A DNA stretch of 64,000 nucleotides from Phytohabitans houttuyneae (GTDB lineage Bacteria; Actinomycetota; Actinomycetes; Mycobacteriales; Micromonosporaceae), in assembly GCF_011764425.1 (NCBI RefSeq), contig NZ_BLPF01000001.1:4889001-4953000 (forward strand), given 5' to 3'. Position numbers and translations under genes: made by a program. Below the pieces are notes generated by a model. The model ran no database searches. It had not been told where the DNA came from and saw nothing but the letters and a program-made list of their open reading frames with translations. Positions 1 to 64,000 of the stretch are shown here, piece by piece (position 1 is the first letter of the stretch; each line of letters begins with the position of its first letter).

Positions 1-53
1 GACAGCTGCAGGTAGAGTGATCCGGAGTTAACCAACCGGAAAGGTCTGGAACC

Positions 54-128
54 GTGAGCGAGCGCAGCGAGCGTGCCGTCAAACGCAGCGCGGACGGGCG
101 CCGAGCGACGGAGCGTGGTTGGCGATGA
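54..128 (+). CDS. Possible 24-residue leader ORF overlapping cysD
   Basis: A GTG-initiated frame of 24 codons starts MSERSERAVKRS and ends in a TGA that overlaps the ATG of cysD as ATGA, an arrangement that would allow translational coupling. It contains no cysteine codon, so it is not a polycysteine attenuator of the mycobacterial type. The stretch gagcgagcgcagcgagcg resembles GC-rich intergenic repeats common in actinomycetes, so the frame may be accidental. No homologue is recognised. Confidence 0.25.
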   Translation: MSERSERAVKRSADGRRATERGWR

Positions 129-1036
129 GCGGAGCTCAGACGTACCGGGTTTCCCACCTGGCCGCGCTCGAAGCCGAGAGCATCTTCATCATGCGCGAGG
201 TCGTCGCCGAGCTTGAGCGGCCGGTGCTGCTCTTCTCCGGCGGCAAGGACTCGATCGTGATGCTGCGCCTGGCGGAAAAGGCGTTCGCGCCGGCCCGCAT
301 CCCGTTCCCGGTGATGCACGTCGACACGGGGCACAACTTCCCCGAGGTCCTCGCCTACCGGGACACCCGCGTCGCCGACCTGGGCCTGCACCTTGTCGTC
401 GCGAGCGTCCCGGAGGCGCTGGAGGCCGGCCTGGTCCGCGAGCCGGCCGACGGCTCGCGCAACCGCATCCAGACCCCGGTGCTGCTCGCCGCCGTGGAAA
501 AGTACCGTTTCGACGCGCTCTTCGGCGGTGCCCGCCGCGACGAGGAGAAGGCCCGGGCCAAGGAGCGGGTGTTCAGCTTCCGCGACGACTTCGGCCAGTG
601 GGACCCCAAAAACCAGCGCCCCGAGCTGTGGTCGCTCTACAACGGCCGGCACCACCCGGGCGAGTCGATCCGCGTCTTCCCGCTGTCCAACTGGACCGAG
701 CTCGACGTCTGGCACTACATCGCCGCCGAGGGCCTCGCGCTGCCGGAGATCTACTACGCGCACGAGCGTGAGGTGATCGAGCGCGACGGCATGCTGTACG
801 CGGTCAACGAGTTCTTCACCGCGCGCGCCGGCGAGACAGCGTTCACCGAGACCGTGCGATACCGCACGGTCGGCGACGCGTCCTGCACCGCCGCCGTCCG
901 GTCCACCGCCGACTCCGTGGAAAAGGTGATCGAGGAGGTCGCCGCCACCCGCATCACCGAGCGCGGCGCCACCCGCGGCGACGACCGGGTCAGCGAGGCC
1001 GCGATGGAAGACCGCAAGCGGGAGGGCTACTTCTGA
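125..1036 (+). CDS. cysD: Sulfate adenylyltransferase subunit 2 (CysD)
   Basis: Small catalytic subunit of ATP sulfurylase, which makes adenosine 5'-phosphosulfate from sulfate and ATP in the cytoplasm, the first step of assimilatory sulfate reduction. The product is 303 residues, normal for the family. The PP-loop SGGKDS sits near residue 41 (VLLFSGGKDSIVMLRLAEKA), and GGARRDEEKARAKERVFSFR and the C-terminal basic MEDRKREGYF are typical of CysD. I chose ATG at 125 over the in-frame TTG at 119 because it gives the usual MSGAQTYRVSHL start. The TGA overlaps the ATG of cysN by one base (TGATG), so the two subunits form an operon. The function is secure; only the start is uncertain. Confidence 0.95.
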   Translation: MSGAQTYRVSHLAALEAESIFIMREVVAELERPVLLFSGGKDSIVMLRLAEKAFAPARIPFPVMHVDTGHNFPEVLAYRDTRVADLGLHLVVASVPEALEAGLVREPADGSRNRIQTPVLLAAVEKYRFDALFGGARRDEEKARAKERVFSFRDDFGQWDPKNQRPELWSLYNGRHHPGESIRVFPLSNWTELDVWHYIAAEGLALPEIYYAHEREVIERDGMLYAVNEFFTARAGETAFTETVRYRTVGDASCTAAVRSTADSVEKVIEEVAATRITERGATRGDDRVSEAAMEDRKREGYF

Positions 1037-2319
1037 TGACCGCGTCCGTCACCGAGACACGCACGATGGACCTGCTCCGCTTCGCCACCGCGGGCTCGGT
1101 CGACGACGGCAAGTCCACCCTGATCGGGCGGCTGCTCTACGACACCAAGTCGCTGTTCACCGACCAGCTGGAGGCCGTCGAGGCGGTCAGCCTGGCCCGC
1201 GGCGACGAGTACACCAACCTGGCGCTGCTCACCGACGGCCTGCGCGCCGAGCGGGAGCAGGGCATCACGATCGACGTGGCCTACCGTTACTTCGCGACCC
1301 CGCGGCGCAAGTTCATCATCGCGGACACCCCCGGCCACATCCAGTACACGCGCAACATGGTCACCGGCGCCTCCACCGCCGACCTGGCGCTGATCCTCGT
1401 GGACGCCCGCAAGGGCCTTGTCGAGCAGTCGCGGCGGCACGCGTTCCTCTGCTCGCTGCTGCGCGTGCCGCACGTGGTCCTGTGCGTCAACAAGATGGAC
1501 CTCGTCGACTGGTCGCAGGAGGTCTACGAGCGGATCGCCGACGAGTTCACGAGCTTCGCGGCCAAGCTCGAAGCGCCCGACCTCACGGTCATCCCGATCT
1601 CCGCGCTGCACGGCGACAACATCGTCAGCCGCTCCGACAAGACCCCGTGGTACGAAGGCCCGTCCCTGCTGCACCACCTCGAGCACGTGCACATAGCCTC
1701 CGACCGCAACCTCGTCGACGTGCGCTTCCCCGTGCAGTACGTGATCCGTCCCCAGTCCACCACCGTCACCGACTACCGCGGCTACGCCGGCCAGGTCGCC
1801 TCCGGCGTGCTCAAGCCGGGCGACGAGGTGATGGTGCTGCCCTCCGGCCTGACCAGCCGCATCGCCGCGATCGACACCGCCGACGGCCCGGTCACCGAGG
1901 CGTACCCCCCGATGTCGGTCACCGTCCGCCTCGAAGACGAGATCGACATCTCCCGCGGCGACCTGATCTGCCGCCCGCACAACGCGCCCGCCGTGGCACA
2001 GGACATCGAGGCGATGGTCTGCTGGATGGACGAGAGCCGCCCGCTCACCGTCGGCGGCAAGTACGCGGTCAAGCACACCACCCGCGCCGCCCGCGCCGTG
2101 GTCCGCGGCCTGCAGTACCGCCTCGACGTCAACTCGCTGCACCGCGACGAGAGCGCCACCCAGCTCACCCTCAACGAGATCGGCCGCATCCGCCTGCGCA
2201 CCACGGTCCCGCTCCTCGCCGACGAGTACCGCCGCAACCGCACCACCGGCGGCTTCATCCTCATCGACGAGACCACCAACCGCACGGTCGGCGCCGCCAT
2301 GATTATCGAGACCTCCTAG
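1036..2319 (+). CDS. cysN: Sulfate adenylyltransferase subunit 1 (CysN)
   Basis: GTPase subunit of ATP sulfurylase, which couples GTP hydrolysis to APS synthesis by CysD. The 427-residue EF-Tu-like protein shows the P-loop GSVDDGKSTLIGRLLYD (about residue 16), the G2/G3 region REQGITIDVAYRYF and DTPGHIQYTRNM, and the G4 motif NKMD. Domain II and III beta barrels follow. There is no fused APS kinase (CysC) domain, so APS kinase or reductase must be encoded elsewhere. It is translationally coupled to cysD (one-base overlap). Immediately downstream lies one copy of a dispersed repeat (2324-2437). Confidence 0.95.
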   Translation: MTASVTETRTMDLLRFATAGSVDDGKSTLIGRLLYDTKSLFTDQLEAVEAVSLARGDEYTNLALLTDGLRAEREQGITIDVAYRYFATPRRKFIIADTPGHIQYTRNMVTGASTADLALILVDARKGLVEQSRRHAFLCSLLRVPHVVLCVNKMDLVDWSQEVYERIADEFTSFAAKLEAPDLTVIPISALHGDNIVSRSDKTPWYEGPSLLHHLEHVHIASDRNLVDVRFPVQYVIRPQSTTVTDYRGYAGQVASGVLKPGDEVMVLPSGLTSRIAAIDTADGPVTEAYPPMSVTVRLEDEIDISRGDLICRPHNAPAVAQDIEAMVCWMDESRPLTVGGKYAVKHTTRAARAVVRGLQYRLDVNSLHRDESATQLTLNEIGRIRLRTTVPLLADEYRRNRTTGGFILIDETTNRTVGAAMIIETS

Positions 2320-2323
2320 AAGC

Positions 2324-2437
2324 GGATATGCCCCGGTCCGCCTCACCTGCGGACCGCACGCTCCCGCGGGCACCGCTGCGGTCGGCGGCTCGCCAGGGCT
2401 CGCCGAATCCCCCGACCTCCGCTGCCAGGCCCGCGGG
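2324..2437. repeat. Dispersed intergenic repeat, copy A
   Basis: About 114 bases starting 5 bases after the cysN stop that align nearly end to end with 59343-59457, which lies just after lpdA. Shared blocks include ggtccgc-N7-gcggacc (an inverted repeat with a 7-base loop), ggcggctcgc, gctcgccga and cctccgctgccagg. Both copies sit between convergent genes. No coding capacity is apparent. Confidence 0.75.
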
Positions 2438-2501
2438 TCCAGCCCAAGCTGGTGCGCACCGCGGCCCGGTCCGGGCCCAAGCAGGGGCGCCCGCCCGGAT
2501 G

Positions 2502-2550
2502 GCGCACGCTAGTGGCGGCCGGAAAGTGCGCACGCTAGTGGCGGCCGGAA
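2502..2550. repeat. 26-bp direct repeat, two copies
   Basis: The block gcgcacgctagtggcggcc followed by ggaa occurs at 2502-2524 and again at 2528-2550, identical over 23 bases. It lies in the gene-free stretch between cysN and galK. Confidence 0.85.
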
Positions 2551-2604
2551 GTGCGGCCGCTGACACCGGCCGCTCGGCCGGGTCGGCCGGTCCCGCTTGG
2601 CGTC

Positions 2605-2680
2605 GGCTGGTCCGCGCGGGGTGGGCTGGTCCGCGCGGGGTGGGCTGGTCCGCGCGGGGTGGGCTGGTCCGCGCGGGTCG
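2605..2680. repeat. 19-bp tandem repeat, four copies
   Basis: Unit ggctggtccgcgcggggtg is repeated four times head to tail (2605, 2624, 2643, 2662), the fourth diverging in its last few bases. Too short and regular for a CRISPR array, because there are no unique spacers. A further pair of near-identical 21-mers (ccggacaYgccgcgccgatcg) lies at 2727-2747 and 2790-2810. Confidence 0.9.
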
Positions 2681-2810
2681 GCGGGTCCGCGGACCCGCGC
2701 TCAGGTCGTTGATGGCTGGCGCCGTCCCGGACATGCCGCGCCGATCGAGGGCGGACCCGCGTTCTGGGCAGTGGTCACCGGCGGGTGTGCCGGACACGCC
2801 GCGCCGATCG

Positions 2811-3227
2811 GGGGCCGCGGCCGGGCGGTCCGTCGATCGGGGGGCCTGGCGTGCCCGGTCAGCCTGGCTACCGCGGCGGCGACGGCCCCGCGCCACTGCG
2901 GCCGGCTAGGGAGCTGTGTGGTCAAGGTGGGCGAATCCGTCCACAACCGAGGGGGATGGTCGCCGTCGCTGACGCCGATCTGGGTGGCCGCAGGGGTGAA
3001 CAAACGGTCTGGACCACGCTGGTTCCTTGATCGGTGTCAACAAAGGCCCCTCACAGCAGATCGTGGTCGTTTGCTGCCCTGTAGGGGCAGTAGACGTCCA
3101 CGATCTCAACGGGACCCGGGATTGAGCTTGCCCACCGCGGAGGGTGAGGCCGCGGGAGCAACGGTCCGGACCACGACGGGCGTCGCGGTAGCCCGGATCT
3201 GCTTCGAATTAGATCTTCTGAAACGGG
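2811..3227. other. Gene-free stretch between cysN and galK
   Basis: No frame here has convincing coding character. The stretch holds the palindrome at 3058-3106 and a 9-bp inverted repeat (ggtagcccg at 3187-3195, cgggctacc at 3224-3232, 28-base AT-rich loop) that spans the galK stop codon and could end galK transcription. GC content is visibly lower from about 2920 to 3225 than in neighbouring genes. Confidence 0.6.
3058..3106. repeat. 22-bp inverted repeat (REP-like palindrome)
   Basis: Left arm 3058-3079 and right arm 3085-3106 pair over 22 positions around the loop tgtag: 19 Watson-Crick pairs, two G-U pairs and one mismatch. The arms start agatcgtgg and end ccacgatct. It lies between convergent cysN and galK and has no T-run. 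It could be a repetitive extragenic palindrome or a transcription barrier. Confidence 0.7.
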
Positions 3228-4340
3228 CTACCACGATGGCAGGCGGACCGCGCCTGGGCCGGGGACCGCGACGAAAGGCTCGGGAGCGTGGTAGCCGCGC
3301 TCCGCGAAGGCGGCGGCGACCGCGGCCGTGACCTTGTCGGTGGCGTCCGCGTCGACCAGGGCCAGCACGCAGCCGCCGAAGCCGCCGCCGGTCATGCGGG
3401 CGCCGTAGGCGCCGGCGGACAGGGCGGCCTCGACCGCGGTGTCCACCTCCGGGACGGTGATCTCGAAGTCGTCGCGCATCGAGGTGTGTGAGGCGGTCAT
3501 CAGCGGGCCGATCTCGCGCACCCGGTCTTCGCGCAGCAGCGCCACCGTGTCCAGGACCCGCTGGTCTTCGGTGACCACGTGGCGGGCCCGGCGCCGCAGC
3601 TCCGGTGAGGTCAGCGCGGACAGCGAGTCGAGCGTCGCGTCGCGCAGGGCCCGCAGGCCCAGAGCGCGGGCGGCCTCCTCGCAGGCGGCGCGGCGAGCCG
3701 CGTACTCCCCGGTGACGTGGCGGTGCGGCGCCTTCGTGTCGATGACCAGCACCGCGAGGCCGGCGCTCGCCACGTCGAACGGGATGTGCTCGACCTCGAG
3801 CGTCCGGCAGTCGAGAAACAGCGCGTGGCCCTCGCGGCAGCGGATCGACGCGGACTGGTCCATGATCCCGCAGGGCATGCCGGCGTAGTCGTTTTCCGCG
3901 CGCTGCGCCAGCGCCGGCCGCTCGTCCACCGGCAGGTCGAGCCCGCCCAGGTCGACGAGGGCGGTGAGCACCGACGACTCCAGCGCCGCCGACGACGACA
4001 GGCCGGCGCCCAGCGGCACGTCCGAGGTGATGGCCATCCGGGCGCCGGGCACGTCGAACCCGGCCTCGCGCAGCACCCACACCACGCCGGCCACGTACGC
4101 GCCCCAGCCCGACACGTGCTCGGACAGGTCGAACGTGATCTGCTCGTCAGCCTGCTCCGACCAGACCGTCCACTCGGGAGTGTCCACTCGGGACGCCCCG
4201 ACGACCGTGCGCTGCGGCAGCGCGAACGGGAGCACAAAACCGTCGTTGTAGTCGGTGTGCTCACCGATCAGGTTGACCCGCCCGGGCGCCGCCCAGGCGC
4301 CGTCGGGCTCGGACCCGTACACCTCCACGAACTGCTTCAC
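3228..4340 (-). CDS. galK: Galactokinase (GalK)
   Basis: Phosphorylates galactose to galactose-1-phosphate in the Leloir pathway. The GHMP-kinase signature is complete: the N-terminal galactose-binding motif [19 protein letters not shown] (about residue 22), the ATP-binding loop [13 protein letters not shown] (about 110), and the C-terminal motif [10 protein letters not shown]. At 370 residues it has the usual length. I place the start at GTG 4340, since AGGAG lies 8 bases upstream and this GTG overlaps the galE stop as GTGA; a longer in-frame start at 4367 would run into galE coding sequence. It is the second gene of the galE-galK unit. Confidence 0.95.
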
Positions 4341-5309
4341 GATACGTGCTCCTGGTAGAAGGCCCACGCGTCGGAGACCATGTCGTGCAGCGTGGTCTTG
4401 ACCGGAGTCCAGCCCAGCTCCTCGCGGGCCAGGTCGGAGGAGGCCACCAGTGCGGCCGGGTCGCCGGAGCGGCGGGGGCGATCTCGACGGGCAGCGGGTG
4501 GCCGGTGACCTCGCGGACCACCTCGGCCACCTTGCGGTTGGAGAAGCCGCTGCCGCTGCCCAGGTTGTAGATCTTGTGCTCGCCGGGGGTGGCCTTGTCG
4601 AGCGCGAGCAGGTGGGCGCGGGCCAGGTCCTCGACGTGGATGTAGTCGCGCACGCAGGTGCCGTCGTCGGTCGGGTAGTCGTCGCCGAAGATCTGGAGCT
4701 TGTCCCGCGTGCCGGCGGCGACCTGCAGCGCGATCGGGATCAGGTGGGTCTCCGGGTCGTGCCGCTCACCGATCGACACCCCGGCCGCAGGTAGGCGCCG
4801 GCCACGTTGAAGTACCGCAGCGACACGGCGGCCAGCTCGTGCGCGAACGCCTCCGACGTCAGCGCCAGGTCGAACGCCAGCTTCGTCGCCCCGTACGTGC
4901 TCGTGGGGTGCTTGACCGCCGTCTCGCGGATGGGCAGCTCGGTCGGGTTGCCGTACACCGCGGCGGTCGAGGAGAAGACGAACCGCCGCACACCGGCCGC
5001 ACGCACCGCGTCGAGCAGGGCGAGCGAGCCGATCACGTTGTCGTCCCAGTACAGCTCGGGCTTGGCCATCGACTCGCCGGCCGCGATCAGGCCGGCGAAG
5101 TGGAGCACCCCGTCGAAGCCCGCCTCCGGCGTGATCACCTGCGCCGCGTCGTGGATCGACCCCCGCACGAACGTGGCCTCCGGCGGGACCGCGACCGCGT
5201 GCCCCGTGCGCAGGTCGTCGAGGACGACCACCTCGTGGCCGGCGTCGAGGAGCATCCGGCTGACGACGCTGCCGACGTATCCGGCGCCGCCGGTGACGAG
5301 CAGTTTCAC
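4337..5309 (-). CDS. galE: UDP-glucose 4-epimerase (GalE), two frameshifts in this sequence
   Basis: NAD-dependent epimerase interconverting UDP-glucose and UDP-galactose. It starts at GTG 5309 with the Rossmann motif [12 protein letters not shown]; the catalytic region [11 protein letters not shown] and YGATK (the YxxxK pair) is present, and [20 protein letters not shown] and [14 protein letters not shown] follow. The reading frame is broken twice: at the C-run 4779-4782 and at the G-run 4474-4478. Adding one base to each run restores a continuous 324-residue GalE ending FYQEHVS, whose TGA overlaps galK. The flanking sequence is fully conserved on both sides, so I infer sequencing error rather than a pseudogene. 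Confidence 0.9.
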
Positions 5310-5449
5310 GAAGGTGGCCTCTCTCCTGGAACGTGTGGCGCGTTGGCAAGGCTACGACCCCTACTATTCCACCAGATTCGAGCAAGAGTAAACAAGTTCG
5401 AACACTGGCCGGGAAAGCACGCTCGCCGGCGCCTGTCTACCATTTCCCC

Positions 5450-6424
5450 ATGCAGGAGACGGGCGGCGGCAACGCCGGGCCCCGACGACATACAAGATCG
5501 TCGGGGCGTTCCCGACGAGAGCCCGGTCCGGTGAGGCGCGCCGCCGCCCGGATCGTCATCCGGCTGGCCGACGCGGTCGCCGGACTGCTCGGAGCCGACC
5601 GCACCGCCGGCCGCGAGCAGATCAGCGAGGCCGAGCTGCGCGACCTGGTCGCGGCCAACACGCTCCTCGACCCGGTGGAACGCCGGATCATCGACGAGGT
5701 GCTCACCGCCGGCGCCAGCCTGGTCCGCGAGGTGATGATGCCGCGCACCGACGTTACCTTTCTCGACGCCGGGCTCACCCTTGACGAGGCGGCCCGGATG
5801 GTACGGGCGGAGACCCACACGCGATACCCCGTGATCGACGGCACACACGACGACGTCGTGGGCTTCGTCCACCTGCGCGACCTGCTGATCCGCCCGCCGG
5901 GCGACGGGCGTGGCACGGTCCGCGAGCTGACCCGCGAGGTCAAGCGGCTGCCCGGCAGCAAGCGGGTCCTCGCCGCCCTCTCCGAGATGCGCCGCGAGCG
6001 GCACCACCTCGCCGTGGTCGTCGACGAGTACGGGGGAACCGCCGGCATCGTCACCCTCGAAGACCTCATCGAGGAGCTGGTCGGGGAGATCCACGACGAG
6101 TACGACGCGGCGCCCGACCCGGCCTCCGCCGGCGCCGAGGTCGACGGGCGGCTCAACCTCGCCGACTTCGCCGAGCGCGCCGGCTTCCCGCTGCCCACCG
6201 GTCCGTACGAGACGGTCGGCGGCTTCGTGATGGCGCGGCTGGGCCGGCTCCCGCTCGTCGGCGACGAGGTGACCGCCGTCGTGCCGGAAGACGGCGACGG
6301 CGAGCCGGCCGCGTGGCGGCTGCGCGTGCTCGAGCTCGACGGCCGCCGGGTGGCCCGGGTGGGCCTCGCCGTACACGCGCCGCCCCGCCGCCCGTGCCGG
6401 CCTCACGCGTCCCGGTCGAGGTGA
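5450..6424 (+). CDS. CBS-pair / CorC-type transporter-associated protein
   Basis: A 324-residue protein with no membrane segment. An N-terminal helical linker (ISEAELRDLVAANTLLDPVERRIIDEVL) leads into two CBS domains (about residues 80-210; VREVMMPRTDVTFLD, TRYPVIDG, VDEYGGTAGIVTLEDLIEEL) and a C-terminal CorC/HlyC domain (about 235-310; FPLPTGPYETVGGFVM). It therefore resembles the cytoplasmic half of hemolysin-C/CorC proteins without the DUF21 transmembrane part. Such proteins are linked to magnesium or cobalt homeostasis; the role here is inferred. ATG 5450 was chosen as the first start after the divergent galE promoter region, but GTG 5531 is also possible. Confidence 0.8.
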   Translation: MQETGGGNAGPRRHTRSSGRSRREPGPVRRAAARIVIRLADAVAGLLGADRTAGREQISEAELRDLVAANTLLDPVERRIIDEVLTAGASLVREVMMPRTDVTFLDAGLTLDEAARMVRAETHTRYPVIDGTHDDVVGFVHLRDLLIRPPGDGRGTVRELTREVKRLPGSKRVLAALSEMRRERHHLAVVVDEYGGTAGIVTLEDLIEELVGEIHDEYDAAPDPASAGAEVDGRLNLADFAERAGFPLPTGPYETVGGFVMARLGRLPLVGDEVTAVVPEDGDGEPAAWRLRVLELDGRRVARVGLAVHAPPRRPCRPHASRSR

Positions 6425-6444
6425 CCTTGACGGAAAACGCGTAG

Positions 6445-7640
6445 TCAGTACACCTGGAGCTTGCGCCAGGTCGAGCCGTCCGCCGAAAACGCGGTCCAGT
6501 GCGAGCCGAACAGGTCGTACGCCACGTAACCGGACGGCGCCCGGACGATCCGCCCGATCTGCGGGAGGCTGCCGTCGGCCTGGCTGAACGTGCGGCCGTC
6601 GTCCTCGCTCAGGTACCACCGGTGGTCGAGGCCCACCGCCAGCAGCCGCCCGTCCAGCAGCGGCACCACCTCGCCGGACAGCCCGTGCGGGGTGGTGACC
6701 CGCCCGTGCCGGTGGGTGCAAACAGGCGGCCCGCGTCGCTCGAGCGGTAGATCGCCGAGATCTCCCGGTCCGGGCCGAGCACCGTCACATACACGCGGTT
6801 GCCGAGCACCGACACCTGCGCGGTCGAGCCGGCCGCGGCGAACTCGTGCACCTCCCAGCCGCGCCCGCCGTCGCGGGTGACCGCCGCCGCCGGACGCCCG
6901 TCCCGGGTGCCGCCGACCCACCACCCGCCGGTCGCCGTCGGGGCTCCCGCCACCCAGTTGACCGCCATCCGCTCCGGCTGGCTGGTCAGCTCGCCGCGGT
7001 CGCCGTACATCGAGCTCCAGACCTCGATCGCCCCGCCAGCGCCCAGCCGCAGCAGCTGGCCCTCGGCGACGGTCGAGGCGGGGCCGGTGCCGCGGCCGAC
7101 GGCCTGCCAGGTCTGCGCGCCGTCGGTCGTGACGTAACCGCCGAGCACGACCCGCCCGTCGGAGAACGCGGCCAGATCCGCGGCGGCGTCCCGCGCGGGC
7201 GGCATCGCGGCGAGCCGCCAGGTGATCCCGCCGTCGGTGCTGCGGGCCAGGCTCGCCGGGCAGGGATCCTCGCCCGCCAGGCACTCCACCAGCGCGTACC
7301 CGTTGTCCGGGTCGGCGAACGCGACGTCGGTGACCCGGCCGCGCGGGTCGAGTACCCGGTCGCCGGTCAGGCCGTTGATCGTGATGCCGGCGTCCGTGTA
7401 GACGACGCCCGGCGACGGGCTGGGCTCGGCCACCGGCGCCGGCTCGGCGTCGGTGCTCCACGGCCGCAGGCCCGCGAAGCCGGCCACCGCCAGCACGGCC
7501 AGCGCCGCCCCCGCGCGCCGCGCCCGCCGGCGGCGCCGGATGCTCGCCGCGCGCCCGGCGATGAGCGGAAGCGGCGGCTGCTCGATCGTGTCGATCAGCG
7601 CCTCGCGCTCGCGGGCGAGCCGGGTCGAAAGATCAGGCAC
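6445..7640 (-). CDS. Membrane-anchored BNR/sialidase-like protein paired with sigma factor (frameshifted)
   Basis: Starts GTG 7640, overlapping the upstream sigma-factor gene by 8 bases. It has a short cytoplasmic N-terminus (MPDLSTRLAREREALID), one membrane segment (about residues 42-60, after a run of arginines), and an extracytoplasmic part with Asp-box-like repeats (STDGGITW, TTDGAQTW, TRDGGRGW, SEDDGRTF, SADGSTW) suggesting a beta-propeller. Its position and topology are those of an anti-sigma partner, although no anti-sigma domain is recognisable. One base is missing between about 6703 and 6716; restoring it gives a 398-residue protein ending STWRKLQVY. Confidence 0.7.
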
Positions 7641-8181
7641 GGGCCACCTCCGTCGAGCTGGTGCCGAGGTCGCGGTAGTCGCCGAGCCGTTCGGCGAGGG
7701 CCGCCCGGCCGCGCGACAGCCGGGACTTCACCGTGCCGACCGGCACCTCCAGCACCGCCGCCACCTCCTCGACAGGCAGGTCGGCGAAGTAGTGCAGCAC
7801 GATCACCTCGCGGTACGTGGTGGGTATTCCGGCGAGCGCGTCCCGCAGGTCGGCCCGCTCGGGCCCCGGCGCCGGCTCGACAGTGCGGGCGATCGGGCGG
7901 TCGCGGAGCAGGATCGTGTCCAGCAGCTTGCGGCGCCGCCACCGCCGGCGGACCACGTTGATCGCCACCGTCCGCAGCCACGCCTCCGGGTTGTCCACGT
8001 CGGTCAGCCCGCGCGGCCGGGCCAACGCCCGGGCGAATGCCTCCTGCACCACGTCCTGCGCCTCCGTCAGATCGGTGGTGAACGCGTAGACCTGCGCGAC
8101 CAAGCGCCGGTAACAGGCGTGGTAAAGCTCGCCCATCGCCTGTTCCGCCGCGGTCCGCGCGTCCCGTCCCGGCACGACCAC
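7633..8181 (-). CDS. ECF-type RNA polymerase sigma factor
   Basis: SigE-family ECF sigma factor of 182 residues. Region 2 (YRRLVAQVYAFTTDLTEAQD through NPEAWLRTVAINVVRRRWRR) and region 4 (LAGIPTTYREVIVLHYFADL, then VPVGTVKSRLSRGRAAL, the -35-recognition helix) are both present. I chose GTG 8181 (VVVPGRDARTAAEQ) with upstream agaggg; longer frames to 8307 would overlap trpS on the other strand. It is followed with an 8-base overlap by the membrane propeller protein, which probably senses the signal. The target regulon is unknown. Confidence 0.85.
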   Translation of the reverse strand: MVVPGRDARTAAEQAMGELYHACYRRLVAQVYAFTTDLTEAQDVVQEAFARALARPRGLTDVDNPEAWLRTVAINVVRRRWRRRKLLDTILLRDRPIARTVEPAPGPERADLRDALAGIPTTYREVIVLHYFADLPVEEVAAVLEVPVGTVKSRLSRGRAALAERLGDYRDLGTSSTEVARA

Positions 8182-8194
8182 CGCCCTCTTGTGA

Positions 8195-9322
<1,128 letters not shown>

Positions 9323-9326
9323 CCGG

Positions 9327-9863
9327 GTGTCCGCCGTCGACGACCGGGTCACCCGGATCGGGGTGGCCATCGACATCCCCGAGCCGTGGGGGAGCACCCT
9401 CACCCGCCGCCGCGCCGATGCGGGTGACCCGCAGGCCGCCTACGTGCCGGCGCACCTGACCCTCCTCGGGCCGACCGAGATCGAGCCCGACCGGCTCCCC
9501 GCGATCGAAGACCACCTGGCGGCGGTCGCCGCCGGGCAGCCACCGTTCTCGCTGCACCTGCGCGGCACCGGCACGTTCCGGCCGCTCACCGAGGTCGTCT
9601 TCGTGGTCGTCGCGGCCGGCATCAGCGAGTGCGAGCTGCTCGCCGCCGCGATCGGCCGCAGCGGCGACCTGAAGCGCGAGACGCGCTTCCCGTACCACCC
9701 GCACGTCACGGTCGCCCAGGACGTGGCGCCCGAGGCGCTCGACGCGGTGTACGAAGACCTCGCCGGATTTTCCGCACTGTTCGAAGTGGACGCGTTCACC
9801 CTGTTCTCACACACAGGTGAGGCCCGCTGGCAGCCGCGGCGGGATTTTCGTCTGGGCGGCTGA
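9327..9863 (+). CDS. 2'-5' RNA ligase / phosphoesterase-fold protein
   Basis: A 178-residue 2H-phosphoesterase superfamily protein. The two HxT motifs are visible: PAHLTLLGP (about residue 46) and YHPHVTVAQD (about 127). The family hydrolyses or forms 2'-5' or cyclic phosphodiester bonds in RNA and nucleotides; the substrate here is unknown. Start GTG 9327 lies 5 bases after the trpS stop. Confidence 0.8.
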   Translation: MSAVDDRVTRIGVAIDIPEPWGSTLTRRRADAGDPQAAYVPAHLTLLGPTEIEPDRLPAIEDHLAAVAAGQPPFSLHLRGTGTFRPLTEVVFVVVAAGISECELLAAAIGRSGDLKRETRFPYHPHVTVAQDVAPEALDAVYEDLAGFSALFEVDAFTLFSHTGEARWQPRRDFRLGG

Positions 9864-9899
9864 CGCGCGCGCCGTCCGCGCATCCGTCAGGATGTCGGC

Positions 9900-10820
9900 G
9901 TGAACATCGTCACCCGGGTGGAAGCGGGCATCAACGGGCGGCTCAACGCGGCCCGCCGCCGTTCCCGGGCATTCGACCACCTCTATCGCGCCCTCGACCG
10001 CTACGGCGCGGTGCTGGCCGGCCGGCTCGCGGCGGCGATCGCCTACTACGGCTTCTTCGCGGTCTTCGCGCTCGGCCTCGTCGCGTACTGGGCGTTCGGC
10101 TTCGTGCTCAACCGCAACGAGGCCCTGCGCCACGCGGTCGACGACTTCCTCAACCAGAACCTGCCGTTCCTGCAGCTCCAGCAGATCCAGGAGAGCAGCG
10201 GCACGGTCGGCATCGTCGGTCTGCTGACGCTGGCCGTCACCGGCATCGGCTGGGTGGAGGCGATCCGATCGTCCCAGCGCGCGCTGTACGACGTGCCCCA
10301 GCAGCCTGGCAACCTCGTGGTGCGGCGGATCATCGACATGGCGGTGCTTCTGTTCGTCTTCTTCCTGCTGGCGCTCTCGGTGGCCGCGGCGGACACGGCT
10401 GAGGCGCTGGTCGGATGGCTGATCGTCGGAGACGGCTCGTTTCTGCTCGTCGTCGTCCGGTGGGTGCTGACCGTGGCCTTCAACCTGGTCCTGGCGACCG
10501 CCCTGCTGGTGGTGGTGCCGCGGCTGCGCATGCCGATCCGCCGCTTCCTGCCATCCGTGCTGGTGGTCGCGGCCGGCATCACGCTGCTCAACACCCTCGG
10601 GCGGGAGTGGGTCATCCGGATCGACCGCAACCCGGCGTACACCGTGGTCACCGGCGCGGTGGGCCTGCTGGTGTACCTGTACCTGCTCAACCAGCTCCTT
10701 CTCTTCGGCGCCGCGCTGGCCGCCACCAGCACGCACGGCCAGGTGACCGACCTGGCGGCCGAGCAACCTCCCGACGATTTGTCCGAAAACGAGGATCCCC
10801 GGCAGCCAGACGCCTCATGA
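9900..10820 (+). CDS. YihY/BrkB-family inner membrane protein
   Basis: A 306-residue polytopic membrane protein of the YihY/virulence factor BrkB family. The first hydrophobic segment follows RLAAAIAYYGFFAVFALGLV (the family's conserved AYY(G/S)xF region), and further segments are at about residues 90-115, 140-165, 180-205, 215-235 and 250-275. The C-terminus is acidic and soluble. The family is often annotated as ribonuclease BN, but that assignment is an old error; the molecular role is unknown. Start is GTG 9900. Confidence 0.85.
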   Translation: MNIVTRVEAGINGRLNAARRRSRAFDHLYRALDRYGAVLAGRLAAAIAYYGFFAVFALGLVAYWAFGFVLNRNEALRHAVDDFLNQNLPFLQLQQIQESSGTVGIVGLLTLAVTGIGWVEAIRSSQRALYDVPQQPGNLVVRRIIDMAVLLFVFFLLALSVAAADTAEALVGWLIVGDGSFLLVVVRWVLTVAFNLVLATALLVVVPRLRMPIRRFLPSVLVVAAGITLLNTLGREWVIRIDRNPAYTVVTGAVGLLVYLYLLNQLLLFGAALAATSTHGQVTDLAAEQPPDDLSENEDPRQPDAS

Positions 10821-11260
10821 TGACTGGAATGGGGGCACTGGTGACGCTTGAGCTGCCGGAGGACTCGCCGGCACGCGATCTGCCGTGGATCGTGACGTTC
10901 GGCCCGCTCGGCGAGGACGAGGAGTGGGAGCCCGTGGTCTGCGGACCGTACGAGCGCCCACACGCGCTCGCGCTGGCCGAGTCGGTCGTCGCGGACGAGG
11001 ACCTGATGGCCGTCGTGGAGCCGCTGCTGCCCCACGTGACCGTCGAGGAGATCCAGGGCGAGATCGCGGCGGCCCGGATAGCGGCCGAAGACGACCGCGC
11101 CGAGGCCGACGACGCGGCTGACTTCGAGGACTACGGCGAGTTCGGCCTGGACGGGACCGCCTCGACCGAGTCCGAGCAGATGGTCGAGGCATCGCCGCCG
11201 CCGGAGCCGGAAGAGATTCGGGCCGGAATGTCACGCATAGCCGCCCGACTAGCGGGGTAG
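10817..11260 (+). CDS. Small acidic conserved hypothetical protein
   Basis: Up to 147 residues and rich in Asp and Glu. The N-terminal half (LPWIVTFGPLGEDEEWEPVV, then CGPYERPHALALAESVVAD) looks like a compact alpha/beta domain; the C-terminal half is low-complexity acidic. No family function is known to me. The ATG at 10817 overlaps the YihY stop as ATGA; ATG 10829 and GTG 10841 are alternatives, the last preceded by a G-rich ribosome-binding-like run. It ends at a hairpin shared with the convergent LacI gene. Confidence 0.65.
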   Translation: MMTGMGALVTLELPEDSPARDLPWIVTFGPLGEDEEWEPVVCGPYERPHALALAESVVADEDLMAVVEPLLPHVTVEEIQGEIAAARIAAEDDRAEADDAADFEDYGEFGLDGTASTESEQMVEASPPPEPEEIRAGMSRIAARLAG

Positions 11261-11369
11261 GACCAAGAGGAGCCCGGTCGTTCGTTGCGCTTCGCGCCGA
11301 CGGGCGGCTGGTAGTGGGTGGCTCCCGGGTCGCCACGGGCCGCAGGGAGTCACTTTCCTCCCCGCAAGT

Positions 11370-11399
11370 GGGCCGACCTGCCGAAAGGCGGGCCGGCCC
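11370..11399. terminator. GAAA-capped hairpin between convergent genes
   Basis: gggccg and cctgcc pair with ggcggg and cggccc around a gaaa tetraloop (12 pairs including one G-U, with one internal mismatch). It lies between the ends of the acidic-protein gene (11260, plus) and the LacI gene (11414, minus), where a bidirectional terminator is expected. No T-run follows, as is common in high-GC actinomycetes. Confidence 0.55.
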
Positions 11400-11413
11400 G
11401 CTGCCTGCGCGGG

Positions 11414-12442
11414 TCAGGCCGCCACCGGCACGGGCGCGGCGCCGGTCGAGGAGCGGACCACGAGCTCGGGACGGAAGACGTACTCGGAGCGGTGGGTGCC
11501 GTGACCGTTGATCTCGTCGATCAGTGCCCGCACCGCCGCGACGGCCATCGCGGTCACCGGCTGCCGCACGGTCGTCAGCGGCGGGTCGGTGAACGCGATC
11601 AGCGGTGAGTCGTCGTACCCCACCACGGACACGTCGTCCGGGATGGACAGTCCACGCTGGCGGGCAGCCCGGATCGCGCCGAGCGCCATCAGGTCGGAGC
11701 CGCACACGATACCGGTCACGCCGCGGTCGAAGAGGCGGGCGGCGGCCGCCTGCCCGCCCTCCACGCCGAAGAGGGACAGCGAGATCAGCTCGTCGAGCTG
11801 CGCGTCGTCGAGCCCGACCAGCCGCTTCATCGTCGCCCGGTACCCGGCGATCTTGCGCTGCACGGGCATGAAGCGGCTGGGGCCGGAGATCAGCCCGATC
11901 CGCCGGTGACCCAGCGCGTACAGGTGGGCCACGCCCAACTCGCCCGCCTCGCGGTCGTCGCACGACACGAACGGCGCGTCGATCCCCGCGACGTACCCGT
12001 TGACCAGCACGATCGGCAGCGGCCGGGCGAGCAGCTTGTGGTAGCGCTCGTGGTCGGCCGTGGTGTCAGCGTGCAGGCCCGACACGAACACGATCCCGGA
12101 GACCTGGCGGTCCAGGAGCATCTCCACGTACTCGTCCTCGGTCACCCCGCCCGGCGTCTGTGTGCACAGCACCGGCGTGTACCCGCTCTGGGCCAGGTTG
12201 GACTCGATGATCTGGGCGAACGCGGGGAAGATCGGGTTGTCCAGCTCGGGCACGACGAGGCCCACCAAGCCGGCGCTGCGCTTGCGCAACCGGGCCGGAC
12301 GCTCGTACCCGAGGACGTCCAGCGCGGTCAGCACCGCCTGACGGGTTTCGCTCGACACGCCGGGCCGGTCGTTGAGCACGCGGGACACGGTGGCCTCGCT
12401 GACCCCAGCCTGCTGGGCGATGTCGAACAGTCGTGCGGCCAT
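11414..12442 (-). CDS. LacI-family transcriptional regulator
   Basis: A 342-residue regulator with an N-terminal LacI helix-turn-helix (FDIAQQAGVSEATVSRVLND, residues 5-24), the hinge helix, and a periplasmic-binding-protein-like ligand domain (GLVGLVVPELDNPIFPAFAQ, HRRIGLISGP, VSVVGYDDSPLIAFTDPPLT). The family senses sugars or nucleosides; the effector cannot be read from the sequence. Start at ATG 12442 gives MAARLFDIA; ATG 12448 and GTG 12451 are alternatives. No adjacent sugar operon is present, so it may act on distant genes. Confidence 0.9.
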   Translation of the reverse strand: MAARLFDIAQQAGVSEATVSRVLNDRPGVSSETRQAVLTALDVLGYERPARLRKRSAGLVGLVVPELDNPIFPAFAQIIESNLAQSGYTPVLCTQTPGGVTEDEYVEMLLDRQVSGIVFVSGLHADTTADHERYHKLLARPLPIVLVNGYVAGIDAPFVSCDDREAGELGVAHLYALGHRRIGLISGPSRFMPVQRKIAGYRATMKRLVGLDDAQLDELISLSLFGVEGGQAAAARLFDRGVTGIVCGSDLMALGAIRAARQRGLSIPDDVSVVGYDDSPLIAFTDPPLTTVRQPVTAMAVAAVRALIDEINGHGTHRSEYVFRPELVVRSSTGAAPVPVAA

Positions 12443-12544
12443 GACCATCACGCTAGCGCACCAGCAAGTTCTTACGCCGTTCGCGGCAAAGCCTGGACAG
12501 CGGGTGCAAGAGCTTTCTGCGCGCCCGTCGCCCGCACGGCATCC

Positions 12545-13135
12545 TCACGCGCCGAGCAGCACCCGGATCGCTTCCGCGTACGCCTTCTTGTCCGGGCCGT
12601 TGCCGAGGATGCGCTGGAGCGCGAAGCCGGGCACCATGCCGAAGAGCGCGGCGCCGATCGCCTCCGGGTCGGCGTCGGCCGGCAGCTCGCCGGCGTCCTG
12701 CGCGCGGCGGGCCAGCGCGGCGAAGAGCTTGCGAAACCGGGTGTACTTGTCCTCGACGAAGGCGGCCAGCACCGGATCACGCAGCGACTCGGCCCACACC
12801 TGGATCCCGATCCGCAGCGCGCCGCGCTCGCCCGTCTGCGACTCGGCGAAGTCGAACGCCCGGTCCATCGCCTCGGCCAGCGGCAGCGGCGGCTCGTGCG
12901 TGGTCAGCCCGGCGAAAATTTCCTCGGCGCCCTCCAGCGCACCCTCGGCAATCGCGGTGATCAGGTCGTTCTTGCTCTTGAAGTACCGGTAGACGGCACC
13001 GACCGAGAGGCCGGCCTCGACGATCACGTCCTGCATCGAGGTGTTGTGGAAGCCGTTGCGGCTGAAGCAGGTCAGCGCGGCGTCGAGGATCTGCCGCCGC
13101 CGCGCGGCCAGGTGTTCGTCCGAGACTCGGGGCAT
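12545..13135 (-). CDS. TetR-family transcriptional regulator
   Basis: A 196-residue TetR-type repressor. The helix-turn-helix is RRRQILDAALTCFSRNGFHN with TSMQDVIVEAGLSVGAVYRY, followed by FKSKNDLI; the C-terminal ligand domain is divergent. Start ATG 13135 (MPRVSDEHL) is the usual family start; a longer frame to 13201 would run through its own operator. The palindromic operator at 13152-13165 lies between it and the divergent small membrane protein, so it most likely controls both. Confidence 0.88.
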   Translation of the reverse strand: MPRVSDEHLAARRRQILDAALTCFSRNGFHNTSMQDVIVEAGLSVGAVYRYFKSKNDLITAIAEGALEGAEEIFAGLTTHEPPLPLAEAMDRAFDFAESQTGERGALRIGIQVWAESLRDPVLAAFVEDKYTRFRKLFAALARRAQDAGELPADADPEAIGAALFGMVPGFALQRILGNGPDKKAYAEAIRVLLGA

Positions 13136-13151
13136 GCCGGCAAGTATAAAA

Positions 13152-13165
13152 CGAACGCTCGTTCG
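13152..13165. promoter_or_regulatory. Probable TetR operator
   Basis: cgaacg-ct-cgttcg is a perfect 6+2+6 palindrome, typical of TetR-family operators (CGAACGNNCGTTCG). It is 17 bases upstream of the tetR start and 55 bases upstream of the divergent membrane protein. A tataaa box at 13145-13150 is adjacent. Confidence 0.8.
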
Positions 13166-13219
13166 AAGCTGCTGCTCCGCTCCACCGAACGGTGCCGACA
13201 ACCGGTATTGTCACCCGCC

Positions 13220-13564
13220 GTGGAGGCTCTGCGACTGATACTGCTGTATGCCCATCTGATCGGCTTCGCGCTGCTGCTCGGCGGCGTGGTGGTCCAGTAC
13301 GTCTCGGGCCCGCTCCGGATCAACCCGCCGATGCTGTGGGGAGCGATCACCCAGGTCGTCACCGGCATCGCGCTCGCCTCGCCGCTGCGTGACGAGGGCG
13401 ACGAGCCGGCCCCGGCCAAGCTCGGGGTCAAGCTGGTCGTCGCGCTGATGATCTTTGTGATGGTGTTCTTCTCCCGCAAGCGGGACGTGGTCAACAAGGG
13501 CCACTTCCTGGCGATCGGCGGGCTCACGCTGGCCAACGCGGCGGTCGCCGTCTTCTGGCGCTGA
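13220..13564 (+). CDS. Small four-helix membrane protein divergent from TetR gene
   Basis: A 114-residue integral membrane protein starting GTG 13220. Four hydrophobic segments are visible (LRLILLYAHLIGFALLLGGV; MLWGAITQVVTGIALA; LGVKLVVALMIFVMVFF; FLAIGGLTLANAAVAVFW). No catalytic residues are recognised and no function is assigned. It is divergent from tetR across the operator and is its likely target. Confidence 0.75.
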   Translation: MEALRLILLYAHLIGFALLLGGVVVQYVSGPLRINPPMLWGAITQVVTGIALASPLRDEGDEPAPAKLGVKLVVALMIFVMVFFSRKRDVVNKGHFLAIGGLTLANAAVAVFWR

Positions 13565-13752
13565 CGCCTTGGAGAAAGCTACAACACGGCTGGAACGCCG
13601 GAGGGTTTCCTTTGGACGCTCCGGGCATTACCGGGTGCCAGGGGGACTGTTCTACTACCCGGAACGCGGCTCACATTCGTAAGTGATCTCTGAACCTGCC
13701 GGTCACAGGCGGGTAACAGGGGTTCAACAACCGTGTACGAATCTCAGCCGTC

Positions 13753-13806
13753 GAGCGTACGGAAGCGTACGCTCCCGACCGTGGAAGCACCGCAATCTTT
13801 GCGGTG
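13753..13806 (+). promoter_or_regulatory. Two hairpins in the 5' region of the BMP gene
   Basis: gagcgtacg (13753-13761) pairs perfectly with cgtacgctc (13766-13774) around a 4-base loop, and caccgcaa (13788-13795) pairs with ttgcggtg (13799-13806) around a 3-base loop. The second hairpin ends about 6 bases before the ribosome-binding site ggggaaggag. They could be a leader-RNA control element or a dyad operator for the nucleoside transport operon; I match them to no known riboswitch. Confidence 0.45.
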
Positions 13807-13828
13807 TGCTTTGGGGAAGGAGACCGTC

Positions 13829-14911
13829 TTGCGCTCTGCGCGTGGGATGCGGGTCGTCTCGTTGTTCGCGGTGGGCGGGCTCGCGCTGAGCGCCGCCGCT
13901 TGTGGAGACGCGCCTGAGGAAAGCGGTGACTCGGGCACCGCTGAGAAGTACACCGCCTGCATGGTTACCGACGTCGGTGGCATCGACGACCGCTCGTTCA
14001 ACACGTCCGCCTGGAAGGGTGTCCAGGCTGCCGCCAGCGAAAATAGCAACATCGATCCGAAGTACGTCGCGTCCAGCGCCGAGGCGGACTACGAGCCCAA
14101 CCTGACCGGCTTCGTGACGCAGAAATGCAACTTCATCCTGGCGGTCGGCGGCCTGATGACCGACGCCACGAAGAAGGTCGCGCAGGCCAACACGAGCCAG
14201 CAGTTCGGCATCGTCGACTCCAACCCGGGTGTGTCCAACATCTACCCGATGCAGTTCGACACCGCGCAGGCCGCGTTCCTGGCGGGCTACCTCGCGGCGG
14301 GCTTCTCCAAGTCGGGGAAGGTCGGGACCTACGGCGGCCTGCCCATCCCGCCGGTGACCATCTTCATGGACGGCTTCGCCGACGGTGTGGCGCACTACAA
14401 CCAGGCCAAGGGGAAGAACGTCCAGGTGCTCGGCTGGAACAAGAGCACCCAGAAGGGCAACTTCACGAACGACTTCGTCAAGCAGGACGAGGGCAAGAAG
14501 GTGAGCGACACGCTGGTGGCCCAGGGTGCCGACATCGTCTTCCCGGTCGCCGGTGGCGCGGGTCTCGGCACGGCGGCGGCGGCGCAGGCCTCCAACGGCA
14601 AGTTCAGCGTGATCTGGGTCGACGTCGACGGGTGCGAGAGCGCCCAGCAGTACTGCTCGACGTTCCTGACCACGGTCGTCAAGAACATCCCGGACGCCGT
14701 GAAGGATGCCGTCTCCAAGGGCGCCAAGGGTGAGGCCCTGCCCAGCTCGCCGGGCTTCCTTGGCACGCTGGCCAACAACGGCGTGTCGCTGGCGCCGTAC
14801 CACGAGTTCGACAGCAAGATCCCGGCCGAGCTGAAGGCCGAGGTCGACAAGCTCAAGGCCGACATCATCGCCGGCACGATCAAGGTCACTTCGGCGGCCC
14901 AGCCCAAGTAA
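13829..14911 (+). CDS. BMP-family nucleoside-binding lipoprotein
   Basis: Extracellular substrate-binding lipoprotein of a nucleoside ABC importer (BMP/PnrA-like family). The start is TTG 13829, placed by the strong ribosome-binding site ggggaaggag just upstream. The signal peptide (MRSARGMRVVSLFAVGGLAL) ends at the lipobox SAAAC, giving a lipid-anchored cysteine. Typical motifs are VTDVGGIDDRSFNTSAWKGV, GFVTQKCNFILAVGG, FLAGYLAAGFSKSGKVGTYG and the Gly-rich hinge PVAGGAGLGT. Mature length is near 335 residues. It leads the cluster ATPase, two permeases, cdd, deoA, so nucleosides are the likely cargo. A terminator-like hairpin follows, which may keep the binding protein in molar excess. Confidence 0.9.
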   Translation: MRSARGMRVVSLFAVGGLALSAAACGDAPEESGDSGTAEKYTACMVTDVGGIDDRSFNTSAWKGVQAAASENSNIDPKYVASSAEADYEPNLTGFVTQKCNFILAVGGLMTDATKKVAQANTSQQFGIVDSNPGVSNIYPMQFDTAQAAFLAGYLAAGFSKSGKVGTYGGLPIPPVTIFMDGFADGVAHYNQAKGKNVQVLGWNKSTQKGNFTNDFVKQDEGKKVSDTLVAQGADIVFPVAGGAGLGTAAAAQASNGKFSVIWVDVDGCESAQQYCSTFLTTVVKNIPDAVKDAVSKGAKGEALPSSPGFLGTLANNGVSLAPYHEFDSKIPAELKAEVDKLKADIIAGTIKVTSAAQPK

Positions 14912-14933
14912 CGCACCGTTCCCTATCTGATCA

Positions 14934-14960
14934 GGGCGTCCCCCTCTACGGGGGACGCCC
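14934..14960 (+). terminator. Hairpin after the BMP lipoprotein gene
   Basis: gggcgtccccc (14934-14944) pairs perfectly with gggggacgccc (14950-14960) around the loop tctac, an 11-bp GC-rich stem 22 bases after the stop codon. There is no clear T-tract. It may attenuate read-through into the transporter genes. Confidence 0.65.
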
Positions 14961-15154
14961 GAGGGTCTGTCCGGCGAGTCTTTTGCGGGCCGCGGCGGGC
15001 CCGGACGACGACCGGCGGCACCGGGCGGAAGGCGACATACGACACCGGTATGCGCCCTCCCGCCCGGCACCGCCGGACCGCCGTCTGGACCCCGCCTCGC
15101 ACCCGCGAGATCCCACCGGACAGACCCTGTCACCACCCGGACCCGGAGGTTCCG

Positions 15155-16795
15155 CTGAAACTCGAGCTGCGCGGCATCACCAAGCGGTTCGGTGACCTTG
15201 TCGCCAACGACCACATCGACCTGACGGTGGAGCCAGGGGAGATCCACGCCCTGCTCGGCGAAAACGGCGCCGGCAAGTCGACACTCATGAACGTCCTCTA
15301 CGGACTGCTCCAGCCCGACGAGGGCGAGATCCTGGTCGACGACAAGCCGGTGCAGATCCGCAGTCCCCGCGACGCGATCAACGCCGGCATCGGCATGGTC
15401 CACCAGCACTTCATGCTGGTCCCGGTCTTCACCGTCGCGGAAAACGTGATGCTCGGCGCCGAAAAGGTGCGCGGCGGGATCGCCGGCTTCCTCGACCGCC
15501 GCCGCGCGCGCCGCGAGGTGGAGGAGGTCTCCGACAGGTACGGGCTGCGGGTCGACCCCGACGCCGTCGTCGAGGACCTGCCGGTCGGCATCCAGCAGCG
15601 GGTCGAGATCGTCAAGGCGCTCACCCGCGAGGTCGACCTGCTCATCCTCGACGAGCCGACCGCCGTGCTCACGCCGCAGGAGACCGACGAGCTGCTCACC
15701 GTCATGCGGTCGCTCAAGGAGTCCGGCAAGTCGATCGTCTTCATCACGCACAAGCTCGGCGAGGTGAAGGCCATCGCCGACCGGATCACCGTGATCCGCC
15801 GCGGGCGTACCGTCGGCACCGCCTCACCCGACGCGAGCCGCGACGAGCTCGCGGCGCTGATGGTCGGCCGCAGCGTGAGCCTCACCGTCACCAAGCTGCC
15901 CAAGGAGCCCGGCGGCCCGGTGCTGCAGGTCGAGGGCCTCGTGGTCAACGACGAGCGCGGCCACCAGGCGGTCGCCGGCGTCGACCTCGAGGTGCGGGCC
16001 GGCGAGGTGCTCGGCATCGCCGGTGTGCAGGGCAACGGGCAGACCGAGATGGTCGAGGCGATCATGGGCCTGCGCCCGATCCTGGCCGGCGCCGTCACGC
16101 TCGACGGCCAGCGGATCGAGGGCTGGCCCACCAAGAAGGTGCTGCGCGCCGGCGTCGGCTACGTGCCCGAGGACCGCAGCGTCGACGGGCTCGTCAAGGA
16201 GTTCTCCGTCGCGGAAAACCTCGTGCTGGACATGTACGACCGCCCGCCGTTCGGCTCCAACGGCGTGCTCCGCCCGGACGCGATCGCCGAGTCGGCCAAG
16301 GAGCGGATCAGCCAGTTCGACGTGCGCACGTCGTCACACGAGTCGGCGGTCGGCACGCTCTCCGGCGGCAACCAGCAGAAAGTGATCGTGGCGCGGGAGA
16401 TGTCCCGCCCGCTCAAGCTCTTCATCGCCGCCCAGCCCACGCGGGGTGTGGACGTCGGGTCGATCGAGTTCATCCACAGCCGGATCGTGCACGAGCGCGA
16501 CATCGACACGGCGGTGCTGCTCGTGTCGAGCGAGCTCGACGAGGTGATCGGGCTCGCCGACCGGATCGCTGTCATGTACCGGGGGCGGATCCTCGCGATC
16601 GTCCCGCCCGACACGCCACGCGAGGAGATCGGCCTGCTGATGGCCGGCATCGTCCAGGAGGACGGCGCGGGCGCTCGGGACGGCGGCGCGGCTGCGTCAG
16701 CGGCCGGCGCCGCCCGGGAGGACGGGGCGGGCGCTCGGGACGGCGGCGCGGGTGAGTCAGCGGCCGGTACCGCCCAGGAGGACGGGCATGAGTGA
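15155..16795 (+). CDS. Nucleoside ABC transporter ATP-binding protein
   Basis: Duplicated ATPase (about 546 residues) of the BMP-type importer, in the same class as sugar ATPases with two nucleotide-binding domains. Domain 1 has Walker [10 protein letters not shown] and Walker [12 protein letters not shown] but a degenerate signature (VGIQQRVEI). Domain 2 has a degenerate Walker A (GVQGNGQTE), a good LSGGNQQK signature and an altered Walker B ([10 protein letters not shown]). This asymmetry is normal for the family. The best ribosome-binding site (cggagg) points to CTG 15155; the only standard in-frame start upstream is ATG 15050. The C-terminus carries a 20-residue tandem repeat (16658-16777). 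Confidence 0.88.
16658..16777 (+). repeat. Two 60-bp in-frame tandem repeats at the ATPase C-terminus
   Basis: Copies at 16658-16717 and 16718-16777 encode [20 protein letters not shown] and a close variant, with a partial third copy from 16778. The partial copy contributes the aggagg ribosome-binding site and leads directly into the ATG of the first permease at 16788. The 60-base period preserves the reading frame, so copy number could vary without harm. Confidence 0.85.
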
Positions 16796-18068
16796 GGAAA
16801 CCGAGGCCAAGGCGCCGCCGCCGCAGCAGAAGGCGCCCGAGCCCCAGCGCGAGTCCTTCGGGCAGGCGTTCCTGCACGGGCTGTGGGCCGCCAACACGGT
16901 CACCGTCACGATCCTGGCGGTGGTGCTCGCGCTGGTCATCGGCGGGATCCTGATCATTGTCTCGGACCCCGACGTGCTGGAGCAGTACAGCTACTTCACC
17001 TCCCGGCCCGGCGACGCCCTGTCGGCCAGCTGGGAGGTGGTCAGCAACGCGTACGCCAGCCTGTTCAAGGGCTCGATCGTCGACCCGGCCGCGGTCAGCG
17101 ACTGGATCAGCGGCGACGGCGGCTGGGAGCGGGTGTTCGCACCGATCTCGGAGACGCTGACGTACACGACCCCGCTGGTCTTCACCGGCCTGTCGGTGGC
17201 GCTCGCCTTCCGCGGCGGCCTCTTCAACATCGGCGCGCAGGGCCAGGCGATCATCGGCGTGATCCTGGCCGCGCTGGCCGGGTTCCTGATCCCGCTGCCG
17301 CCGGTCCTGCACCTGATCGTGGCGCTGCTCGCGGGCGCGCTGGGCGGGGCACTGTGGGGCTTCATCCCGGGCATCCTCAAGGCGCGCACCGGTGCCCACG
17401 AGGTGATCAACACGATCATGCTCAACTACGTGGCGCTGTACTTCCTCACCTGGATCATCGTCCAGAAGGGTGTACAGAACCCGGACCGCACCGACGCGAT
17501 CAGCAAGCCCGTCGACTCCTCCGCCCAGCTGCCCCGCCTGCTCGGCGACAACCTGCGGGTGCACGCCGGCATCATCCTGGCCGTGCTGGTGACCTGGGGC
17601 GTGGCCTGGCTGCTGAACCGGTCGACGCTCGGCTTCGAGCTGCGGGCGGTGGGCAACAACCCGGACGCCTCTCGCACGGCCGGCATCAGCGTCACCGCCA
17701 CGTACGTCTCGGTCATGGTCATCGCCGGCGCGCTGGCCGGCCTCGGCGGGGCCAACATGGTGGTCGGCTCCACCGCCGACGCGCTGACGCCGCTGGTCGT
17801 GGCGCAGATCGGCTTCGACGGCATCCTCGTGGCGCTGCTCGGCCGGGTCAAACCCTGGGGCGTCGCGCTCGCCGCGCTGCTGTTCGGCGCGCTGCGGGCC
17901 GGCGGCAACACGATGCAGTCGGTATCGAGCATCTCGCTGGAGCTGGTCACCGTGCTCCAGGCGCTGATCGTCATCTTCATCGCGGCACCCGCGCTGGTAA
18001 AGGCGATCTTCCGGTTGCGGGCCGCCCGGGCCGCACGCCTGTCGACGAGCTTGGCGAAGGGCTGGTGA
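16788..18068 (+). CDS. Nucleoside ABC transporter permease 1
   Basis: First membrane subunit of the BMP-type importer, 426 residues. A charged N-terminus ([20 protein letters not shown]) precedes a first membrane segment ([20 protein letters not shown]), a periplasmic loop, then a cluster of about eight helices. The family-typical segments [20 protein letters not shown] with [20 protein letters not shown] and [19 protein letters not shown] are present. ATG 16788 follows aggagg and overlaps the ATPase stop by 8 bases. Confidence 0.9.
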
Positions 18069-19345
18069 GGCGGGTGTCCACGATCACCGCGGACGAGGCG
18101 GTCGTCGCACCGGTCGAGACCGGCTTCTGGACCCGTTCCCGCAAGGTCGGCGTCGGGCTCGCCGCCGCCGGCATCCTGGCGGCGATCGTGTTCGGCGCGC
18201 TCGCCACCTCGCAGACCGCGCGCTTCACGCTGAGCGACGACGCGGAAGGCGCCGCGCTGGCCATCGACGGCACCGTCGGCGCGATCCTGTTCGGCCTGAT
18301 CGCGGCCGCCGCCGGCGCGGCGATGTTCACCGACAAGTACTTCACGTGGCTGCTGGGCGTCGGCATCGTCTGCTTCGTCCTGTCGTTCCTGTGCTGGCAG
18401 ATCTCCGACGCGCCGGCCGGGCAAAACTTCATGCCGCTGGTCAACATCGTGCGCGGCACGTTCCTGCTGGCGGTACCACTGATCTTCGGCGCCCTCGCCG
18501 GGGTGCTGTGCGAGCGTTCCGGCGTGGTCAACGTGGCGATCGAGGGCCAGCTGCTCATGGGCGCCTTCGCCGGCGCGCTGGTCGGCACGCTGGCGGCCAG
18601 CGCCTGGGTGGGCCTGATCGCGGCCGCGCTCGGCGGCGCGTTCGTCTCGCTGCTGTTGGCGATCTTCACGATCCGCTACCTGGTCGACCAGGTCGTCATG
18701 GGCATCGTGCTCAACCTGCTCGCGCTCGGCCTCACCGGCTTCCTCTACGAGCGGCTGATGCAGACCGACCAGGCCAAGTACAACCAGCCGCCGCACTTCG
18801 GCAGCTGGGAGATCCCGCTGCTCAAGGACATCCCGGTGCTGGGGCCGGCGCTGTTCCGGAGCAACCTGTTCCTGTACCTGGCGCTGATCCTCGTGCTCGT
18901 CATCCACATCGGGCTCTTCCGCACCCGCTGGGGACTGCGCACCCGCTCGGTCGGCGAGCACCCGACGGCGGCCGACACGCTGGGCGTGCGCGTGCTGGGG
19001 CTGCGCTACCGCAACGTGCTGCTGGCCGGCGTGGTCGCCGGTATCGGCGGCGCGTCGTACACGCTGCTGCTCTACTCGTTCACCAAGAACATGATCGGCG
19101 GCAAGGGCTTCATCGCGCTCGCCGCACTGATCTTCGGCCGGTGGAGCCCGACGGGCGCGCTGCTCGCCGCGCTCTTCTTCGGTTTCGCCGACCAGCTGGG
19201 CGTCTACCTGGGAGCGATCAACAGCATCATCCCGAGCCAGTTCCTCGCGATGCTGCCCTACCTGGCGACGATTCTCGCTGTGGCCGGCCTGGTCGGCCGG
19301 GTGCGGGCCCCCGCGGCTGATGGCAAGCCGTACATAAAGGGGTAA
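18065..19345 (+). CDS. Nucleoside ABC transporter permease 2
   Basis: Second membrane subunit, 426 residues with about ten membrane segments. Diagnostic stretches include AVPLIFGALAGVLCERSGVV with NVAIEGQLL, YLVDQVVMGIVLNLLALGLT, RSVGEHPTAADTLGVRV and FIALAALIFGRWSPTGALLA. GTG 18065 overlaps the stop of permease 1 as GTGA, so translation is probably coupled; GTG 18074 is an alternative. The next gene, cytidine deaminase, begins 9 bases downstream, tying import to nucleoside catabolism. Confidence 0.9.
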   Translation: MRRVSTITADEAVVAPVETGFWTRSRKVGVGLAAAGILAAIVFGALATSQTARFTLSDDAEGAALAIDGTVGAILFGLIAAAAGAAMFTDKYFTWLLGVGIVCFVLSFLCWQISDAPAGQNFMPLVNIVRGTFLLAVPLIFGALAGVLCERSGVVNVAIEGQLLMGAFAGALVGTLAASAWVGLIAAALGGAFVSLLLAIFTIRYLVDQVVMGIVLNLLALGLTGFLYERLMQTDQAKYNQPPHFGSWEIPLLKDIPVLGPALFRSNLFLYLALILVLVIHIGLFRTRWGLRTRSVGEHPTAADTLGVRVLGLRYRNVLLAGVVAGIGGASYTLLLYSFTKNMIGGKGFIALAALIFGRWSPTGALLAALFFGFADQLGVYLGAINSIIPSQFLAMLPYLATILAVAGLVGRVRAPAADGKPYIKG

Positions 19346-19354
19346 GAAAGACAC

Positions 19355-20034
19355 GTGGAGATCGATTGGGAACGGCTGCGCGCGGCGGCCGTGGAAGCCA
19401 TGCGCAACGCCTACGCGCCGTACTCGAACTTTCCGGTCGGTGTGGCCGGGCTCGTCGACGACGGCCGGGTGGTCGTCGGCTGCAACGTGGAAAACGCCTC
19501 GTACGGCGTGACCCTCTGCGCGGAGTGCGGGCTCGTCTCGTCGTTGCACGCCACCGGCGGGGGCCGGCTCGTCGCCGTCTCCTGCGTGGGGGGTGACGGC
19601 GAGCCGCTGATGCCCTGCGGCCGCTGCCGCCAGCTGCTCTACGAGCACGGCGGCGGCGAATGCCTGGTCGAGGCGGTGCCGCGCCCGCTGCGGGTGTCCG
19701 AGCTGCTGCCGTACGCGTTCGGCCCGGAAGACCTGGCGGCCGAGGCGTCCAAGGAGCCGAAGGTGCCCAGCCGGCTGCTGCGGTGGCGCGGGCGCGGCAC
19801 GGTGTTCGTGCACCCCGACCTGGCCGCCGGGCAGCGGGTCTGGACCGGCTACTGGGACCGGTCCACCGGCACCGACGGCAAGGAGACCGGCATCCTGGAG
19901 GAGGCCCCCACCTGGGGAACGTCGACGACGCGATCGCCTGGGGCCGGGTGCGCACACCACGGGTCGTGCTTATCGACGAAGAGGGCAAGATGCGCTGGGT
20001 GGGCGAGGGCGACCCGCCGCCGGATGGAGAGTAG
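19355..20034 (+). CDS. cdd: Cytidine deaminase with an extra C-terminal domain (frameshifted)
   Basis: Zinc enzyme converting cytidine and deoxycytidine to the uridine forms. The deaminase part (about residues 1-135) has NVENASYGVTLCAECGLVSS (zinc Cys and catalytic Glu) and MPCGRCRQLLYEHGG (zinc Cys pair). Unlike ordinary 130-150-residue enzymes the frame continues about 90 residues with RGTVFVHPD, AGQRVWTGYW, GNVDDAIAWGR and PRVVLIDEEGKMRWVGEGDP, a domain I do not recognise. One G is missing in the G-run at 19914-19917; restoring it gives a 226-residue protein ending 3 bases before deoA. The conserved-looking sequence beyond the shift argues that the extension is real. Confidence 0.85.
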
Positions 20035-20037
20035 GGC

Positions 20038-21312
20038 ATGACTTTCGCCGCGGTTGACGTGATCCGGACCAAGCGCGACGGCGGGACGCTCTCCGACGCG
20101 CAGATCGACTGGGTGGTCGACGCGTACACCCGGGGCGAGGTGGCCGACGAGCAGATGTCCGCGCTGGCCATGGCGATCCTGCTGCGCGGCATGACGCCGG
20201 GCGAGATCGCCCGGTGGACGGCCGCCATGATCGCCAGCGGGGAGCGGCTGGACCTGTCCGCGGTGTCCCGCCCGACCGTCGACAAGCACTCCACCGGCGG
20301 CGTAGGCGACAAGATCACGCTGCCGCTGACGCCGCTGGTGGCCGCCTGCGGCGCGGCGGTACCGCAGCTGTCCGGGCGCGGTCTCGGACACACCGGCGGC
20401 ACGCTGGACAAGCTGGAGGCCATCCCGGGATGGCGGGCGAGCCTGACCAACGAGGAGTTCGTCGCCCAGCTCCAGGATGTCGGCGCGGTGGTCTGCGCGG
20501 CCGGCGAGGGCCTGGCACCCGCGGACCGCAAGCTGTACGCCCTCCGCGACGTCACCGCCACCGTCGAGGCGATCCCGCTCATCGCCAGCTCGATCATGAG
20601 CAAGAAGATCGCCGAGGGCACCGGTGCGCTGGTGCTGGACGTCAAGGTCGGCTCCGGCGCGTTCATGAAGTCGGCGGACGACGCCCGCGAGCTCGCCCGG
20701 ACGATGGTCGACCTGGGCAAGGCGCACAAGGTCGCGACGGTCGCGTTGCTCACCGACATGTCCACGCCGCTCGGGCTCGCGGTGGGCAACGCGGTCGAGG
20801 TGGCCGAGTCGGTCGAGGTGCTGGCCGGCGGTGGACCGTCCGATGTGGTCGAGCTGACGCTCGCGCTGGCCGAGGAGATGGTGGCCGCCGCGGGGCTGCG
20901 CGTCGACCCGTCGCAGGTGCTGGCGAGCGGCCAGGCGATGGACTCGTGGCGCGCGATGATCCGCGCCCAGGGCGGCGACCCGGCGGCGCCGCTGGCGGTC
21001 GCCCGGGAGACCGAGACGGTACGCGCCGAGCGCGACGGCTACGTCTCCACAGTGGACGCTCTCGGCATCGGGGTGGCCGCATGGCGGCTCGGCGCCGGCC
21101 GGGCGCGCAAGGAAGACCCGGTCAGCGCGGCGGCCGGCGTGGTGCTGCACAAGAAGCCCGGCGACCCGGTGCGCGCCGGCGAGCCGCTGTTCGAGCTGCG
21201 TACCGACGATGCCAGCCGGATCCCCGCGGCGCTGGCGGAGGCCGCCGGCGCGGTGACGGTCGCGGAGGTCGCGCCGGCTCCTCGTGCCCTGGTCATGGAG
21301 CGCATCGCGTAG
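20038..21312 (+). CDS. deoA: Thymidine/pyrimidine-nucleoside phosphorylase
   Basis: Cleaves thymidine or deoxyuridine with phosphate to the base and deoxyribose-1-phosphate. It is 424 residues with the family signature SGRGLGHTGGTLDKLEAIPG (about residues 113-132), phosphate-binding KHSTGGVGDK (about 83), SSIMSKKIAEGTGALVLDVK and the C-terminal PYNP domain (HKKPGDPVRAGEPLFELRTD). It follows cdd by 3 bases, so cytidine deamination and phosphorolysis are coexpressed with the importer. DeoC at 44076-45029 takes the sugar product further after mutase action. Confidence 0.95.
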   Translation: MTFAAVDVIRTKRDGGTLSDAQIDWVVDAYTRGEVADEQMSALAMAILLRGMTPGEIARWTAAMIASGERLDLSAVSRPTVDKHSTGGVGDKITLPLTPLVAACGAAVPQLSGRGLGHTGGTLDKLEAIPGWRASLTNEEFVAQLQDVGAVVCAAGEGLAPADRKLYALRDVTATVEAIPLIASSIMSKKIAEGTGALVLDVKVGSGAFMKSADDARELARTMVDLGKAHKVATVALLTDMSTPLGLAVGNAVEVAESVEVLAGGGPSDVVELTLALAEEMVAAAGLRVDPSQVLASGQAMDSWRAMIRAQGGDPAAPLAVARETETVRAERDGYVSTVDALGIGVAAWRLGAGRARKEDPVSAAAGVVLHKKPGDPVRAGEPLFELRTDDASRIPAALAEAAGAVTVAEVAPAPRALVMERIA

Positions 21313-21392
21313 GGGCGTGGTGCGGTCGCGCCGAAGCCGCTATTCTCCCTGGCCAGGGGGCGCAGCAGCGACGATTGGCAGGACAAAGACCA

Positions 21393-22073
21393 GTGGCTGT
21401 TCCGGCTCCCGACCCGCGTCACGTGCGGCTGGCCAGCGTCGAAGAGATGCGCCGCCTGGGCCTGCCCCTGCCGCCAGCGCACTTTCCGCTGGTGTGGGAG
21501 CCGGGTGACGAGGTCGAGCTGCGCCCGACCGCGGAGATCGAGGCCCGCGCGGCGATCCTGCACGTGGTGCTCGCCCGCTGCTTCGGCATGCCGGCCCAGG
21601 CCGCGATGAGCTGGCTGCTCGGCTCACACCTCGTCGACCAGGTGACCCCGCCGGAGTGGCAGTTCGTGATGGGCGGGCGGGGTGACCACCGCTCGTTCGT
21701 GCTGCACCACGACGCGGTGTACGCGCTTGCCTGGCTCCTCGGCCTCTCCAAGCACCTGGACCCCGAGCAGGTCGCCGACGACCGGCTGGTGGAGCTGCTG
21801 CCCAACCTGCCGGCGGGAGAGACGTTCGCCGAGTGGCGCTCGCGCTCGCTGGCCGCGCCACGCTCGGCACTCGACGCGGCCACCGTGCTCGACTTCTACT
21901 ACTGCCTCGACTGGGGATACCTCGAGGCCGAGCGGACCGGCGTGCCGCTGCCCGGCGAGATCGACGCCAACGCGATCGGCCAGCGGCGGTGGGCCCTGGA
22001 GTGGGCGGTGGTCTTCCGCGGGCCCTATCACGACCCGCCGGCCGGGTGGGAAGAGGTCGACCTCTCCACGTAG
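21393..22073 (+). CDS. DUF4272-domain protein
   Basis: A 226-residue cytosolic protein matching the DUF4272 family, with [20 protein letters not shown] near the start and RFxxL-like W-rich segments such as [20 protein letters not shown] and [16 protein letters not shown]. The biochemical role is unknown. Start GTG 21393 ([13 protein letters not shown]). Its last 46 bases overlap the end of the opposite-strand methyltransferase gene. Confidence 0.75.
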
Positions 22074-22866
22074 ACGCCGAGCCGCACCGACGCGGTCACG
22101 GTGACCGGGCCGGGCAGGTCCACCGGGGTGGTGTGCCACGCGCTCGGTCCCATCCCGACCAGGGTCGCCGCCTCGCGCGGCGTGAGCGTCAGCGTGCGGG
22201 TGAGCGCGGTCTCCTCCGCGAGCGCGAAATGCCCCGCGAGGCTCGCCGCCACCCGCTCGGCCTTGTCCGGGTCCACCTGGAGCAGGGACAGCCGCTCGAC
22301 GAGCTCCCTGAGGTGGTCGGCGGCGGGCGTCACCACCAGCAGCGTCCCGCCCGGCCGCAGCACCCGCCGAAACTCCGGCCCGTTGCGCGGCGCGAAAACG
22401 TCCATCACCACACCGGCCGACCCGTCCGCGACCGGAAGCCGGCCCCACGTGTCGCAGAGGGCGGCGCCGGCCCGGGGATGGGCGCGGGCGGCTCGGCGCA
22501 GCGCCGGCTTCGAGACGTCGAGGGCAAGACCCGGTGCGGCCGGCAGGGCGTCGAGCACCGCCGCCAGGTGCCGGCCGGTGCCGGCGCCGGCATCCAGGAC
22601 CAGACCGCCGTGGTACGCGGCCCGCGCGGCGCGTGCCAGCGCGAGCGAGATGAAGTCGTAGTGCCCCGCGTCCAGGAACTCCGCGCGCGCCGTCACCATC
22701 TGCGCCGTGTCGCCCGTGTGCGGCGAACGGCCGGCGCTCAGGTTGACGTACCCCTGGCGGGCGACGTCGAAGCTGTGGCCACGGGGCAGCGGAGCACTCC
22801 CGGCGCGGCGCCGAGCGGCTCGCCGCAAACCGGGCACCGCAGGTTTGCGAGCACGTCAGCGTCCAT
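22028..22866 (-). CDS. RlmA-type 23S rRNA guanine-N1 methyltransferase (frameshifted)
   Basis: S-adenosylmethionine-dependent methyltransferase of the RlmA(I)/RlmA(II)/TlrB family, which methylates G745 or G748 of 23S rRNA; some members give macrolide resistance. The N-terminal zinc ribbon ([20 protein letters not shown] then RGH) and [11 protein letters not shown], then the SAM motif [12 protein letters not shown] and [10 protein letters not shown] are seen. A C is missing on the coding strand (GGGG at 22783-22786 on plus), splitting the zinc ribbon; restored length is 279 residues from ATG 22866. The start is divergent from add with only 10 bases between the start codons. Which guanine is modified cannot be told. 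Confidence 0.85.
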
Positions 22867-22876
22867 AATCTTTCCC

Positions 22877-23941
22877 ATGGTCGCAATCGCGTACGAGGAC
22901 ATCGTCAAGGCCCCGAAGGCTCTGTTGCACGACCACCTTGACGGCGGGCTCCGCCCGGCGACGATCATCGAGCTGGCGGCCGAGGTGGGTCATCCCCTCC
23001 CGGCCACGGAGACGGACGAGCTGGCCAGCTGGTTCGTGTCCGCGTGCGCTTCCGGCTCGCTGGAGCGGTACATCGCGACGTTCGAGCACACGGTCGCGGT
23101 GATGCAGACCGAGTCCGCGCTGCGCCGGGTCGCCGCCGAGTGCGCGCTCGACCTGGCCGAAGACGGCGTGGTGTACGCGGAGGTGCGCTTCGCCCCGGAG
23201 CAGCACCTGGCCCGCGGGCTCACGCTGGAGCAGGTGGTCGAGGCGGTGCTCGCCGGCTTCGCCGAAGGCGCGGAGCAGGCGGCTGCCGCCGGCCGGCCGA
23301 TCCGGATCGGCACACTGCTGACCGCGATGCGGCATGCGGCCCGCTCGCAGGAGATCGCCGAGCTGGCCGTGCGCTACCGGGACACCGGCGTGGTGGGCTT
23401 CGACATCGCCGGCGCGGAGGCGGGCTTCCCGCCCACCCGGCACCTTGACGCGTTCGAGTACCTGCAGCGGGAAAACTTCCACTTCACCATCCATGCCGGC
23501 GAGGCGTTCGGGCTGCCGTCGATCTGGCAGGCGATCCAGTGGTGCGGCGCCGACCGGCTGGGCCACGGCGTGCGCATCGTCGACGACATCACCGGCGACA
23601 TGTTGGGCCGGCTCGCGGCGTACGTGCGGGACAAGCGCATCCCGCTGGAGCTGTGCCCGTCGTCGAACGTGCAGACCGGCGCCGCCGCGTCGATCGCGGA
23701 GCACCCGATCGGCATCCTGCGCGACCTGCGCTTCAGGGTGACGGTAAACACCGACAACCGCCTGATGAGCGGTACCTCCATGTCGCGCGAGATGGCGCTG
23801 CTGGTCGAGGCGTTCGGGTACGGCTGGGCCGAATTGCAATGGTTCACCATTAATGCGATGAAAAGCGCGTTTATCCCGTTTGACGAGCGCCTTGCGATCA
23901 TCAACGAAGTGATCAAGCCCGCATACGCGAAGTTGCTGTAA
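22877..23941 (+). CDS. add: Adenosine deaminase
   Basis: Zinc-dependent deaminase converting adenosine and deoxyadenosine to inosine forms, 354 residues. Motifs: [14 protein letters not shown] (metal HxH, about residue 17), [10 protein letters not shown] (catalytic region), [12 protein letters not shown] and the late [20 protein letters not shown]; in the last the usual second metal Asp region TDDP reads TDNR, as in many actinobacterial paralogues. It completes the nucleoside-salvage group. Codon use in the last 100 bases is visibly less GC-rich than the rest. Confidence 0.92.
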
Positions 23942-24360
23942 TAACCGGCCCCCGGGCGGTCGGGCAACTGTGGCGATTCGGTCAGCCCGGGCGCTCCGAG
24001 CGGTTACCCGGTGGTATGCACGCAGCGCGTAAACCGGCACTTCGGCCTTGCCGTCGCTGCCCGGTCGGGCAATGGTCGGCACTGCTGCGGCCTCGCCATC
24101 CTTGGCGAGGACCCCATCACGGTCCGGCGCGAGCGAGCAGGACGAGTTGGACAGCGCACGCGCTCACAATCTGTAACCGATCGAGAACGCATTGCTATCA
24201 ATGGCTACTTTCGCCCGAATGCGGGGACGGTTAGGGCGAACCTGGCCTTTCTCTTTGACACGGGTCGTGATGGAATCTCGGGGGTTCGACCCGACCGGGT
24301 CGGTCGATGAGCGGCGCCCAGTTTGACGGGCGGGGCGCTGGAGTTGGAGAGGGCGGTGAC
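23942..24360. other. Gene-free promoter region between add and the conservon
   Basis: No convincing coding frame. Contains a perfect 8-bp hairpin (cctcgcca 24091-24098 with tggcgagg 24103-24110), a ttgaca hexamer at 24255-24260 that may be a -35 box, and the dyad gacccg-ac-cgggtc at 24288-24301 just before the kinase gene. These probably serve the conservon promoter. Confidence 0.45.
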
Positions 24361-27300
24361 GTGAGTAATCAGCCGAAGACGGCGGACTCTGTCATGTCGC
24401 GTCTCCGTCGGCCGCTGGGCCGGCTTCGAGATCTTCCGATCTGGTCCAAGCTCGGCCTGATCATGATCGTGCCCACGCTGGCGACGATCGGTGTCGGCAC
24501 CAACGGCCTGATCGAGCACCTCGGCACGGCAAACGACGCTGACCGCGCGCGCACCCTGTCGCAGCTGTCGGAGGCGTCGGGCGCTCTCGTGCACAACCTG
24601 CAAAACGAGCGGGCCGCCGCGGCGATGCTGCTCGGCGTCAAGCCCACCGACCAGGCGGGCAAGCAGAGGTACAACGACGCGTACACGAAGGTGCAGCCGA
24701 CGGTCGACGAGACCAAGCGGCCGTACCAGCAGGAGCGCAACGCCCTCAACGCCGACGACCTCCCGGTCAACTTCCGCGACGCGCTCACCGCGATCGACCA
24801 GCGCCTCGCCGACCTGCCCGCGATCCGCAGCCAGGTGACCAACGGCAAGCTCCAGCTCAGCCAGGCCAGCAACAACTACACGACGCTGCTCAGCGGCCTG
24901 ATCTCGGTGCGTGACTCCTCCGCACAGCTCGCCGGTGACACCACGCTCGGTGACCAGATGCGGGCCACGGCGGCCCTCGCCCGCTTCAAGGAGTTCATCT
25001 CCCAGGAGCGGATCGTCGGCCTCAACATCCTCAACACCAATGCGTTCACGCCCAACCTGCGCCGGCAGTACATCGAGACGCAGACCGGGCAGGAGCAGGC
25101 CGTCCAGGCGTTCAAGGCGGTCGCGACCCGCGCCGACGCCGAGCTGTTCGACCAGACGGTCGCCGGCTCCGACCTGCGCAAGGTCGAGGGCTACGCGGGC
25201 TACCTGCAGAGCCGCGACGGCACCGACATCAGCGACCGCGAGTTCGACGCGGCCGACTGGGACGGCGCGCTGCTGGCCAAGGCCGACCTGGTCCGCACGG
25301 TCGAGGTCGACGTCGACGCCGAGGTCGTCGACCGCGCCACGACGCTGCGCGACCAGGAGTACGAGCAGCTGCTCGTCGAGGCCGGCGTCCTGCTCGGCGT
25401 CCTCCTGCTCGCCATCCTCTTCGCCTGGGCGGTCGCCCGCTCGATGGCCCGGTCGCTGCGCGAGCTGCGGCATGGCGCCCTCTCCGTCGCGCAGTACGGG
25501 CTCCCACAGGCGGTCGCCCGGCTCCGTGACCCGGCGCTGTCCAGCCAGCTCTCGCCGGTGCAGGTGGCCAGCCAGATCGCCGAGCCGCTGCCCGTGCGCA
25601 GCAAGGACGAGTTCGGGCAGGTCACCGAGGCGTTCAACGCGGTCCACCTCGAGGCCGTCCGCACCGCGGCCGAGCAGGCCGCGCTGCGCGCCTCCGTCGC
25701 GACGATGTTCGTCAACCTGGCCCGCCGTTCGCAGATCCTGGTCGACCGGCTGATCGGTCACCTCGACCGGCTGGAGCGTGGCGAGGAAGACCCGGACCGC
25801 CTGGCCGAGCTCTTCCAGCTCGACCACCTGGCCACCCGGATGCGCCGTAACGACGAAAACCTCCTGGTCCTCGCCGGCGCCGACTCCACCCGCGTGCAGC
25901 GCGAGCCGGCAGCCCTGATCGACGTGCTGCGGGCCGCCCAGTCCGAGGTCGAGCACTACACGCGCATCGAGTTCGGCGTGATCGACCGCGACATCGAGGT
26001 CGCTTCCAGCGCGGTCAACGACCTGGTCCACCTGGTCGCCGAGCTGTTCGACAACGCCACGGCGTTCTCGCCGCCCGACTCGCACGTCATGGTCGAGGCG
26101 CGCCGGGTCGGCGACCGCGCCGTGCTGTACGTCGAGGACCGCGGCATCGGCATCACGCCCGACCAGATGCACGACCTCAACGAGCGGCTGGCCACGCCGC
26201 CCCTGGTCGACGTCGCCGTCTCCCGGATGATGGGCCTTGTCGTGGTCGCGCGGCTGGCCGCACGGCACGGCGTCAAGGTCGAGCTGCGGCCGGCCACCGA
26301 GCGCGGCACCGTCGCCGACGTGACGCTGCCGACACCGGTGCTCGTGCCGCGGGCACTGTCCGGGCGCAACGAGCCGGGCGCGTCGCCGTTCCAGCCGACC
26401 ATGGTCCCGCCGGCCGCCGCGCCGCCGCTGGCCACCCCGCCACCGCCGCCGGTGCAGCGCCCGCCCGTGGGCGCGACGCCGCTGGCCCTGGAGAGCGGCC
26501 CCGTCTCGGCGCCTCCCGGACGCCCGTTCGACCCCACGCCGCTCAACGGCGGTCGCATGGTCGGCCCGCCCGGCCCGCCCCAGCGGTCGATGCCGGCCTG
26601 GTCCGACCTCACGGGCGCGACCTCGGCGCCGCCCAACGGCGGTGCCAACGGCTCGGGCACCATGTTCAGCCCGCGCACCCCGACCAACGGCCAGCCGAAC
26701 GACCCGCTGCCGCAGCGGCGTGGCACCGACCACTGGACCGTCGAGGGCGAGGTGACCGGCAGCGGTCCCGCGCCGAACATCCCGCGCCAGATCCCGGCCA
26801 ACCCGGAGACCCAGACGCGCAGCGGTGGCTTCCCGCCGGTACCGCCGGTGTCCGCCCCGCCCGTGCCGCCGGTCTCCGCTCCGCCGATCCCGCCGCAGGC
26901 CCAGGTGCCGCCGCCCGCGTCCGCGCCGCCCGCACCGCCGGCGGCTCCGCACGCACCGGCCGTGCCGCCGGTCATGCCGGCCTCGTCGGCACCACCGGCC
27001 TGGCCGCCGGTCAGCGCGCCGGAGACGGGCCCGACCACGGCTCCGTCGGTGCCGGAAAAGCTGGCTGCCGCGCTCGACATGACGGCCGAGCTGCCCAAGG
27101 TCAACAACCGCAACGAGTCCGGTGCCAGGCCGGGCGCTCCAGCGCCCGCGCCGCAGGCGGAGACCGCGTCCGAGGCGGCGGCCACCGGCCCCACGACCGC
27201 CGCGACGGCCGGACCGGCAGCCAAGCCACGGTTCGCCGACGAGACCATGGAGCTGCCGATCTTCCGCGAGCTGGAGTCGGCCTGGTTCCGCACCCGGCGT

Positions 27301-27966
27301 GGAGCGCCAGAGGAGCCGCGCACGCCCGCACCAAACGGCGACTTCGTCACCGTCGACGCCGCACGACCGGCCGCCCCCGCCCCGCAGGGCGCACCGGCGG
27401 CCAGCGCGCCCGCCACACCGGTTCCGGCCGCCGCATCCCGCCCCTCCATCCCGTCGCCCGCAGGTGGCAACAACGGCAATGGAGCGGTGCGCCGGGAGCC
27501 GGCGCAGAGGGAGCCGGCGCAGAGGGAGCCGGTGGGCGGCTGGCAGACCGCCGCCGACGACGGCTGGCGTGCCGCGGCCAGCGCCGCTGCCGAGCGGCCG
27601 GTCTCCGAGACCACCCAGGCCGGGCTCCCCAAGCGGGTGCCGATGGCCCAGCTCGTGCCCGGCGGAGTGGAGAAGGGCGCCGCTGCCGTGCAGCGTCGTA
27701 CACCAGAGGCGGTGCGCGGTCTGCTGTCCGCGTACCACCGGGGGGTGCAGCGTGGTCGCACGCACCCCAAGGACGACCAGCCGACTTTGGGGGAGACTCC
27801 AAAGGGCGGTTTGGGCCCGCGGCCGGGAGCGGCCAGAAGGAGCATGAGGGATGACAACAACGCAGGATCTCGGCTGGCTACTGGCCAACTTCGCCGATCG
27901 GGTGCCAGGCGTCGCCCACGCGGTCGCGGTGTCCGCCGATGGTCTGCTGCTGGCAGCGTCGCGTGA
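24361..27966 (+). CDS. Conservon sensor histidine kinase with NIT domain (CvnA-like)
   Basis: Membrane receptor of a conservon, about 1,200 residues. Order: membrane segment 1 ([20 protein letters not shown], about 31-50), an extracellular nitrate/sulfonate-sensing-type (NIT) domain ([17 protein letters not shown]), membrane segment 2 (about 338-362), HAMP-like linker, and an HATPase domain with N-box [12 protein letters not shown] and G-box VEDRGIGI. Next come a Pro-rich linker of about 350 residues and a conserved tail with SAWF (about 971) and [14 protein letters not shown] (about 1087). I chose GTG 24361 after ggagaggg over ATG 24307. The frame reads to 27966, but adding one base in the gggccc run at 27813-27818 gives a shorter end KEHEG whose TGA overlaps the next ATG, probably the true end. 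Confidence 0.85.
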
Positions 27967-28255
27967 TCTCCCGCGCGACCGGGCAGACCAGCTCGCGGCG
28001 ATCGCGTCAGGGCTCGTCAGCCTCACACAGGGCGCGGCGCGGTGCTTCGAAGGCGGCGCGGTGCTTCAGACAGTGGTCGAAATGGACAACGGCTTCCTGT
28101 TCCTGATGTCGATCTCGGACGGCTCCTCCTTTGCCGTGCTGGCCGCGCGCAGCTGCGACGTCGGTCAGGTCGGCTACGAGATGGCGCTGCTCGTCGACCG
28201 CGTGGGCGACGCTCTGACGCCGGCTCCGCGCACGACCGCGGGCATGTTGGGTTGA
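27851..28255 (+). CDS. Roadblock/LC7-domain protein (CvnB-like)
   Basis: A 134-residue roadblock/LC7 protein, the second conservon member. It contains [20 protein letters not shown] and [20 protein letters not shown], the typical dimeric roadblock fold, and [19 protein letters not shown]. In conservons it acts as a scaffold or GAP-like partner linking the sensor kinase to the small GTPase. The ATG probably overlaps the true kinase stop as ATGA. Confidence 0.9.
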
Positions 28256-28340
28256 GCGCACAAGCGGTCCGACATAGGGGGCCGCATGTGCACGGATTCT
28301 GTTCGAGATTTCTTCGGGTCGACAGGAGGGGGTGAACGGC

Positions 28341-28721
28341 ATGATGGCGGAACGCGATGAGCCGACCGGCGCGCTGGTCCGGCCGTACGCCGTTACCCGT
28401 GGCCGGACCCGTCCCAGGCTTGAAATCGCGCTTGAAGCGCTCGTGGAGACCACCGTGCGAGGACGGTCTGCGGGCGCGACCAAGGGCGGTCAGGGCCGGG
28501 AGCATCAATACATCGCCGCGCTCTGTGACGGCCGGCTGCAGTCGCTTGCGGAGATCGCCGCGCGGATGCAGCTCCCGCTCGGGGTGGCGCGGGTCCTCAT
28601 CGCCGACATGGCCGCCGACGGCCTGCTGGCGGTGTACGAGCCGACGTCCCTCGACGACGCCAACGACGCGGTGGGCACTGAACTGCTGGAGAGGGTGCTG
28701 AGTGGACTTCGCAGGCTCTGA
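28341..28721 (+). CDS. DUF742 protein (CvnC-like)
   Basis: A 126-residue DUF742 protein, third conservon member. The family sequence VRPYAVTRGRTRPRLEIALE is followed by a winged-helix-like part (LQSLAEIAARMQLPLGVARV then LIADMAADGLLAVY). Start ATG 28341 is set by aggagg at 28324-28329; GTG 28332 would be too close to that site. It overlaps the GTPase gene by 20 bases. Confidence 0.88.
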   Translation: MMAERDEPTGALVRPYAVTRGRTRPRLEIALEALVETTVRGRSAGATKGGQGREHQYIAALCDGRLQSLAEIAARMQLPLGVARVLIADMAADGLLAVYEPTSLDDANDAVGTELLERVLSGLRRL

Positions 28722-29313
28722 TATGTCGCAACGCCCGCCGATGACGGGGCGCGTGACGTCGGCGAAGATCGTCATCGCCGGTGGGTTCGGCGTAGGTAAG
28801 ACGACGCTGGTCGGCTCGGTCTCCGAGATCACGCCGCTGACCACCGAGGCGATCATGGCGTCGGCCGGTGTCGGCGTCGACGACACCCGGCAGGTGCCGG
28901 GTAAGACGACCACCACCGTGGCCATGGACTTCGGCCGCATCTCGATCGACCGCGACCTGATCCTGTACCTGTTCGGCACGCCTGGCCAGACCCGGTTCTG
29001 GTTCATGTGGGACGAGCTGGTGCGGGGCGCCATCGGTGCGGTCGTGCTCGTGGACACGCGTCGACTCGCCGACTGCTTCGCGGCGATCGACTTCTTCGAG
29101 CACCGCCGGCTGCCGTACCTGGTCGCCATCAACTGCTTCGACGGCATGCAGTACCACGACCCGCAGGACGTGCGCGACGCGCTCGCCATCTCCAGCGAGA
29201 TCCCCGTGGTCAGCTGCGACGCCCGCAACCGCGAGTCCACAAAGCACGTTCTCATCTCCCTGGTGGAGTACGTGCTGAGCATGCGCCGCTCCCGGGCGGT
29301 CGCACCCGCCTGA
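28702..29313 (+). CDS. Conservon small GTPase (CvnD-like)
   Basis: A 203-residue Ras/Arf-like GTP-binding protein, fourth conservon member. Motifs: P-loop GGFGVGKTT, G3-equivalent LFGTPGQTRFWFMW and AINCFDG in the G4 position, where the usual NKxD is replaced by N-C-F-D as in other conservon GTPases. Start GTG 28702 overlaps DUF742. The complex receives signals from the sensor kinase in a GPCR-like arrangement; in Streptomyces conservons influence development and secondary metabolism. No cvnE cytochrome P450 follows. Confidence 0.9.
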   Translation: MDFAGSDMSQRPPMTGRVTSAKIVIAGGFGVGKTTLVGSVSEITPLTTEAIMASAGVGVDDTRQVPGKTTTTVAMDFGRISIDRDLILYLFGTPGQTRFWFMWDELVRGAIGAVVLVDTRRLADCFAAIDFFEHRRLPYLVAINCFDGMQYHDPQDVRDALAISSEIPVVSCDARNRESTKHVLISLVEYVLSMRRSRAVAPA

Positions 29314-29407
29314 CGGGCTCGTAACACCTCGCCGCCGGCGGGCAGTAGCCCGTCGGCGGCTGCATGCTGCCACCGTTCGCGAGCCGCACCCTCCACGATG
29401 CACAGAC

Positions 29408-29441
29408 AAAAGCGCCGAGCCCGCGAGGGCCCGGCGCTTTT
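29408..29441. terminator. Bidirectional terminator between conservon and IS110-like gene
   Basis: aaaagcgccgagccc (29408-29422) pairs with gggcccggcgctttt (29427-29441) around gcga, with one mismatch. A-run and T-run on opposite sides make it a rho-independent terminator in both directions, serving the GTPase gene (plus) and the large minus-strand gene. Confidence 0.88.
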
Positions 29442-29453
29442 ACGTGTCCAGCG

Positions 29454-32216
29454 TCAGGAGCGGTAACCGGCCGAGCGGTACTCGTCTTCGCGGTCGACCG
29501 AGTCGCGGCTGAAGTCCCAGCCGCCGGCCGACTCACGACCCGGGCGACCGCCGACGGCGTAGCCGCCGATCTCCTGCCCACGGCGCCAGCCGCGGAAGTA
29601 GCCGGTGGTGTGCGCGGCGATGCTCTGCGCGTCGCGGACGATGCGCAGCGGGCGCTCCTCGCGGGGAGGCAGGGCGGAGCCGGGCACCAGGTTGGCCTGG
29701 GGCACGCGGCGGGGCAGGCCGGAGGTCGTCTCGGCGCCTACAGAGGGCGTCGCGGCCTGTGACGCGGCCCGCCAGCCGGTGTCGGCGGACGAGGTCCAGT
29801 CGAGCTTGTTTTCGTCTTCCGGGTGACCGACGAACCAGGCCGAGCGGGTCTCCGCGAAGATCAGCAGGTCGCCGTCGCCCTCCTCGGCCACCGGGACGGC
29901 GCTGCGCTCGACCGCGCGGCGCGAGCGGGCCGTGCGGGCGCCACGGTCGCTCGCCTCGGCGTCGACAAGGCGGAGCGACGGGGTGTCCAGCGCGGTCATG
30001 CCGCTGAGCGGACGGTCGTCGAGCGCGCGGTCGGACAGCGGCGGCGGCTCCACCAGGCGCAGCATCGGCGGCTCCTGGGGAAGGTCGTCCGCCTGCCACG
30101 GCGGCGTCACCCGACCGTCCTTAGCGGCCGGCTGAGCGGGCCGATCGAGCTCGCTGTATCCCGAGTAGGGTCGGTCACCGTTTGCCCGCTGGTGTGTCCC
30201 TCCGCGGGCCGCAGGCTCGGTCTCCGTGCGCGGCATCTCCGCGCGCTGCCGGGCGGCCGGCTCGGAACGGGCCGGAGGCTCGGCGTCCAGACGGGACCGG
30301 GACGGCTCGGAGTCAAAGCGGGCGCGGTCGTTGTCGGACGAGTTGACCAGGGGCCAAGCGGCGCGAGAGCCGGGCTCGGGCGCGTGTCGTGGCAAAGGCA
30401 CACTCAAATCCGTAGCACCAAAACCACTCTGAGTGGGCGCGCCACCCTGAGTCGCCGCCGGAACGTCCTGCCTGGTGGTCGGGCGGGGCGGGATCGGCGT
30501 AGGGCGCTGGCGCTCGGCGCGCGCGTTGTTGATCGCGGCCGTCGTGAGCGTGGCGCGGAACGGCTCCCCGCTGTCGGCCGGCGCTATCCCACGCTGGCTC
30601 GGCACCGCCGCGGCGGGCGCGATCGGCGTGATGCCGGGCGGTGGGGGCGGCGGCGCGGAGACCGGCCGGTTGCTCACCGGCTCGGGGGTGCGCGGCGGCT
30701 CCATGCGGGGCGGCTCGGGCGCGCGCGGCGGCTCGGGCCGGGACAGCGGCAACGCGATCTGGGCGGTGTCGGTCATGCCGCCGCTGCCGTAGAGCGTCGG
30801 GGTCGCGGGCCGGGCCGGCGGAGCCGACGAGCGGATCGGCAGCGGGGTCGGGGCGCTGATCGCGGCCGGCGCGACCGGCGGGCGGCTGGCCGGGGGCGGC
30901 GCGACGGGCGGGCGCACGACCGGCTGGGCCGAGGCGGCCGGCGCGATCGGCGGCGCGGAAGCGGGCGCGACCGGGGAAACCGAGGCCGCCGCGGCAGCGG
31001 GCCGGGCCGGGGGCTCGGCGTGGCGACGGCCGGTGTCTCCACCGCGCGCGGCGGCGGGCCGGTTGACCGGCGGGGGTGCGACCGGCGGCCGCGAGACCGG
31101 CGGGGGTGCCACGGGCGGCGTCGTCACCGCGTGCGGGGTCGCTGGACCGGCGCTGGCGGCTGCGGGCTCCGGACGGGCCCGGCGCCCGACACGGGTCGGC
31201 GCGGGCTCCTCGGCCGGCGGGCGGACCGCGTGCAGGCCGGTGCTCGGGGGAGCGGACTGCGCCGAAGCGACCGCGGCCGCGCGGCGCAACGTGCTTCGCC
31301 GGCCCGTGGGGGTGGCGGCCGGAGGCGCGGTCAGGCGGGCGCTGAGCGTGGAGATGAGGGCATCGCAGCCGAGGTCGCAGGCGCGCACGGCGGCGACCGC
31401 CTGCCGCACGGTCTCGGAGATGGCCGGGACCAGCGCTTTGCTCGTGCCGCCGCGGCGGGGGGTCTCCGCGATCGCCACGCGCAGCGCGGTGATCTTGTCG
31501 GAGACCGTCTCGGCGTCGGCCACGCCCTCGGCCACGAGCTGGCCGATCACCGCGTCGGTGGCGGAGGCGGACTCGCGCCCACGGCTGCTGACGCTGCCAT
31601 TGAGGAGGCTGGGCTCCGGCAGGGCGTCGAGGACCGCGAGCGAGACGGGCTCGGCCGGGTCAGGGTAGGCGCGCAGCGCTGCCGGGTAGAGCTCGCGGAG
31701 CACCTCGCGCAGCGCGACAGCGGCGGAGAGCCGGCCATTGCAGAGGGCGGCGTGCGCGGCGAGCACCGGCTTGTACGACAAGAGGTCGCGCGGCACGGGC
31801 AAGGCGACGGCGGAGAGCGCACCGGCCTGCAGAGCGCGGGCGAGACCGACCGCGCGCCGCTCGGCGGCGGGCGACTCCATCTCCTCCACCGATTCGTCAT
31901 CGGCAAAGCGCTCTGCGTAATCGTCGACCGCGTCGTCATCGGCGATGGCGAGCGGGCGCCCGGCTGCGGTGAGGAGCGACGTGACCAGGTGGTCATCGCT
32001 GTCCGCGGCGATCGCCACGCCGGTCGGCCCGCTTGACCGCTCCACGAGCAGCGCACCCAGCTGGGCATAGCCCGCCGGATCGTCGCTTACCTCGCAGACG
32101 TCGAGCAGCCGCCCCGCGTCGTCGACCACGGCGACTGTCAGACGCGACTCGGCCGAGGCCGCTTGCGCTGTCTGATCCGCCGACGCCAGACCGCAGTACA
32201 CGCGCACGAGCGCCAC
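29454..32216 (-). CDS. IS110-transposase-like N-domain fused to a conservon-kinase-like tail
   Basis: A 920-residue protein of unknown function. Residues 1-230 follow the IS110 transposase layout: a RuvC-like strand pair (LTVAVVDDAGRLLDVCEVSD), DPAGYAQLGALL, TGVAIAADSDDHLVTSLLTA, then helices and LYPAALRAYPDPAEPVSLAV before LPEPSLL, which resembles the IS110 C-terminal domain lead-in. The expected acidic catalytic positions are not acidic (GLAS for GIDVS, AIAAD for AIEAT). Residues about 320-780 are low-complexity Pro/Ala-rich. The tail (about 784-880) has LLIFAETRSAWF, DTGWRAAS and GLPRRVPQANLVPG, matching the convergent conservon kinase tail. Start GTG 32216. It is probably cotranscribed with the acidic protein upstream. 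I infer a domesticated, non-mobile protein working with the conservon. Confidence 0.7.
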   Translation of the reverse strand: MALVRVYCGLASADQTAQAASAESRLTVAVVDDAGRLLDVCEVSDDPAGYAQLGALLVERSSGPTGVAIAADSDDHLVTSLLTAAGRPLAIADDDAVDDYAERFADDESVEEMESPAAERRAVGLARALQAGALSAVALPVPRDLLSYKPVLAAHAALCNGRLSAAVALREVLRELYPAALRAYPDPAEPVSLAVLDALPEPSLLNGSVSSRGRESASATDAVIGQLVAEGVADAETVSDKITALRVAIAETPRRGGTSKALVPAISETVRQAVAAVRACDLGCDALISTLSARLTAPPAATPTGRRSTLRRAAAVASAQSAPPSTGLHAVRPPAEEPAPTRVGRRARPEPAAASAGPATPHAVTTPPVAPPPVSRPPVAPPPVNRPAAARGGDTGRRHAEPPARPAAAAASVSPVAPASAPPIAPAASAQPVVRPPVAPPPASRPPVAPAAISAPTPLPIRSSAPPARPATPTLYGSGGMTDTAQIALPLSRPEPPRAPEPPRMEPPRTPEPVSNRPVSAPPPPPPGITPIAPAAAVPSQRGIAPADSGEPFRATLTTAAINNARAERQRPTPIPPRPTTRQDVPAATQGGAPTQSGFGATDLSVPLPRHAPEPGSRAAWPLVNSSDNDRARFDSEPSRSRLDAEPPARSEPAARQRAEMPRTETEPAARGGTHQRANGDRPYSGYSELDRPAQPAAKDGRVTPPWQADDLPQEPPMLRLVEPPPLSDRALDDRPLSGMTALDTPSLRLVDAEASDRGARTARSRRAVERSAVPVAEEGDGDLLIFAETRSAWFVGHPEDENKLDWTSSADTGWRAASQAATPSVGAETTSGLPRRVPQANLVPGSALPPREERPLRIVRDAQSIAAHTTGYFRGWRRGQEIGGYAVGGRPGRESAGGWDFSRDSVDREDEYRSAGYRS

Positions 32217-32277
32217 GGCGTCGTCCTCCTCCCCGGACTTGAGCGTGTGCCAAGGACTGATGCTCCCTGGTGAGGGG

Positions 32278-33267
32278 TCAGTCGCGCCAGTCCACAGCGG
32301 CAGAGATCTTGCCGATAATCGTGCGCCAGCCGAGACTTGCCTGTTGTGCCCCGATTTTCTTCAACCGGCGGCGACCCCTGAACGCACCGAGACCGCCACC
32401 TGCGGCGGAACGAAGTGCCTCGTCAAGGTCATCAAGCGGTGACCCGGTGGACAGGGCGGTAAGGACCGGTGTGAGGCGCAGAGCGTACGACAGGTCGCGC
32501 GCCGCCTCACCCGCCTCGATCAGCAGGTTGAAGTCCCAGGTGTCGTGCCCACCGCGCAGGTTTTCCACGACGAGATCCAGCTCGTACGAATCTTCGTCCG
32601 AAGGCGCCACGTCGGCCGGCTGGATCCGCTCGACCAGCTCGGCCCACCCGTCCACCTGGGCGAGGTCGTTCGGCGCGCCGGAGCGCACGAAGGTCACCAG
32701 CGACTCGGGGCTCTTGAACAGCAGCAGGCGCCCCCGGTGGCTGAGGAAGACCGGAACCTCCTCGGCCCGCTCCTCCTCCTCTTCCTCTTCTTCCTCGTCC
32801 TCGAAGTCTTCGGCCGACGGCTCGTCCGAGTCTTCGTCGCGCGCGTGCTTGCCGCGGCGCTGGAACTCCTCGGTGCGGTCGTCGTCCTCCTCTTCGTCCT
32901 CGTCGCCGGGGAAGTCGTCGTCGAGGATGACCACGGTCTCGTCGTCGTCATCCGTCACCGCGTGCTTGGCCTTCGCGGCGAACGGGTCGTCGTCGTCCCG
33001 GTCGCCGATCTCGGTCGGCGTGAGCGAGGTGGAGAGCCGGTACGCCCGGAGCGTGTAGCCCACGCCCGAAGGCAGGGCGATCTCGACTGGATCGATCTTC
33101 GTGTCGGCCCACAGCGACGACGAGCCGCCCGACGCGGCGGCCGGCGAAGTCTCCTCGTCCTCGTCGTCGTCTTCCTCTTCGAGCTCGGCCTCGTCGAGAT
33201 CTTCGTCGATCTCAAGCTCGGGCTCGGGCTTGTCGGCGTCCGGCCGGTTGGGCGACTGGCGGGCCAC
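32278..33267 (-). CDS. Highly acidic conserved hypothetical protein
   Basis: A 329-residue protein starting GTG 33267. The N-terminal third and residues about 115-175 are dominated by Asp/Glu (for example ELEEEDDDEDEE and EDFEDEEEEEEEEER). Between and after them lie ordered segments (IDPVEIALPSGVGYTLRAYR, VPVFLSHRGRLLLFKSPESL, DLVVENLRGGHDTWDFNLLI) and a basic C-terminus (FRGRRRLKKIGAQ). Long acidic runs suggest binding to a basic surface or DNA mimicry, which is inference only. It lies 61 bases upstream of the IS110-like gene on the same strand. I recognise no named family. Confidence 0.7.
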   Translation of the reverse strand: MARQSPNRPDADKPEPELEIDEDLDEAELEEEDDDEDEETSPAAASGGSSSLWADTKIDPVEIALPSGVGYTLRAYRLSTSLTPTEIGDRDDDDPFAAKAKHAVTDDDDETVVILDDDFPGDEDEEEDDDRTEEFQRRGKHARDEDSDEPSAEDFEDEEEEEEEEERAEEVPVFLSHRGRLLLFKSPESLVTFVRSGAPNDLAQVDGWAELVERIQPADVAPSDEDSYELDLVVENLRGGHDTWDFNLLIEAGEAARDLSYALRLTPVLTALSTGSPLDDLDEALRSAAGGGLGAFRGRRRLKKIGAQQASLGWRTIIGKISAAVDWRD

Positions 33268-33396
33268 GCTGACCTCCGTGTGGGCTCAGGTCCGGCACCG
33301 GCCCGATGGCTGTCGGGTCGGCGACTCTGCGCACACAGTAGTAGCCCATCCTGCGCGATGAACGCCCGCACCCCGTTGGAGAAGCACTCGCATATC

Positions 33397-33411
33397 GGTA
33401 GCCTTACTACC
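33397..33411 (+). promoter_or_regulatory. Dyad ahead of padR, possible operator
   Basis: ggtag-cctta-ctacc is a perfect 5-bp inverted repeat ending one base before the padR ATG at 33413. PadR regulators usually bind such dyads over their own promoters; autoregulation is inferred. Confidence 0.5.
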
Positions 33412-33412
33412 T

Positions 33413-33754
33413 ATGAAGTCGCAAGCCCTGCACGGACACCTCGATGCGCTGCTGCTTTCCGTGCTGGAGGGCGGTGCGCTGCACGGTTACGCGATCATCG
33501 AAGCGCTCAAGTCGCGCAGCGGCGGCACGCTCAACCTACCCACCGGCACCATCTATCCCGCGCTGCGCCGGCTCGAGCGCGCCGGGCACGTGGAGAGCGA
33601 GTGGAGCACCGTAAATGGGCGGGAGCGCCGGACCTACCGGCTGACCGGCTCCGGCCACCGCGCGCTCGCCGGGGAGCGGGCCAGCTGGCAGGAGCTCAGC
33701 ACGACGGTGAGCCGCTTTCTCGGCGCGGAGGGCCCGCCACCGGCTACGACGTGA
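33413..33754 (+). CDS. PadR-family transcriptional regulator
   Basis: A 113-residue winged-helix regulator of the short PadR class. The typical sequence is LHGYAIIEALKSRSGGTLNL, PTGTIYPALRRLERAGHVES and RRTYRLTGSGHRAL. It probably represses its own promoter through the dyad ending one base upstream. It converges on, and overlaps by 11 bases, the permease-prefix protein that often accompanies PadR genes. Confidence 0.9.
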   Translation: MKSQALHGHLDALLLSVLEGGALHGYAIIEALKSRSGGTLNLPTGTIYPALRRLERAGHVESEWSTVNGRERRTYRLTGSGHRALAGERASWQELSTTVSRFLGAEGPPPATT

Positions 33755-34433
33755 GCGTGAGCCGCTTGGGTGCCGCGGTCACGCAGGTGACCGCCGAGTG
33801 CACCAGCCAGGCGTACGCCGCGGCCACCACCAGCCCGCCCGCCACCATCGGCGGCCAGGTGAGCGCCGCGTCCCACAGCGAGAGCGACCAGAGGTAGATG
33901 ACGGTGCCGGCGAGCCAGGTCAGGCCGACGATCGAGAGCGTGACAAGCCCGATCGCCCGGACGGTCACGCGACCGGTGTGGCGTCCGCGCCGGGCGGCCC
34001 AGGTCAGCCAGAGGTACACGGCCATCGCCAGACCTGCCCACACGTAGCCGAGGTAGTCCTGCGCCCGGGAGATCAGCAGGTAAACCTCGGGCGGGTGGGG
34101 ACCGGTCGTCGAGGTGGACCACGGCGAGCCCCGCCACATGAAGTCGGCCAGCGTCGTGAAGAGCACCGGGACCAGCACCATCTTGAGCGCCAGCCGCCGG
34201 GCCGCGCCGAGCCCCAGCTCGGACTGGTAGGCCGGGGCCAACGACCGGACCTCGCCGAACTCGGCCACCGCGAGCCGCTCAGCCTCCGTGCGGGTCAGCC
34301 CGTCCTCCTGGTACGCCTCCGCCGCGTCGGCCAGCCCGTGCCGCGCCTCGCGCAGCATGTCGCCCTTGAGCCGGCCGGGGCCGGTGAGGACACGGTCCAG
34401 CGTCCGGACGTACTCGTCGATCGGGGCGTGCAT
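33744..34433 (-). CDS. Permease prefix domain / HAAS-type membrane protein
   Basis: A 229-residue protein with an N-terminal helical permease-prefix (HAAS-like) domain of about 70 residues (IDEYVRTLDRVLTGPGRLKG, AERLAVAEFGEV, LAPAYQSEL) and four membrane segments. This domain is typically encoded next to PadR regulators and may bind or regulate membrane partners. Start ATG 34433. It is convergent with padR rather than downstream of it, which is unusual for the pair. Confidence 0.75.
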   Translation of the reverse strand: MHAPIDEYVRTLDRVLTGPGRLKGDMLREARHGLADAAEAYQEDGLTRTEAERLAVAEFGEVRSLAPAYQSELGLGAARRLALKMVLVPVLFTTLADFMWRGSPWSTSTTGPHPPEVYLLISRAQDYLGYVWAGLAMAVYLWLTWAARRGRHTGRVTVRAIGLVTLSIVGLTWLAGTVIYLWSLSLWDAALTWPPMVAGGLVVAAAYAWLVHSAVTCVTAAPKRLTLTS

Positions 34434-34483
34434 GGCCCCGAGCGTGCCACGCGCCCGCCCCGCGTGACATCCGGGTGCCGCCC

Positions 34484-36118
34484 CTAAGGGCGTCGTGCGG
34501 TGACGTACCCGCGCTCGGCGGCCTCCTGGGCGAGCCACTGGTCGCGGTACCAGCCGGGAGCTTCGACGAGCTCGGAGTGCGTGCCGCGCGCCACCACCCG
34601 CCCGGCGTCCAGCACCATCACCTCGTCCAGGCCCTCCAGCCCGCGCAGCCGGTGCGTGACGAGCACCACGGCGCCACGGGCGGCGCCGAGCACCCCGGAC
34701 AGGACCTCGTCGGCCGCCGCGGGGTCGAGGCCCTCGGTGGGCTCGTCGAGCAGGAGCACTGCCGGGTCGAGCAGCACCGCGCGGGCCAGTGCCAGGCGCT
34801 GCCGCTGCCCGCCGGAGAGCTGGCCGCCGTCCTCGCCCACCATCGTGTCCCAGCCGTCCGGCTGCTCCCGTACCCAATCCAGGAGCCCGGCGGCCGCGCA
34901 GGCCGCGGCCAACTCCTCGTCGGTGGCGTCCGGGCGGCCGAGGAGGAGGTTTTCCCGCACCGTGGCGTGAAACACGTGTGCCTCGGCGAGCAGGCCGCCC
35001 ACCTCCCGCGGCGACCCGCCCCACTCGGCCAGCGTCGCGAGCAGCGTGCTCTTGCCCGCGCCGCTCGGACCCACGACGCCGAGGCGGCGGCCGGGCGGCA
35101 GGTCGACCCGGACGCCGTCGAGCGCGGCCGGGCCGTCGGGCCGGTACCGCACCGTGATGTTCGAGATGTCCACGGCGGGCGGCGCCTCGGCGGCGGGCAC
35201 GGGCGGCGAAAGGAGCGCGGAGACCCGCGCGAGCGGCGCGCGCAGCTCGGTCAGCTGCCGGGCGGCGGCGACGAGCGCGAGGCAGGTCTCCACGGCGGCG
35301 AGCGTGCCGACCGCCAGGACGCCGACCAGCACCCCGTCCACATCCGCGCGCAGCGCGATCGCCGCCACCGCGCCCGCGGTCGCACCGGAGACCAGCACGC
35401 CGGCCGCGTCCACCGCCCATCCCGCGGTGGCGAGGCGGCGCTCCAGCCCGGCAAGCTCGCCGGCCCGGCGCCGGGCGGCGTCGAGGGCGGCAGAGGTCGC
35501 GCCGTACGCCGCGAGGTCGGCCGCGCCGTGCGTCAGGTCGACCGCGTCGTTGGCGAGCGCACCGCGCAGCGGGGCGACCCGCTCGGCGGTACGGCGGGTC
35601 AGCGCGGTGGCCAACCCGGGCAGCGCGATGCCGGCGACCAGCAGCCCCACCGCGAGGGCGGTCGCCGCCGCCGGCGAGATCAGCGCGGCACCACCCACCG
35701 CGAGCACGCCGACCGTCGCCGCGGCTGCGCCGGGGACGAGCACCCGCAGCAGCAGGTCCTGCACGGCGTCCACGTCGGACACCATCCGGCTGAGCGCGTC
35801 GCCGGAGCGGGCGGCCTCCCGCCGGGTGGCGAGGGTGGCGAAGACCCGCGCGCGTACGTCCGTGAGGATCCGCAGCACCGCGTCGTGGCCGGTGAGCCGC
35901 TCGGTGTACCGGAGCACGCCCCGCCCGATCGCCAGCGCGCGCACCGACACGATCGCGACCGTGAGCGCGTTGATCGGCGGCTGCCCCGCGGCGGTCATCA
36001 GCAGCCAGGTCGCGGTCGCCATCAGCGCCACGCCAGCGACCTCGGTACCGGCCGCGAGCAACCCCGCGCCGGCCAACCGGCCGAGGTAGGGGCGGGCGAG
36101 TCGCAGCACGGCCCTCAT
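34484..36118 (-). CDS. cydC: Thiol reductant ABC exporter subunit CydC
   Basis: Half of the heterodimeric CydDC ABC exporter needed for assembly of cytochrome bd, which exports glutathione or cysteine in E. coli. The 544-residue protein has six membrane segments and one ATPase domain: Walker [10 protein letters not shown], signature [15 protein letters not shown], Walker [14 protein letters not shown]-loop VTHRL. ATG 36118 overlaps the cydD stop as ATGA. CydC and CydD share the ABC fold, so the C/D labels rest on order and family resemblance. Last gene of cydABDC. Confidence 0.9.
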
Positions 36119-37767
36119 GCCGCCGCCTCGGCGAGCGAGACCACGCGCCCGTCGGCCACCCGGATCACCCGGTCGGCTTCGGCGAGCAGTGCGGGGCGAT
36201 GGGCCACCATCAGCGCGGTACGGCCCACGACAAGCCGCCGCGTCGCGTCGAGCACCGCCGCCTCGGAGCCGCCGTCGAGCCGTGCGGTGGGCTCGTCGAG
36301 CAGCAGGATCGGCGCGTCCCGTACGAACGCGCGGGCCAGCGCCACCCGCTGCCGCTGCCCGCTGGACAGGCCGTGCCCCCGCTCGCCGAGCACCGTGTCC
36401 AGCCCGTCGGGCAGGGCGTCGACCACCTCGTCCAGCGCGGCCGCCTTGACCGCCATCCGCACCGCCTCGTCCGGGGCGCCGGGCGCGCCGAGCCGGATGT
36501 TGTCGGCGAGCGACGCGGCGAACAGGTGGGCCCGCTGCGGCACCCAGGCAAGCCGCTGCCGCCATGCGTCAAGGTCGAGCGTGGCCAGGTCGACGCCGTC
36601 GACGAGCACCCGCCCCTCGGTTGGCCGCACGAAGCCGAGCAGCAGCCCGAGCAGCGTGCTCTTGCCCGCACCGCTCGGCCCGATGATCGCCACCCGCTCG
36701 CCGGCCCGGACGGTCAGCGAGACGTCCCGGAGAGCGACCGTGCGTTCGTACTCGACCGTGACCGACTCGAGCCGGATCTCCCGCACCGCGCCCGGCGCCA
36801 CGCCGGCGCGCTCGGAGACCTCCACAGTGGAGAGCGACAGCGCGGCGTCCAGCGCGGTCAGCCCTTCCATGCTCGCGTGGAATCGGGCGCCGGCCGCGCG
36901 CAGCGGCAGGTACGCCTCGGGGGCGAGCAGCAGCACCAGCAACGCCGTCTCCAGCCCCACGCCACCCTGCAGCAGCCGGAGGCCGATCGGCACCGCGACC
37001 AGCGCCACCGAGAGCGTCGCGACAAGCTCGAGCACCATCCCGGAGAGGAAGGCGATCCGCAGGGTACGCATCGTGGCCGCGCGGTGCTCGTCGGCCATCC
37101 GGTGGACCACCTCGACCTGCGCCCGCTCCCGCCCGAACGCGCGCAGGGTGGGCAGCCCGGACACCATGTCGAGGAAGTGGCCGCCGAGCAGCGAGAGCCG
37201 CCGCCACTGCCGCTTGGTCGCCGCCTCGGTCTGCCACCCGAGCAGCGCCCCGAAGATCGGGATCAGCGGCAGCGTCACCGCCACGATCAGCGCCGAGCTC
37301 CAGTCGGCGAAGACCATCCGCCCCAGCACCGCCACCGGCACGGTCACGCCGAGCACGAGCTGCGGCAGATAGCCGGTGAAGTACGCGTCCAGCGCGTCAA
37401 GCCCGCGCCCGGCCAGCGTGGCGATCTCGCCGGCCCGCTGCCCGGCCACCCAGCCCGGACCGCGCCGCCCGACCGCGGCCAGCAGCTCGCCCCGCAGCGC
37501 CGCCTTCACCGTGGCCGCCGCGCGGGCCGCCACGACGCCCTGCCCCCACACCACGCCCGCCCGGGCGGCCACCGCGGCCACAAACCCGGCCAGCGCCGCC
37601 CGGTCCAACCGCCCGCCGGCCGCGCCGGCCAGCAGCGCCGCCAGCGTGGTGGCCTGCGCGATCACGATCAGCGCGGCGGCCACGCCCAGGAGTCCGAGCG
37701 CGGCGAACTGACGCCGGGTCGCGGGGACCCGGCGTAGCAGGCGTGGATCGAAAGGCCGGCGACTCAC
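36115..37767 (-). CDS. cydD: Thiol reductant ABC exporter subunit CydD
   Basis: A 550-residue ABC half-transporter with membrane segments over residues 20-320 and an ATPase domain with [24 protein letters not shown] (LSSGQ signature), ILLLDEPTARLD and VAHRPAL. The segment IPIFGALLGWQTEAATKRQW then GLPTLRAFGRER is the typical CydD coupling region. GTG 37767 overlaps the cydB stop as GTGA. Works with CydC to maintain periplasmic redox for cytochrome bd assembly. Confidence 0.92.
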   Translation of the reverse strand: MSRRPFDPRLLRRVPATRRQFAALGLLGVAAALIVIAQATTLAALLAGAAGGRLDRAALAGFVAAVAARAGVVWGQGVVAARAAATVKAALRGELLAAVGRRGPGWVAGQRAGEIATLAGRGLDALDAYFTGYLPQLVLGVTVPVAVLGRMVFADWSSALIVAVTLPLIPIFGALLGWQTEAATKRQWRRLSLLGGHFLDMVSGLPTLRAFGRERAQVEVVHRMADEHRAATMRTLRIAFLSGMVLELVATLSVALVAVPIGLRLLQGGVGLETALLVLLLAPEAYLPLRAAGARFHASMEGLTALDAALSLSTVEVSERAGVAPGAVREIRLESVTVEYERTVALRDVSLTVRAGERVAIIGPSGAGKSTLLGLLLGFVRPTEGRVLVDGVDLATLDLDAWRQRLAWVPQRAHLFAASLADNIRLGAPGAPDEAVRMAVKAAALDEVVDALPDGLDTVLGERGHGLSSGQRQRVALARAFVRDAPILLLDEPTARLDGGSEAAVLDATRRLVVGRTALMVAHRPALLAEADRVIRVADGRVVSLAEAAA

Positions 37768-38771
37768 CAGTACACCGGCGCCCGACCGTCGATCCGTCCG
37801 CGGAAGATCCACCAGGACATCACCTGGAAGCTTAGTAAGACCGGAATCAGCGGTACCGCGAGCCAGCTCAGCAGCCGCAGCGTGGGACCGCTCGCGGCCG
37901 CGTCCGCCACGGTGAGGCTGGCCGCCGGGTCGGCGGTCGAGACGAGCGCGTAGGGCCACAACCCCACCCCGACGAGCGCGACCGGCACGACCAGGGCCAC
38001 CGACGTGGCGGCGAAACCCACGCCGGGCCGCCCCCGTGCGAGCGCGCCGCCGGCGACCACCAGGGCGGCCACGAGCAGGCACAACAGGGGTACCGCCGCG
38101 GCTGGGCGCTGCACCGCGTCGCGTACCCGTGCGGAAAGAAGACCGGCGACGGTGGTGGCGGCGACCGCGGCGAGCGCCCACGGCACCAGCCGGCGGCCCA
38201 GCCGGGCGTGCCCGCCCTCGGGCAGGCGGAGCGCGAGGAACGCGGCGCCGTGCACCGCCGCGAGCGTGACCAGCGTCACGCCGGAAAGCGCGGTGAACGG
38301 CGTGACCACGTGCCCGACGCCCTCGACGTGCCCGTCCTCGTGCAGCGGTACGCCCTGCAGGAGCCCGCCGAGGACCGCGCCCCAGCCGAACGCGGCGAGC
38401 GCGCTGCCCCCGATGAGGGCGCGGTCCCAGGCGTCGCTGGCCCGTTGCGGCTTTCCGGCGGTGAGCGCCTGGCTGCGCAGCTGCATCGCGGCGGTGACCG
38501 TGAGCACGCCGAGCAGCGCCAGCATCACGGCCGGGTAGAGGCCGGACAGCAGCTCACCCTCCAGCATCGGGAACGCGCCGAAGAGGATGCCGACCGCCGC
38601 CACGAGCCACACCTCGTTGCCGAGGAAGAACGGGCCGACCGCGGTCAACACCGCCCGCCGGTCCGCGCCGCCGCGGGCCCGGGCGAGCAGCAGCCCCGAT
38701 CCGTAGTCGTAGCCGCCGAGCACCAGGTAGGCGGCGAAGAAGAGGCCGAGCAGGCAGTACCAGATCGTCAC
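37764..38771 (-). CDS. cydB: Cytochrome bd ubiquinol/menaquinol oxidase subunit II
   Basis: Structural subunit of the bd-type terminal oxidase. The 335-residue membrane protein starts TIWYCLLGLFFAAYLVLGGY-DYG, characteristic of CydB, and contains GPFFLGNEVWLVAAVGILFG, and SFQVMSWWIFRG near the end, with about eight to nine membrane helices. GTG 38771 is preceded by ggagg; an adjacent GTG at 38774 is an alternative. The gene begins 14 bases after cydA. Confidence 0.93.
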   Translation of the reverse strand: MTIWYCLLGLFFAAYLVLGGYDYGSGLLLARARGGADRRAVLTAVGPFFLGNEVWLVAAVGILFGAFPMLEGELLSGLYPAVMLALLGVLTVTAAMQLRSQALTAGKPQRASDAWDRALIGGSALAAFGWGAVLGGLLQGVPLHEDGHVEGVGHVVTPFTALSGVTLVTLAAVHGAAFLALRLPEGGHARLGRRLVPWALAAVAATTVAGLLSARVRDAVQRPAAAVPLLCLLVAALVVAGGALARGRPGVGFAATSVALVVPVALVGVGLWPYALVSTADPAASLTVADAAASGPTLRLLSWLAVPLIPVLLSFQVMSWWIFRGRIDGRAPVYW

Positions 38772-38785
38772 CACGGGTGCCTCCG

Positions 38786-40048
38786 TCAGGCCAGGACCGG
38801 CTCGGGCCGGTCGGCGGGTTCGGCGAGCGGCTCGTCCGGCCGGCGGCCGAGCGCGGGGTCGGCGGTGCCCCGGTGCGCGACGCGGGCGAGGAGCACCCAG
38901 TCGGCGACCGCGAGGCCGAGCAGCAGCACGGTGAAGCCGATGTACGAGGTGAGCATCACCGCGCCGCTCGTCCTGGTCACGGCGTCTTCGGTGCGCAGCA
39001 GGCCGTACACGGCCCAGGGCTGGCGGCCGACCTCCCGGAACAGCCACCCGAAGATCGCCGCGACGAACGGCAGCGGGGTGGCGACCAGCAGCAGGTAGAG
39101 CGGCACCTTCAGGCGGATGATCCAGTCGCGGTAGAAGAACGGGATGAACACCCAGACCCACATCAGCGTGAACGCGATGAGGATCATGAAGCCGAGCGGC
39201 GCGCCCACCCACGCCGGCGGCAGATAGTCGGCCGGACTCCCGCCGAACCGCGCGGCGAAGTCGGCCGCCGCGGCCGCCTTGTCCTCCTCGCTGCCGAACT
39301 TGGTCGGCTGGATCTCGCCGAGGTAGCCGAACTGGGCGAAGCCGAAGCCCATCACGAGCGAGGTGCCGAGGCTCGCGGTGACCACACCGATCCGCAGCGA
39401 CTTGCGGAACGCCTCGTAGTCCGGGGTACGGCGGATCAGCTGCCACGCGCTGATCCCGGCCACCAGGAAGCCGCCGGTGGTCAGCGCGGCCGACACCACA
39501 TGGCCGAACGCGTTGCCGAACGCCGGGTTGCGCAGCAGCGCGCCGAAGTCGGCGAGGTGCGCGACGCCCCCGTCCTCGCGGTACCCCACGGGATTCTGAA
39601 GCCACGAGTTGGCGACGAGGATCCAGAAGGCCGACGCGTACGCGGTGATGGCGACGCCATAGAGGAGGGCGAGGTGCGCGCCGCGCCGCAGCCGGTGCCA
39701 CCCGAAGATCCACATGCCGAGCAGCGTGGACTCCAGGAAGAACGCCACCAGCGTCTCGATCGCCAGCGGTGCGCCGAAGACGTTTCCGACGTAGCGCGAG
39801 AGGCCGCTCCAGTTCAGCCCGAACTGGAACTCCATCACGATGCCCGTGGTGATGCCGAGCGCGTAGTTGACCAGGTAGAAGGTCCCCCAGAAGCGGGTCA
39901 GCCGCTCGTACACCGGCTTGCGGGTGACGAACCACGCGGTCTGCAGGTAGACCAGCAGCGTGACGAGGCCGAGCGTGACGAGCACGAAGAGGAAGTGGAT
40001 CGAGGTGGTGGTCGCGAACTGAAGGCGCGCGAGGAGAAGCGGGTCCAT
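38786..40048 (-). CDS. cydA: Cytochrome bd oxidase subunit I
   Basis: Catalytic subunit of cytochrome bd, the high-affinity terminal oxidase used at low oxygen; oxidises menaquinol in actinomycetes. The 420-residue protein has His18 in FATTTSIHFLFVLVTLG (heme b595/d ligand), GFFLxx-type helices, the heme segment NAFGHVVSAALTTGGFLVAG and the signature GWLFREVGRQPWAVYGLLRT. It is shorter than E. coli CydA because the quinol-binding Q-loop is of the short type. The promoter region at 40049-40162 carries dyads resembling BlaI operators. Confidence 0.95.
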   Translation of the reverse strand: MDPLLLARLQFATTTSIHFLFVLVTLGLVTLLVYLQTAWFVTRKPVYERLTRFWGTFYLVNYALGITTGIVMEFQFGLNWSGLSRYVGNVFGAPLAIETLVAFFLESTLLGMWIFGWHRLRRGAHLALLYGVAITAYASAFWILVANSWLQNPVGYREDGGVAHLADFGALLRNPAFGNAFGHVVSAALTTGGFLVAGISAWQLIRRTPDYEAFRKSLRIGVVTASLGTSLVMGFGFAQFGYLGEIQPTKFGSEEDKAAAAADFAARFGGSPADYLPPAWVGAPLGFMILIAFTLMWVWVFIPFFYRDWIIRLKVPLYLLLVATPLPFVAAIFGWLFREVGRQPWAVYGLLRTEDAVTRTSGAVMLTSYIGFTVLLLGLAVADWVLLARVAHRGTADPALGRRPDEPLAEPADRPEPVLA

Positions 40049-40078
40049 AAGCCCTCCCAGGTCGACTCTTCAGTCAGC

Positions 40079-40121
40079 CTACATGTAGAGCGTCTACCTA
40101 ATACTACGACGCCCCGTAGTA
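40079..40121 (-). promoter_or_regulatory. BlaI-like dyads upstream of cydA
   Basis: Three inverted repeats are packed into 43 bases: ctacatgtag (40079-40088, perfect 10-base palindrome), gtaga-gcg-tctac (40085-40097) and tactacg-acgccc-cgtagta (40102-40121). TACA/TGTA and TAC-TAC/GTA-GTA half-sites resemble MecI/BlaI operators. They lie between the cydA start and the end of the M56/BlaI pair, so BlaI control of cydABDC is plausible but inferred. Confidence 0.5.
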
Positions 40122-40162
40122 GATGACAGTACAGTGATGCCCGGACCCGGCCCTGGCGAGGG

Positions 40163-41101
40163 CTAACCGATGAAGAGAGCGACCGTCGTGACGACGAGGG
40201 TCGCGGTGACGCCGAGCGCGATCGCGCCGCGGACCCGCGGTGGCCGCGCGCCGATGAGCAGCCGGTGCACGCGCGCGTCGATGTGGCTGTCGGCGACGCT
40301 GAGCGTGATCGGCAGCGGGCGGGTGGCCCGGCTCTCGGCGATGCCGAGCGCGCCGGCCGGCGTCACGCGGGACGGCGCCGAGGCGAAGCGCAGGAGCGCG
40401 GCCGCGAGCGCGCCGTCCATGTGCAGCCGCCGGGCCCGGTCGTCGGCCCGCATCTCGACAAGCAACGCCACGGTGTCGCGCGCGGCGTGCACCCAGGCCG
40501 CCCATGGCAGCGCCCGGCACAGCGCGGTGAACGGGAGCAGCACCAGATCGTGCCGCTCGTCGGCGTGCGCCTGCTCGTGGCTGAGCACCGCGGCGAGCTG
40601 GGGCCGGTCGAGCAGGCTGAGCGTGCCGGCACTGACCACGACGGTCGGGCGCACGCCGGGCAGGCAGTAGGCGGCGGCGCTCGGGTGGTCGAGCACCAGC
40701 GCACCCGGCGCGGCCGGGTCGTCGCGGGCGACGAGCGTGAGCAGGTCGCGGTGGCGGCGCTGGGCGCTGAGGGCGCGGAGGCCGCAGACGACGGTGGTGC
40801 CGATCAGCACGCCGCCGACGGCGAACCCGCCCGCCACCGACACCGCGTGCGCCAGCCCGAAGCCCGGAGCCAGCTCACCCGAGGCGAGCCGCACCAGCGC
40901 GTCGCCCACGCCGTCGTTGTAGGGCGCGAGCCCGGCCGCGAGGGGCAGGCCGATCGCCGCCAGGCCGAGGGCGAGCCCCACCGCCTGCCAGCAGATGATC
41001 GCCACGCGCGGCGAGTTGTACGTCCACGTGGAACGGGTGAGCACCTGGGCGATGGCGTAGCACGCCAGCACGGCGACGGCGAAATGCACGGCGTACACCA
41101 T
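40163..41101 (-). CDS. M56-family membrane metallopeptidase (BlaR1-like)
   Basis: A 312-residue protein with an N-terminal membrane segment, further helices, and the zinc-protease motif VLSHEQAHADERHD (HExxH, in the middle of the protein), then a last membrane segment (ATLVVTTVALFIG). It resembles the protease part of BlaR1/MecR1 without a penicillin-binding sensor domain, so the stimulus need not be a beta-lactam. It follows the BlaI gene with 5 bases between, the usual regulator-protease pair. Start ATG 41101. Confidence 0.88.
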   Translation of the reverse strand: MVYAVHFAVAVLACYAIAQVLTRSTWTYNSPRVAIICWQAVGLALGLAAIGLPLAAGLAPYNDGVGDALVRLASGELAPGFGLAHAVSVAGGFAVGGVLIGTTVVCGLRALSAQRRHRDLLTLVARDDPAAPGALVLDHPSAAAYCLPGVRPTVVVSAGTLSLLDRPQLAAVLSHEQAHADERHDLVLLPFTALCRALPWAAWVHAARDTVALLVEMRADDRARRLHMDGALAAALLRFASAPSRVTPAGALGIAESRATRPLPITLSVADSHIDARVHRLLIGARPPRVRGAIALGVTATLVVTTVALFIG

Positions 41102-41106
41102 CGCGG

Positions 41107-41469
41107 TCAGTCTTTCCCGTCCGCGGCTTCCTGATCCAGGGCCGCCCGCAGGACCTCGGCCTCCGTGCCGCTCACCGAGCGGGCGAAGCGCACGAGCGCC
41201 GCGTCGCGGCTGCTGGAGAGGTCGAGGGCGTCGAGCATGAGCTGAGCGATGTACGCCTCGCGGCTGGCCGCCGGCCGGTAGCTCCACGCCCGCCCGGCCC
41301 GCTCCCGCTCAACCATTTCCTTGCCGGCGAGCCGGTCCAGGACCGTCATGACCGTGGTGTACGCCAGCTCGCGGTTGTGCAGGGCCTCGGCGACCTCCCG
41401 CACGGTCAACGGCGTGCCGCGATCCCACAGCACGTCCATGACCGCACGTTCCAACTCACCTAGCCGCAT
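41107..41469 (-). CDS. BlaI/MecI/CopY-family repressor
   Basis: A 120-residue winged-helix repressor: MRLGELERAVMDVLWDRGTP, LTVREVAEALHNRELAYTTV, MTVLDRLAGKEMVERERAGR, followed by a helical dimerisation part. The linker cut by M56 proteases in BlaR1/MecR1 systems would lie near the start of the C-terminal helix. GTG 41472 directly precedes the chosen ATG. It is cotranscribed with the M56 peptidase. In M. tuberculosis the homologous BlaI regulates respiratory genes as well as beta-lactamase, consistent with the nearby cyd operon. Confidence 0.9.
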   Translation of the reverse strand: MRLGELERAVMDVLWDRGTPLTVREVAEALHNRELAYTTVMTVLDRLAGKEMVERERAGRAWSYRPAASREAYIAQLMLDALDLSSSRDAALVRFARSVSGTEAEVLRAALDQEAADGKD

Positions 41470-41520
41470 CACGCCATCGATCCTACCGACCCACCCCGCG
41501 TATCCGCCTCCGTACGTCCC

Positions 41521-41532
41521 ACCCCTTGGGGT
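41521..41532. promoter_or_regulatory. Perfect 12-base palindrome acccc-tt-ggggt
   Basis: acccc and ggggt flank tt, followed by agg, upstream of blaI (minus) and of the fragment at 41568 (plus). The pattern resembles copper-responsive CsoR operators, but no copper genes lie nearby. It could equally be a short hairpin. Confidence 0.3.
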
Positions 41533-41567
41533 AGGCAGTCCACTGGCCGCGTCGGCACGCTGTCCAG

Positions 41568-41830
41568 GTGAGGAGTGCCGTGATCACGCTGCCGGTCGAC
41601 CTGCGCGAACCGCAGCGCGGCGCGGGACCTCTGGCACTCGGACGTCCGTCGCCGGATCGCCGGGCTCCGCCCGAACGCCTACACCGGTCAGGGCTTGCGG
41701 ATCACCAGGACGGCACCCGACCGACCGCCGGGACGCCACCGTCGAGTTCTTCAAGCTCGGCGCCTCCGGCGCCTACGAGCGCACCGGCCAGGCCGCCTCA
41801 CCACGCTTGAGTCGGGCGGTTAGCTGCCTG
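41568..41830 (+). pseudogene. Possible decayed Uma2-like gene fragment
   Basis: Fragments of coding-like sequence in more than one frame: VITLPVDLREPQRGAG near 41580, IAGLRPNAYTGQGLRI near 41650-41710, and VEFFKLGASGAYERTGQAAS near 41737-41800, the last similar in style to the end of Uma2/DUF820 proteins (VELYRL..GGYxxxG). No single frame is open throughout. Assignment is weak. Otherwise this 365-base gap between blaI and the aldehyde dehydrogenase gene has no gene. Confidence 0.25.
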
Positions 41831-41834
41831 GTTC

Positions 41835-42656
41835 TCAGACGCCCTTGGGGTGCCAGACGGTCTTGGTCTCCAGGAAGGCGGTCATGCGGCCGATCCCCGG
41901 GTCCGCGCTCCAGTCCACCGACCCGACCGCCGGGCGCACCACGCGCTTGAGGTTTTCCGCGGCGGCCTCTTCCAGCGACGTCGCCAGCGCCGCCTCGTGT
42001 ACGCCGGTCAGGTCGAGCCCGTTGACGTCCATGTGGGCGGCCAGCCACGGCGCCGTCTCGGCCACCTTGCCGGTCAGGATGTTGACCACACCACCGGGCA
42101 GGTCGGACGTGGCCAGCACCTCCGCGAGCGTGACCGCGGCCAGCGGGCGTCCCTCGGCGGCCAGCACCACCACCGTGTTGCCGGTGACGATCGCGGGCGC
42201 CACCACGCTGACCAGGCCGAGCAGCGGGGACTCGGGCGGGGCGACCACGCCGACCACGCCGGTGGGCTCGGGCGAGGAGATGTTGAAGTACGGGCCGGCC
42301 ACCGGGTTGGCGTTGCCGTACACCTGGGCGATCTTGTCGGACCAGCCGGCGTACCAGACCCAGCGGTCGATGGCCGCGTCCACCTCGGCCTCGGGCTCGC
42401 CCAGCGCCACGAACTGGTCGCGCCGCCCCTCCAGCATCTCGGCCGCGCGGTAGAGGATCTGGCCCCGGTTGTACGCCGTGGTGCCCGACCAGCCCTTCAC
42501 CGCCGCGCGGGCGGCGAGCACCGCGTCGCGCACGTCCTTGCGCGAGGCCAGTGCCACGTTGGCGTCCTGCACGAGATAAGACCGCCCTGACTCGCTCCGT
42601 GGAAACTTGCCCCCGATGAAGAGCTTGTACGTCTTCCTGACGGCGAGCCTAGACAT
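41835..42656 (-). CDS. Truncated aldehyde dehydrogenase-family protein (pseudo-ALDH)
   Basis: A 273-residue protein covering only the N-terminal NAD-binding half of the ALDH fold (YKLFIGGKFPRSESGR, GVVGVVAPPESPLLGL, VTGNTVVVLAAEGRPLAAVT, LPGGVVNILTG). It then runs through DWSADPGIGRMTAFLETKTV to the stop. It lacks the ELGGK glutamate region and the catalytic cysteine segment, so it should be inactive alone. It overlaps the full ALDH gene by 8 bases; together they match the layout of ALDH16, where a catalytic ALDH is fused to such a truncated domain. I infer a subunit rather than a broken gene because the frame is clean. Confidence 0.8.
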   Translation of the reverse strand: MSRLAVRKTYKLFIGGKFPRSESGRSYLVQDANVALASRKDVRDAVLAARAAVKGWSGTTAYNRGQILYRAAEMLEGRRDQFVALGEPEAEVDAAIDRWVWYAGWSDKIAQVYGNANPVAGPYFNISSPEPTGVVGVVAPPESPLLGLVSVVAPAIVTGNTVVVLAAEGRPLAAVTLAEVLATSDLPGGVVNILTGKVAETAPWLAAHMDVNGLDLTGVHEAALATSLEEAAAENLKRVVRPAVGSVDWSADPGIGRMTAFLETKTVWHPKGV

Positions 42657-44073
42657 CGAGGTAGGCCTCCAACCCGTGCCGGCCGCCCTCGCGACCGTAG
42701 CCGGACTCCTTGTACCCGCCGAACGGTGACGTCGGGTCGAACTTGTTGAACGTGTTGGCCCACACCACGCCGGCGCGCAGCCGGTCGGCCATCCACAGGA
42801 TGCGCGAGCCCTTGTCCGTCCAGACGCCGGCCGAGAGCCCGTACGGCGTGTTGTTGGCTTTTTCGACGGCCTCGGCGGGCGTGCGGAAGGTGAGCACCGA
42901 CAGCACCGGCCCGAAGATCTCCTCGCGGGCGATGCGGTGCGCCTGCGTCACGCCCGTGAAGATCGTCGGCGCGAACCAGAACCCCCGGTCGGGCAGCTCA
43001 CACGGGGGCGACCAGCGGGCGGCACCCTCGGAGGCGCCGATGTCCGAGAGCGTGCGGATGCGCTCCAGCTGCGCGGCGGAGTTGATCGCGCCGATGTCGG
43101 TGTTCTTGTCCAGCGGGTCGCCGACGCGCAGCAGCGCCATCCGCCGCTTGAGGGAGGCGAGCACCTCGTCGTACACCGACTCCTGGATCAGCAGCCGCGA
43201 ACCGGCGCAGCAGACGTGCCCCTGGTTGAAGAAGATGCCGTTGACGATGCCCTCGACGGCCTGGTCGATCGGGGCGTCATCGAAGACGATGTTGGCCGCC
43301 TTGCCGCCGAGCTCCAGCGTGAGCTTCTTGCGGGTGCCGGCCACCGCGCGCGCGATGGCCCGCCCCACGTCCGTCGACCCGGTGAACGCCACCTTGTCGA
43401 CGCCCGCGTGCGACACCAGCGCGTGCCCGGTCTCACCCGCGCCGGTCACGATGTTGACCACGCCGGGTGGCAGCTCGGCCTCCTGGCAGATCTCCGCGAA
43501 GACGAGCGCGGTCAGCGGCGTCGTCTCGGCCGGCTTGAGCACGACCGTGTTGCCGGCGGCCAGCGCGGGCGCGATCTTCCAGGCCAGCATGAGCAGCGGG
43601 AAGTTCCACGGGATGACCTGGCCGGCGACGCCGACCGGCCGCGGCGAGGGGCCGAAGCCGGCGTACCCCAGCTTGTCGGCCCACCCCGCGTAGTAGAAGA
43701 AGTGGGCGGCGACGAGCGGCACGTCGACGTCGCGGGACTCGCGGATCGGCTTGCCGTTGTCGAGCGACTCCAGCACGGCCAGCTCGCGCGCCCGCTCCTG
43801 GATGATGCGGGCGATGCGGAAGAGGTACTTGGCCCGCTCGCGGCCGGGCATCTTCGACCACACGTCGTCGTACGCCGCGCGCGCCGCCCGCACCGCACCG
43901 TCTACTTCGGACTCGGTGGCCCAGGCGACCTCGGCGAGCACTTCCTCGTTGGCCGGGTTGACCGTCTTGTTGCGTACCTCGCCGTCTATCCACTGCCCGT
44001 TGACGAACAGGCCGTAGGACGGCTTGATGTCCACAATGGAGCGCGACTCGGGCGCGGGAGCGTATTCGAACAT
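42649..44073 (-). CDS. Aldehyde dehydrogenase (NAD-dependent)
   Basis: A full-length 474-residue ALDH. Key motifs: VIPWNFPLLMLAWKIAPALA, AGNTVVLKPAETTPLTA, GxTxxGR as FTGSTDVGRAIA, general-base Glu in LTLELGGKAANIVFDD, catalytic Cys in FFNQGHVCCAGSRL, and the C-terminal SPFGGYKESGYGREGG. The start ATG 44073 follows the deoC stop by 2 bases. Its neighbour DeoC yields acetaldehyde and glyceraldehyde-3-phosphate, so acetaldehyde oxidation is the likely role, with the truncated partner as second subunit. Confidence 0.9.
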   Translation of the reverse strand: MFEYAPAPESRSIVDIKPSYGLFVNGQWIDGEVRNKTVNPANEEVLAEVAWATESEVDGAVRAARAAYDDVWSKMPGRERAKYLFRIARIIQERARELAVLESLDNGKPIRESRDVDVPLVAAHFFYYAGWADKLGYAGFGPSPRPVGVAGQVIPWNFPLLMLAWKIAPALAAGNTVVLKPAETTPLTALVFAEICQEAELPPGVVNIVTGAGETGHALVSHAGVDKVAFTGSTDVGRAIARAVAGTRKKLTLELGGKAANIVFDDAPIDQAVEGIVNGIFFNQGHVCCAGSRLLIQESVYDEVLASLKRRMALLRVGDPLDKNTDIGAINSAAQLERIRTLSDIGASEGAARWSPPCELPDRGFWFAPTIFTGVTQAHRIAREEIFGPVLSVLTFRTPAEAVEKANNTPYGLSAGVWTDKGSRILWMADRLRAGVVWANTFNKFDPTSPFGGYKESGYGREGGRHGLEAYLDV

Positions 44074-44075
44074 CG

Positions 44076-45029
44076 TCAGTCCACAGTGAAGTAGTCCGGA
44101 CCGGAGTAGCGCCCGGTCGCCAGCTTTGTACGCTGCATCAGCAGGTCGTTGAGGAGCGTGGACGCCCCGAACCGGAACCAGTCCGGGTCGAGCCAGTCTT
44201 CGCCCGCGGTCTCGTTGACCACCACGAGGTACTTGATCGCGTCCTTAGTCGTGCGGATGCCACCCGCCGGCTTGACGCCCACCTGCCGCCCCGACGCGGC
44301 GCGGAAGTCGCGCACGGCCTCGAGCATCACCAGCGTCACCGGCAGCGTCGCCGCGACCGGCACCTTGCCCGTCGATGTCTTGATGAAGTCGCCGCCGGCC
44401 AGCATCGCGAGCCAGGACGCGCGGCGCACGTTGTCGTACGTGGCCAGCTCGCCGGTCTCCAGGATGACCTTGAGGTGCGCGTCGCCGCAGGCGTCCTTGA
44501 CGGCGACGATCTCGTCGTACACCTCCTGGTACCGCCCGGAGAGGAAGGCTCCCCGGTTGATCACCATGTCGATCTCGTCGGCCCCGGCCGCGACCGCGGC
44601 CCTGGTGTCGGCGAGCTTGACGTCGAGCGGTGCCTGCCCGGACGGAAACGCGGTCGCCACGCTGGCCAGGTGGACGCCCGAGCCGGCGAGCTCGGGGGCC
44701 GCGACCGGCACCATCGACGGGTAGACGCAGAGCGCGGCGACGGCTGGGCAGGTCGGGTCGGCCGGGTCGGGGCGGCGGGCCTTGGCGGAGAGAGCGCGCA
44801 CTTTGCCCGGCGTGTCCGCGCCCTCCAGCGTGGTCAGGTCGACCATGCGGATGGCCAGGTCGATGGCCCAGGCCTTGGCGCTCGTCTTGATCGAACGGGT
44901 GCTCAGCATCGCGGCCCGCTGCTCGGCGCCGACCTGGTCTACACCGGGCAATCCGTGCAGAAAAGCGCGTAATGTCGCATCAGAGCGCCCTATGTCGGCC
45001 AGCGCCGCCGACGTCGCTGTCGCCGTCAT
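44076..45029 (-). CDS. deoC: Deoxyribose-phosphate aldolase
   Basis: Class I aldolase splitting 2-deoxyribose-5-phosphate to acetaldehyde and glyceraldehyde-3-phosphate. The 317-residue sequence has [26 protein letters not shown], the Schiff-base lysine in [13 protein letters not shown] (about residue 210), and the second lysine region [16 protein letters not shown]. It is longer than E. coli DeoC by an N-terminal extension usual in actinobacteria. It leads the deoC-ALDH-ALDH operon and is divergent from upp, with only 38 bases between starts. Confidence 0.95.
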
Positions 45030-45067
45030 ACCGCGAGTCTAGACACGCGAACGGTAGGTTGACCGCC

Positions 45068-45700
45068 GTGGACGTACTCGTCGTTGACCACCCGTTGGCC
45101 CAGTCGCGCCTCACCGCCATGCGCGACGCCCGCACCGACTCGGCGGCATTCCGCGCCGCGCTCCACGAGCTCACCACCATGCTCGTGTACGAGGCAGCTC
45201 GCACCCTGGCCGTCGAGCACTATCCGATCCAGACGCCGGTCGCCCCGACGCAGGGCACCCGCCTGGCCAACCCGCCGCTGCTGGTGCCGGTGCTGCGGGC
45301 CGGCCTGGGCATGGCCGACGCCGCGCTCGCGCTGCTGCCGGAGTCGTCGATGGGGTTCGTGGGGCTGGCCCGCGACGAGCACACGTTCGAGCCGCGGGCG
45401 TACATGGAGTCGCTCCCGGTCGACCTCGCCGGGCTGCCGGTCTTCGTGCTCGACCCGATGCTCGCCACGGGCGGCTCGCTGGAGCACTGCTGCCGCCTGC
45501 TGGCCGACCGCGGCTGCACCGACATCATCGTGCTCTGCGTGCTCGCCGCCCCCGCCGGCATCGAGCGCCTGGAGCGCTCCGGCCTCCCGTTGCGCCTGGT
45601 CACGGCCTCGATCGACGAGGGACTCAACGACAAGGCGTTCATCGTGCCCGGCCTGGGCGACGCCGGCGACCGCCAGTTCGGCGGCATGCCCCGCTTCTAG
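45068..45700 (+). CDS. upp: Uracil phosphoribosyltransferase
   Basis: Salvages uracil to UMP using PRPP. The 210-residue protein shows the PRPP-binding loop [11 protein letters not shown] (about residue 135), [10 protein letters not shown] (about 75) and the uracil-binding C-terminus [15 protein letters not shown]. Start GTG 45068. Divergent from deoC, so nucleoside breakdown and base salvage may share a control region. Confidence 0.95.
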
Positions 45701-45704
45701 CCTT

Positions 45705-46193
45705 TTAGAGCTCGGTGTACGACCAGCTCGTGGCCCGGCCGTTCGCGAACGGCATCACCCCGTGGAAGGGGCGCGGCCGGTCCGCGAACACAAGCGGCAG
45801 GAAGTGCCGGTCGCTCTCCCACATGGGCACGCGGCCCGCGAGTACGTCCGCCACGTCGCGCCACACCAGCGTGCCCTCGTGGTTGCGCTCGTACGGCTCG
45901 CCGGTCCACTCCGGCACCCGGAAGAGGAAGCCGAACCAGTGCGTGCCGTCCCGCCCGAAGCCTGGCCACGAGACGGTGCCGGCCAGGTCGAGGGCGCCGC
46001 ACTCGATGCCGGCCTCCTCGCGGATCTCCCGCCGCATCCCGGCCGCCACGTCCTCGTCCGGCTCGAGTTTGCCGCCCAGCCCGTTGTGGTATCCGAAGTG
46101 CACGTCGTCCGGTCGCGCGTTGCGATGGATCATGAGCAGTCGGCGCCGGTCAGGCGACAAGACGTACCCGAGCGTCGCGAGTATGGCCTGCAC
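45705..46193 (-). CDS. NUDIX hydrolase, 8-oxo-dGTP diphosphatase-like
   Basis: A 162-residue NUDIX protein. The NUDIX box GGKLEPDEDVAAGMRREI-REEAGI (about residues 40-63) matches GX5EX7REUXEEXGU. The N-terminus MQAILATLGYVLSPDRRRLL and YHNGLGGK resemble MutT-type 8-oxo-(d)GTP diphosphatases, which remove oxidised nucleotides. Substrate not proven. Converges with upp, with 4 bases between their ends. Confidence 0.85.
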   Translation of the reverse strand: MQAILATLGYVLSPDRRRLLMIHRNARPDDVHFGYHNGLGGKLEPDEDVAAGMRREIREEAGIECGALDLAGTVSWPGFGRDGTHWFGFLFRVPEWTGEPYERNHEGTLVWRDVADVLAGRVPMWESDRHFLPLVFADRPRPFHGVMPFANGRATSWSYTEL

Positions 46194-46243
46194 CGGTGGG
46201 AGGTTAGTGCATGATCCGCGCGGACCGGCTAGCGTTCCGGGCC

Positions 46244-46942
46244 ATGAGCTCCGTTGCCCTTCCCGAGGAACTGCTGCTGCTCGCGTACGACAACGAGTCC
46301 GGCAAAGCCATCGGATCCCGGATCGGCCTTGACCTGGGCATGGCGGCGGCCGTACTGGTGGAGCTGGCCCTGGCCGGCCGGATCGCGTACTCCGACGGCA
46401 CGATCATCGCGGTCAACGACAAGCCCACCGGCGAGGCCATCGCCGACGACGTGCTGAGCCGGATCGCGGCCGACACCCCGCACACGCCCGCTTCCTGGGT
46501 GCAGCGGCTGCGCCACGGGTTGCGCGCCCGCGTGCTGGCCGACCTGTGCGCCCGCGGGGTCATCCGCGACGTCGACGAGACGGCGATGGACGGGTTCGTC
46601 CACCTGCACCGCTACCCGACGATCGACGCGTCGGTGGAGACCGAGGTGCGCGATCGGCTCGGCAAGGCGCTGACCGGCGAGGAGATCCCCGCCGAGCGCA
46701 CGGCGGCGCTGGCCACGCTCGTGGCGGCCGTGCGGATGGAGCCGACGCTGGGCCTGTCCGGCGAGGAGATCCAGGAGGCGCACAGCCAGCTGGAGAAGAT
46801 CGGCGGCGGCGCCGGCTTCACCGGCAGCGTGAGCCTGGAGGAGTCGACGATCCGCCCCAGCGTCGCGCTGGTCATCGCCGCGCTGGCGAAGGCCATCGAG
46901 CAGGCGCTCGGCGCGGCCCGCCCGGCGACCCCCGCCGGCTGA
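46244..46942 (+). CDS. GPP34 (GOLPH3-like) family phosphoprotein
   Basis: A 232-residue GPP34-domain protein, homologous to eukaryotic GOLPH3 and frequent in actinobacteria. Conserved pieces: LPEELLLLAYDNESGKAIG, VLVELALAGRIAYSDGTI, SWVQRLRHGLRARVLADLCA and GVIRD. The eukaryotic protein binds phosphatidylinositol-4-phosphate; bacterial function is unknown. Start ATG 46244 preferred; an in-frame ATG at 46211 is upstream. Confidence 0.85.
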   Translation: MSSVALPEELLLLAYDNESGKAIGSRIGLDLGMAAAVLVELALAGRIAYSDGTIIAVNDKPTGEAIADDVLSRIAADTPHTPASWVQRLRHGLRARVLADLCARGVIRDVDETAMDGFVHLHRYPTIDASVETEVRDRLGKALTGEEIPAERTAALATLVAAVRMEPTLGLSGEEIQEAHSQLEKIGGGAGFTGSVSLEESTIRPSVALVIAALAKAIEQALGAARPATPAG

Positions 46943-46949
46943 CCGGGCG

Positions 46950-48629
46950 CTACCAGATACCGAGGGCGGCCGCCGTCTCCGTGCGCAGCGCGCGGACCGA
47001 GGCGGTGGCACGCTCGCGCGCGCCGGCCACGTCGTCGTCGACGACCTGCTCGACCACCTCGAGGTACGCCTTGAGCTTCGGCTCGGTGCCCGACGGGCGG
47101 ACCACGACACGCGCGGACTCGGTACGCAGGATCACCACGTCCGCATCCGGCAGCAGGTCCTCCACCGACGTGATCGGGTCGTCGAGAAACGCGTCGGGCG
47201 TCTTCTGCCGCAGGTGGGACATGATGTCCTGGATCTCGTGCGGCGCGTCGACCCGCACCGAGAGCTGGTCGGTCACGTATACGCCGAACTCGGCGGCCAG
47301 GTCGTCCAGCCGGTCGGCGAGCGTGCGCAGCTCGGCCTTCAGCCCGGCCGCGAGCTCGGCCACGGTCAGCGCGGCGGTGATGCCGTCCTTGTCGCGCACA
47401 TGGTCGGGCGCCACGCAGTAGCCGAGCGCCTCCTCGTACCCGAACACGAGCCCGTCGCCGGCCCGCACGATCCACTTGAAGCCGGTGAGCGTCTCCGCGT
47501 ACGCCACCCCGCGCGCCGCGCACATCGCCTTGAGCAGGGAGGACGACACGATCGTCGTCGCGTACAGCCCGCGCTTGCCCTGCCGCATGAGGTGGTCGGC
47601 GATCAGCACGCCCACCTCGTCGCCGCGGAGCATCCGCCAACCCCGCGCGGGGTCGGGGATCGCCACCGCGCACCGGTCCGCGTCCGGGTCGTTGGCGATC
47701 GCGATGTCCGCGCCGTTGGCCGTGGCGAGCGCGATGACCCGGTCGATCGCGCCCGGCTCCTCCGGGTTCGGAAACGCGACGGTGGGAAACGCCGGATCGG
47801 GCTCGGCCTGCTCCGGCACCACGGCCGGCCGGTCGAACCCGGCGCGCGCGAACGCGGAAGCCAGCACCGCCGCGCCGACACCGTGCAGCGGCGTGTACGC
47901 CACCAAGAGGTCGCGCGAGGTGTCCGGGTCGAGCACCGACATGGCGCCGTCTACATAGGACGTCACGATATCCTCGCCGAGCACCTGGCCCGGCTCGCCG
48001 ACCGGCACGTCCGCGATCCGCCCGACCGCCTGGATCGCCGCCTCGATCTCCCGGTCGACCGGGGGCACGATCTGCGCACCGTCGTCCAGGTACACCTTGT
48101 AGCCGTTGTCCTGCGGCGGGTTGTGGCTGGCCGTCACCATCACGCCGGCGGCGGCGCCGAGCTTGCGGATCGCGTACGCCAGGACGGGCGTCGGCAGCGG
48201 GCGGGGGAGCACCAGCGCGTCCCGGCCGGCACCCGTGGCCACCCGCGCGGTCTGCTCGGCGAACGCCTTCGAGCCGTACCGCGCGTCGTACCCGATGACG
48301 AGCGGACCCTGCGCCCCCCGGCCGGCGAGCCACGTGACCAGCCCGGCCGCCGCCCTGGTGACCACGGCGAGGTTCATGCCGTTGGGCCCGGCCCGCAGCG
48401 GACCCCGCAGCCCGGCGGTGCCGAACTCAAGCGTGCCCGCGAACCGGTCGGCCAGGTCGGCCGCGCTGGCCGGGAGCCGATCGAGCACCGCACGCAGCTC
48501 ATCGCGGCTCGCCGGATCAGGGTCGTCTGCGAGCCAGGCGAGTGCGCGCTCGCTCAGGACCTCAACGTCTGGCTGGGAGCTGCGGCCGACGATGACGGCG
48601 TCGGCACCGAATTCCGCTGAGGTTTCCAT
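46950..48629 (-). CDS. Phospho-sugar mutase (phosphomannomutase/phosphopentomutase type)
   Basis: An alpha-D-phosphohexomutase of 559 residues. Phosphoserine loop VMVTASHNPPQDNGYKVYLD (about residue 160), metal-binding loop NDPDADRCAVAI (DxDxD), sugar-binding loop ETLTGFKWIVRAG and phosphate-binding C-terminus RPSGTEPKLKAY. Actinobacterial members are annotated PMM, PGM or phosphopentomutase. The neighbourhood (deoC, upp, deoA) makes phosphopentomutase attractive, because deoxyribose-1-phosphate must be isomerised before DeoC. Start ATG 48629. Confidence 0.9.
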   Translation of the reverse strand: METSAEFGADAVIVGRSSQPDVEVLSERALAWLADDPDPASRDELRAVLDRLPASAADLADRFAGTLEFGTAGLRGPLRAGPNGMNLAVVTRAAAGLVTWLAGRGAQGPLVIGYDARYGSKAFAEQTARVATGAGRDALVLPRPLPTPVLAYAIRKLGAAAGVMVTASHNPPQDNGYKVYLDDGAQIVPPVDREIEAAIQAVGRIADVPVGEPGQVLGEDIVTSYVDGAMSVLDPDTSRDLLVAYTPLHGVGAAVLASAFARAGFDRPAVVPEQAEPDPAFPTVAFPNPEEPGAIDRVIALATANGADIAIANDPDADRCAVAIPDPARGWRMLRGDEVGVLIADHLMRQGKRGLYATTIVSSSLLKAMCAARGVAYAETLTGFKWIVRAGDGLVFGYEEALGYCVAPDHVRDKDGITAALTVAELAAGLKAELRTLADRLDDLAAEFGVYVTDQLSVRVDAPHEIQDIMSHLRQKTPDAFLDDPITSVEDLLPDADVVILRTESARVVVRPSGTEPKLKAYLEVVEQVVDDDVAGARERATASVRALRTETAAALGIW

Positions 48630-48693
48630 GCCGCTTTGATAGCACGTGTCCCTTACGATCGCGCGACCGGTGGCCGAAGACCCACCGCCGGCC

Positions 48694-50585
48694 TCAGGCC
48701 GTGAGCTGGAACGTGCGCACCATCTCGTCGAAGATCTGCTTGCTGTCGGCGAACTTCGTCTCGGGCGTGGTCAGGTAGAACGAGTACGCCTTGCCGCCCT
48801 CGACGACCGCCCGCCACACCCCGTGACGCATGTCGCCGCCGGAGCCGCACGTGTACTCAAGCTCGGCGCCCGGCTTGCCGGCGACCTCCACCTCGGACAG
48901 CCCGATCTCCGAGTACGGGCGGGCGCAGTTTTTCGCCACGTTGTCGCGGAGGCGGTTACCGGCGCTCTGCAGGAAGCGCAGCGGCTCCGACTTGGAGTTT
49001 TCGATCAGGATGCGCACCCGGCGTCCCTTGTCGGCCGGGTCGGTGTAGTCGATGAAGAGCGTCCCGTTGGACTTCTTCCAACCCTTCGGCACGTTGACCG
49101 CGACGCCGCGCTCGGCGTGCGCCTGCGTCTCGAACGCGGGCGCGGCCGGAGCCGACGTCACGTTGCCCGCCTGTGCCGGCGTCTTGGGGTCGTCGCCACC
49201 GCCGCTGAGCAGCACGATGCTGCCGAGCAGCACCACGGCGGCGACACCGGCGGCCGCGGCGATCTGCACGTTGCGCGGCCACCCCTTGACCGTGGTCACC
49301 AGCTGCGAGCCGGCGCGGCGGGCGGTCTCGGCCAGCGCCGCGCCCTTGCCCGCGGGCCGGGCGCCGGGCGGGCCCCACCCGGCCTGCTCCCAGGCCGGCT
49401 GGGCGCCGGTGGGTGCGTCGTAGCGAGCCGCCGACTGGACGGCCGCGTGCGGCGGGATGGGCGCGGTCGGGGAGGCTCCGGTGGGCTCGTCGTACCGCGG
49501 GGCGCCGACCGGCGCGGGCGAGGACGGCGCCGCGCCACCCTTCTGCGGCTCGCGCAGGCGGTCGGACAGCGACTCGCCGGGTTGCAGCATCGCCCGGCCG
49601 CCGATCTGGCCACTGGGCTGCGGCGGTGCCGGCGTCGGCGGCTGCCAGGCGGTGCGCTGGGCCGGCACCACCGCGTAGGGATCGGTCATCATGTGCGCCG
49701 GCGCCTTGCTGGCCAGGGGGCCCGCGAGCAGCTCGCGGAGCATGTTGCGGGAGAGCGTGACGTCGTAGCGCCGCGACGGGTCCTTTTCGAGCAGGCCGAA
49801 GAGGACCTGGGTGAGCGCGCCGGCCCGGGTCGGCGGGGCGGGCGGGTCCTCGACGACCGCGTGCATGGTCTCGATCGGGTCACCCTTGTCGAAGGGTGGC
49901 CGCCCTTCGACCGCCGTGTAAAGCGTCACACCGAGCGAGAAGAGGTCGCTGGGCGGGCCGAAGTCCTGGCCCATGGCCCGCTCGGGCGAGATGAAGTGCG
50001 GGGAGCCGAGCACCATGCCGGGCGTGGTGAGCTGGACGTCGGTGGGCATCCGGGCGACGCCGAAGTCGGTGAGCACGCAGCGGCCGTCCGTGCAGATCAG
50101 CACATTGGCCGGCTTGACGTCCCGGTGCAGCACGCCGATCGCGTGCGCCACCTCCAGCGCGCCGAGCAGCGCGATGCCGATCTTGGCGACCGCGCGGGGA
50201 GCGACCGGCCCGTCCTCGATGATCATGTCGGCGAGGCTGCGGGCGTCCAGCAGCTCCATCACGATCCAGGGCCGCCCGGACTCGTGGACCACGTCGTAGA
50301 CCTGCACGACGGCCGGGTGCTGGAGCGCCGCGGCGGCGCGCGCCTCGCGCAGCGTCCGCTCGTACATCGAGTCGCGGTCGCTGGGCGCCATCCCCGGGGA
50401 AGGATGACCTCCTTGACCGCCACGTCCCGCCGGAGCAGGGTGTCGGCCGCACGCCAGACCGTGCCCATGCCGCCGTGCCCCACGGCCGCACGCAGCGCGT
50501 ATCGACCGCCGATGGTGGTGCCGGGTGCCGCGCGTCCGTTGGTGGGGCTGACTTGTCCGCCACTCCACGTCGGAATCTGAGTCAC
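48694..50585 (-). CDS. Membrane Ser/Thr protein kinase (frameshifted)
   Basis: Hanks-type (PknB-like) kinase, about 630 residues after correction. [11 protein letters not shown] (Gly loop), VAVKEVILP (Lys), [10 protein letters not shown] (catalytic loop), DFGVAR and SPERAMG are all present, followed by a Pro-rich juxtamembrane region, one membrane segment ([20 protein letters not shown]) and an extracytoplasmic domain of about 150 residues with no PASTA repeat. The frame breaks at CCCCGGGG 50392-50399, one residue stretch after VKEVILP; adding one base restores [20 protein letters not shown]. It lies 64 bases upstream of the mutase gene on the same strand. The extracellular ligand is unknown. 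Confidence 0.88.
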
Positions 50586-50766
50586 TGGTTATGCCACCGA
50601 GGGGGATCGAGGGGCCGGGAAACCAACCCCCTATCTTGCGGGGTAGCTCGCCCGGAGAAAAGCCGCGGGGCCCGGGTTCACTGGTTGTGGTTGGTTGACG
50701 GCCCAGCGTACAAGTTCTGTGGTATCCCTCACGCTATCGCGGCTGGTTTCGACCTACCATCCGGTG

Positions 50767-52334
50767 ATGAGCGAGTCGGGCTTTCCCATCAAACCCATAT
50801 ACGACGAGAACGATCTTCCGGATCAGCTCGCGTCGCGTCTGGGTGCGCCGGGCGAGTACCCGTACACGCGGGGCGTGTATCGGACGATGTACACGTCGCG
50901 GCCATGGACCATGCGACAGTACGCCGGGTTCGGCACCGCTGCCGAGTCCAACGCGCGGTACCACCAGTTGCTCGCCGCGGGCACGACCGGCCTCTCGGTC
51001 GCGTTCGACCTGCCCACCCAGATGGGGTACGACTCGGACGACCCCGTGGCCCACGGCGAGGTGGGCAAGGTCGGTGTCGCGATCGACTCGCTCGACGACA
51101 TGCGGCTGCTTTTCGACGGGATCCCGCTCGACAAGGTCTCCACGTCGATGACGATCAACGCGCCCGCCTCGATCCTGCTGCTGCTCTATCAGCTGGTGGC
51201 CGAGGAGCAGGGCGTGGCCGGGCCCGCGCTCAACGGCACGATCCAGAACGACATCCTGAAGGAGTACATCGCCCGGGGACGTACATCTTCCCGCCGAAGC
51301 CCTCCCTGCGTCTTGTCGCCGACACTTTCGGGTACTGCCGCAAGGAGGTGCCACGCTGGAACACGATTTCCATCTCCGGCTACCACATGGCCGAGGCGGG
51401 CGCGACGCCCGTGCAGGAGATCGCGTTCACGCTCGCCAACGGCGTGGAGTACGTGCGCGCCGCCCTCGCGGCCGGCCTCGGCATCGACGACTTCGCTCCG
51501 CGCCTGTCGTTTTTCTTCGTGGCGCGCACCACACTGCTGGAGGAGGTCGCGAAGTTTCGCGCCGCCCGCCGGATCTGGGCGCGGCTGATGCGCGAAGACT
51601 TCGGCGCGCAGGACCCGAAGTCGTGGATGCTCCGGTTCCACACCCAGACCGCGGGCGTGCAGCTGACCGCGCAGCAGCCCGAGGTCAACCTGGTACGGGT
51701 GGCCGTGCAGGGGCTGGCCGCGGTGTTCGGCGGCACGCAGTCGTTGCACACAAACAGTTTCGACGAGGCAATCGCACTGCCGACCGAAAAGGCGGCTCGC
51801 CTCGCGCTGCGTACGCAGCAGGTGCTCGCGTACGAGACCGATTTGACGTCCACTGTGGACCCATTTGCGGGGTCCTATGTGGTCGAAGCGATGACCGCCG
51901 AGGTCGAGGCGGGGGCCACGGAGCTGATGGAGCGCGTGTTCGCGCACGGCTCGTCGGTCGAGGCGATCGAAGCCGGCTTCCAGAAACGGGAGATCGAGAC
52001 CGCGGCGTACAAGGTGGCGCAGGAAATCGACGCGGGCGAGCGGGTCGTGGTGGGGCTAAACCGGTTCACTCTGGACGAAGAGGAGCCGTACGAGCCGCTG
52101 CGTGTCGACCCGACCATCGAGAAAGCGCAGGCGGAAAGGCTTGCCGAGCTGCGTCGAAACCGGGACGCCGGCGCGGTCGAACGCGCTCTTGGCGAGCTGC
52201 GTGCCGCGGCCGAGGGCACTGCGAACGCGCTCTATCCGATGCGGGAAGCGTTGCGCGCGCGTGCCACCGTAGGGGAGGTCAGCGGGGCACTGCGCGAGGT
52301 CTGGGGTGTGTACCGCCCGTCCGATCGATTTTGA
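50767..52334 (+). CDS. Methylmalonyl-CoA mutase-family catalytic subunit (frameshifted)
   Basis: Large-subunit TIM barrel of an acyl-CoA mutase, 522 residues after correction. [77 protein letters not shown] and [20 protein letters not shown] are typical. It has no B12-binding domain, so it needs a separate small subunit, as in isobutyryl-CoA or ethylmalonyl-type mutases and some MutA-like enzymes; none is in the window. The exact substrate is therefore open. One G is missing at the GGGG run 51275-51278. ATG 50767 chosen; a TTGACG hexamer at 50695-50700 may be its -35. Confidence 0.85.
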
Positions 52335-52753
52335 TCTTTCTGGCGGGATCGCCGAACGATCCGCGAATGTGAACCGTACTCACGGGGTATCCGGTGGTTG
52401 ACGGACGGGATGTGCGGGCGGCGGGCGACCGTCGTGCCACTGTTGACCGTCCGCCGATCGCGTTCGTCCGCGTGGATGGCGCACCCGTCCAGGCGGGCAA
52501 ATTTGAGTAGATTTACTGGTTTGTGAAGTGGCCAACGTGACCGACGAGACCGTCACGCGTTGTAGGAGGTGTGGAACACTTGGGGGCGTTAGAAGGCGAC
52601 TCAAACCGTGTTCCGCAGCTTGCCGAGCGCTCCTACCTGGGCTTTCGTAACGCTCCGCGAGCCCACCGCTACCAGAACGATGTTGCGCAGCGTCACCGTT
52701 CTGGGTCTAGGCTGTCCGAGTCCTATCCCATCCACAGTGATCGAGAATCCGAC
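52335..52753. other. Gene-poor stretch before the M20 gene
   Basis: No well-supported gene. An unusually strong ribosome-binding sequence aggagg lies at 52564-52569, followed by an in-frame GTG (52571, too close) and TTG (52580) that would extend the M20 protein by about 60 residues of unconserved-looking sequence. A taggct box at 52711-52716 could instead be the -10 of the M20 promoter. Confidence 0.4.
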
Positions 52754-54019
52754 GTGACGAGTGCGTTGACGCTGTCCTCCAGTGGCAGCCCGCTGGCATC
52801 GTCCTGGCCCGAGACACCACCAGGGGCCGACCCGTTGCCAGGCCAGCTAGACCGATGGCTCGCCTCCCGAGGCGCCGAGCTGGTAGCCGTACGCCGTCAC
52901 ATTCACGCCCATCCAGAGCTTTCCAACCAGGAGTTCGAGACGGCCGCCCTGGTGGCCCGCGAGCTCGCTGTGGCCGGGCTCTCACCCCGCTTCCTGCCCA
53001 AGGGCAACGGCGTGATCTGCGACATCGGCGAGGGTGACCGCGTGCTCGCTCTCCGCGCCGATCTCGACGCGCTTCCGCTGATGGACACAAAGGACGTTCC
53101 GTACCGGTCCACTGTGGATAACGTGGCGCACGCGTGCGGTCACGACGTGCACACGACGATCCTCCTGGGCGTCGGTCTCGCGCTGGCCCAGCTCGCCGAG
53201 CGCGGGGAGCTGCCCGGCCGGGTGCGGCTGCTGTTCCAGCCGGCCGAGGAGCAGATCCCGTCCGGCGCGCCCGACGTGATCGCCGCTGGCGGCCTCAAAG
53301 ACGTTTCCGGCATCTACGCCCTGCATTGCGCGCCCCAGCTCCCCACGGGGCTCGTGGGCGTGCGTTCCGGGCCGTTCACGGCGGCGGCCGACACGGTCGA
53401 GGTCCGGCTGAGCGGGCGCGGCGGCCACACGGCCCGGCCGCACCTGACCGCTGACCTGGTGCACGCGCTCGGCCGGGTGATCGTCGACGTGCCGTCGCTG
53501 CTCGACCGGCGGGTCGACCCGCGGGCCGGTGTCTCGATGGTCTGGGGCCGGGTGCACGCCGGCGAGGCGTACAACGCGATCCCCTCCGAGGGCAGCCTCA
53601 AGGGCACCGTGCGGGTGCTCAACCGCGACGCCTGGCGCGAGGCGCCCGAGCTGATCAAAAAGCTCGTGCAGGACGTGGTCGCCGGCACCGGTGCCGACGC
53701 GGAAGTGATCTACACGCGGGGCGTCCCGCCGGTGATCAACGACCGCATGGCCTCCGCGATCATCGCGGGTGCCGCCGGCGCCGCGCTCGGGCCGGACCGG
53801 GTGGTCGAGGCCGAGATCAGCATGGGTGGCGAAGACTTCGCCTTCTACGTGGAGCAGGTGCCGGGCGCGATGATCCGGCTCGGCACGGGCATCCCGGGCG
53901 CCGAGACGCCGCTGGACATCCACCAGTCCGGGTTCGACGTCGACGAGCGCTGCATCGGGTACGGGGTGCGCGTGATGGTGCACACCGCCCTCGCCGCGCT
54001 CTCCACCCCGATGATGTAG
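52754..54019 (+). CDS. M20-family amidohydrolase / peptidase
   Basis: Metal-dependent hydrolase of the M20D (hippurate hydrolase/IAA-amino acid hydrolase) type, 421 residues from GTG 52754. VRRHIHAHPELSNQEF, VLALRADLDALPL, AHACGHDVHTTILLG (metal HxxC-GHD), LFQPAEEQIPSGAPDVI and SMGGEDFAFYVEQVPGAMIR are present. The dimerisation lid domain lies between about residues 200 and 310 (GRGGHTARPH). Substrates are N-acylated amino acids; the exact one is unknown. It ends at a strong terminator. Confidence 0.9.
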   Translation: MTSALTLSSSGSPLASSWPETPPGADPLPGQLDRWLASRGAELVAVRRHIHAHPELSNQEFETAALVARELAVAGLSPRFLPKGNGVICDIGEGDRVLALRADLDALPLMDTKDVPYRSTVDNVAHACGHDVHTTILLGVGLALAQLAERGELPGRVRLLFQPAEEQIPSGAPDVIAAGGLKDVSGIYALHCAPQLPTGLVGVRSGPFTAAADTVEVRLSGRGGHTARPHLTADLVHALGRVIVDVPSLLDRRVDPRAGVSMVWGRVHAGEAYNAIPSEGSLKGTVRVLNRDAWREAPELIKKLVQDVVAGTGADAEVIYTRGVPPVINDRMASAIIAGAAGAALGPDRVVEAEISMGGEDFAFYVEQVPGAMIRLGTGIPGAETPLDIHQSGFDVDERCIGYGVRVMVHTALAALSTPMM

Positions 54020-54032
54020 ACATATCAGACAT

Positions 54033-54064
54033 AAATGGCGCCCCGCCGACGCGGGGCGCCATTT
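54033..54064. terminator. Strong bidirectional terminator
   Basis: aaatggcgccccgc (54033-54046) pairs perfectly with gcggggcgccattt (54051-54064) around cgac, a 14-bp stem with A/T ends suited to both strands. It lies between the M20 gene (plus) and the DUF4349 gene (minus). Confidence 0.92.
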
Positions 54065-54073
54065 CTTTGCTTC

Positions 54074-55033
54074 TCAGGGAGCCGGCGCGGCGGGCGGTCC
54101 CGCCGCGGGCGGAGCCGGTGGCACCGGGGCCAGGCGGGGGCGGCGCACGCGGCGGGCGAGCCACAGCGCGCCGGCGACCGGGATGCCCAGCGCGATGATC
54201 CACGGGAGCAGCGCGCCGAGCACCGTCAGCATGACGAGGAGCGCGGCGACCAGCGAGTTCCAGCCGCCCTTGAGCCCGGTCAGGAAGCCGATCTCGGTCT
54301 TCTTCTTCTCCGCGACCGGCGCCGCGGCCTGCGGGCCGAGCAGCGTCACGGTGATCGTGGACAGTGCGGTGAGGTCGTCCATGCGGCGCTTCTTGGCCTC
54401 CAGCGACGCCAGGTCCGCCTCCCGCTTGGCCAGCTCACCCTCGAGCATGACGAGCTCACTGAGCGTCTTGGCCTGTGCGAGCAGCCGCCGGCCGCTGTCC
54501 ACCCGGGCGCGCTGGCTGCTGATCCGGGCGTCGAGGTCGAGCGCCTCCTCGGTGACGTCCTCGGTGCTGATGTCGCGCTGCAGCTGGTCGCCGAGCTTGG
54601 CGAGCTGGTCGACCACCGCGCCGAACTTGGGGGCCGGCACCCGCAGGACGATCGTCGCCTCCGCGTACGAGTCGCTGCTGGAGCGCTTGTCGCCGCCCAC
54701 GAAGCCGCCCGAGCCGGTGGCGATCGAGGTGGCCTCCGCCGCGGCGGCGCCCACGTCCTTGACCCGCACGCTGATCGAGCCGGTGTAGATGATCGCCCGA
54801 TCCTCCAGGCGGTACTTCACCGGCGCCCCGGCGTTGGGCGGGGCCGCGCCGGCGTCCTTGTCGGCTCCCGGGCCCACCGCCTCGCCCTGCGCGGGTGCCG
54901 GCGCCGCCGCCCCGCCCTCCTGCCCGTTGGACGACGTGGCCGTGTCGTCCCCGGCGTCACTGCCGCAGCCGGCCGCGACCAGCGCCACGACGCCGGCCGC
55001 GAGCGCGACCCTCCACCACCTGCTGTGCGACAT
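54074..55033 (-). CDS. DUF4349-domain lipoprotein
   Basis: A 319-residue lipoprotein: signal peptide WRVALAAGVVALVAAGCGSD with lipobox VAAGC, an acidic Gly/Ala/Pro linker, the DUF4349 domain (YTGSISVRVKDVGAAAAEAT, VLRVPAPKFGAVVDQLAKLG), a coiled-coil stretch (SSQRARVDSGRRLLAQ to EAKKRRMDDL), then a membrane segment (AALLVMLTVLGALLPWIIAL) and a basic tail. The function is unknown; the form suggests a cell-surface sensor or envelope protein. Confidence 0.82.
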   Translation of the reverse strand: MSHSRWWRVALAAGVVALVAAGCGSDAGDDTATSSNGQEGGAAAPAPAQGEAVGPGADKDAGAAPPNAGAPVKYRLEDRAIIYTGSISVRVKDVGAAAAEATSIATGSGGFVGGDKRSSSDSYAEATIVLRVPAPKFGAVVDQLAKLGDQLQRDISTEDVTEEALDLDARISSQRARVDSGRRLLAQAKTLSELVMLEGELAKREADLASLEAKKRRMDDLTALSTITVTLLGPQAAAPVAEKKKTEIGFLTGLKGGWNSLVAALLVMLTVLGALLPWIIALGIPVAGALWLARRVRRPRLAPVPPAPPAAGPPAAPAP

Positions 55034-55154
55034 CTATGTGCCCCCTGACGGATCGGTGTCTGCCACTGGTGTTTCCTGGGACGCGCCACGGCCGTCCATC
55101 GGTTCCGGCAGACTGCCTTCGGGGTAGTCACGGTTCGAGGTCGAGGAGGTCACG

Positions 55155-55784
55155 ATGCGGTTTACCAAGTACGGCCACTCCTGCGTACGGATCGAGCGCG
55201 AAGGCGCGGTCCTGGTCATCGATCCGGGCGAGTTCAGTGGGCGGGAGCCGCTCGACGGTGCGGACGCCGTACTCGTGACCCACGAGCACCCCGACCACAT
55301 CGACGTCGACGCGGTCGCGGAGGCGTGCGAGAAGAACCCGTCGCTGCGGGTGTACGCGCACGCCGGTACCGCGTCCACTCTGGACCGCCTGGGCGCCGCG
55401 GTGACCACTGTGGAGTCGGGGGACGCGTTCGAGGCGGCCGGCTTCGAGGTGAGCGCGTGGGGCGGGCTGCACGCGGTCAACCACCCGGACATCCCTCGGG
55501 TGGCCAACCTCGGCTACCTGGTCGAGGGCGAGATCTACCACCCCGGCGACTCGTTCGATCCGCCGTTCGGCGCCGAGGTGGGCACGCTGTTCGTCCCGAT
55601 CTCCGCGCCGTGGCTGAAGCTGGCCGAGGCGATCGAGTTCACCCGGGCCGTGCACCCCCGCCGGGCCTACGGGCTGCACGACGGCATCCTCAACGACCGC
55701 GGCCTGAAGATCGTCAACACCCACCTCGGGCGCCTCTCCGGCACGGATTACGCCTGGCTGCAGCCCGGGACTACGATCAACTGA
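55155..55784 (+). CDS. Metallo-beta-lactamase-fold hydrolase (UlaG-like)
   Basis: A 209-residue MBL-fold protein. It opens MRFTKYGHSCVRIEREGAVL, has the metal motif VLVTHEHPDHID (HxHxDH), YHPGDSF as second metal-binding strand, and APWLKLAEAIEF and GLHDGILND later. The family acts on lactones or phosphodiesters; substrate unknown. It overlaps the next gene by one base (TGATG). Confidence 0.85.
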   Translation: MRFTKYGHSCVRIEREGAVLVIDPGEFSGREPLDGADAVLVTHEHPDHIDVDAVAEACEKNPSLRVYAHAGTASTLDRLGAAVTTVESGDAFEAAGFEVSAWGGLHAVNHPDIPRVANLGYLVEGEIYHPGDSFDPPFGAEVGTLFVPISAPWLKLAEAIEFTRAVHPRRAYGLHDGILNDRGLKIVNTHLGRLSGTDYAWLQPGTTIN

Positions 55785-56638
55785 TGCGCGGCGACGTCGG
55801 CGAGCGCCTCTACAGCGCGCCACCGGAGGGCTTCGTCGCCGCCCGGGACGAGGCGGTGGCGTCGGCCAAGGCGGCCGGTGACCTCGACGCTGCGCGCGAG
55901 ATCGCCAAGCTGCGCAAGCCGACCGTGGCCGCCTGGCTGGTCAACCTGCTCGCGATCCAGCGCCCCGACCTGATGGGCGAGCTCGTCGAGCTGTCCCGCG
56001 CGCTGCGGGCGGCACAGCGCGACCTCAAGGGCGCGCAGCTGCGCGAGCTGTCCAAGCAGCGGCGGCAGGCGGTCGCCGGCCTTGTCGACGAGGCCCGCAA
56101 GCTCGCGCTCGCGGCCGACCCCTCGCTGACGCGGGCCAAGCTGCCGCTGGGCGAGGTGGAAAACACGCTCACCGCCGCGCTGTCCGATGAGGACGTCGCC
56201 GGGCAGGTGCGCTCGGGGCGGTTGGTGCGCGCCGCGGCGTACGCCGGGTTTGGCGAGGTGCCCCGGCCCCAGCTGCGCCTGGTCACGGCCGAGGACACGA
56301 CGCCGGAGCGCCCCGCGCCCAAGGCCGAGGATCGGCGCGGCCCCCTCAAGAAGGAGCTCCAGGCCGCGCAGGCCGCCCTGAAGAAGGCGGAGGCCGACCT
56401 GGAGCGAGCGGTGAAGGCCGAGCGGCGCGGCGCCGACGACCTTGCCGACATCGAGGCCGAACTGGCCGAAGTGGAGCGCCGGAAGGCGGCGGCCGACGAG
56501 GAGCTCAGCCGGCGCAAGCTGGCCCGCAAGGCGGCCGAGCGAGCCGTGGCGGCGGCCCGGCGGCACACCGGCGACGTGGAGGGCGCATTGGAGGCTCTCG
56601 ACCCGGACGGCATCGGGAAGGCACAATCTGGCGGGTGA
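55784..56638 (+). CDS. Coiled-coil conserved hypothetical protein
   Basis: A 284-residue cytosolic protein. The N-terminal half is helical (PPEGFVAARDEAVASAKAAG, LRKPTVAAWLVNLLAIQRPD); the C-terminal half (about 180-270) is a charged coiled coil (KKELQAAQAALKKAEADLER, IEAELAEVERRKAAADEELS). No function is known to me. Start ATG 55784 overlaps the MBL gene; its end overlaps the next gene by 4 bases (GTGA), so the three genes form an operon. Confidence 0.75.
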   Translation: MRGDVGERLYSAPPEGFVAARDEAVASAKAAGDLDAAREIAKLRKPTVAAWLVNLLAIQRPDLMGELVELSRALRAAQRDLKGAQLRELSKQRRQAVAGLVDEARKLALAADPSLTRAKLPLGEVENTLTAALSDEDVAGQVRSGRLVRAAAYAGFGEVPRPQLRLVTAEDTTPERPAPKAEDRRGPLKKELQAAQAALKKAEADLERAVKAERRGADDLADIEAELAEVERRKAAADEELSRRKLARKAAERAVAAARRHTGDVEGALEALDPDGIGKAQSGG

Positions 56639-57402
56639 CCCCAGAACAGGCCGCGGCCGCCGCCAAGGCGGGTGTGCTGGAGCTTGGTGGGGCGTTCAGC
56701 GAAGATCCGCGCACCCTGCGGCGCGCTCGCATGATGGGCCTGTCCGGCTGGGCCTTCTACGTCGCGGGGCGCGGTGGCGCACTGGGTGACGTGCGCACCG
56801 ACACCGTGGCCGCGGCGCTGGGCTTCATCGCGCCCGACGCGGTGGTCGACGGGTGGGAGGCGGCCCGCCGGGTCGTACCGCCCATGGAGGTGGCAGCCAA
56901 GCGCCTTGCCGAGTGCTGCAGGTGGGGCATCGAGCACCTGGAGAGCTTCCCGCGCGTGGGGCGGCTGGTGGAGCTTTCCCAGCGGATCGTGGTCTCGGCC
57001 GACCCAGCCGGCATGCCGCTCTTCGCCGCCTGGCGCGCGATGCCCGTGCCCGAAGACGCGCCGGGCGCGCGTGCGGCCGTCCTGCTCCACCTGCTCCGGG
57101 AGTACCGGGGTGGCGGTCACCTGCTCGCGGTGCGCGCCAGCGGGCTCACTCCACTTGAGGCGATCATCGCGGGACCGGATGGCGAGGCGGGCGCGGTGGC
57201 GTTCGGCTGGCAGCCGCCGTACCCGCCGATCGGCCCGCTCGTGCGCCGTCGCATGTGGGCGGAGGCGGTCACCGACCGGATCACGGCGGACGCGTTTTCC
57301 GTGCTGGAGTCGGCCGAGCGCGTCGAGCTGGTGGGGCTGCTGGACAGCGCGCTCCACCTCGTCCGCACCGAGCCGGCGGCCTCCGCCAACGGCACGCCCT
57401 AG
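56635..57402 (+). CDS. Conserved actinobacterial protein (SCO6745-like)
   Basis: A 255-residue alpha-helical protein: MTPEQAAAAAKAGVLELGGA, FYVAGRGGALGDVRTDTVAA, ALGFIAPDAVVDGWEAARRV, and AFGWQPPYPPIGPLVRRRMW. It resembles the family typified by Streptomyces SCO6745, whose role is unknown. Start GTG 56635 overlaps the coiled-coil gene. The stop overlaps the end of the opposite-strand cyclotransferase gene by 4 bases. Confidence 0.7.
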   Translation: MTPEQAAAAAKAGVLELGGAFSEDPRTLRRARMMGLSGWAFYVAGRGGALGDVRTDTVAAALGFIAPDAVVDGWEAARRVVPPMEVAAKRLAECCRWGIEHLESFPRVGRLVELSQRIVVSADPAGMPLFAAWRAMPVPEDAPGARAAVLLHLLREYRGGGHLLAVRASGLTPLEAIIAGPDGEAGAVAFGWQPPYPPIGPLVRRRMWAEAVTDRITADAFSVLESAERVELVGLLDSALHLVRTEPAASANGTP

Positions 57403-57853
57403 GGCGAGGCGGTGTTCGTGGGCCGGCTGCGCAGCTGGGCCACGTAGTCGTCGGGTGCGCCCGCCTTCTCCGCCGCGTTGGCGATCTCGGACAGGTACCA
57501 GGCGGTGGGCAGGCCACCCTCGTACCCGTCGAAGACGTACACCCAGGCGGTCATCTCGCCGTCCAGGGTGACCACGCGGACCGTCAGCTTGCGATACGTG
57601 CCCGCCACGACGCCCTCGACCTCGTCGAGCTGGGAGGCGTCCCAGGGGTGCACGTCGTAGAGCGCGACGAAGACCCGATCGCCTGGAGACTCGACGATCG
57701 TGGTGACGGCGCCCTCCCAACCCAGCACCCCTCGCCGGCGAAGGTGAGGCGCCAGCCTTCCAGCCAGCCGGTGCCCACCATGGGCGAATGCGGACAGTAA
57801 GCACGCATCCGTGCGGGATCGAGGTTTGAGCCGTACGCGGCGTAATGACGCAC
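57399..57853 (-). CDS. Gamma-glutamylcyclotransferase-like protein (frameshifted)
   Basis: GGCT-fold protein, 151 residues after correction. It starts GTG 57853 with YAAYGSNLDPARMRAYCPHS, the conserved YGSNL substrate loop, and continues GWRLTFAGEG, then GVLGWEGAVTTIVESPGDRV, FVALYDVHPWDASQLDEVEG and VFDGYEGGLPTAWYLSEIAN. The catalytic Glu is probably that in LDEVEG. One base is missing in the C-run 57728-57731. The family converts gamma-glutamyl amines to 5-oxoproline; substrate unknown. Confidence 0.85.
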
Positions 57854-57924
57854 GGCGATGACGATAGCCCGGCGGACCGGTGGGGGAGAATACGACGGAG
57901 CGTGTCGGATCCTTCTGGGGGAAA

Positions 57925-59328
57925 ATGAGTCGCATCGTGATCATCGGAGGTGGCCCGGCGGGGTACGAGGCAGCTCTCGTCGCCGCCCAGCTCGACGCCG
58001 ATGTCACCGTCGTGGAGGCAGACGGGGCCGGCGGAGCCTGTGTGCTCTCCGACTGTGTGCCATCGAAGACCTTTATTGCCAGCTCAGACGTGGTGACGGG
58101 CTACCGCGACACGGAGGAGTTCGGCGTCCACTCGGACGGCCTGGAGGCGGTGACGGTCGACGCCTCGGCGGTGCACTCGCGGGTCAAGCGGCTCGCGCTG
58201 GCACAGTCCGGTGACATCCACGCCAAGCTGATCAAGGCGGGCGTGACCTTCGTGCACGGTCGGGCGCGTCTCGGTGACGACACGCTCGGTCACACCCACC
58301 AGGTGAGGATCACGCCTGAGGGCGGTAACTCCGAGTATTCGGTCGACGCTTCTACGGTGCTGATCGCGGCCGGCGCCACGCCGCGCGTGCTGCCCGACGC
58401 GGTGCCGGACGGCGAGCGGATCCTGACCTGGCGGCAGGTGTACGACCTTCCGGAGCTGCCCGACCACCTCATCGTGATCGGCTCCGGCGTGACCGGCGCC
58501 GAGTTCGCCAGCGCGTACCTGGCGATGGGTGTCAAGGTCACGCTCGTCTCGAGCCGCGACCGGGTCATGCCGCACGAGGACGCGGACGCGGCCGCCGTGA
58601 TCGAGGAGGTCTTCCGCTCCCGCGGCATGACCGTGCTCGGCAACTCCCGGGCCGACGCCGTCCGCCGCGACGGTGACGGCGTGCGGGTCGAGCTCGCCGA
58701 CGGGCGGGTGGTCTCCGGCTCGCACGCGCTGATGGCGGTCGGCTCGGTGCCCAACACGGCTGACCTGGGCCTGGAGCCGTACGGCGTGGCCGTGGCCAAG
58801 GGTGGCTACCTCACGGTCGACCGCGTCTCCCGCACCAACGTGCCCGGCATCTACGCGGCCGGCGACTGCACCGGCGTGCTGCCCCTCGCGAGCGTCGCCG
58901 CCATGCAGGGCCGCATCGCGATGTGGCACGCGCTGGGCGAGGCGGTCCAGCCGCTGCGCCTGCGCACCGTCTCGGCCAATGTCTTCACCGACCCCGAGCT
59001 GGCCTCGGTGGGCGTCTCGCAGGGCGAGGTCGACTCGGGCAAGGTGCCGGCCCGTTCGGTGATGCTGCCGCTGTCCGGCAACGCGAGGGCCAAGATGCAG
59101 GACCTGCGCGACGGCTTCGTCAAGCTCTTCTGCCGCCCCGCGACCGGCACGGTGGTCGGCGGCGTGGTGGTCGCCCCGAAGGCGAGCGAGCTGATCCTGC
59201 CGATCACGATGGCGGTGGAAAACCACCTCACGGTGGACCAACTGGCGCACACCATCACGATCTATCCGTCGCTGTCCGGCTCGATCGCCGAGGCCGGGCG
59301 GCAGCTCATGCTCCACGAGATCGACTGA
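57925..59328 (+). CDS. lpdA: NAD(P)H-quinone dehydrogenase / flavoprotein disulfide reductase (LpdA-like)
   Basis: FAD-dependent pyridine-nucleotide disulfide oxidoreductase of 467 residues, closest in layout to mycobacterial LpdA (Rv3303c), a quinone reductase. FAD motif IVIIGGGPAGYEAALVAAQL, NAD motif IVIGSGVTGAEFASAYLAMG, second FAD motif GIYAAGDCTG. The N-terminal region reads GGACVLSDCVPSKTF, a CxxxxC pair in the redox-active position. The C-terminal catalytic His of lipoamide dehydrogenases is replaced (TITIYPSLSGSIAEA). Start ATG 57925. A dispersed repeat copy follows it. Confidence 0.88.
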   Translation: MSRIVIIGGGPAGYEAALVAAQLDADVTVVEADGAGGACVLSDCVPSKTFIASSDVVTGYRDTEEFGVHSDGLEAVTVDASAVHSRVKRLALAQSGDIHAKLIKAGVTFVHGRARLGDDTLGHTHQVRITPEGGNSEYSVDASTVLIAAGATPRVLPDAVPDGERILTWRQVYDLPELPDHLIVIGSGVTGAEFASAYLAMGVKVTLVSSRDRVMPHEDADAAAVIEEVFRSRGMTVLGNSRADAVRRDGDGVRVELADGRVVSGSHALMAVGSVPNTADLGLEPYGVAVAKGGYLTVDRVSRTNVPGIYAAGDCTGVLPLASVAAMQGRIAMWHALGEAVQPLRLRTVSANVFTDPELASVGVSQGEVDSGKVPARSVMLPLSGNARAKMQDLRDGFVKLFCRPATGTVVGGVVVAPKASELILPITMAVENHLTVDQLAHTITIYPSLSGSIAEAGRQLMLHEID

Positions 59329-59342
59329 CCACGATCAAAGCC

Positions 59343-59457
59343 GGATTTCCCGGGTCCGCGTCAGCTGCGGACCGCCGCTCCCGCCGGAGACCGCGCAGGC
59401 CGGCGGCTCGCGAGCGCTCGCCGAGACCCCCGGCCTCCGCTGCCAGGTCCGCGCGGG
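59343..59457. repeat. Dispersed intergenic repeat, copy B
   Basis: About 115 bases starting 15 bases after the lpdA stop, homologous to 2324-2437. It keeps the inverted repeat ggtccgc-N7-gcggacc although the loop bases differ, and the blocks ggcggctcgc, gctcgccga, ccccc and cctccgctgccagg. It lies between convergent lpdA and dedA. Confidence 0.75.
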
Positions 59458-59480
59458 ATCAGGTGCGAGCTCCGCCGGGA

Positions 59481-60092
59481 TCAGGCGGCGTCGGCGGGCT
59501 CGGGTCTGGGACGGCTCAGCGCGAGGATCCAGCCGGCGCCGGCGAAGACGCCGGCGGCCACGGCGGCGACCGCGACGAGGCGCCAAGCCGACTGGGTGAT
59601 CGCGGTGCCGCCGAGGTGGCCGACCACCCCGCCATACGTCGCCCAGAGCAACGCCGCCGCCGCCTCGTAGGTGAGGAACAGGCGGGCCGGGTAGCGCACG
59701 CGGCCGGCCTGGAAGCACGCGGCCATCCGGCCACCGGGGACGAACCGGCACAACAGGATCACCATCGGACCCGGGCGGCGCAGCCCTCGGGTGAAACGGA
59801 TCGCGGCCTTGCGGGCTCGGCTGTGGACCGGCACCTCGGGCTTCGCGCCGGGCTGGCGGGCCGAGCGGCCCAGCAGGTAGCAGACAAGGTCGCCGCCGAA
59901 CACGCCGAGCGCGCCGACCGCGATCGTGACCGGGAGGCTGAGGTCGCCGTAGACGGTGAGTGCGCCACCCGTGATCATCAGGGCCTGGGTGGGGATGACC
60001 GGGACAAATGCGTCCATGGCCAGCAGGGCCATCAGCACCAGGTACGCGGTCAGGGGCGAGGCCACGCTCGTGAGCAGATCAGCCACGGCCAC
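59481..60092 (-). CDS. DedA-family membrane protein
   Basis: A 203-residue DedA/SNARE-associated (VTT) protein with four to five membrane helices. FVPVIPTQALMITGGALTVY at the start, GVFGGDLVCYLLGR, and the conserved loop CRFVPGGRMAACFQAG with VRYPARLFLTYE. DedA proteins act as lipid flippases or in membrane-potential homeostasis. Start ATG 60092. Confidence 0.88.
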   Translation of the reverse strand: MAVADLLTSVASPLTAYLVLMALLAMDAFVPVIPTQALMITGGALTVYGDLSLPVTIAVGALGVFGGDLVCYLLGRSARQPGAKPEVPVHSRARKAAIRFTRGLRRPGPMVILLCRFVPGGRMAACFQAGRVRYPARLFLTYEAAAALLWATYGGVVGHLGGTAITQSAWRLVAVAAVAAGVFAGAGWILALSRPRPEPADAA

Positions 60093-60266
60093 CCTCCCCT
60101 GCGCTCCCCCGCGCCAGGATAGTTTCCGGCAAGCTCGCTCCGGGCGCTATTTGCTCTCAGCGAGATCTCAGCTCGGCTTACCGGATACTCGCGTCCGTTC
60201 GGCGTACCGTTGCTGGTGAGCGCCGAGCTTCCGCCGGGTCCCCCGTTCCTGGCGTGCCGCGCTCAT

Positions 60267-60299
60267 CGGTCCGGCGGCAGGTCCCGTGCCGCCGGACCG
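60267..60299. other. 13-bp perfect inverted repeat upstream of the ATP-grasp gene
   Basis: cggtccggcggca (60267-60279) and tgccgccggaccg (60287-60299) form a perfect stem with the loop ggtcccg. It is 65 bases upstream of the ATP-grasp ATG and 175 bases from the divergent dedA start. It could be a transcription terminator, operator or RNA control element. The remaining 60093-60363 region has no gene. Confidence 0.6.
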
Positions 60300-60363
60300 G
60301 CCCAGAGTGACGCTCGTAAGATCGTGTTACCCGGGCGCAACGAGATCGGCGTAGCGTCGGGCC

Positions 60364-61944
60364 ATGGCGGACTTGTTCGAGGATTACCGCCTCGGCCCGG
60401 GGTGGGACGAGATGTTCGGCGAGCCGAGCATGCCCCGCTCGACGTACGAGGCGTTGCATGCCACCCTCCAGCCGCTGTCCAGCGCCGAGCTGGGCATCCG
60501 TGCCGAGGTGCTGGCCCGGGCCTTCCTCGACCAGGGCATCACGTTCGCCCTCAAGGGAGTCGAGCGGCCCTTTCCACTCGACATCGTGCCGCGCATCATC
60601 GCCGCCCAGGAGTGGCGCACGGTCGAGATAGGTGTGGCGCAGCGGATCCGGGCGCTGGAGGCGTTCCTCGACGATGTGTACGGAGCGGGACAGGTGCTCG
60701 CCGACGGCGTGGTGCCCCGGCGGATCGTGGTCACCAGCGCGCACTTCCACCGCGAGGCGGCCGGGATCACCCCGCACAACGGCGTGCGCATTCACGTCGC
60801 CGGCGTCGACCTGATCCGCGATGAGCAGGGCACGTTCCGCGTGCTGGAAGACAACGTGCGGGTGCCGTCCGGGGTCAGCTACGTGATGGAAAACCGGCGG
60901 GCGATGGCGCACGTGCTGCCCGAGGTCTTCGCGGCGACCCGCATCCGGCCCGTCGAGTCGTACCCCGCGCAGCTCCTGCGGGCCCTGCGCGCCGCGGCGC
61001 CGGTCGGTGTCAACGAGCCGACCGTCGTGGTCCTCACCCCCGGCGTGCACAACTCGGCGTACTTCGAGCACGCGCTCCTCGCCCGCGAGATGGGCGTCGA
61101 GCTTGTCGAGGGGCGCGACCTCGTCTGCGTCGGCAACGAGGTGGCCATGCGCACCACGGCCGGCGAGCAGCGGGTCGACGTCATCTACCGGCGGATCGAC
61201 GACGAGTTCCTCGACCCTGTGCACTTCCGGGCCGACTCGGTGATCGGGTGTGCGGGCCTGCTCAACGCCGCCCGCGCCGGCCGGGTCACCATCGCCAACG
61301 CGGTGGGCAACGGGGTGGCCGACGACAAGCTGCTGTACACGTACGTGCCCGACCTGATCCGCTACTACCTCAACGAGGAGCCGGTCCTGCCCAACGTCGA
61401 GACCTACCGGCTGGAGGACGACCCCGACGTCCTGGCGCACGTGCTCGACCGCCTCGACGAGCTCGTGCTCAAGCCGGTCGACGGTTCCGGCGGCGCGGGC
61501 ATCGTGATCGGCTCGCAGGCCACCGACGAGCAGCTGGCGGCGGTGCGTTCGCTCATCGAGGTGGACCCGCGCGGCTGGATCGCCCAGCGCGAGGTGGCCC
61601 TGTCGATGGTGCCGACGCTGGTCGGCAACAGGCTGCGGGCCCGCCATGTCGACCTGCGCCCGTTCGCGGTCAACGACGGGGAAAACGTCTGGGTGCTCCC
61701 CGGCGGGCTGACCCGGGTGGCGCTGCCCGAGGGCGCCCTCGTGGTCAACTCCAGCCAGGGCGGCGGCTCCAAGGACACGTGGGTGCTCACCGACGTGTCC
61801 GGTCCGGCCGAGGAGGCGCCCGTCGAGGAGGCGCCGGTGGTGGTCGTGCCGAGCCCGCGCAGCCCCGACCCGGGGCCGTCGGCCGGGCCCGTCGCCGTTC
61901 AGCAGCAGCAACAGCAGCAATCCGCCCGGGAGGCTCAGTGCTGA
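60364..61944 (+). CDS. Circularly permuted ATP-grasp peptide ligase-like protein
   Basis: A 526-residue circularly permuted type-2 ATP-grasp protein (DUF404/DUF407 lineage). GITFALKGVERPFPLDIVPR, VAGVDLIRDEQGTFRVLEDN (acidic metal region), NEPTVVVLTPGVHNSAYFEH, ELVLKPVDGSGGAGIVIG (ATP-binding loop) and HVDLRPFAVNDGENVWVLPG. The C-terminus is Pro/Glu-rich and ends in a seven-Gln run. Such ligases are predicted to form peptide or amide bonds and are regularly linked to alpha-E and transglutaminase genes, as here. No substrate is known. Confidence 0.88.
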   Translation: MADLFEDYRLGPGWDEMFGEPSMPRSTYEALHATLQPLSSAELGIRAEVLARAFLDQGITFALKGVERPFPLDIVPRIIAAQEWRTVEIGVAQRIRALEAFLDDVYGAGQVLADGVVPRRIVVTSAHFHREAAGITPHNGVRIHVAGVDLIRDEQGTFRVLEDNVRVPSGVSYVMENRRAMAHVLPEVFAATRIRPVESYPAQLLRALRAAAPVGVNEPTVVVLTPGVHNSAYFEHALLAREMGVELVEGRDLVCVGNEVAMRTTAGEQRVDVIYRRIDDEFLDPVHFRADSVIGCAGLLNAARAGRVTIANAVGNGVADDKLLYTYVPDLIRYYLNEEPVLPNVETYRLEDDPDVLAHVLDRLDELVLKPVDGSGGAGIVIGSQATDEQLAAVRSLIEVDPRGWIAQREVALSMVPTLVGNRLRARHVDLRPFAVNDGENVWVLPGGLTRVALPEGALVVNSSQGGGSKDTWVLTDVSGPAEEAPVEEAPVVVVPSPRSPDPGPSAGPVAVQQQQQQQSAREAQC

Positions 61945-62876
61945 GTCGCATCGCCGAGTCCCTGTACTGGATCGGCCGCTACGTCGAGCGCGCCGAAGAC
62001 ACCGCCCGCATCCTCGACGTGCACCTGCACCGGATGCTCGCCGATCCGTGGGTCGACGAGCAGACCGCGTGCCGTTCGCTGCTCGGTGTGATGGGCGTTT
62101 CCTCCGTCGACGGGCCGATGTCCGTGGCTCGCGTGGTCGGACTGCTCGGGCTCGACGAGCACAATCCAAGCTCGGTCGTCGGCGCGCTCGCCGCGGCCCG
62201 GGAAAACGCCCGCGGCGCGCGCGAGACCGTCTCGTCGGAGATGTGGGAGACGCTGAACGCGACCTGGCACGGCCTGCCCGACGCCCGCCGGCGGGTGGAG
62301 CAGCAGGGCGTGCACGCGTTCTTCCGCTGGGTCCGCGAGCGGTGCTCCGTGCTCGCCGGCCTCACCGACGCGACGATGAGCCGCGACGAGGGGTGGCTCT
62401 TCCTCGTGCTGGGACGCAGCGTGGAGCGGGTCGACATGACCGCGCGGCTGCTCTCCACGCACGTGCGCGCCGGCGGCAGCATCCCGTCGTGGCTGACGCT
62501 GCTCCGCTCGTGCGGCGCGTGGGAGACCTACCTGCGCACGTACCGGGGCTCGCTCGACGACCGCCACGCCGCCGAGTTCCTGCTGCTGGACCGCCTCTTC
62601 CCACGCTCGGTCTTCGCCGCGCTGTCCTCGGCCGAGTCGTGCCTGGCCGAGCTGGAGCCGGACCCCAGCCGGGCCGGCGTCGCGACCGACGCGCAGCGGA
62701 TCGTCGGCCGGTCCCGCACCAACCTGGAGTTTCGCGGCGCCGACGAGCTGATGGCCGACCTCGGCTCGGTGCTCGCCGGCCTGGAGCGCACCTGCTCGCA
62801 GGTCAACGACGCGGTGTCGCGCCGCTACTTCCGCCAGACGTCGGCGGTGCTGTGGGTCTCGGAGGCGGTGGCGTGA
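61938..62876 (+). CDS. Alpha-E domain protein
   Basis: A 312-residue alpha-E (DUF403) protein, all alpha-helical: LSRIAESLYWIGRYVERAED, WETLNATWHGLPD, GWLFLVLGRSVERVDMTARL and ESCLAELEPDPSRAG. Its function is unknown but it almost always accompanies the permuted ATP-grasp protein. Start GTG 61938 overlaps the ligase gene by 7 bases; its end overlaps the transglutaminase start as GTGA. Confidence 0.9.
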   Translation: MLSRIAESLYWIGRYVERAEDTARILDVHLHRMLADPWVDEQTACRSLLGVMGVSSVDGPMSVARVVGLLGLDEHNPSSVVGALAAARENARGARETVSSEMWETLNATWHGLPDARRRVEQQGVHAFFRWVRERCSVLAGLTDATMSRDEGWLFLVLGRSVERVDMTARLLSTHVRAGGSIPSWLTLLRSCGAWETYLRTYRGSLDDRHAAEFLLLDRLFPRSVFAALSSAESCLAELEPDPSRAGVATDAQRIVGRSRTNLEFRGADELMADLGSVLAGLERTCSQVNDAVSRRYFRQTSAVLWVSEAVA

Positions 62877-63736
62877 GCGCGTCGAGCTGGCGGCTGCGAG
62901 TGCAGCACAAGACCGGTTTCACGTACGCGGGGCCGGTGGCCGCGTCCTACAACGAGGCCCGCATGTCCCCGCGCAACGAGGCCCGCCAGGCGGTGCTCGA
63001 CGCGCGGGTGGAGGTGTGGCCGCCGGCGCGCACCTACCGCTACGAGGACTACTGGGGCACGGTCGTCACCGCGTTCGACGTGCACGCCGCGCACGAGACG
63101 CTGCAGGTCACCGCGACCGCGACCGTCGAGACGCTGCCGGCGGGCGACCTGATCGCGGGCGACGGCGGTGCCACGTGGGGCGAGCTGGCCGTGCCGGAGA
63201 CCGTCGACCGCTGGCACGAGCTGCTGCTGCCGACCCCGCGCACCGCGCTCGACGAGGAGCTGACCGAGGTGGCCAAGCGGGTGCGCGGCGAGCACCCGAC
63301 CCCGCACGCCGCCGCGCTGGCCACCTGCACGCTGGTCCGCGAGGAGGTCGAGTACGTGCCGGGTGCCACCGGCGTGCAGACCGACGCGGTGCAGGCGTGG
63401 CGCCAGCGCAAGGGCGTCTGCCAGGACATCAGCCACCTGGTGGTCGGGCTGCTGCGGGCGATGGGCACGCCCGCGCGGTACGTCTCGGGCTACCTGCACC
63501 CTTCGCCGGCGGCCGCGATCGGCGAGGCTGTCGTCGGGCAGAGCCACGCCTGGGTGGAGTGGTGGGTCGGTCGTTGGACGGCCTTCGACCCCACCAACGG
63601 CATACCGGTCGGCGAGCGGCACGTCGTCGTCGGGCGCGGCCGGGAGTACGGCGACGTGCCGCCCCTGAAAGGCGTCTACTCCGGACCGGAAAACAGCGGG
63701 CAGGGCGTGGAAGTCACTGTGACCCGGCTGCGCTGA
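62873..63736 (+). CDS. Transglutaminase-like cysteine protease
   Basis: A 287-residue transglutaminase-superfamily protein. The N-terminal beta domain has QHKTGFTYAGPVAASYNEAR. The catalytic triad is visible as Cys in RKGVCQDISHLVVG, His in GQSHAWVEWWVG and Asp in AFDPTNGIPVGERH. With the ATP-grasp and alpha-E proteins it forms a predicted peptide-tagging or peptide-processing set. No signal peptide is seen, so it probably acts in the cytoplasm. Start GTG 62873. Confidence 0.9.
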   Translation: MSASSWRLRVQHKTGFTYAGPVAASYNEARMSPRNEARQAVLDARVEVWPPARTYRYEDYWGTVVTAFDVHAAHETLQVTATATVETLPAGDLIAGDGGATWGELAVPETVDRWHELLLPTPRTALDEELTEVAKRVRGEHPTPHAAALATCTLVREEVEYVPGATGVQTDAVQAWRQRKGVCQDISHLVVGLLRAMGTPARYVSGYLHPSPAAAIGEAVVGQSHAWVEWWVGRWTAFDPTNGIPVGERHVVVGRGREYGDVPPLKGVYSGPENSGQGVEVTVTRLR

Positions 63737-63753
63737 GGGCTATCCTGGTCGGC

Positions 63754-63807
63754 ATGCGAAGCGCAGTAGTCACGACGACGCCGGGATGTCCCGGCGTGAC
63801 CTCGTGA
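63754..63807 (+). CDS. Thr-rich leader peptide upstream of thrS
   Basis: A 17-codon frame, [17 protein letters not shown], with three consecutive threonine codons (acgacgacg at 63772-63780) and a fourth near the end. It lies 85 bases before thrS and overlaps the first hairpin of an attenuator-like structure. This fits ribosome-mediated attenuation: low Thr-tRNA stalls the ribosome at the Thr run. Expression is inferred. Confidence 0.6.
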
Positions 63808-63855
63808 TGCGCTAGTCCTGACTGAGGCCCGGGCGACTCCGCCCCGGGGCCTTTT
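63779..63855 (+). promoter_or_regulatory. Attenuator-like hairpins of the thrS leader
   Basis: An 8-bp perfect hairpin (cgccggga 63779-63786 with tcccggcg 63789-63796) begins at the end of the Thr codon run. A second GC-rich stem, aggcccgggcg with cgccccggggcct (63825-63852, one bulge), runs into cttttc, a terminator with a T-run. Stalling at the Thr codons could block the first hairpin and alter the second. Together with the leader peptide this is a plausible attenuator. Confidence 0.6.
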
Positions 63856-63892
63856 CGCTCTTCGGGGGCGGCTGCCCACGAAGGAGACGACG

Positions 63893-64000
63893 ATGATCGA
63901 CCACCGCAAGCTCGGCCGCGAGCTCGAGCTCTTTCACTCCGACCCGCTCGCCGGCGCGGGCCTGCCGATCTGGCTGCCCGCCGGCGCCGCCGCCCGGCAC
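63893..64000 (+). CDS. thrS: Threonyl-tRNA synthetase, N-terminal fragment
   Basis: The last 36 codons of the window start [20 protein letters not shown] and continue [16 protein letters not shown], the beginning of the catalytic domain of ThrS (LFxxDPLxGxGxPxWLPxGAA). The protein starts directly at the catalytic core, without the N-terminal TGS and editing domains, as in some actinobacterial ThrS forms. ATG 63893 follows aaggaga. It is cut by the window end. Confidence 0.85.

Follow-up and report, generated by a model that had tools for sequence, protein, structure and literature searches.

The locus described here raises the question of what a protein that begins like an IS110 transposase and ends like a conservon sensor kinase may be doing next to a conservon. 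The protein is encoded within a 64,000-nucleotide stretch of Phytohabitans houttuyneae DNA (the window), at the position given in a preliminary description of this DNA (920 aa, GTG start, minus strand), and is called IST (IS110-derived, conservon-tailed protein), a name coined in the present analysis. Its parts and neighbors are listed in Table 1. The inverted repeat between IST and CvnD is probably a terminator shared by these two genes, as read from the sequence, and the acidic protein on the other side of IST is weakly SatS-like (E 2.1e-10, 40 bits, far under the model cut-off of 700).

Table 1. Features of the IST locus and the convergent conservon (positions in the window)
Feature	Position	Strand	Basis
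CvnA, conservon sensor kinase (NIT, HAMP, HATPase_c)	24307..27966	+	Pfam
CvnA tail, homologous to the IST tail, ending YHRGVQRGR	27250..27759	+	HMMs; end counted by hand
CvnB, roadblock/LC7 protein	27851..28255	+	Pfam Robl_LC7 7.7e-23
CvnC (DUF742)	28332..28721	+	Pfam 5.8e-30
CvnD, small GTPase	28702..29313	+	Pfam P-loop families
GC-rich inverted repeat, flanked by runs of A and T, separating convergent CvnD and IST	29409..29442	.	read in sequence
IST ORF, 920 aa, GTG start	29454..32216	-	ORF list; matches in 60/61 family genomes
C-terminal extension after the IST tail, residues 885-920 (GGRPGRE.AGGWDFSRD)	29457..29564	-	listed sequences
IST conservon-kinase-type tail, residues 783-884	29565..29870	-	reciprocal HMMs, tail alignment
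Tail blocks DLLIF..SAWF, GWRAA, GLPRRVPQANLVPG, YFRGWRRGQ	within 29565..29870	-	tail alignment
LPRR, the LPxR motif of the IST tail	29706..29717	-	position in sequence; motif known from kinases (PMC4316618)
IST Pro/Ala-rich linker, residues 301-782, 21% Pro, 18% Ala	29871..31316	-	composition, dN/dS
Long helices (coiled coil) of the IS110-like domain, residues ~143-296	31329..31790	-	IS110 alignment, predicted helices
RuvC-like (IS110 DEDD) portion of the N-domain, residues ~4-135	31812..32207	-	alignment, profiles, models
Acidic protein upstream of IST, synteny conserved	32278..33267	-	synteny, profile match

The derivation of the N-terminal domain from IS110 transposases, first proposed on the basis of its RuvC-like layout, was confirmed at the level of the family. 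Taken alone, the window protein matches Pfam DEDD_Tnp_IS110 (PF01548) weakly and below the curated cut-off (E 0.088 for the whole protein, 0.012 for residues 1-300), whereas 15 of 29 family members match it at E<=1, the best at 1.8e-10. Alignment of the IST N-domain with four IS110 transposases by hhalign gave a probability of 99.3 and an E value of 3.7e-20 over 201 columns, and an IST profile searched against 18120 ORFs recovered IST proteins and the four IS110 transposases (E 2.5e-37 to 3.7e-16), with no other match below E 0.91 among these ORFs. The best of 1000 shuffled controls reached 12 bits against 59-129 bits for the four transposases, which had been picked for matching the window protein and are therefore not a blind set. 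The domain is longer than the residues 1-230 originally assigned to it, ending near residue 300 and comprising the RuvC-like part and long helices, predicted in the structure models at residues 143-176 and 260/262-296. These models agree with an IS110 fold in part: two Foldseek lists were headed by ISCro4/IS621, but the query models were weak (mean pLDDT 57.5 and 62.4) and superposed poorly on IS110 (TM 0.2-0.3, rmsd 17-22 Å), and the best PDB sequence match, again ISCro4, had an E value of 0.28 only.

Much of what makes an IS110 protein a transposase has gone. The Transposase_20 domain (PF02371), which bears the catalytic serine of IS110, was absent from all five whole IST proteins scanned and present in three of three IS110 proteins. 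At the DEDD tetrad, where four IS110 proteins align D, E, D, and D, the window protein has A, D, A, and R; three of the four acidic catalytic residues described as missing are indeed missing, the fourth position holding an aspartate, and the active site is mostly lost. Nor was a mobile, multicopy habit seen. The window protein is the single full-length match in its own genome, and one match was found in 55 of the 60 matching family genomes, the other five (G007, G021, G046, G059, and G062) having one extra weak match each, of which the two scanned are IS110. The gene is present in 60 of 61 family genomes (matches at E<=1e-3), and its N-domain evolves under constraint (dN/dS 0.10-0.21), which together bear out the earlier proposal that the transposase has been domesticated; IST as a domesticated IS110 transposase fragment is thus supported. 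The linker, with dN/dS 0.23-0.40, lies above both the N-domain and the tail (0.09-0.24) in all five comparisons. The extension beyond the tail is present in derived lineages and, by sequence comparison, short or absent in deep ones. A Pfam scan of the window protein found no NIT, HAMP, or HATPase domain, and no hydrophobic stretch resembling a membrane helix is present (top 19-residue Kyte-Doolittle mean 1.44).

At the other end of the protein, homology of the IST tail to the tails of conservon kinases, including that of the convergent one, was confirmed by reciprocal HMMs that separate cleanly from the background of 7639 ORFs. An HMM of 39 IST tails matched 33 of 37 kinase ORFs (E 3.5e-12 to 7.7e-19; window kinase 3.6e-16), the four missed being pieces in loci L046-L048 whose C terminus lies in another frame. 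Three kinase pieces in these same loci were matched, and beyond IST and the kinase pieces the next match among the 7639 ORFs was at 0.0063. In the reverse direction, an HMM of 33 kinase tails matched the IST tail in 43/43 loci with E values no higher than 1.6e-10, two of these matches being to split-frame pieces; the window IST scored 2.6e-13 and the next match among other ORFs 0.13. In the alignment of IST and kinase tails, SAWF, W25, D30, W33, T48, N60, L61, F92, and G94 are invariant in 19/19 rows, and the LPxR motif is present in all 43 IST loci. Two other confirmed kinases of the same genome are closer in the tail (69.1 and 65.4 bits) than the neighboring one (59.7 bits); lying next to that gene therefore does not speak for the tail having been copied from it. 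Of 38 ORFs with such a tail that were opened outside the family, 36 were conservon kinases, and two were cut. A 2014 survey had already noted the LPxR motif in a C-terminal extension of these kinases and left its role open (PMC4316618); the view that nothing of this kind had been described thus has to be amended for the motif, although searches of open-licence PMC papers gave no description of IST itself. Actinobacterial MfpE is described as having a longer C-terminal domain without notable sequence conservation, and this account does not mention a tail of the IST type (PMC13015309).

It had also been proposed that a common partner reads the shared tail, and the survey of synteny provides a candidate, an MglB-type roadblock protein. 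Across the 42 IST loci with room for it, such a gene lies directly after IST on the same strand in 14, the match starting 4-131 bp past the last IST sense codon, and in the remaining 28, IST faces a convergent conservon whose CvnB lies 1.1-3.2 kb past the IST end. CvnC and CvnD, a pair that the search detected in 36 loci of the set, were not found on the IST strand (E<=1e-3) in any of the 14 roadblock-keeping loci; in eight of these, the two are found on the opposite strand, and in six, neither occurs in the stretch. A roadblock gene of its own is missing behind IST in those 28 loci, the window included, and in 60 of 60 named loci with room for one. All six loci whose stretch shows no conservon keep their own roadblock, whereas with a conservon eight keep and 28 lack it (Fisher p 5.7e-4, kinship ignored). 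That no conservon lies nearby holds within the 19-kb stretches read; G018 has an ORF with the tail and a CvnD match some 14-16 kb distant. Additional ORFs with the tail, as well as relatives of CvnD, are still present in eight deep-lineage genomes, the best matches to the window CvnD being 65-82% identical in the eight searched. Among the kinases, a roadblock gene comes next on the same strand after all 51 ORFs that combine the tail with an intact kinase domain (33 within the family and 18 outside), against a background of 27 in 1090 other ORFs of at least 300 aa (overlapping frames included), and it follows two of the split kinase pieces but not the third.

With IS110 as the outside, IST forms one clade (100/100), and the roadblock is kept in every deep lineage, among them that of locus L070, where it spans 11003-11437; the tree puts the roadblock behind IST at its base, with loss later. 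No IST-type roadblock was found elsewhere in the 19 genomes without one that were tested, in which scores were at most 110 bits as compared with 236 and 201 bits in two positive-control genomes. In 17 of the 19, the best match to the IST-type roadblock is the CvnB beside IST; in the other two (G001 and G005), it is another roadblock, and CvnB was read there in two pieces. The window CvnB is likewise the roadblock of its genome most like the IST-operon type (108.3 bits by the IST-type roadblock profile), although CvnB as the best remaining roadblock may reflect plain descent and not partnership.

Because a gene for this switch regulator lies beside IST in many relatives, IST is probably a kinase-free scaffold, and we lean toward the reading that it is a counterpart of CvnA that docks a roadblock protein via its LPxR tail and provides a second input to a GTPase switch. 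IST has kept the RuvC-like and long-helix half of the transposase, with a long flexible linker and a kinase tail in place of the Transposase_20 part, and would act as a soluble CvnA without the kinase. The IS110-like half may serve as a stable and probably dimeric platform, the dimer being an analogy only given the weak models and poor superposition on IS110, and the linker would give reach to the LPxR tail as it docks an MglB-type roadblock, the GAP or adaptor of a CvnD-type GTPase. Published work on such systems forms the background: CvnA9 interacts with CvnB9 and CvnC9 (PMC8510531), and MfpD, a CvnB homologue, is a GAP for MfpB (PMC13343842). The ancestral IST would have worked with its own roadblock, encoded directly behind it and, we infer, on the same transcript. 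In the window lineage, this roadblock is gone, and CvnB from the convergent conservon has likely taken its place as partner, so that IST would feed into the same GTPase switch as the kinase but independently of it.

Other readings of the tail are less likely. Its LPxR arginine, kept in all IST loci, might instead act on the GTPase itself as a finger supplied in trans to the roadblock-GTPase complex, so that IST would co-activate catalysis rather than serve as a docking scaffold; we regard this as unlikely, since the authors of the LPxR passage are themselves guarded, several other tail blocks are equally conserved (an excess for one arginine), and a CvnD-like GTPase gene is missing from the IST strand, within the stretch read, in all 14 loci where IST is paired with a roadblock. 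It is more doubtful that the tail is a localization signal (pole, septum, or membrane patch) of kinases and IST alike, with the roadblock linkage reflecting one regulatory site: the tail does end long flexible linkers in both proteins, but the tail-bearing ORFs opened were conservon kinases and IST, with no unrelated localized protein among them. Slightly less probable again is that the module is a relic in the window lineage, the roadblock gone and the IS110-like half doing something unrelated. The roadblock is missing in most sampled loci, and the IST tail is no more CvnA-like where it was lost (40-53 bits by the kinase-tail HMM, as compared with 44-58 where it is kept), but the strong constraint on the tail relative to the linker and the universal LPxR argue against decay. 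That IST still binds RNA in the bridge-RNA-like manner of IS110, linking RNA to the switch, is very improbable given the missing Transposase_20 domain, the little room in the gaps of 61 bp to the upstream gene and 140 bp to CvnD, and the lack of an Rfam match in 28000-34000 (Rfam itself may not hold bridge RNAs), with the net charge of residues 1-295 (-17 in the window protein, 0 and +1 in two IST, -9 and -8 in two IS110) a weak point on the same side.

IST can be compared with several known systems. With IS110 (IS621 and ISCro4; PF01548 and PF02371), it shares the RuvC-like domain and the helices that follow over the 201 aligned columns, and differs in its A-D-A-R positions, its mostly single copy, and its replaced C terminus. 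With CvnA, it shares the Pro-rich linker, the homologous tail, and, in deep lineages, a roadblock gene directly downstream, but it lacks the sensor, kinase, and membrane-helix features, and, unlike the CvnABCD operon, has no CvnC or CvnD beside it on its own strand in the 14 roadblock-keeping loci. CvnF, a kinase-binding GAF protein, and CvnE, a cytochrome P450 (PMC13343842), are likewise non-kinase proteins accompanying conservons, but IST bears the kinase's own tail. Some IST-linked roadblocks would resemble, by description alone, the orphan actinobacterial MglB clade of roadblocks without an adjoining GTPase or flanking conservon genes (PMC4316618), and the words transposase and Micromonospora are absent from the main text of that survey. 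Searches of open-licence PMC papers listed no case of an IS110 transposase turned signaling part. What is new here is the distribution of IST, the loci with their own roadblock, its loss in the tree, and CvnB as the most similar roadblock remaining.

How conservon kinases communicate with the roadblock and GTPase is described as largely open (PMC13343842). IST offers a natural instance of the tail without the kinase, and 14 loci leave this tail beside a roadblock gene alone, so that the partner of the tail is testable with two small soluble proteins. IST further provides a well-conserved example of an IS110 transposase that has seemingly become a signaling part. More tentatively, the LPxR tail may be a plug that can be carried from one protein to another to connect with roadblock-GTPase switches. 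In Micromonospora and relatives, the family of the window, it would have passed from a membrane sensor kinase onto a dead IS110 recombinase, giving rise to a new, kinase-free class of inputs for Ras-like GTPases that would first have used its own roadblock and later that of the neighboring conservon.

The C-terminal tail of IST, the 920-aa IS110-derived protein, had been claimed in the preliminary description to resemble that of the convergent conservon kinase, and this likeness is real, with reciprocal HMM searches matching both ways. Of the 37 kinase ORFs, an HMM of 39 IST tails recovers 33, all with E no higher than 3.5e-12; the four unmatched ORFs are pieces without a C-terminus at L046-L048. 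The other strong rows of this HMM are split-frame IST or CvnA pieces at these same loci, and the next match comes only at 0.0063. The reverse HMM, built from 33 kinase tails, finds the IST tail at each of the 43 loci with E no higher than 1.6e-10 (at two of them in pieces), and its next match is at 0.13. Blocks common to both tails are L.IF...SAWF, W...D.GW..A, T..GLP.R.P...LVPG, and Y..G..RGR/Q, and the LPxR motif, according to PMC4316618 already known from conservon kinases, occurs in all 43 IST loci, two split-frame loci being read from their own piece. Behind the tail, derived lineages have a further block in common, GGRPGRE.AGGWDFSRD, whereas deep lineages that keep a roadblock gene mostly end soon after the tail; L088 has part of the block. 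Two more conservon kinases with the tail occur in the window's own genome, each adjacent to a roadblock match, and the genome has seven matches to CvnD-like GTPases, counting the window CvnD.

The same description had proposed an IS110-like N-terminus devoid of acidic catalytic residues; the IS110 likeness stands, as does the loss, save at one acidic residue, which is conservatively changed. The window IST alone falls below the Pfam cut-off (E 0.088 for the whole protein, 0.012 for residues 1-300), and PF01548 is matched by 15 of 29 family members at E<=1 (best 1.8e-10); with relatives added, the case for an IS110-derived N-domain is strong. Profile-profile comparison with four IS110 proteins, themselves collected for resemblance to the query, gave a probability of 99.3 and E 3.7e-20 over 201 columns, and among 18120 ORFs the IST profile found below E 0.91 only IST proteins and these four. 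A genus search with IST residues 1-310 also found a 428-aa ORF, an intact-looking IS110 element present in six copies in one congener (L050 and L013-L017; genome G001); in the one copy scanned, and in two further family-search matches, both IS110 Pfam domains score well over cut-off. Transposase_20 was not found in the five whole IST proteins scanned. In alignment A2 of IST with IS110, the DEDD positions of the window IST read A, D, A, and R: among the seven IST rows, A or T always occupies position 1, six rows carry D and one carries L at position 2, and positions 3 and 4 are D in one row each (L066 and L072, respectively), the L065 row being gapped at both. AlphaFold models of the N-domain are weak (pLDDT 57.5 and 62.4); in Foldseek, ISCro4 and IS621 chains took the top ten places for the first (E 5.7e-3 to 4.4e-2) and ISCro4 chains places one and two for the second (E 8.7e-4 and 2.7e-3), but TM-scores were low for both, at 0.2-0.3. 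A VIA second look at the N-domain did not single out IS110.

IST is widespread in the Micromonosporaceae, with a match at E<=1e-3 in 60 of 61 sampled genomes; best matches not read out reach 8e-49 or better, compared with 5.9e-14 for the IS110 protein L075 in the same search. Among the 43 loci read out are the window and five of its genus. A pattern scan of named genomes found 214 relatives, and the best 80 of these come from Micromonospora, Verrucosispora, Salinispora, Plantactinospora, Asanoa, Phytohabitans, and one "Micromonosporaceae bacterium," the closest to the window N-domain being Phytohabitans flavus and P. suffuscus (94%). The tail is matched at E<=1e-4 in 76 of 197 class genomes, three of them from the family; the 38 tail ORFs opened from outside the family comprise 36 kinases and two that contig ends cut short, with no IST among them.

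In all 42 IST loci that extend 500 bp or more past the end of IST, a roadblock gene lies nearby: 14 (L065-L074, L077-L079, and L088) carry their own roadblock/LC7 gene behind IST on the same strand and the other 28 have the CvnB of the convergent conservon on the opposite strand, 1.1-3.2 kb off. In the 14 loci, the profile match starts 4-131 bp past the last sense codon of IST, Pfam Robl_LC7 is confirmed in L065, L070, and L088, and the IST strand lacks any match to CvnC or CvnD. Eight of them also have the convergent conservon; it is absent from the 19 kb read in the other six, one of which, G018, holds a tail-bearing ORF and a CvnD match ~14-16 kb away. The own roadblock is missing only in loci with a neighboring conservon (Fisher p 5.7e-4, among related genomes), which only hints at a link between the two. 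The tail is present at 62 of the best 80 of 214 named loci, and 60 of these 62 extend 800 bp or more past it; none of the 60 has a same-strand roadblock, 57 have a convergent CvnB, and three end within 2 kb.

In a tree of 43 IST and four IS110 N-domains, for which the tool warned of long branches and unsettled bootstrap, the midpoint root falls on the IS110 branch and IST forms one clade (100/100). The two-gene unit of IST and roadblock is probably ancestral, and the roadblock was probably lost more than once, because it is present in every deep lineage and its absence is confined to one inner group (30 rows, support 97/88), in which L088 retains it. With an IST-type roadblock profile, positive controls scored 236 and 201 bits and the 19 other genomes of 21 at most 110, the best match being the CvnB beside IST in 17 of the 19. 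The dN/dS of the N-domain is 0.10-0.21 (seven comparisons, within and near the genus), and that of the tail is 0.09-0.24 versus 0.23-0.40 for the linker (five each, same range). Eight deep-lineage genomes also encode CvnD relatives and further tail-bearing ORFs, some of which were opened. Identity of the top CvnD match is 76-82% in seven of these genomes; the eighth, G054, reaches 65% in a single piece and 79-80% in two split pieces.

Features of the IST region and related loci (window positions and strand unless stated)
Feature	Position	Strand	Remarks
IST	29454-32216	minus	ORF, 920 aa
IST tail	residues 783-884		conservon-kinase type
Block behind tail	residues 885-920 (29457-29564)	minus	
cvnD	28702-29313	plus	convergent with IST
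GC-rich inverted repeat	29409-29442	between cvnD and IST	flanking A and T runs; read in sequence
Acidic protein	32278-33267	minus	conserved; 61 bp upstream of IST, same strand
Overlap of CvnA frame with cvnB	27851-27966		116 bp
Best roadblock-profile match, own genome	27863-28216 (G000:C1:4916863-4917216)		
Further tail-bearing kinase	L004:5287-8550	minus	own genome
Further tail-bearing kinase	L005:4969-7731	minus	own genome
IS110 element	L050:2410-3693	plus	congener

The inverted repeat is probably a terminator common to cvnD and IST in this 11.3-Mb genome. In most of the loci read, the acidic protein lies upstream of IST; its C-terminal half is conserved, and it has no Pfam family. A weak NCBIfam match to SatS, a mycobacterial chaperone (E 2.1e-10, 40 bits, cut-off 700), is possibly due to composition. 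The last residues of the window CvnA look out of frame, and its L045 counterpart stops at the cvnB start, so that a frameshift or sequence error close to the cvnA end is possible. Congeners show split IST (two frames in L047 and L048), CvnB (two pieces in L046 and L047), and CvnA (pieces in L046-L048), either GC-rich sequence errors or true breaks.

All 51 ORFs that join the tail to an intact kinase domain are followed by a roadblock gene; IST, the only other protein type seen with the tail, recurrently has the same neighbor, with neither CvnC, CvnD, nor a kinase on its strand. On the simplest reading of this association, the tail would dock the roadblock. Against it, loss of the roadblock is not accompanied by a more CvnA-like IST tail, and the tail of the neighboring kinase is not the closest to the IST tail in the genome. 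The strongest rival is that LPxR acts directly as an arginine finger. According to PMC8510531, CvnB9 and CvnC9 interact with CvnA9 in two-hybrid assays, and PMC13343842 describes the CvnB homologue MfpD as a GAP for its GTPase. Nop5, in the account of PMC12045711, couples an inactive RuvC-like domain to a coiled coil and recruits fibrillarin, a layout parallel to that of IST that can act as a scaffold; Nop-like matches for the IST N-domain are at noise level only. A single transcript, binding, dimerization, and an effect on the GTPase are all inferred. With the tail as dock, IST would be a cytosolic platform without a kinase, holding a roadblock, originally its own and perhaps CvnB in the lineage of the window, and may either share the GTPase switch with CvnA or compete with CvnA for it.
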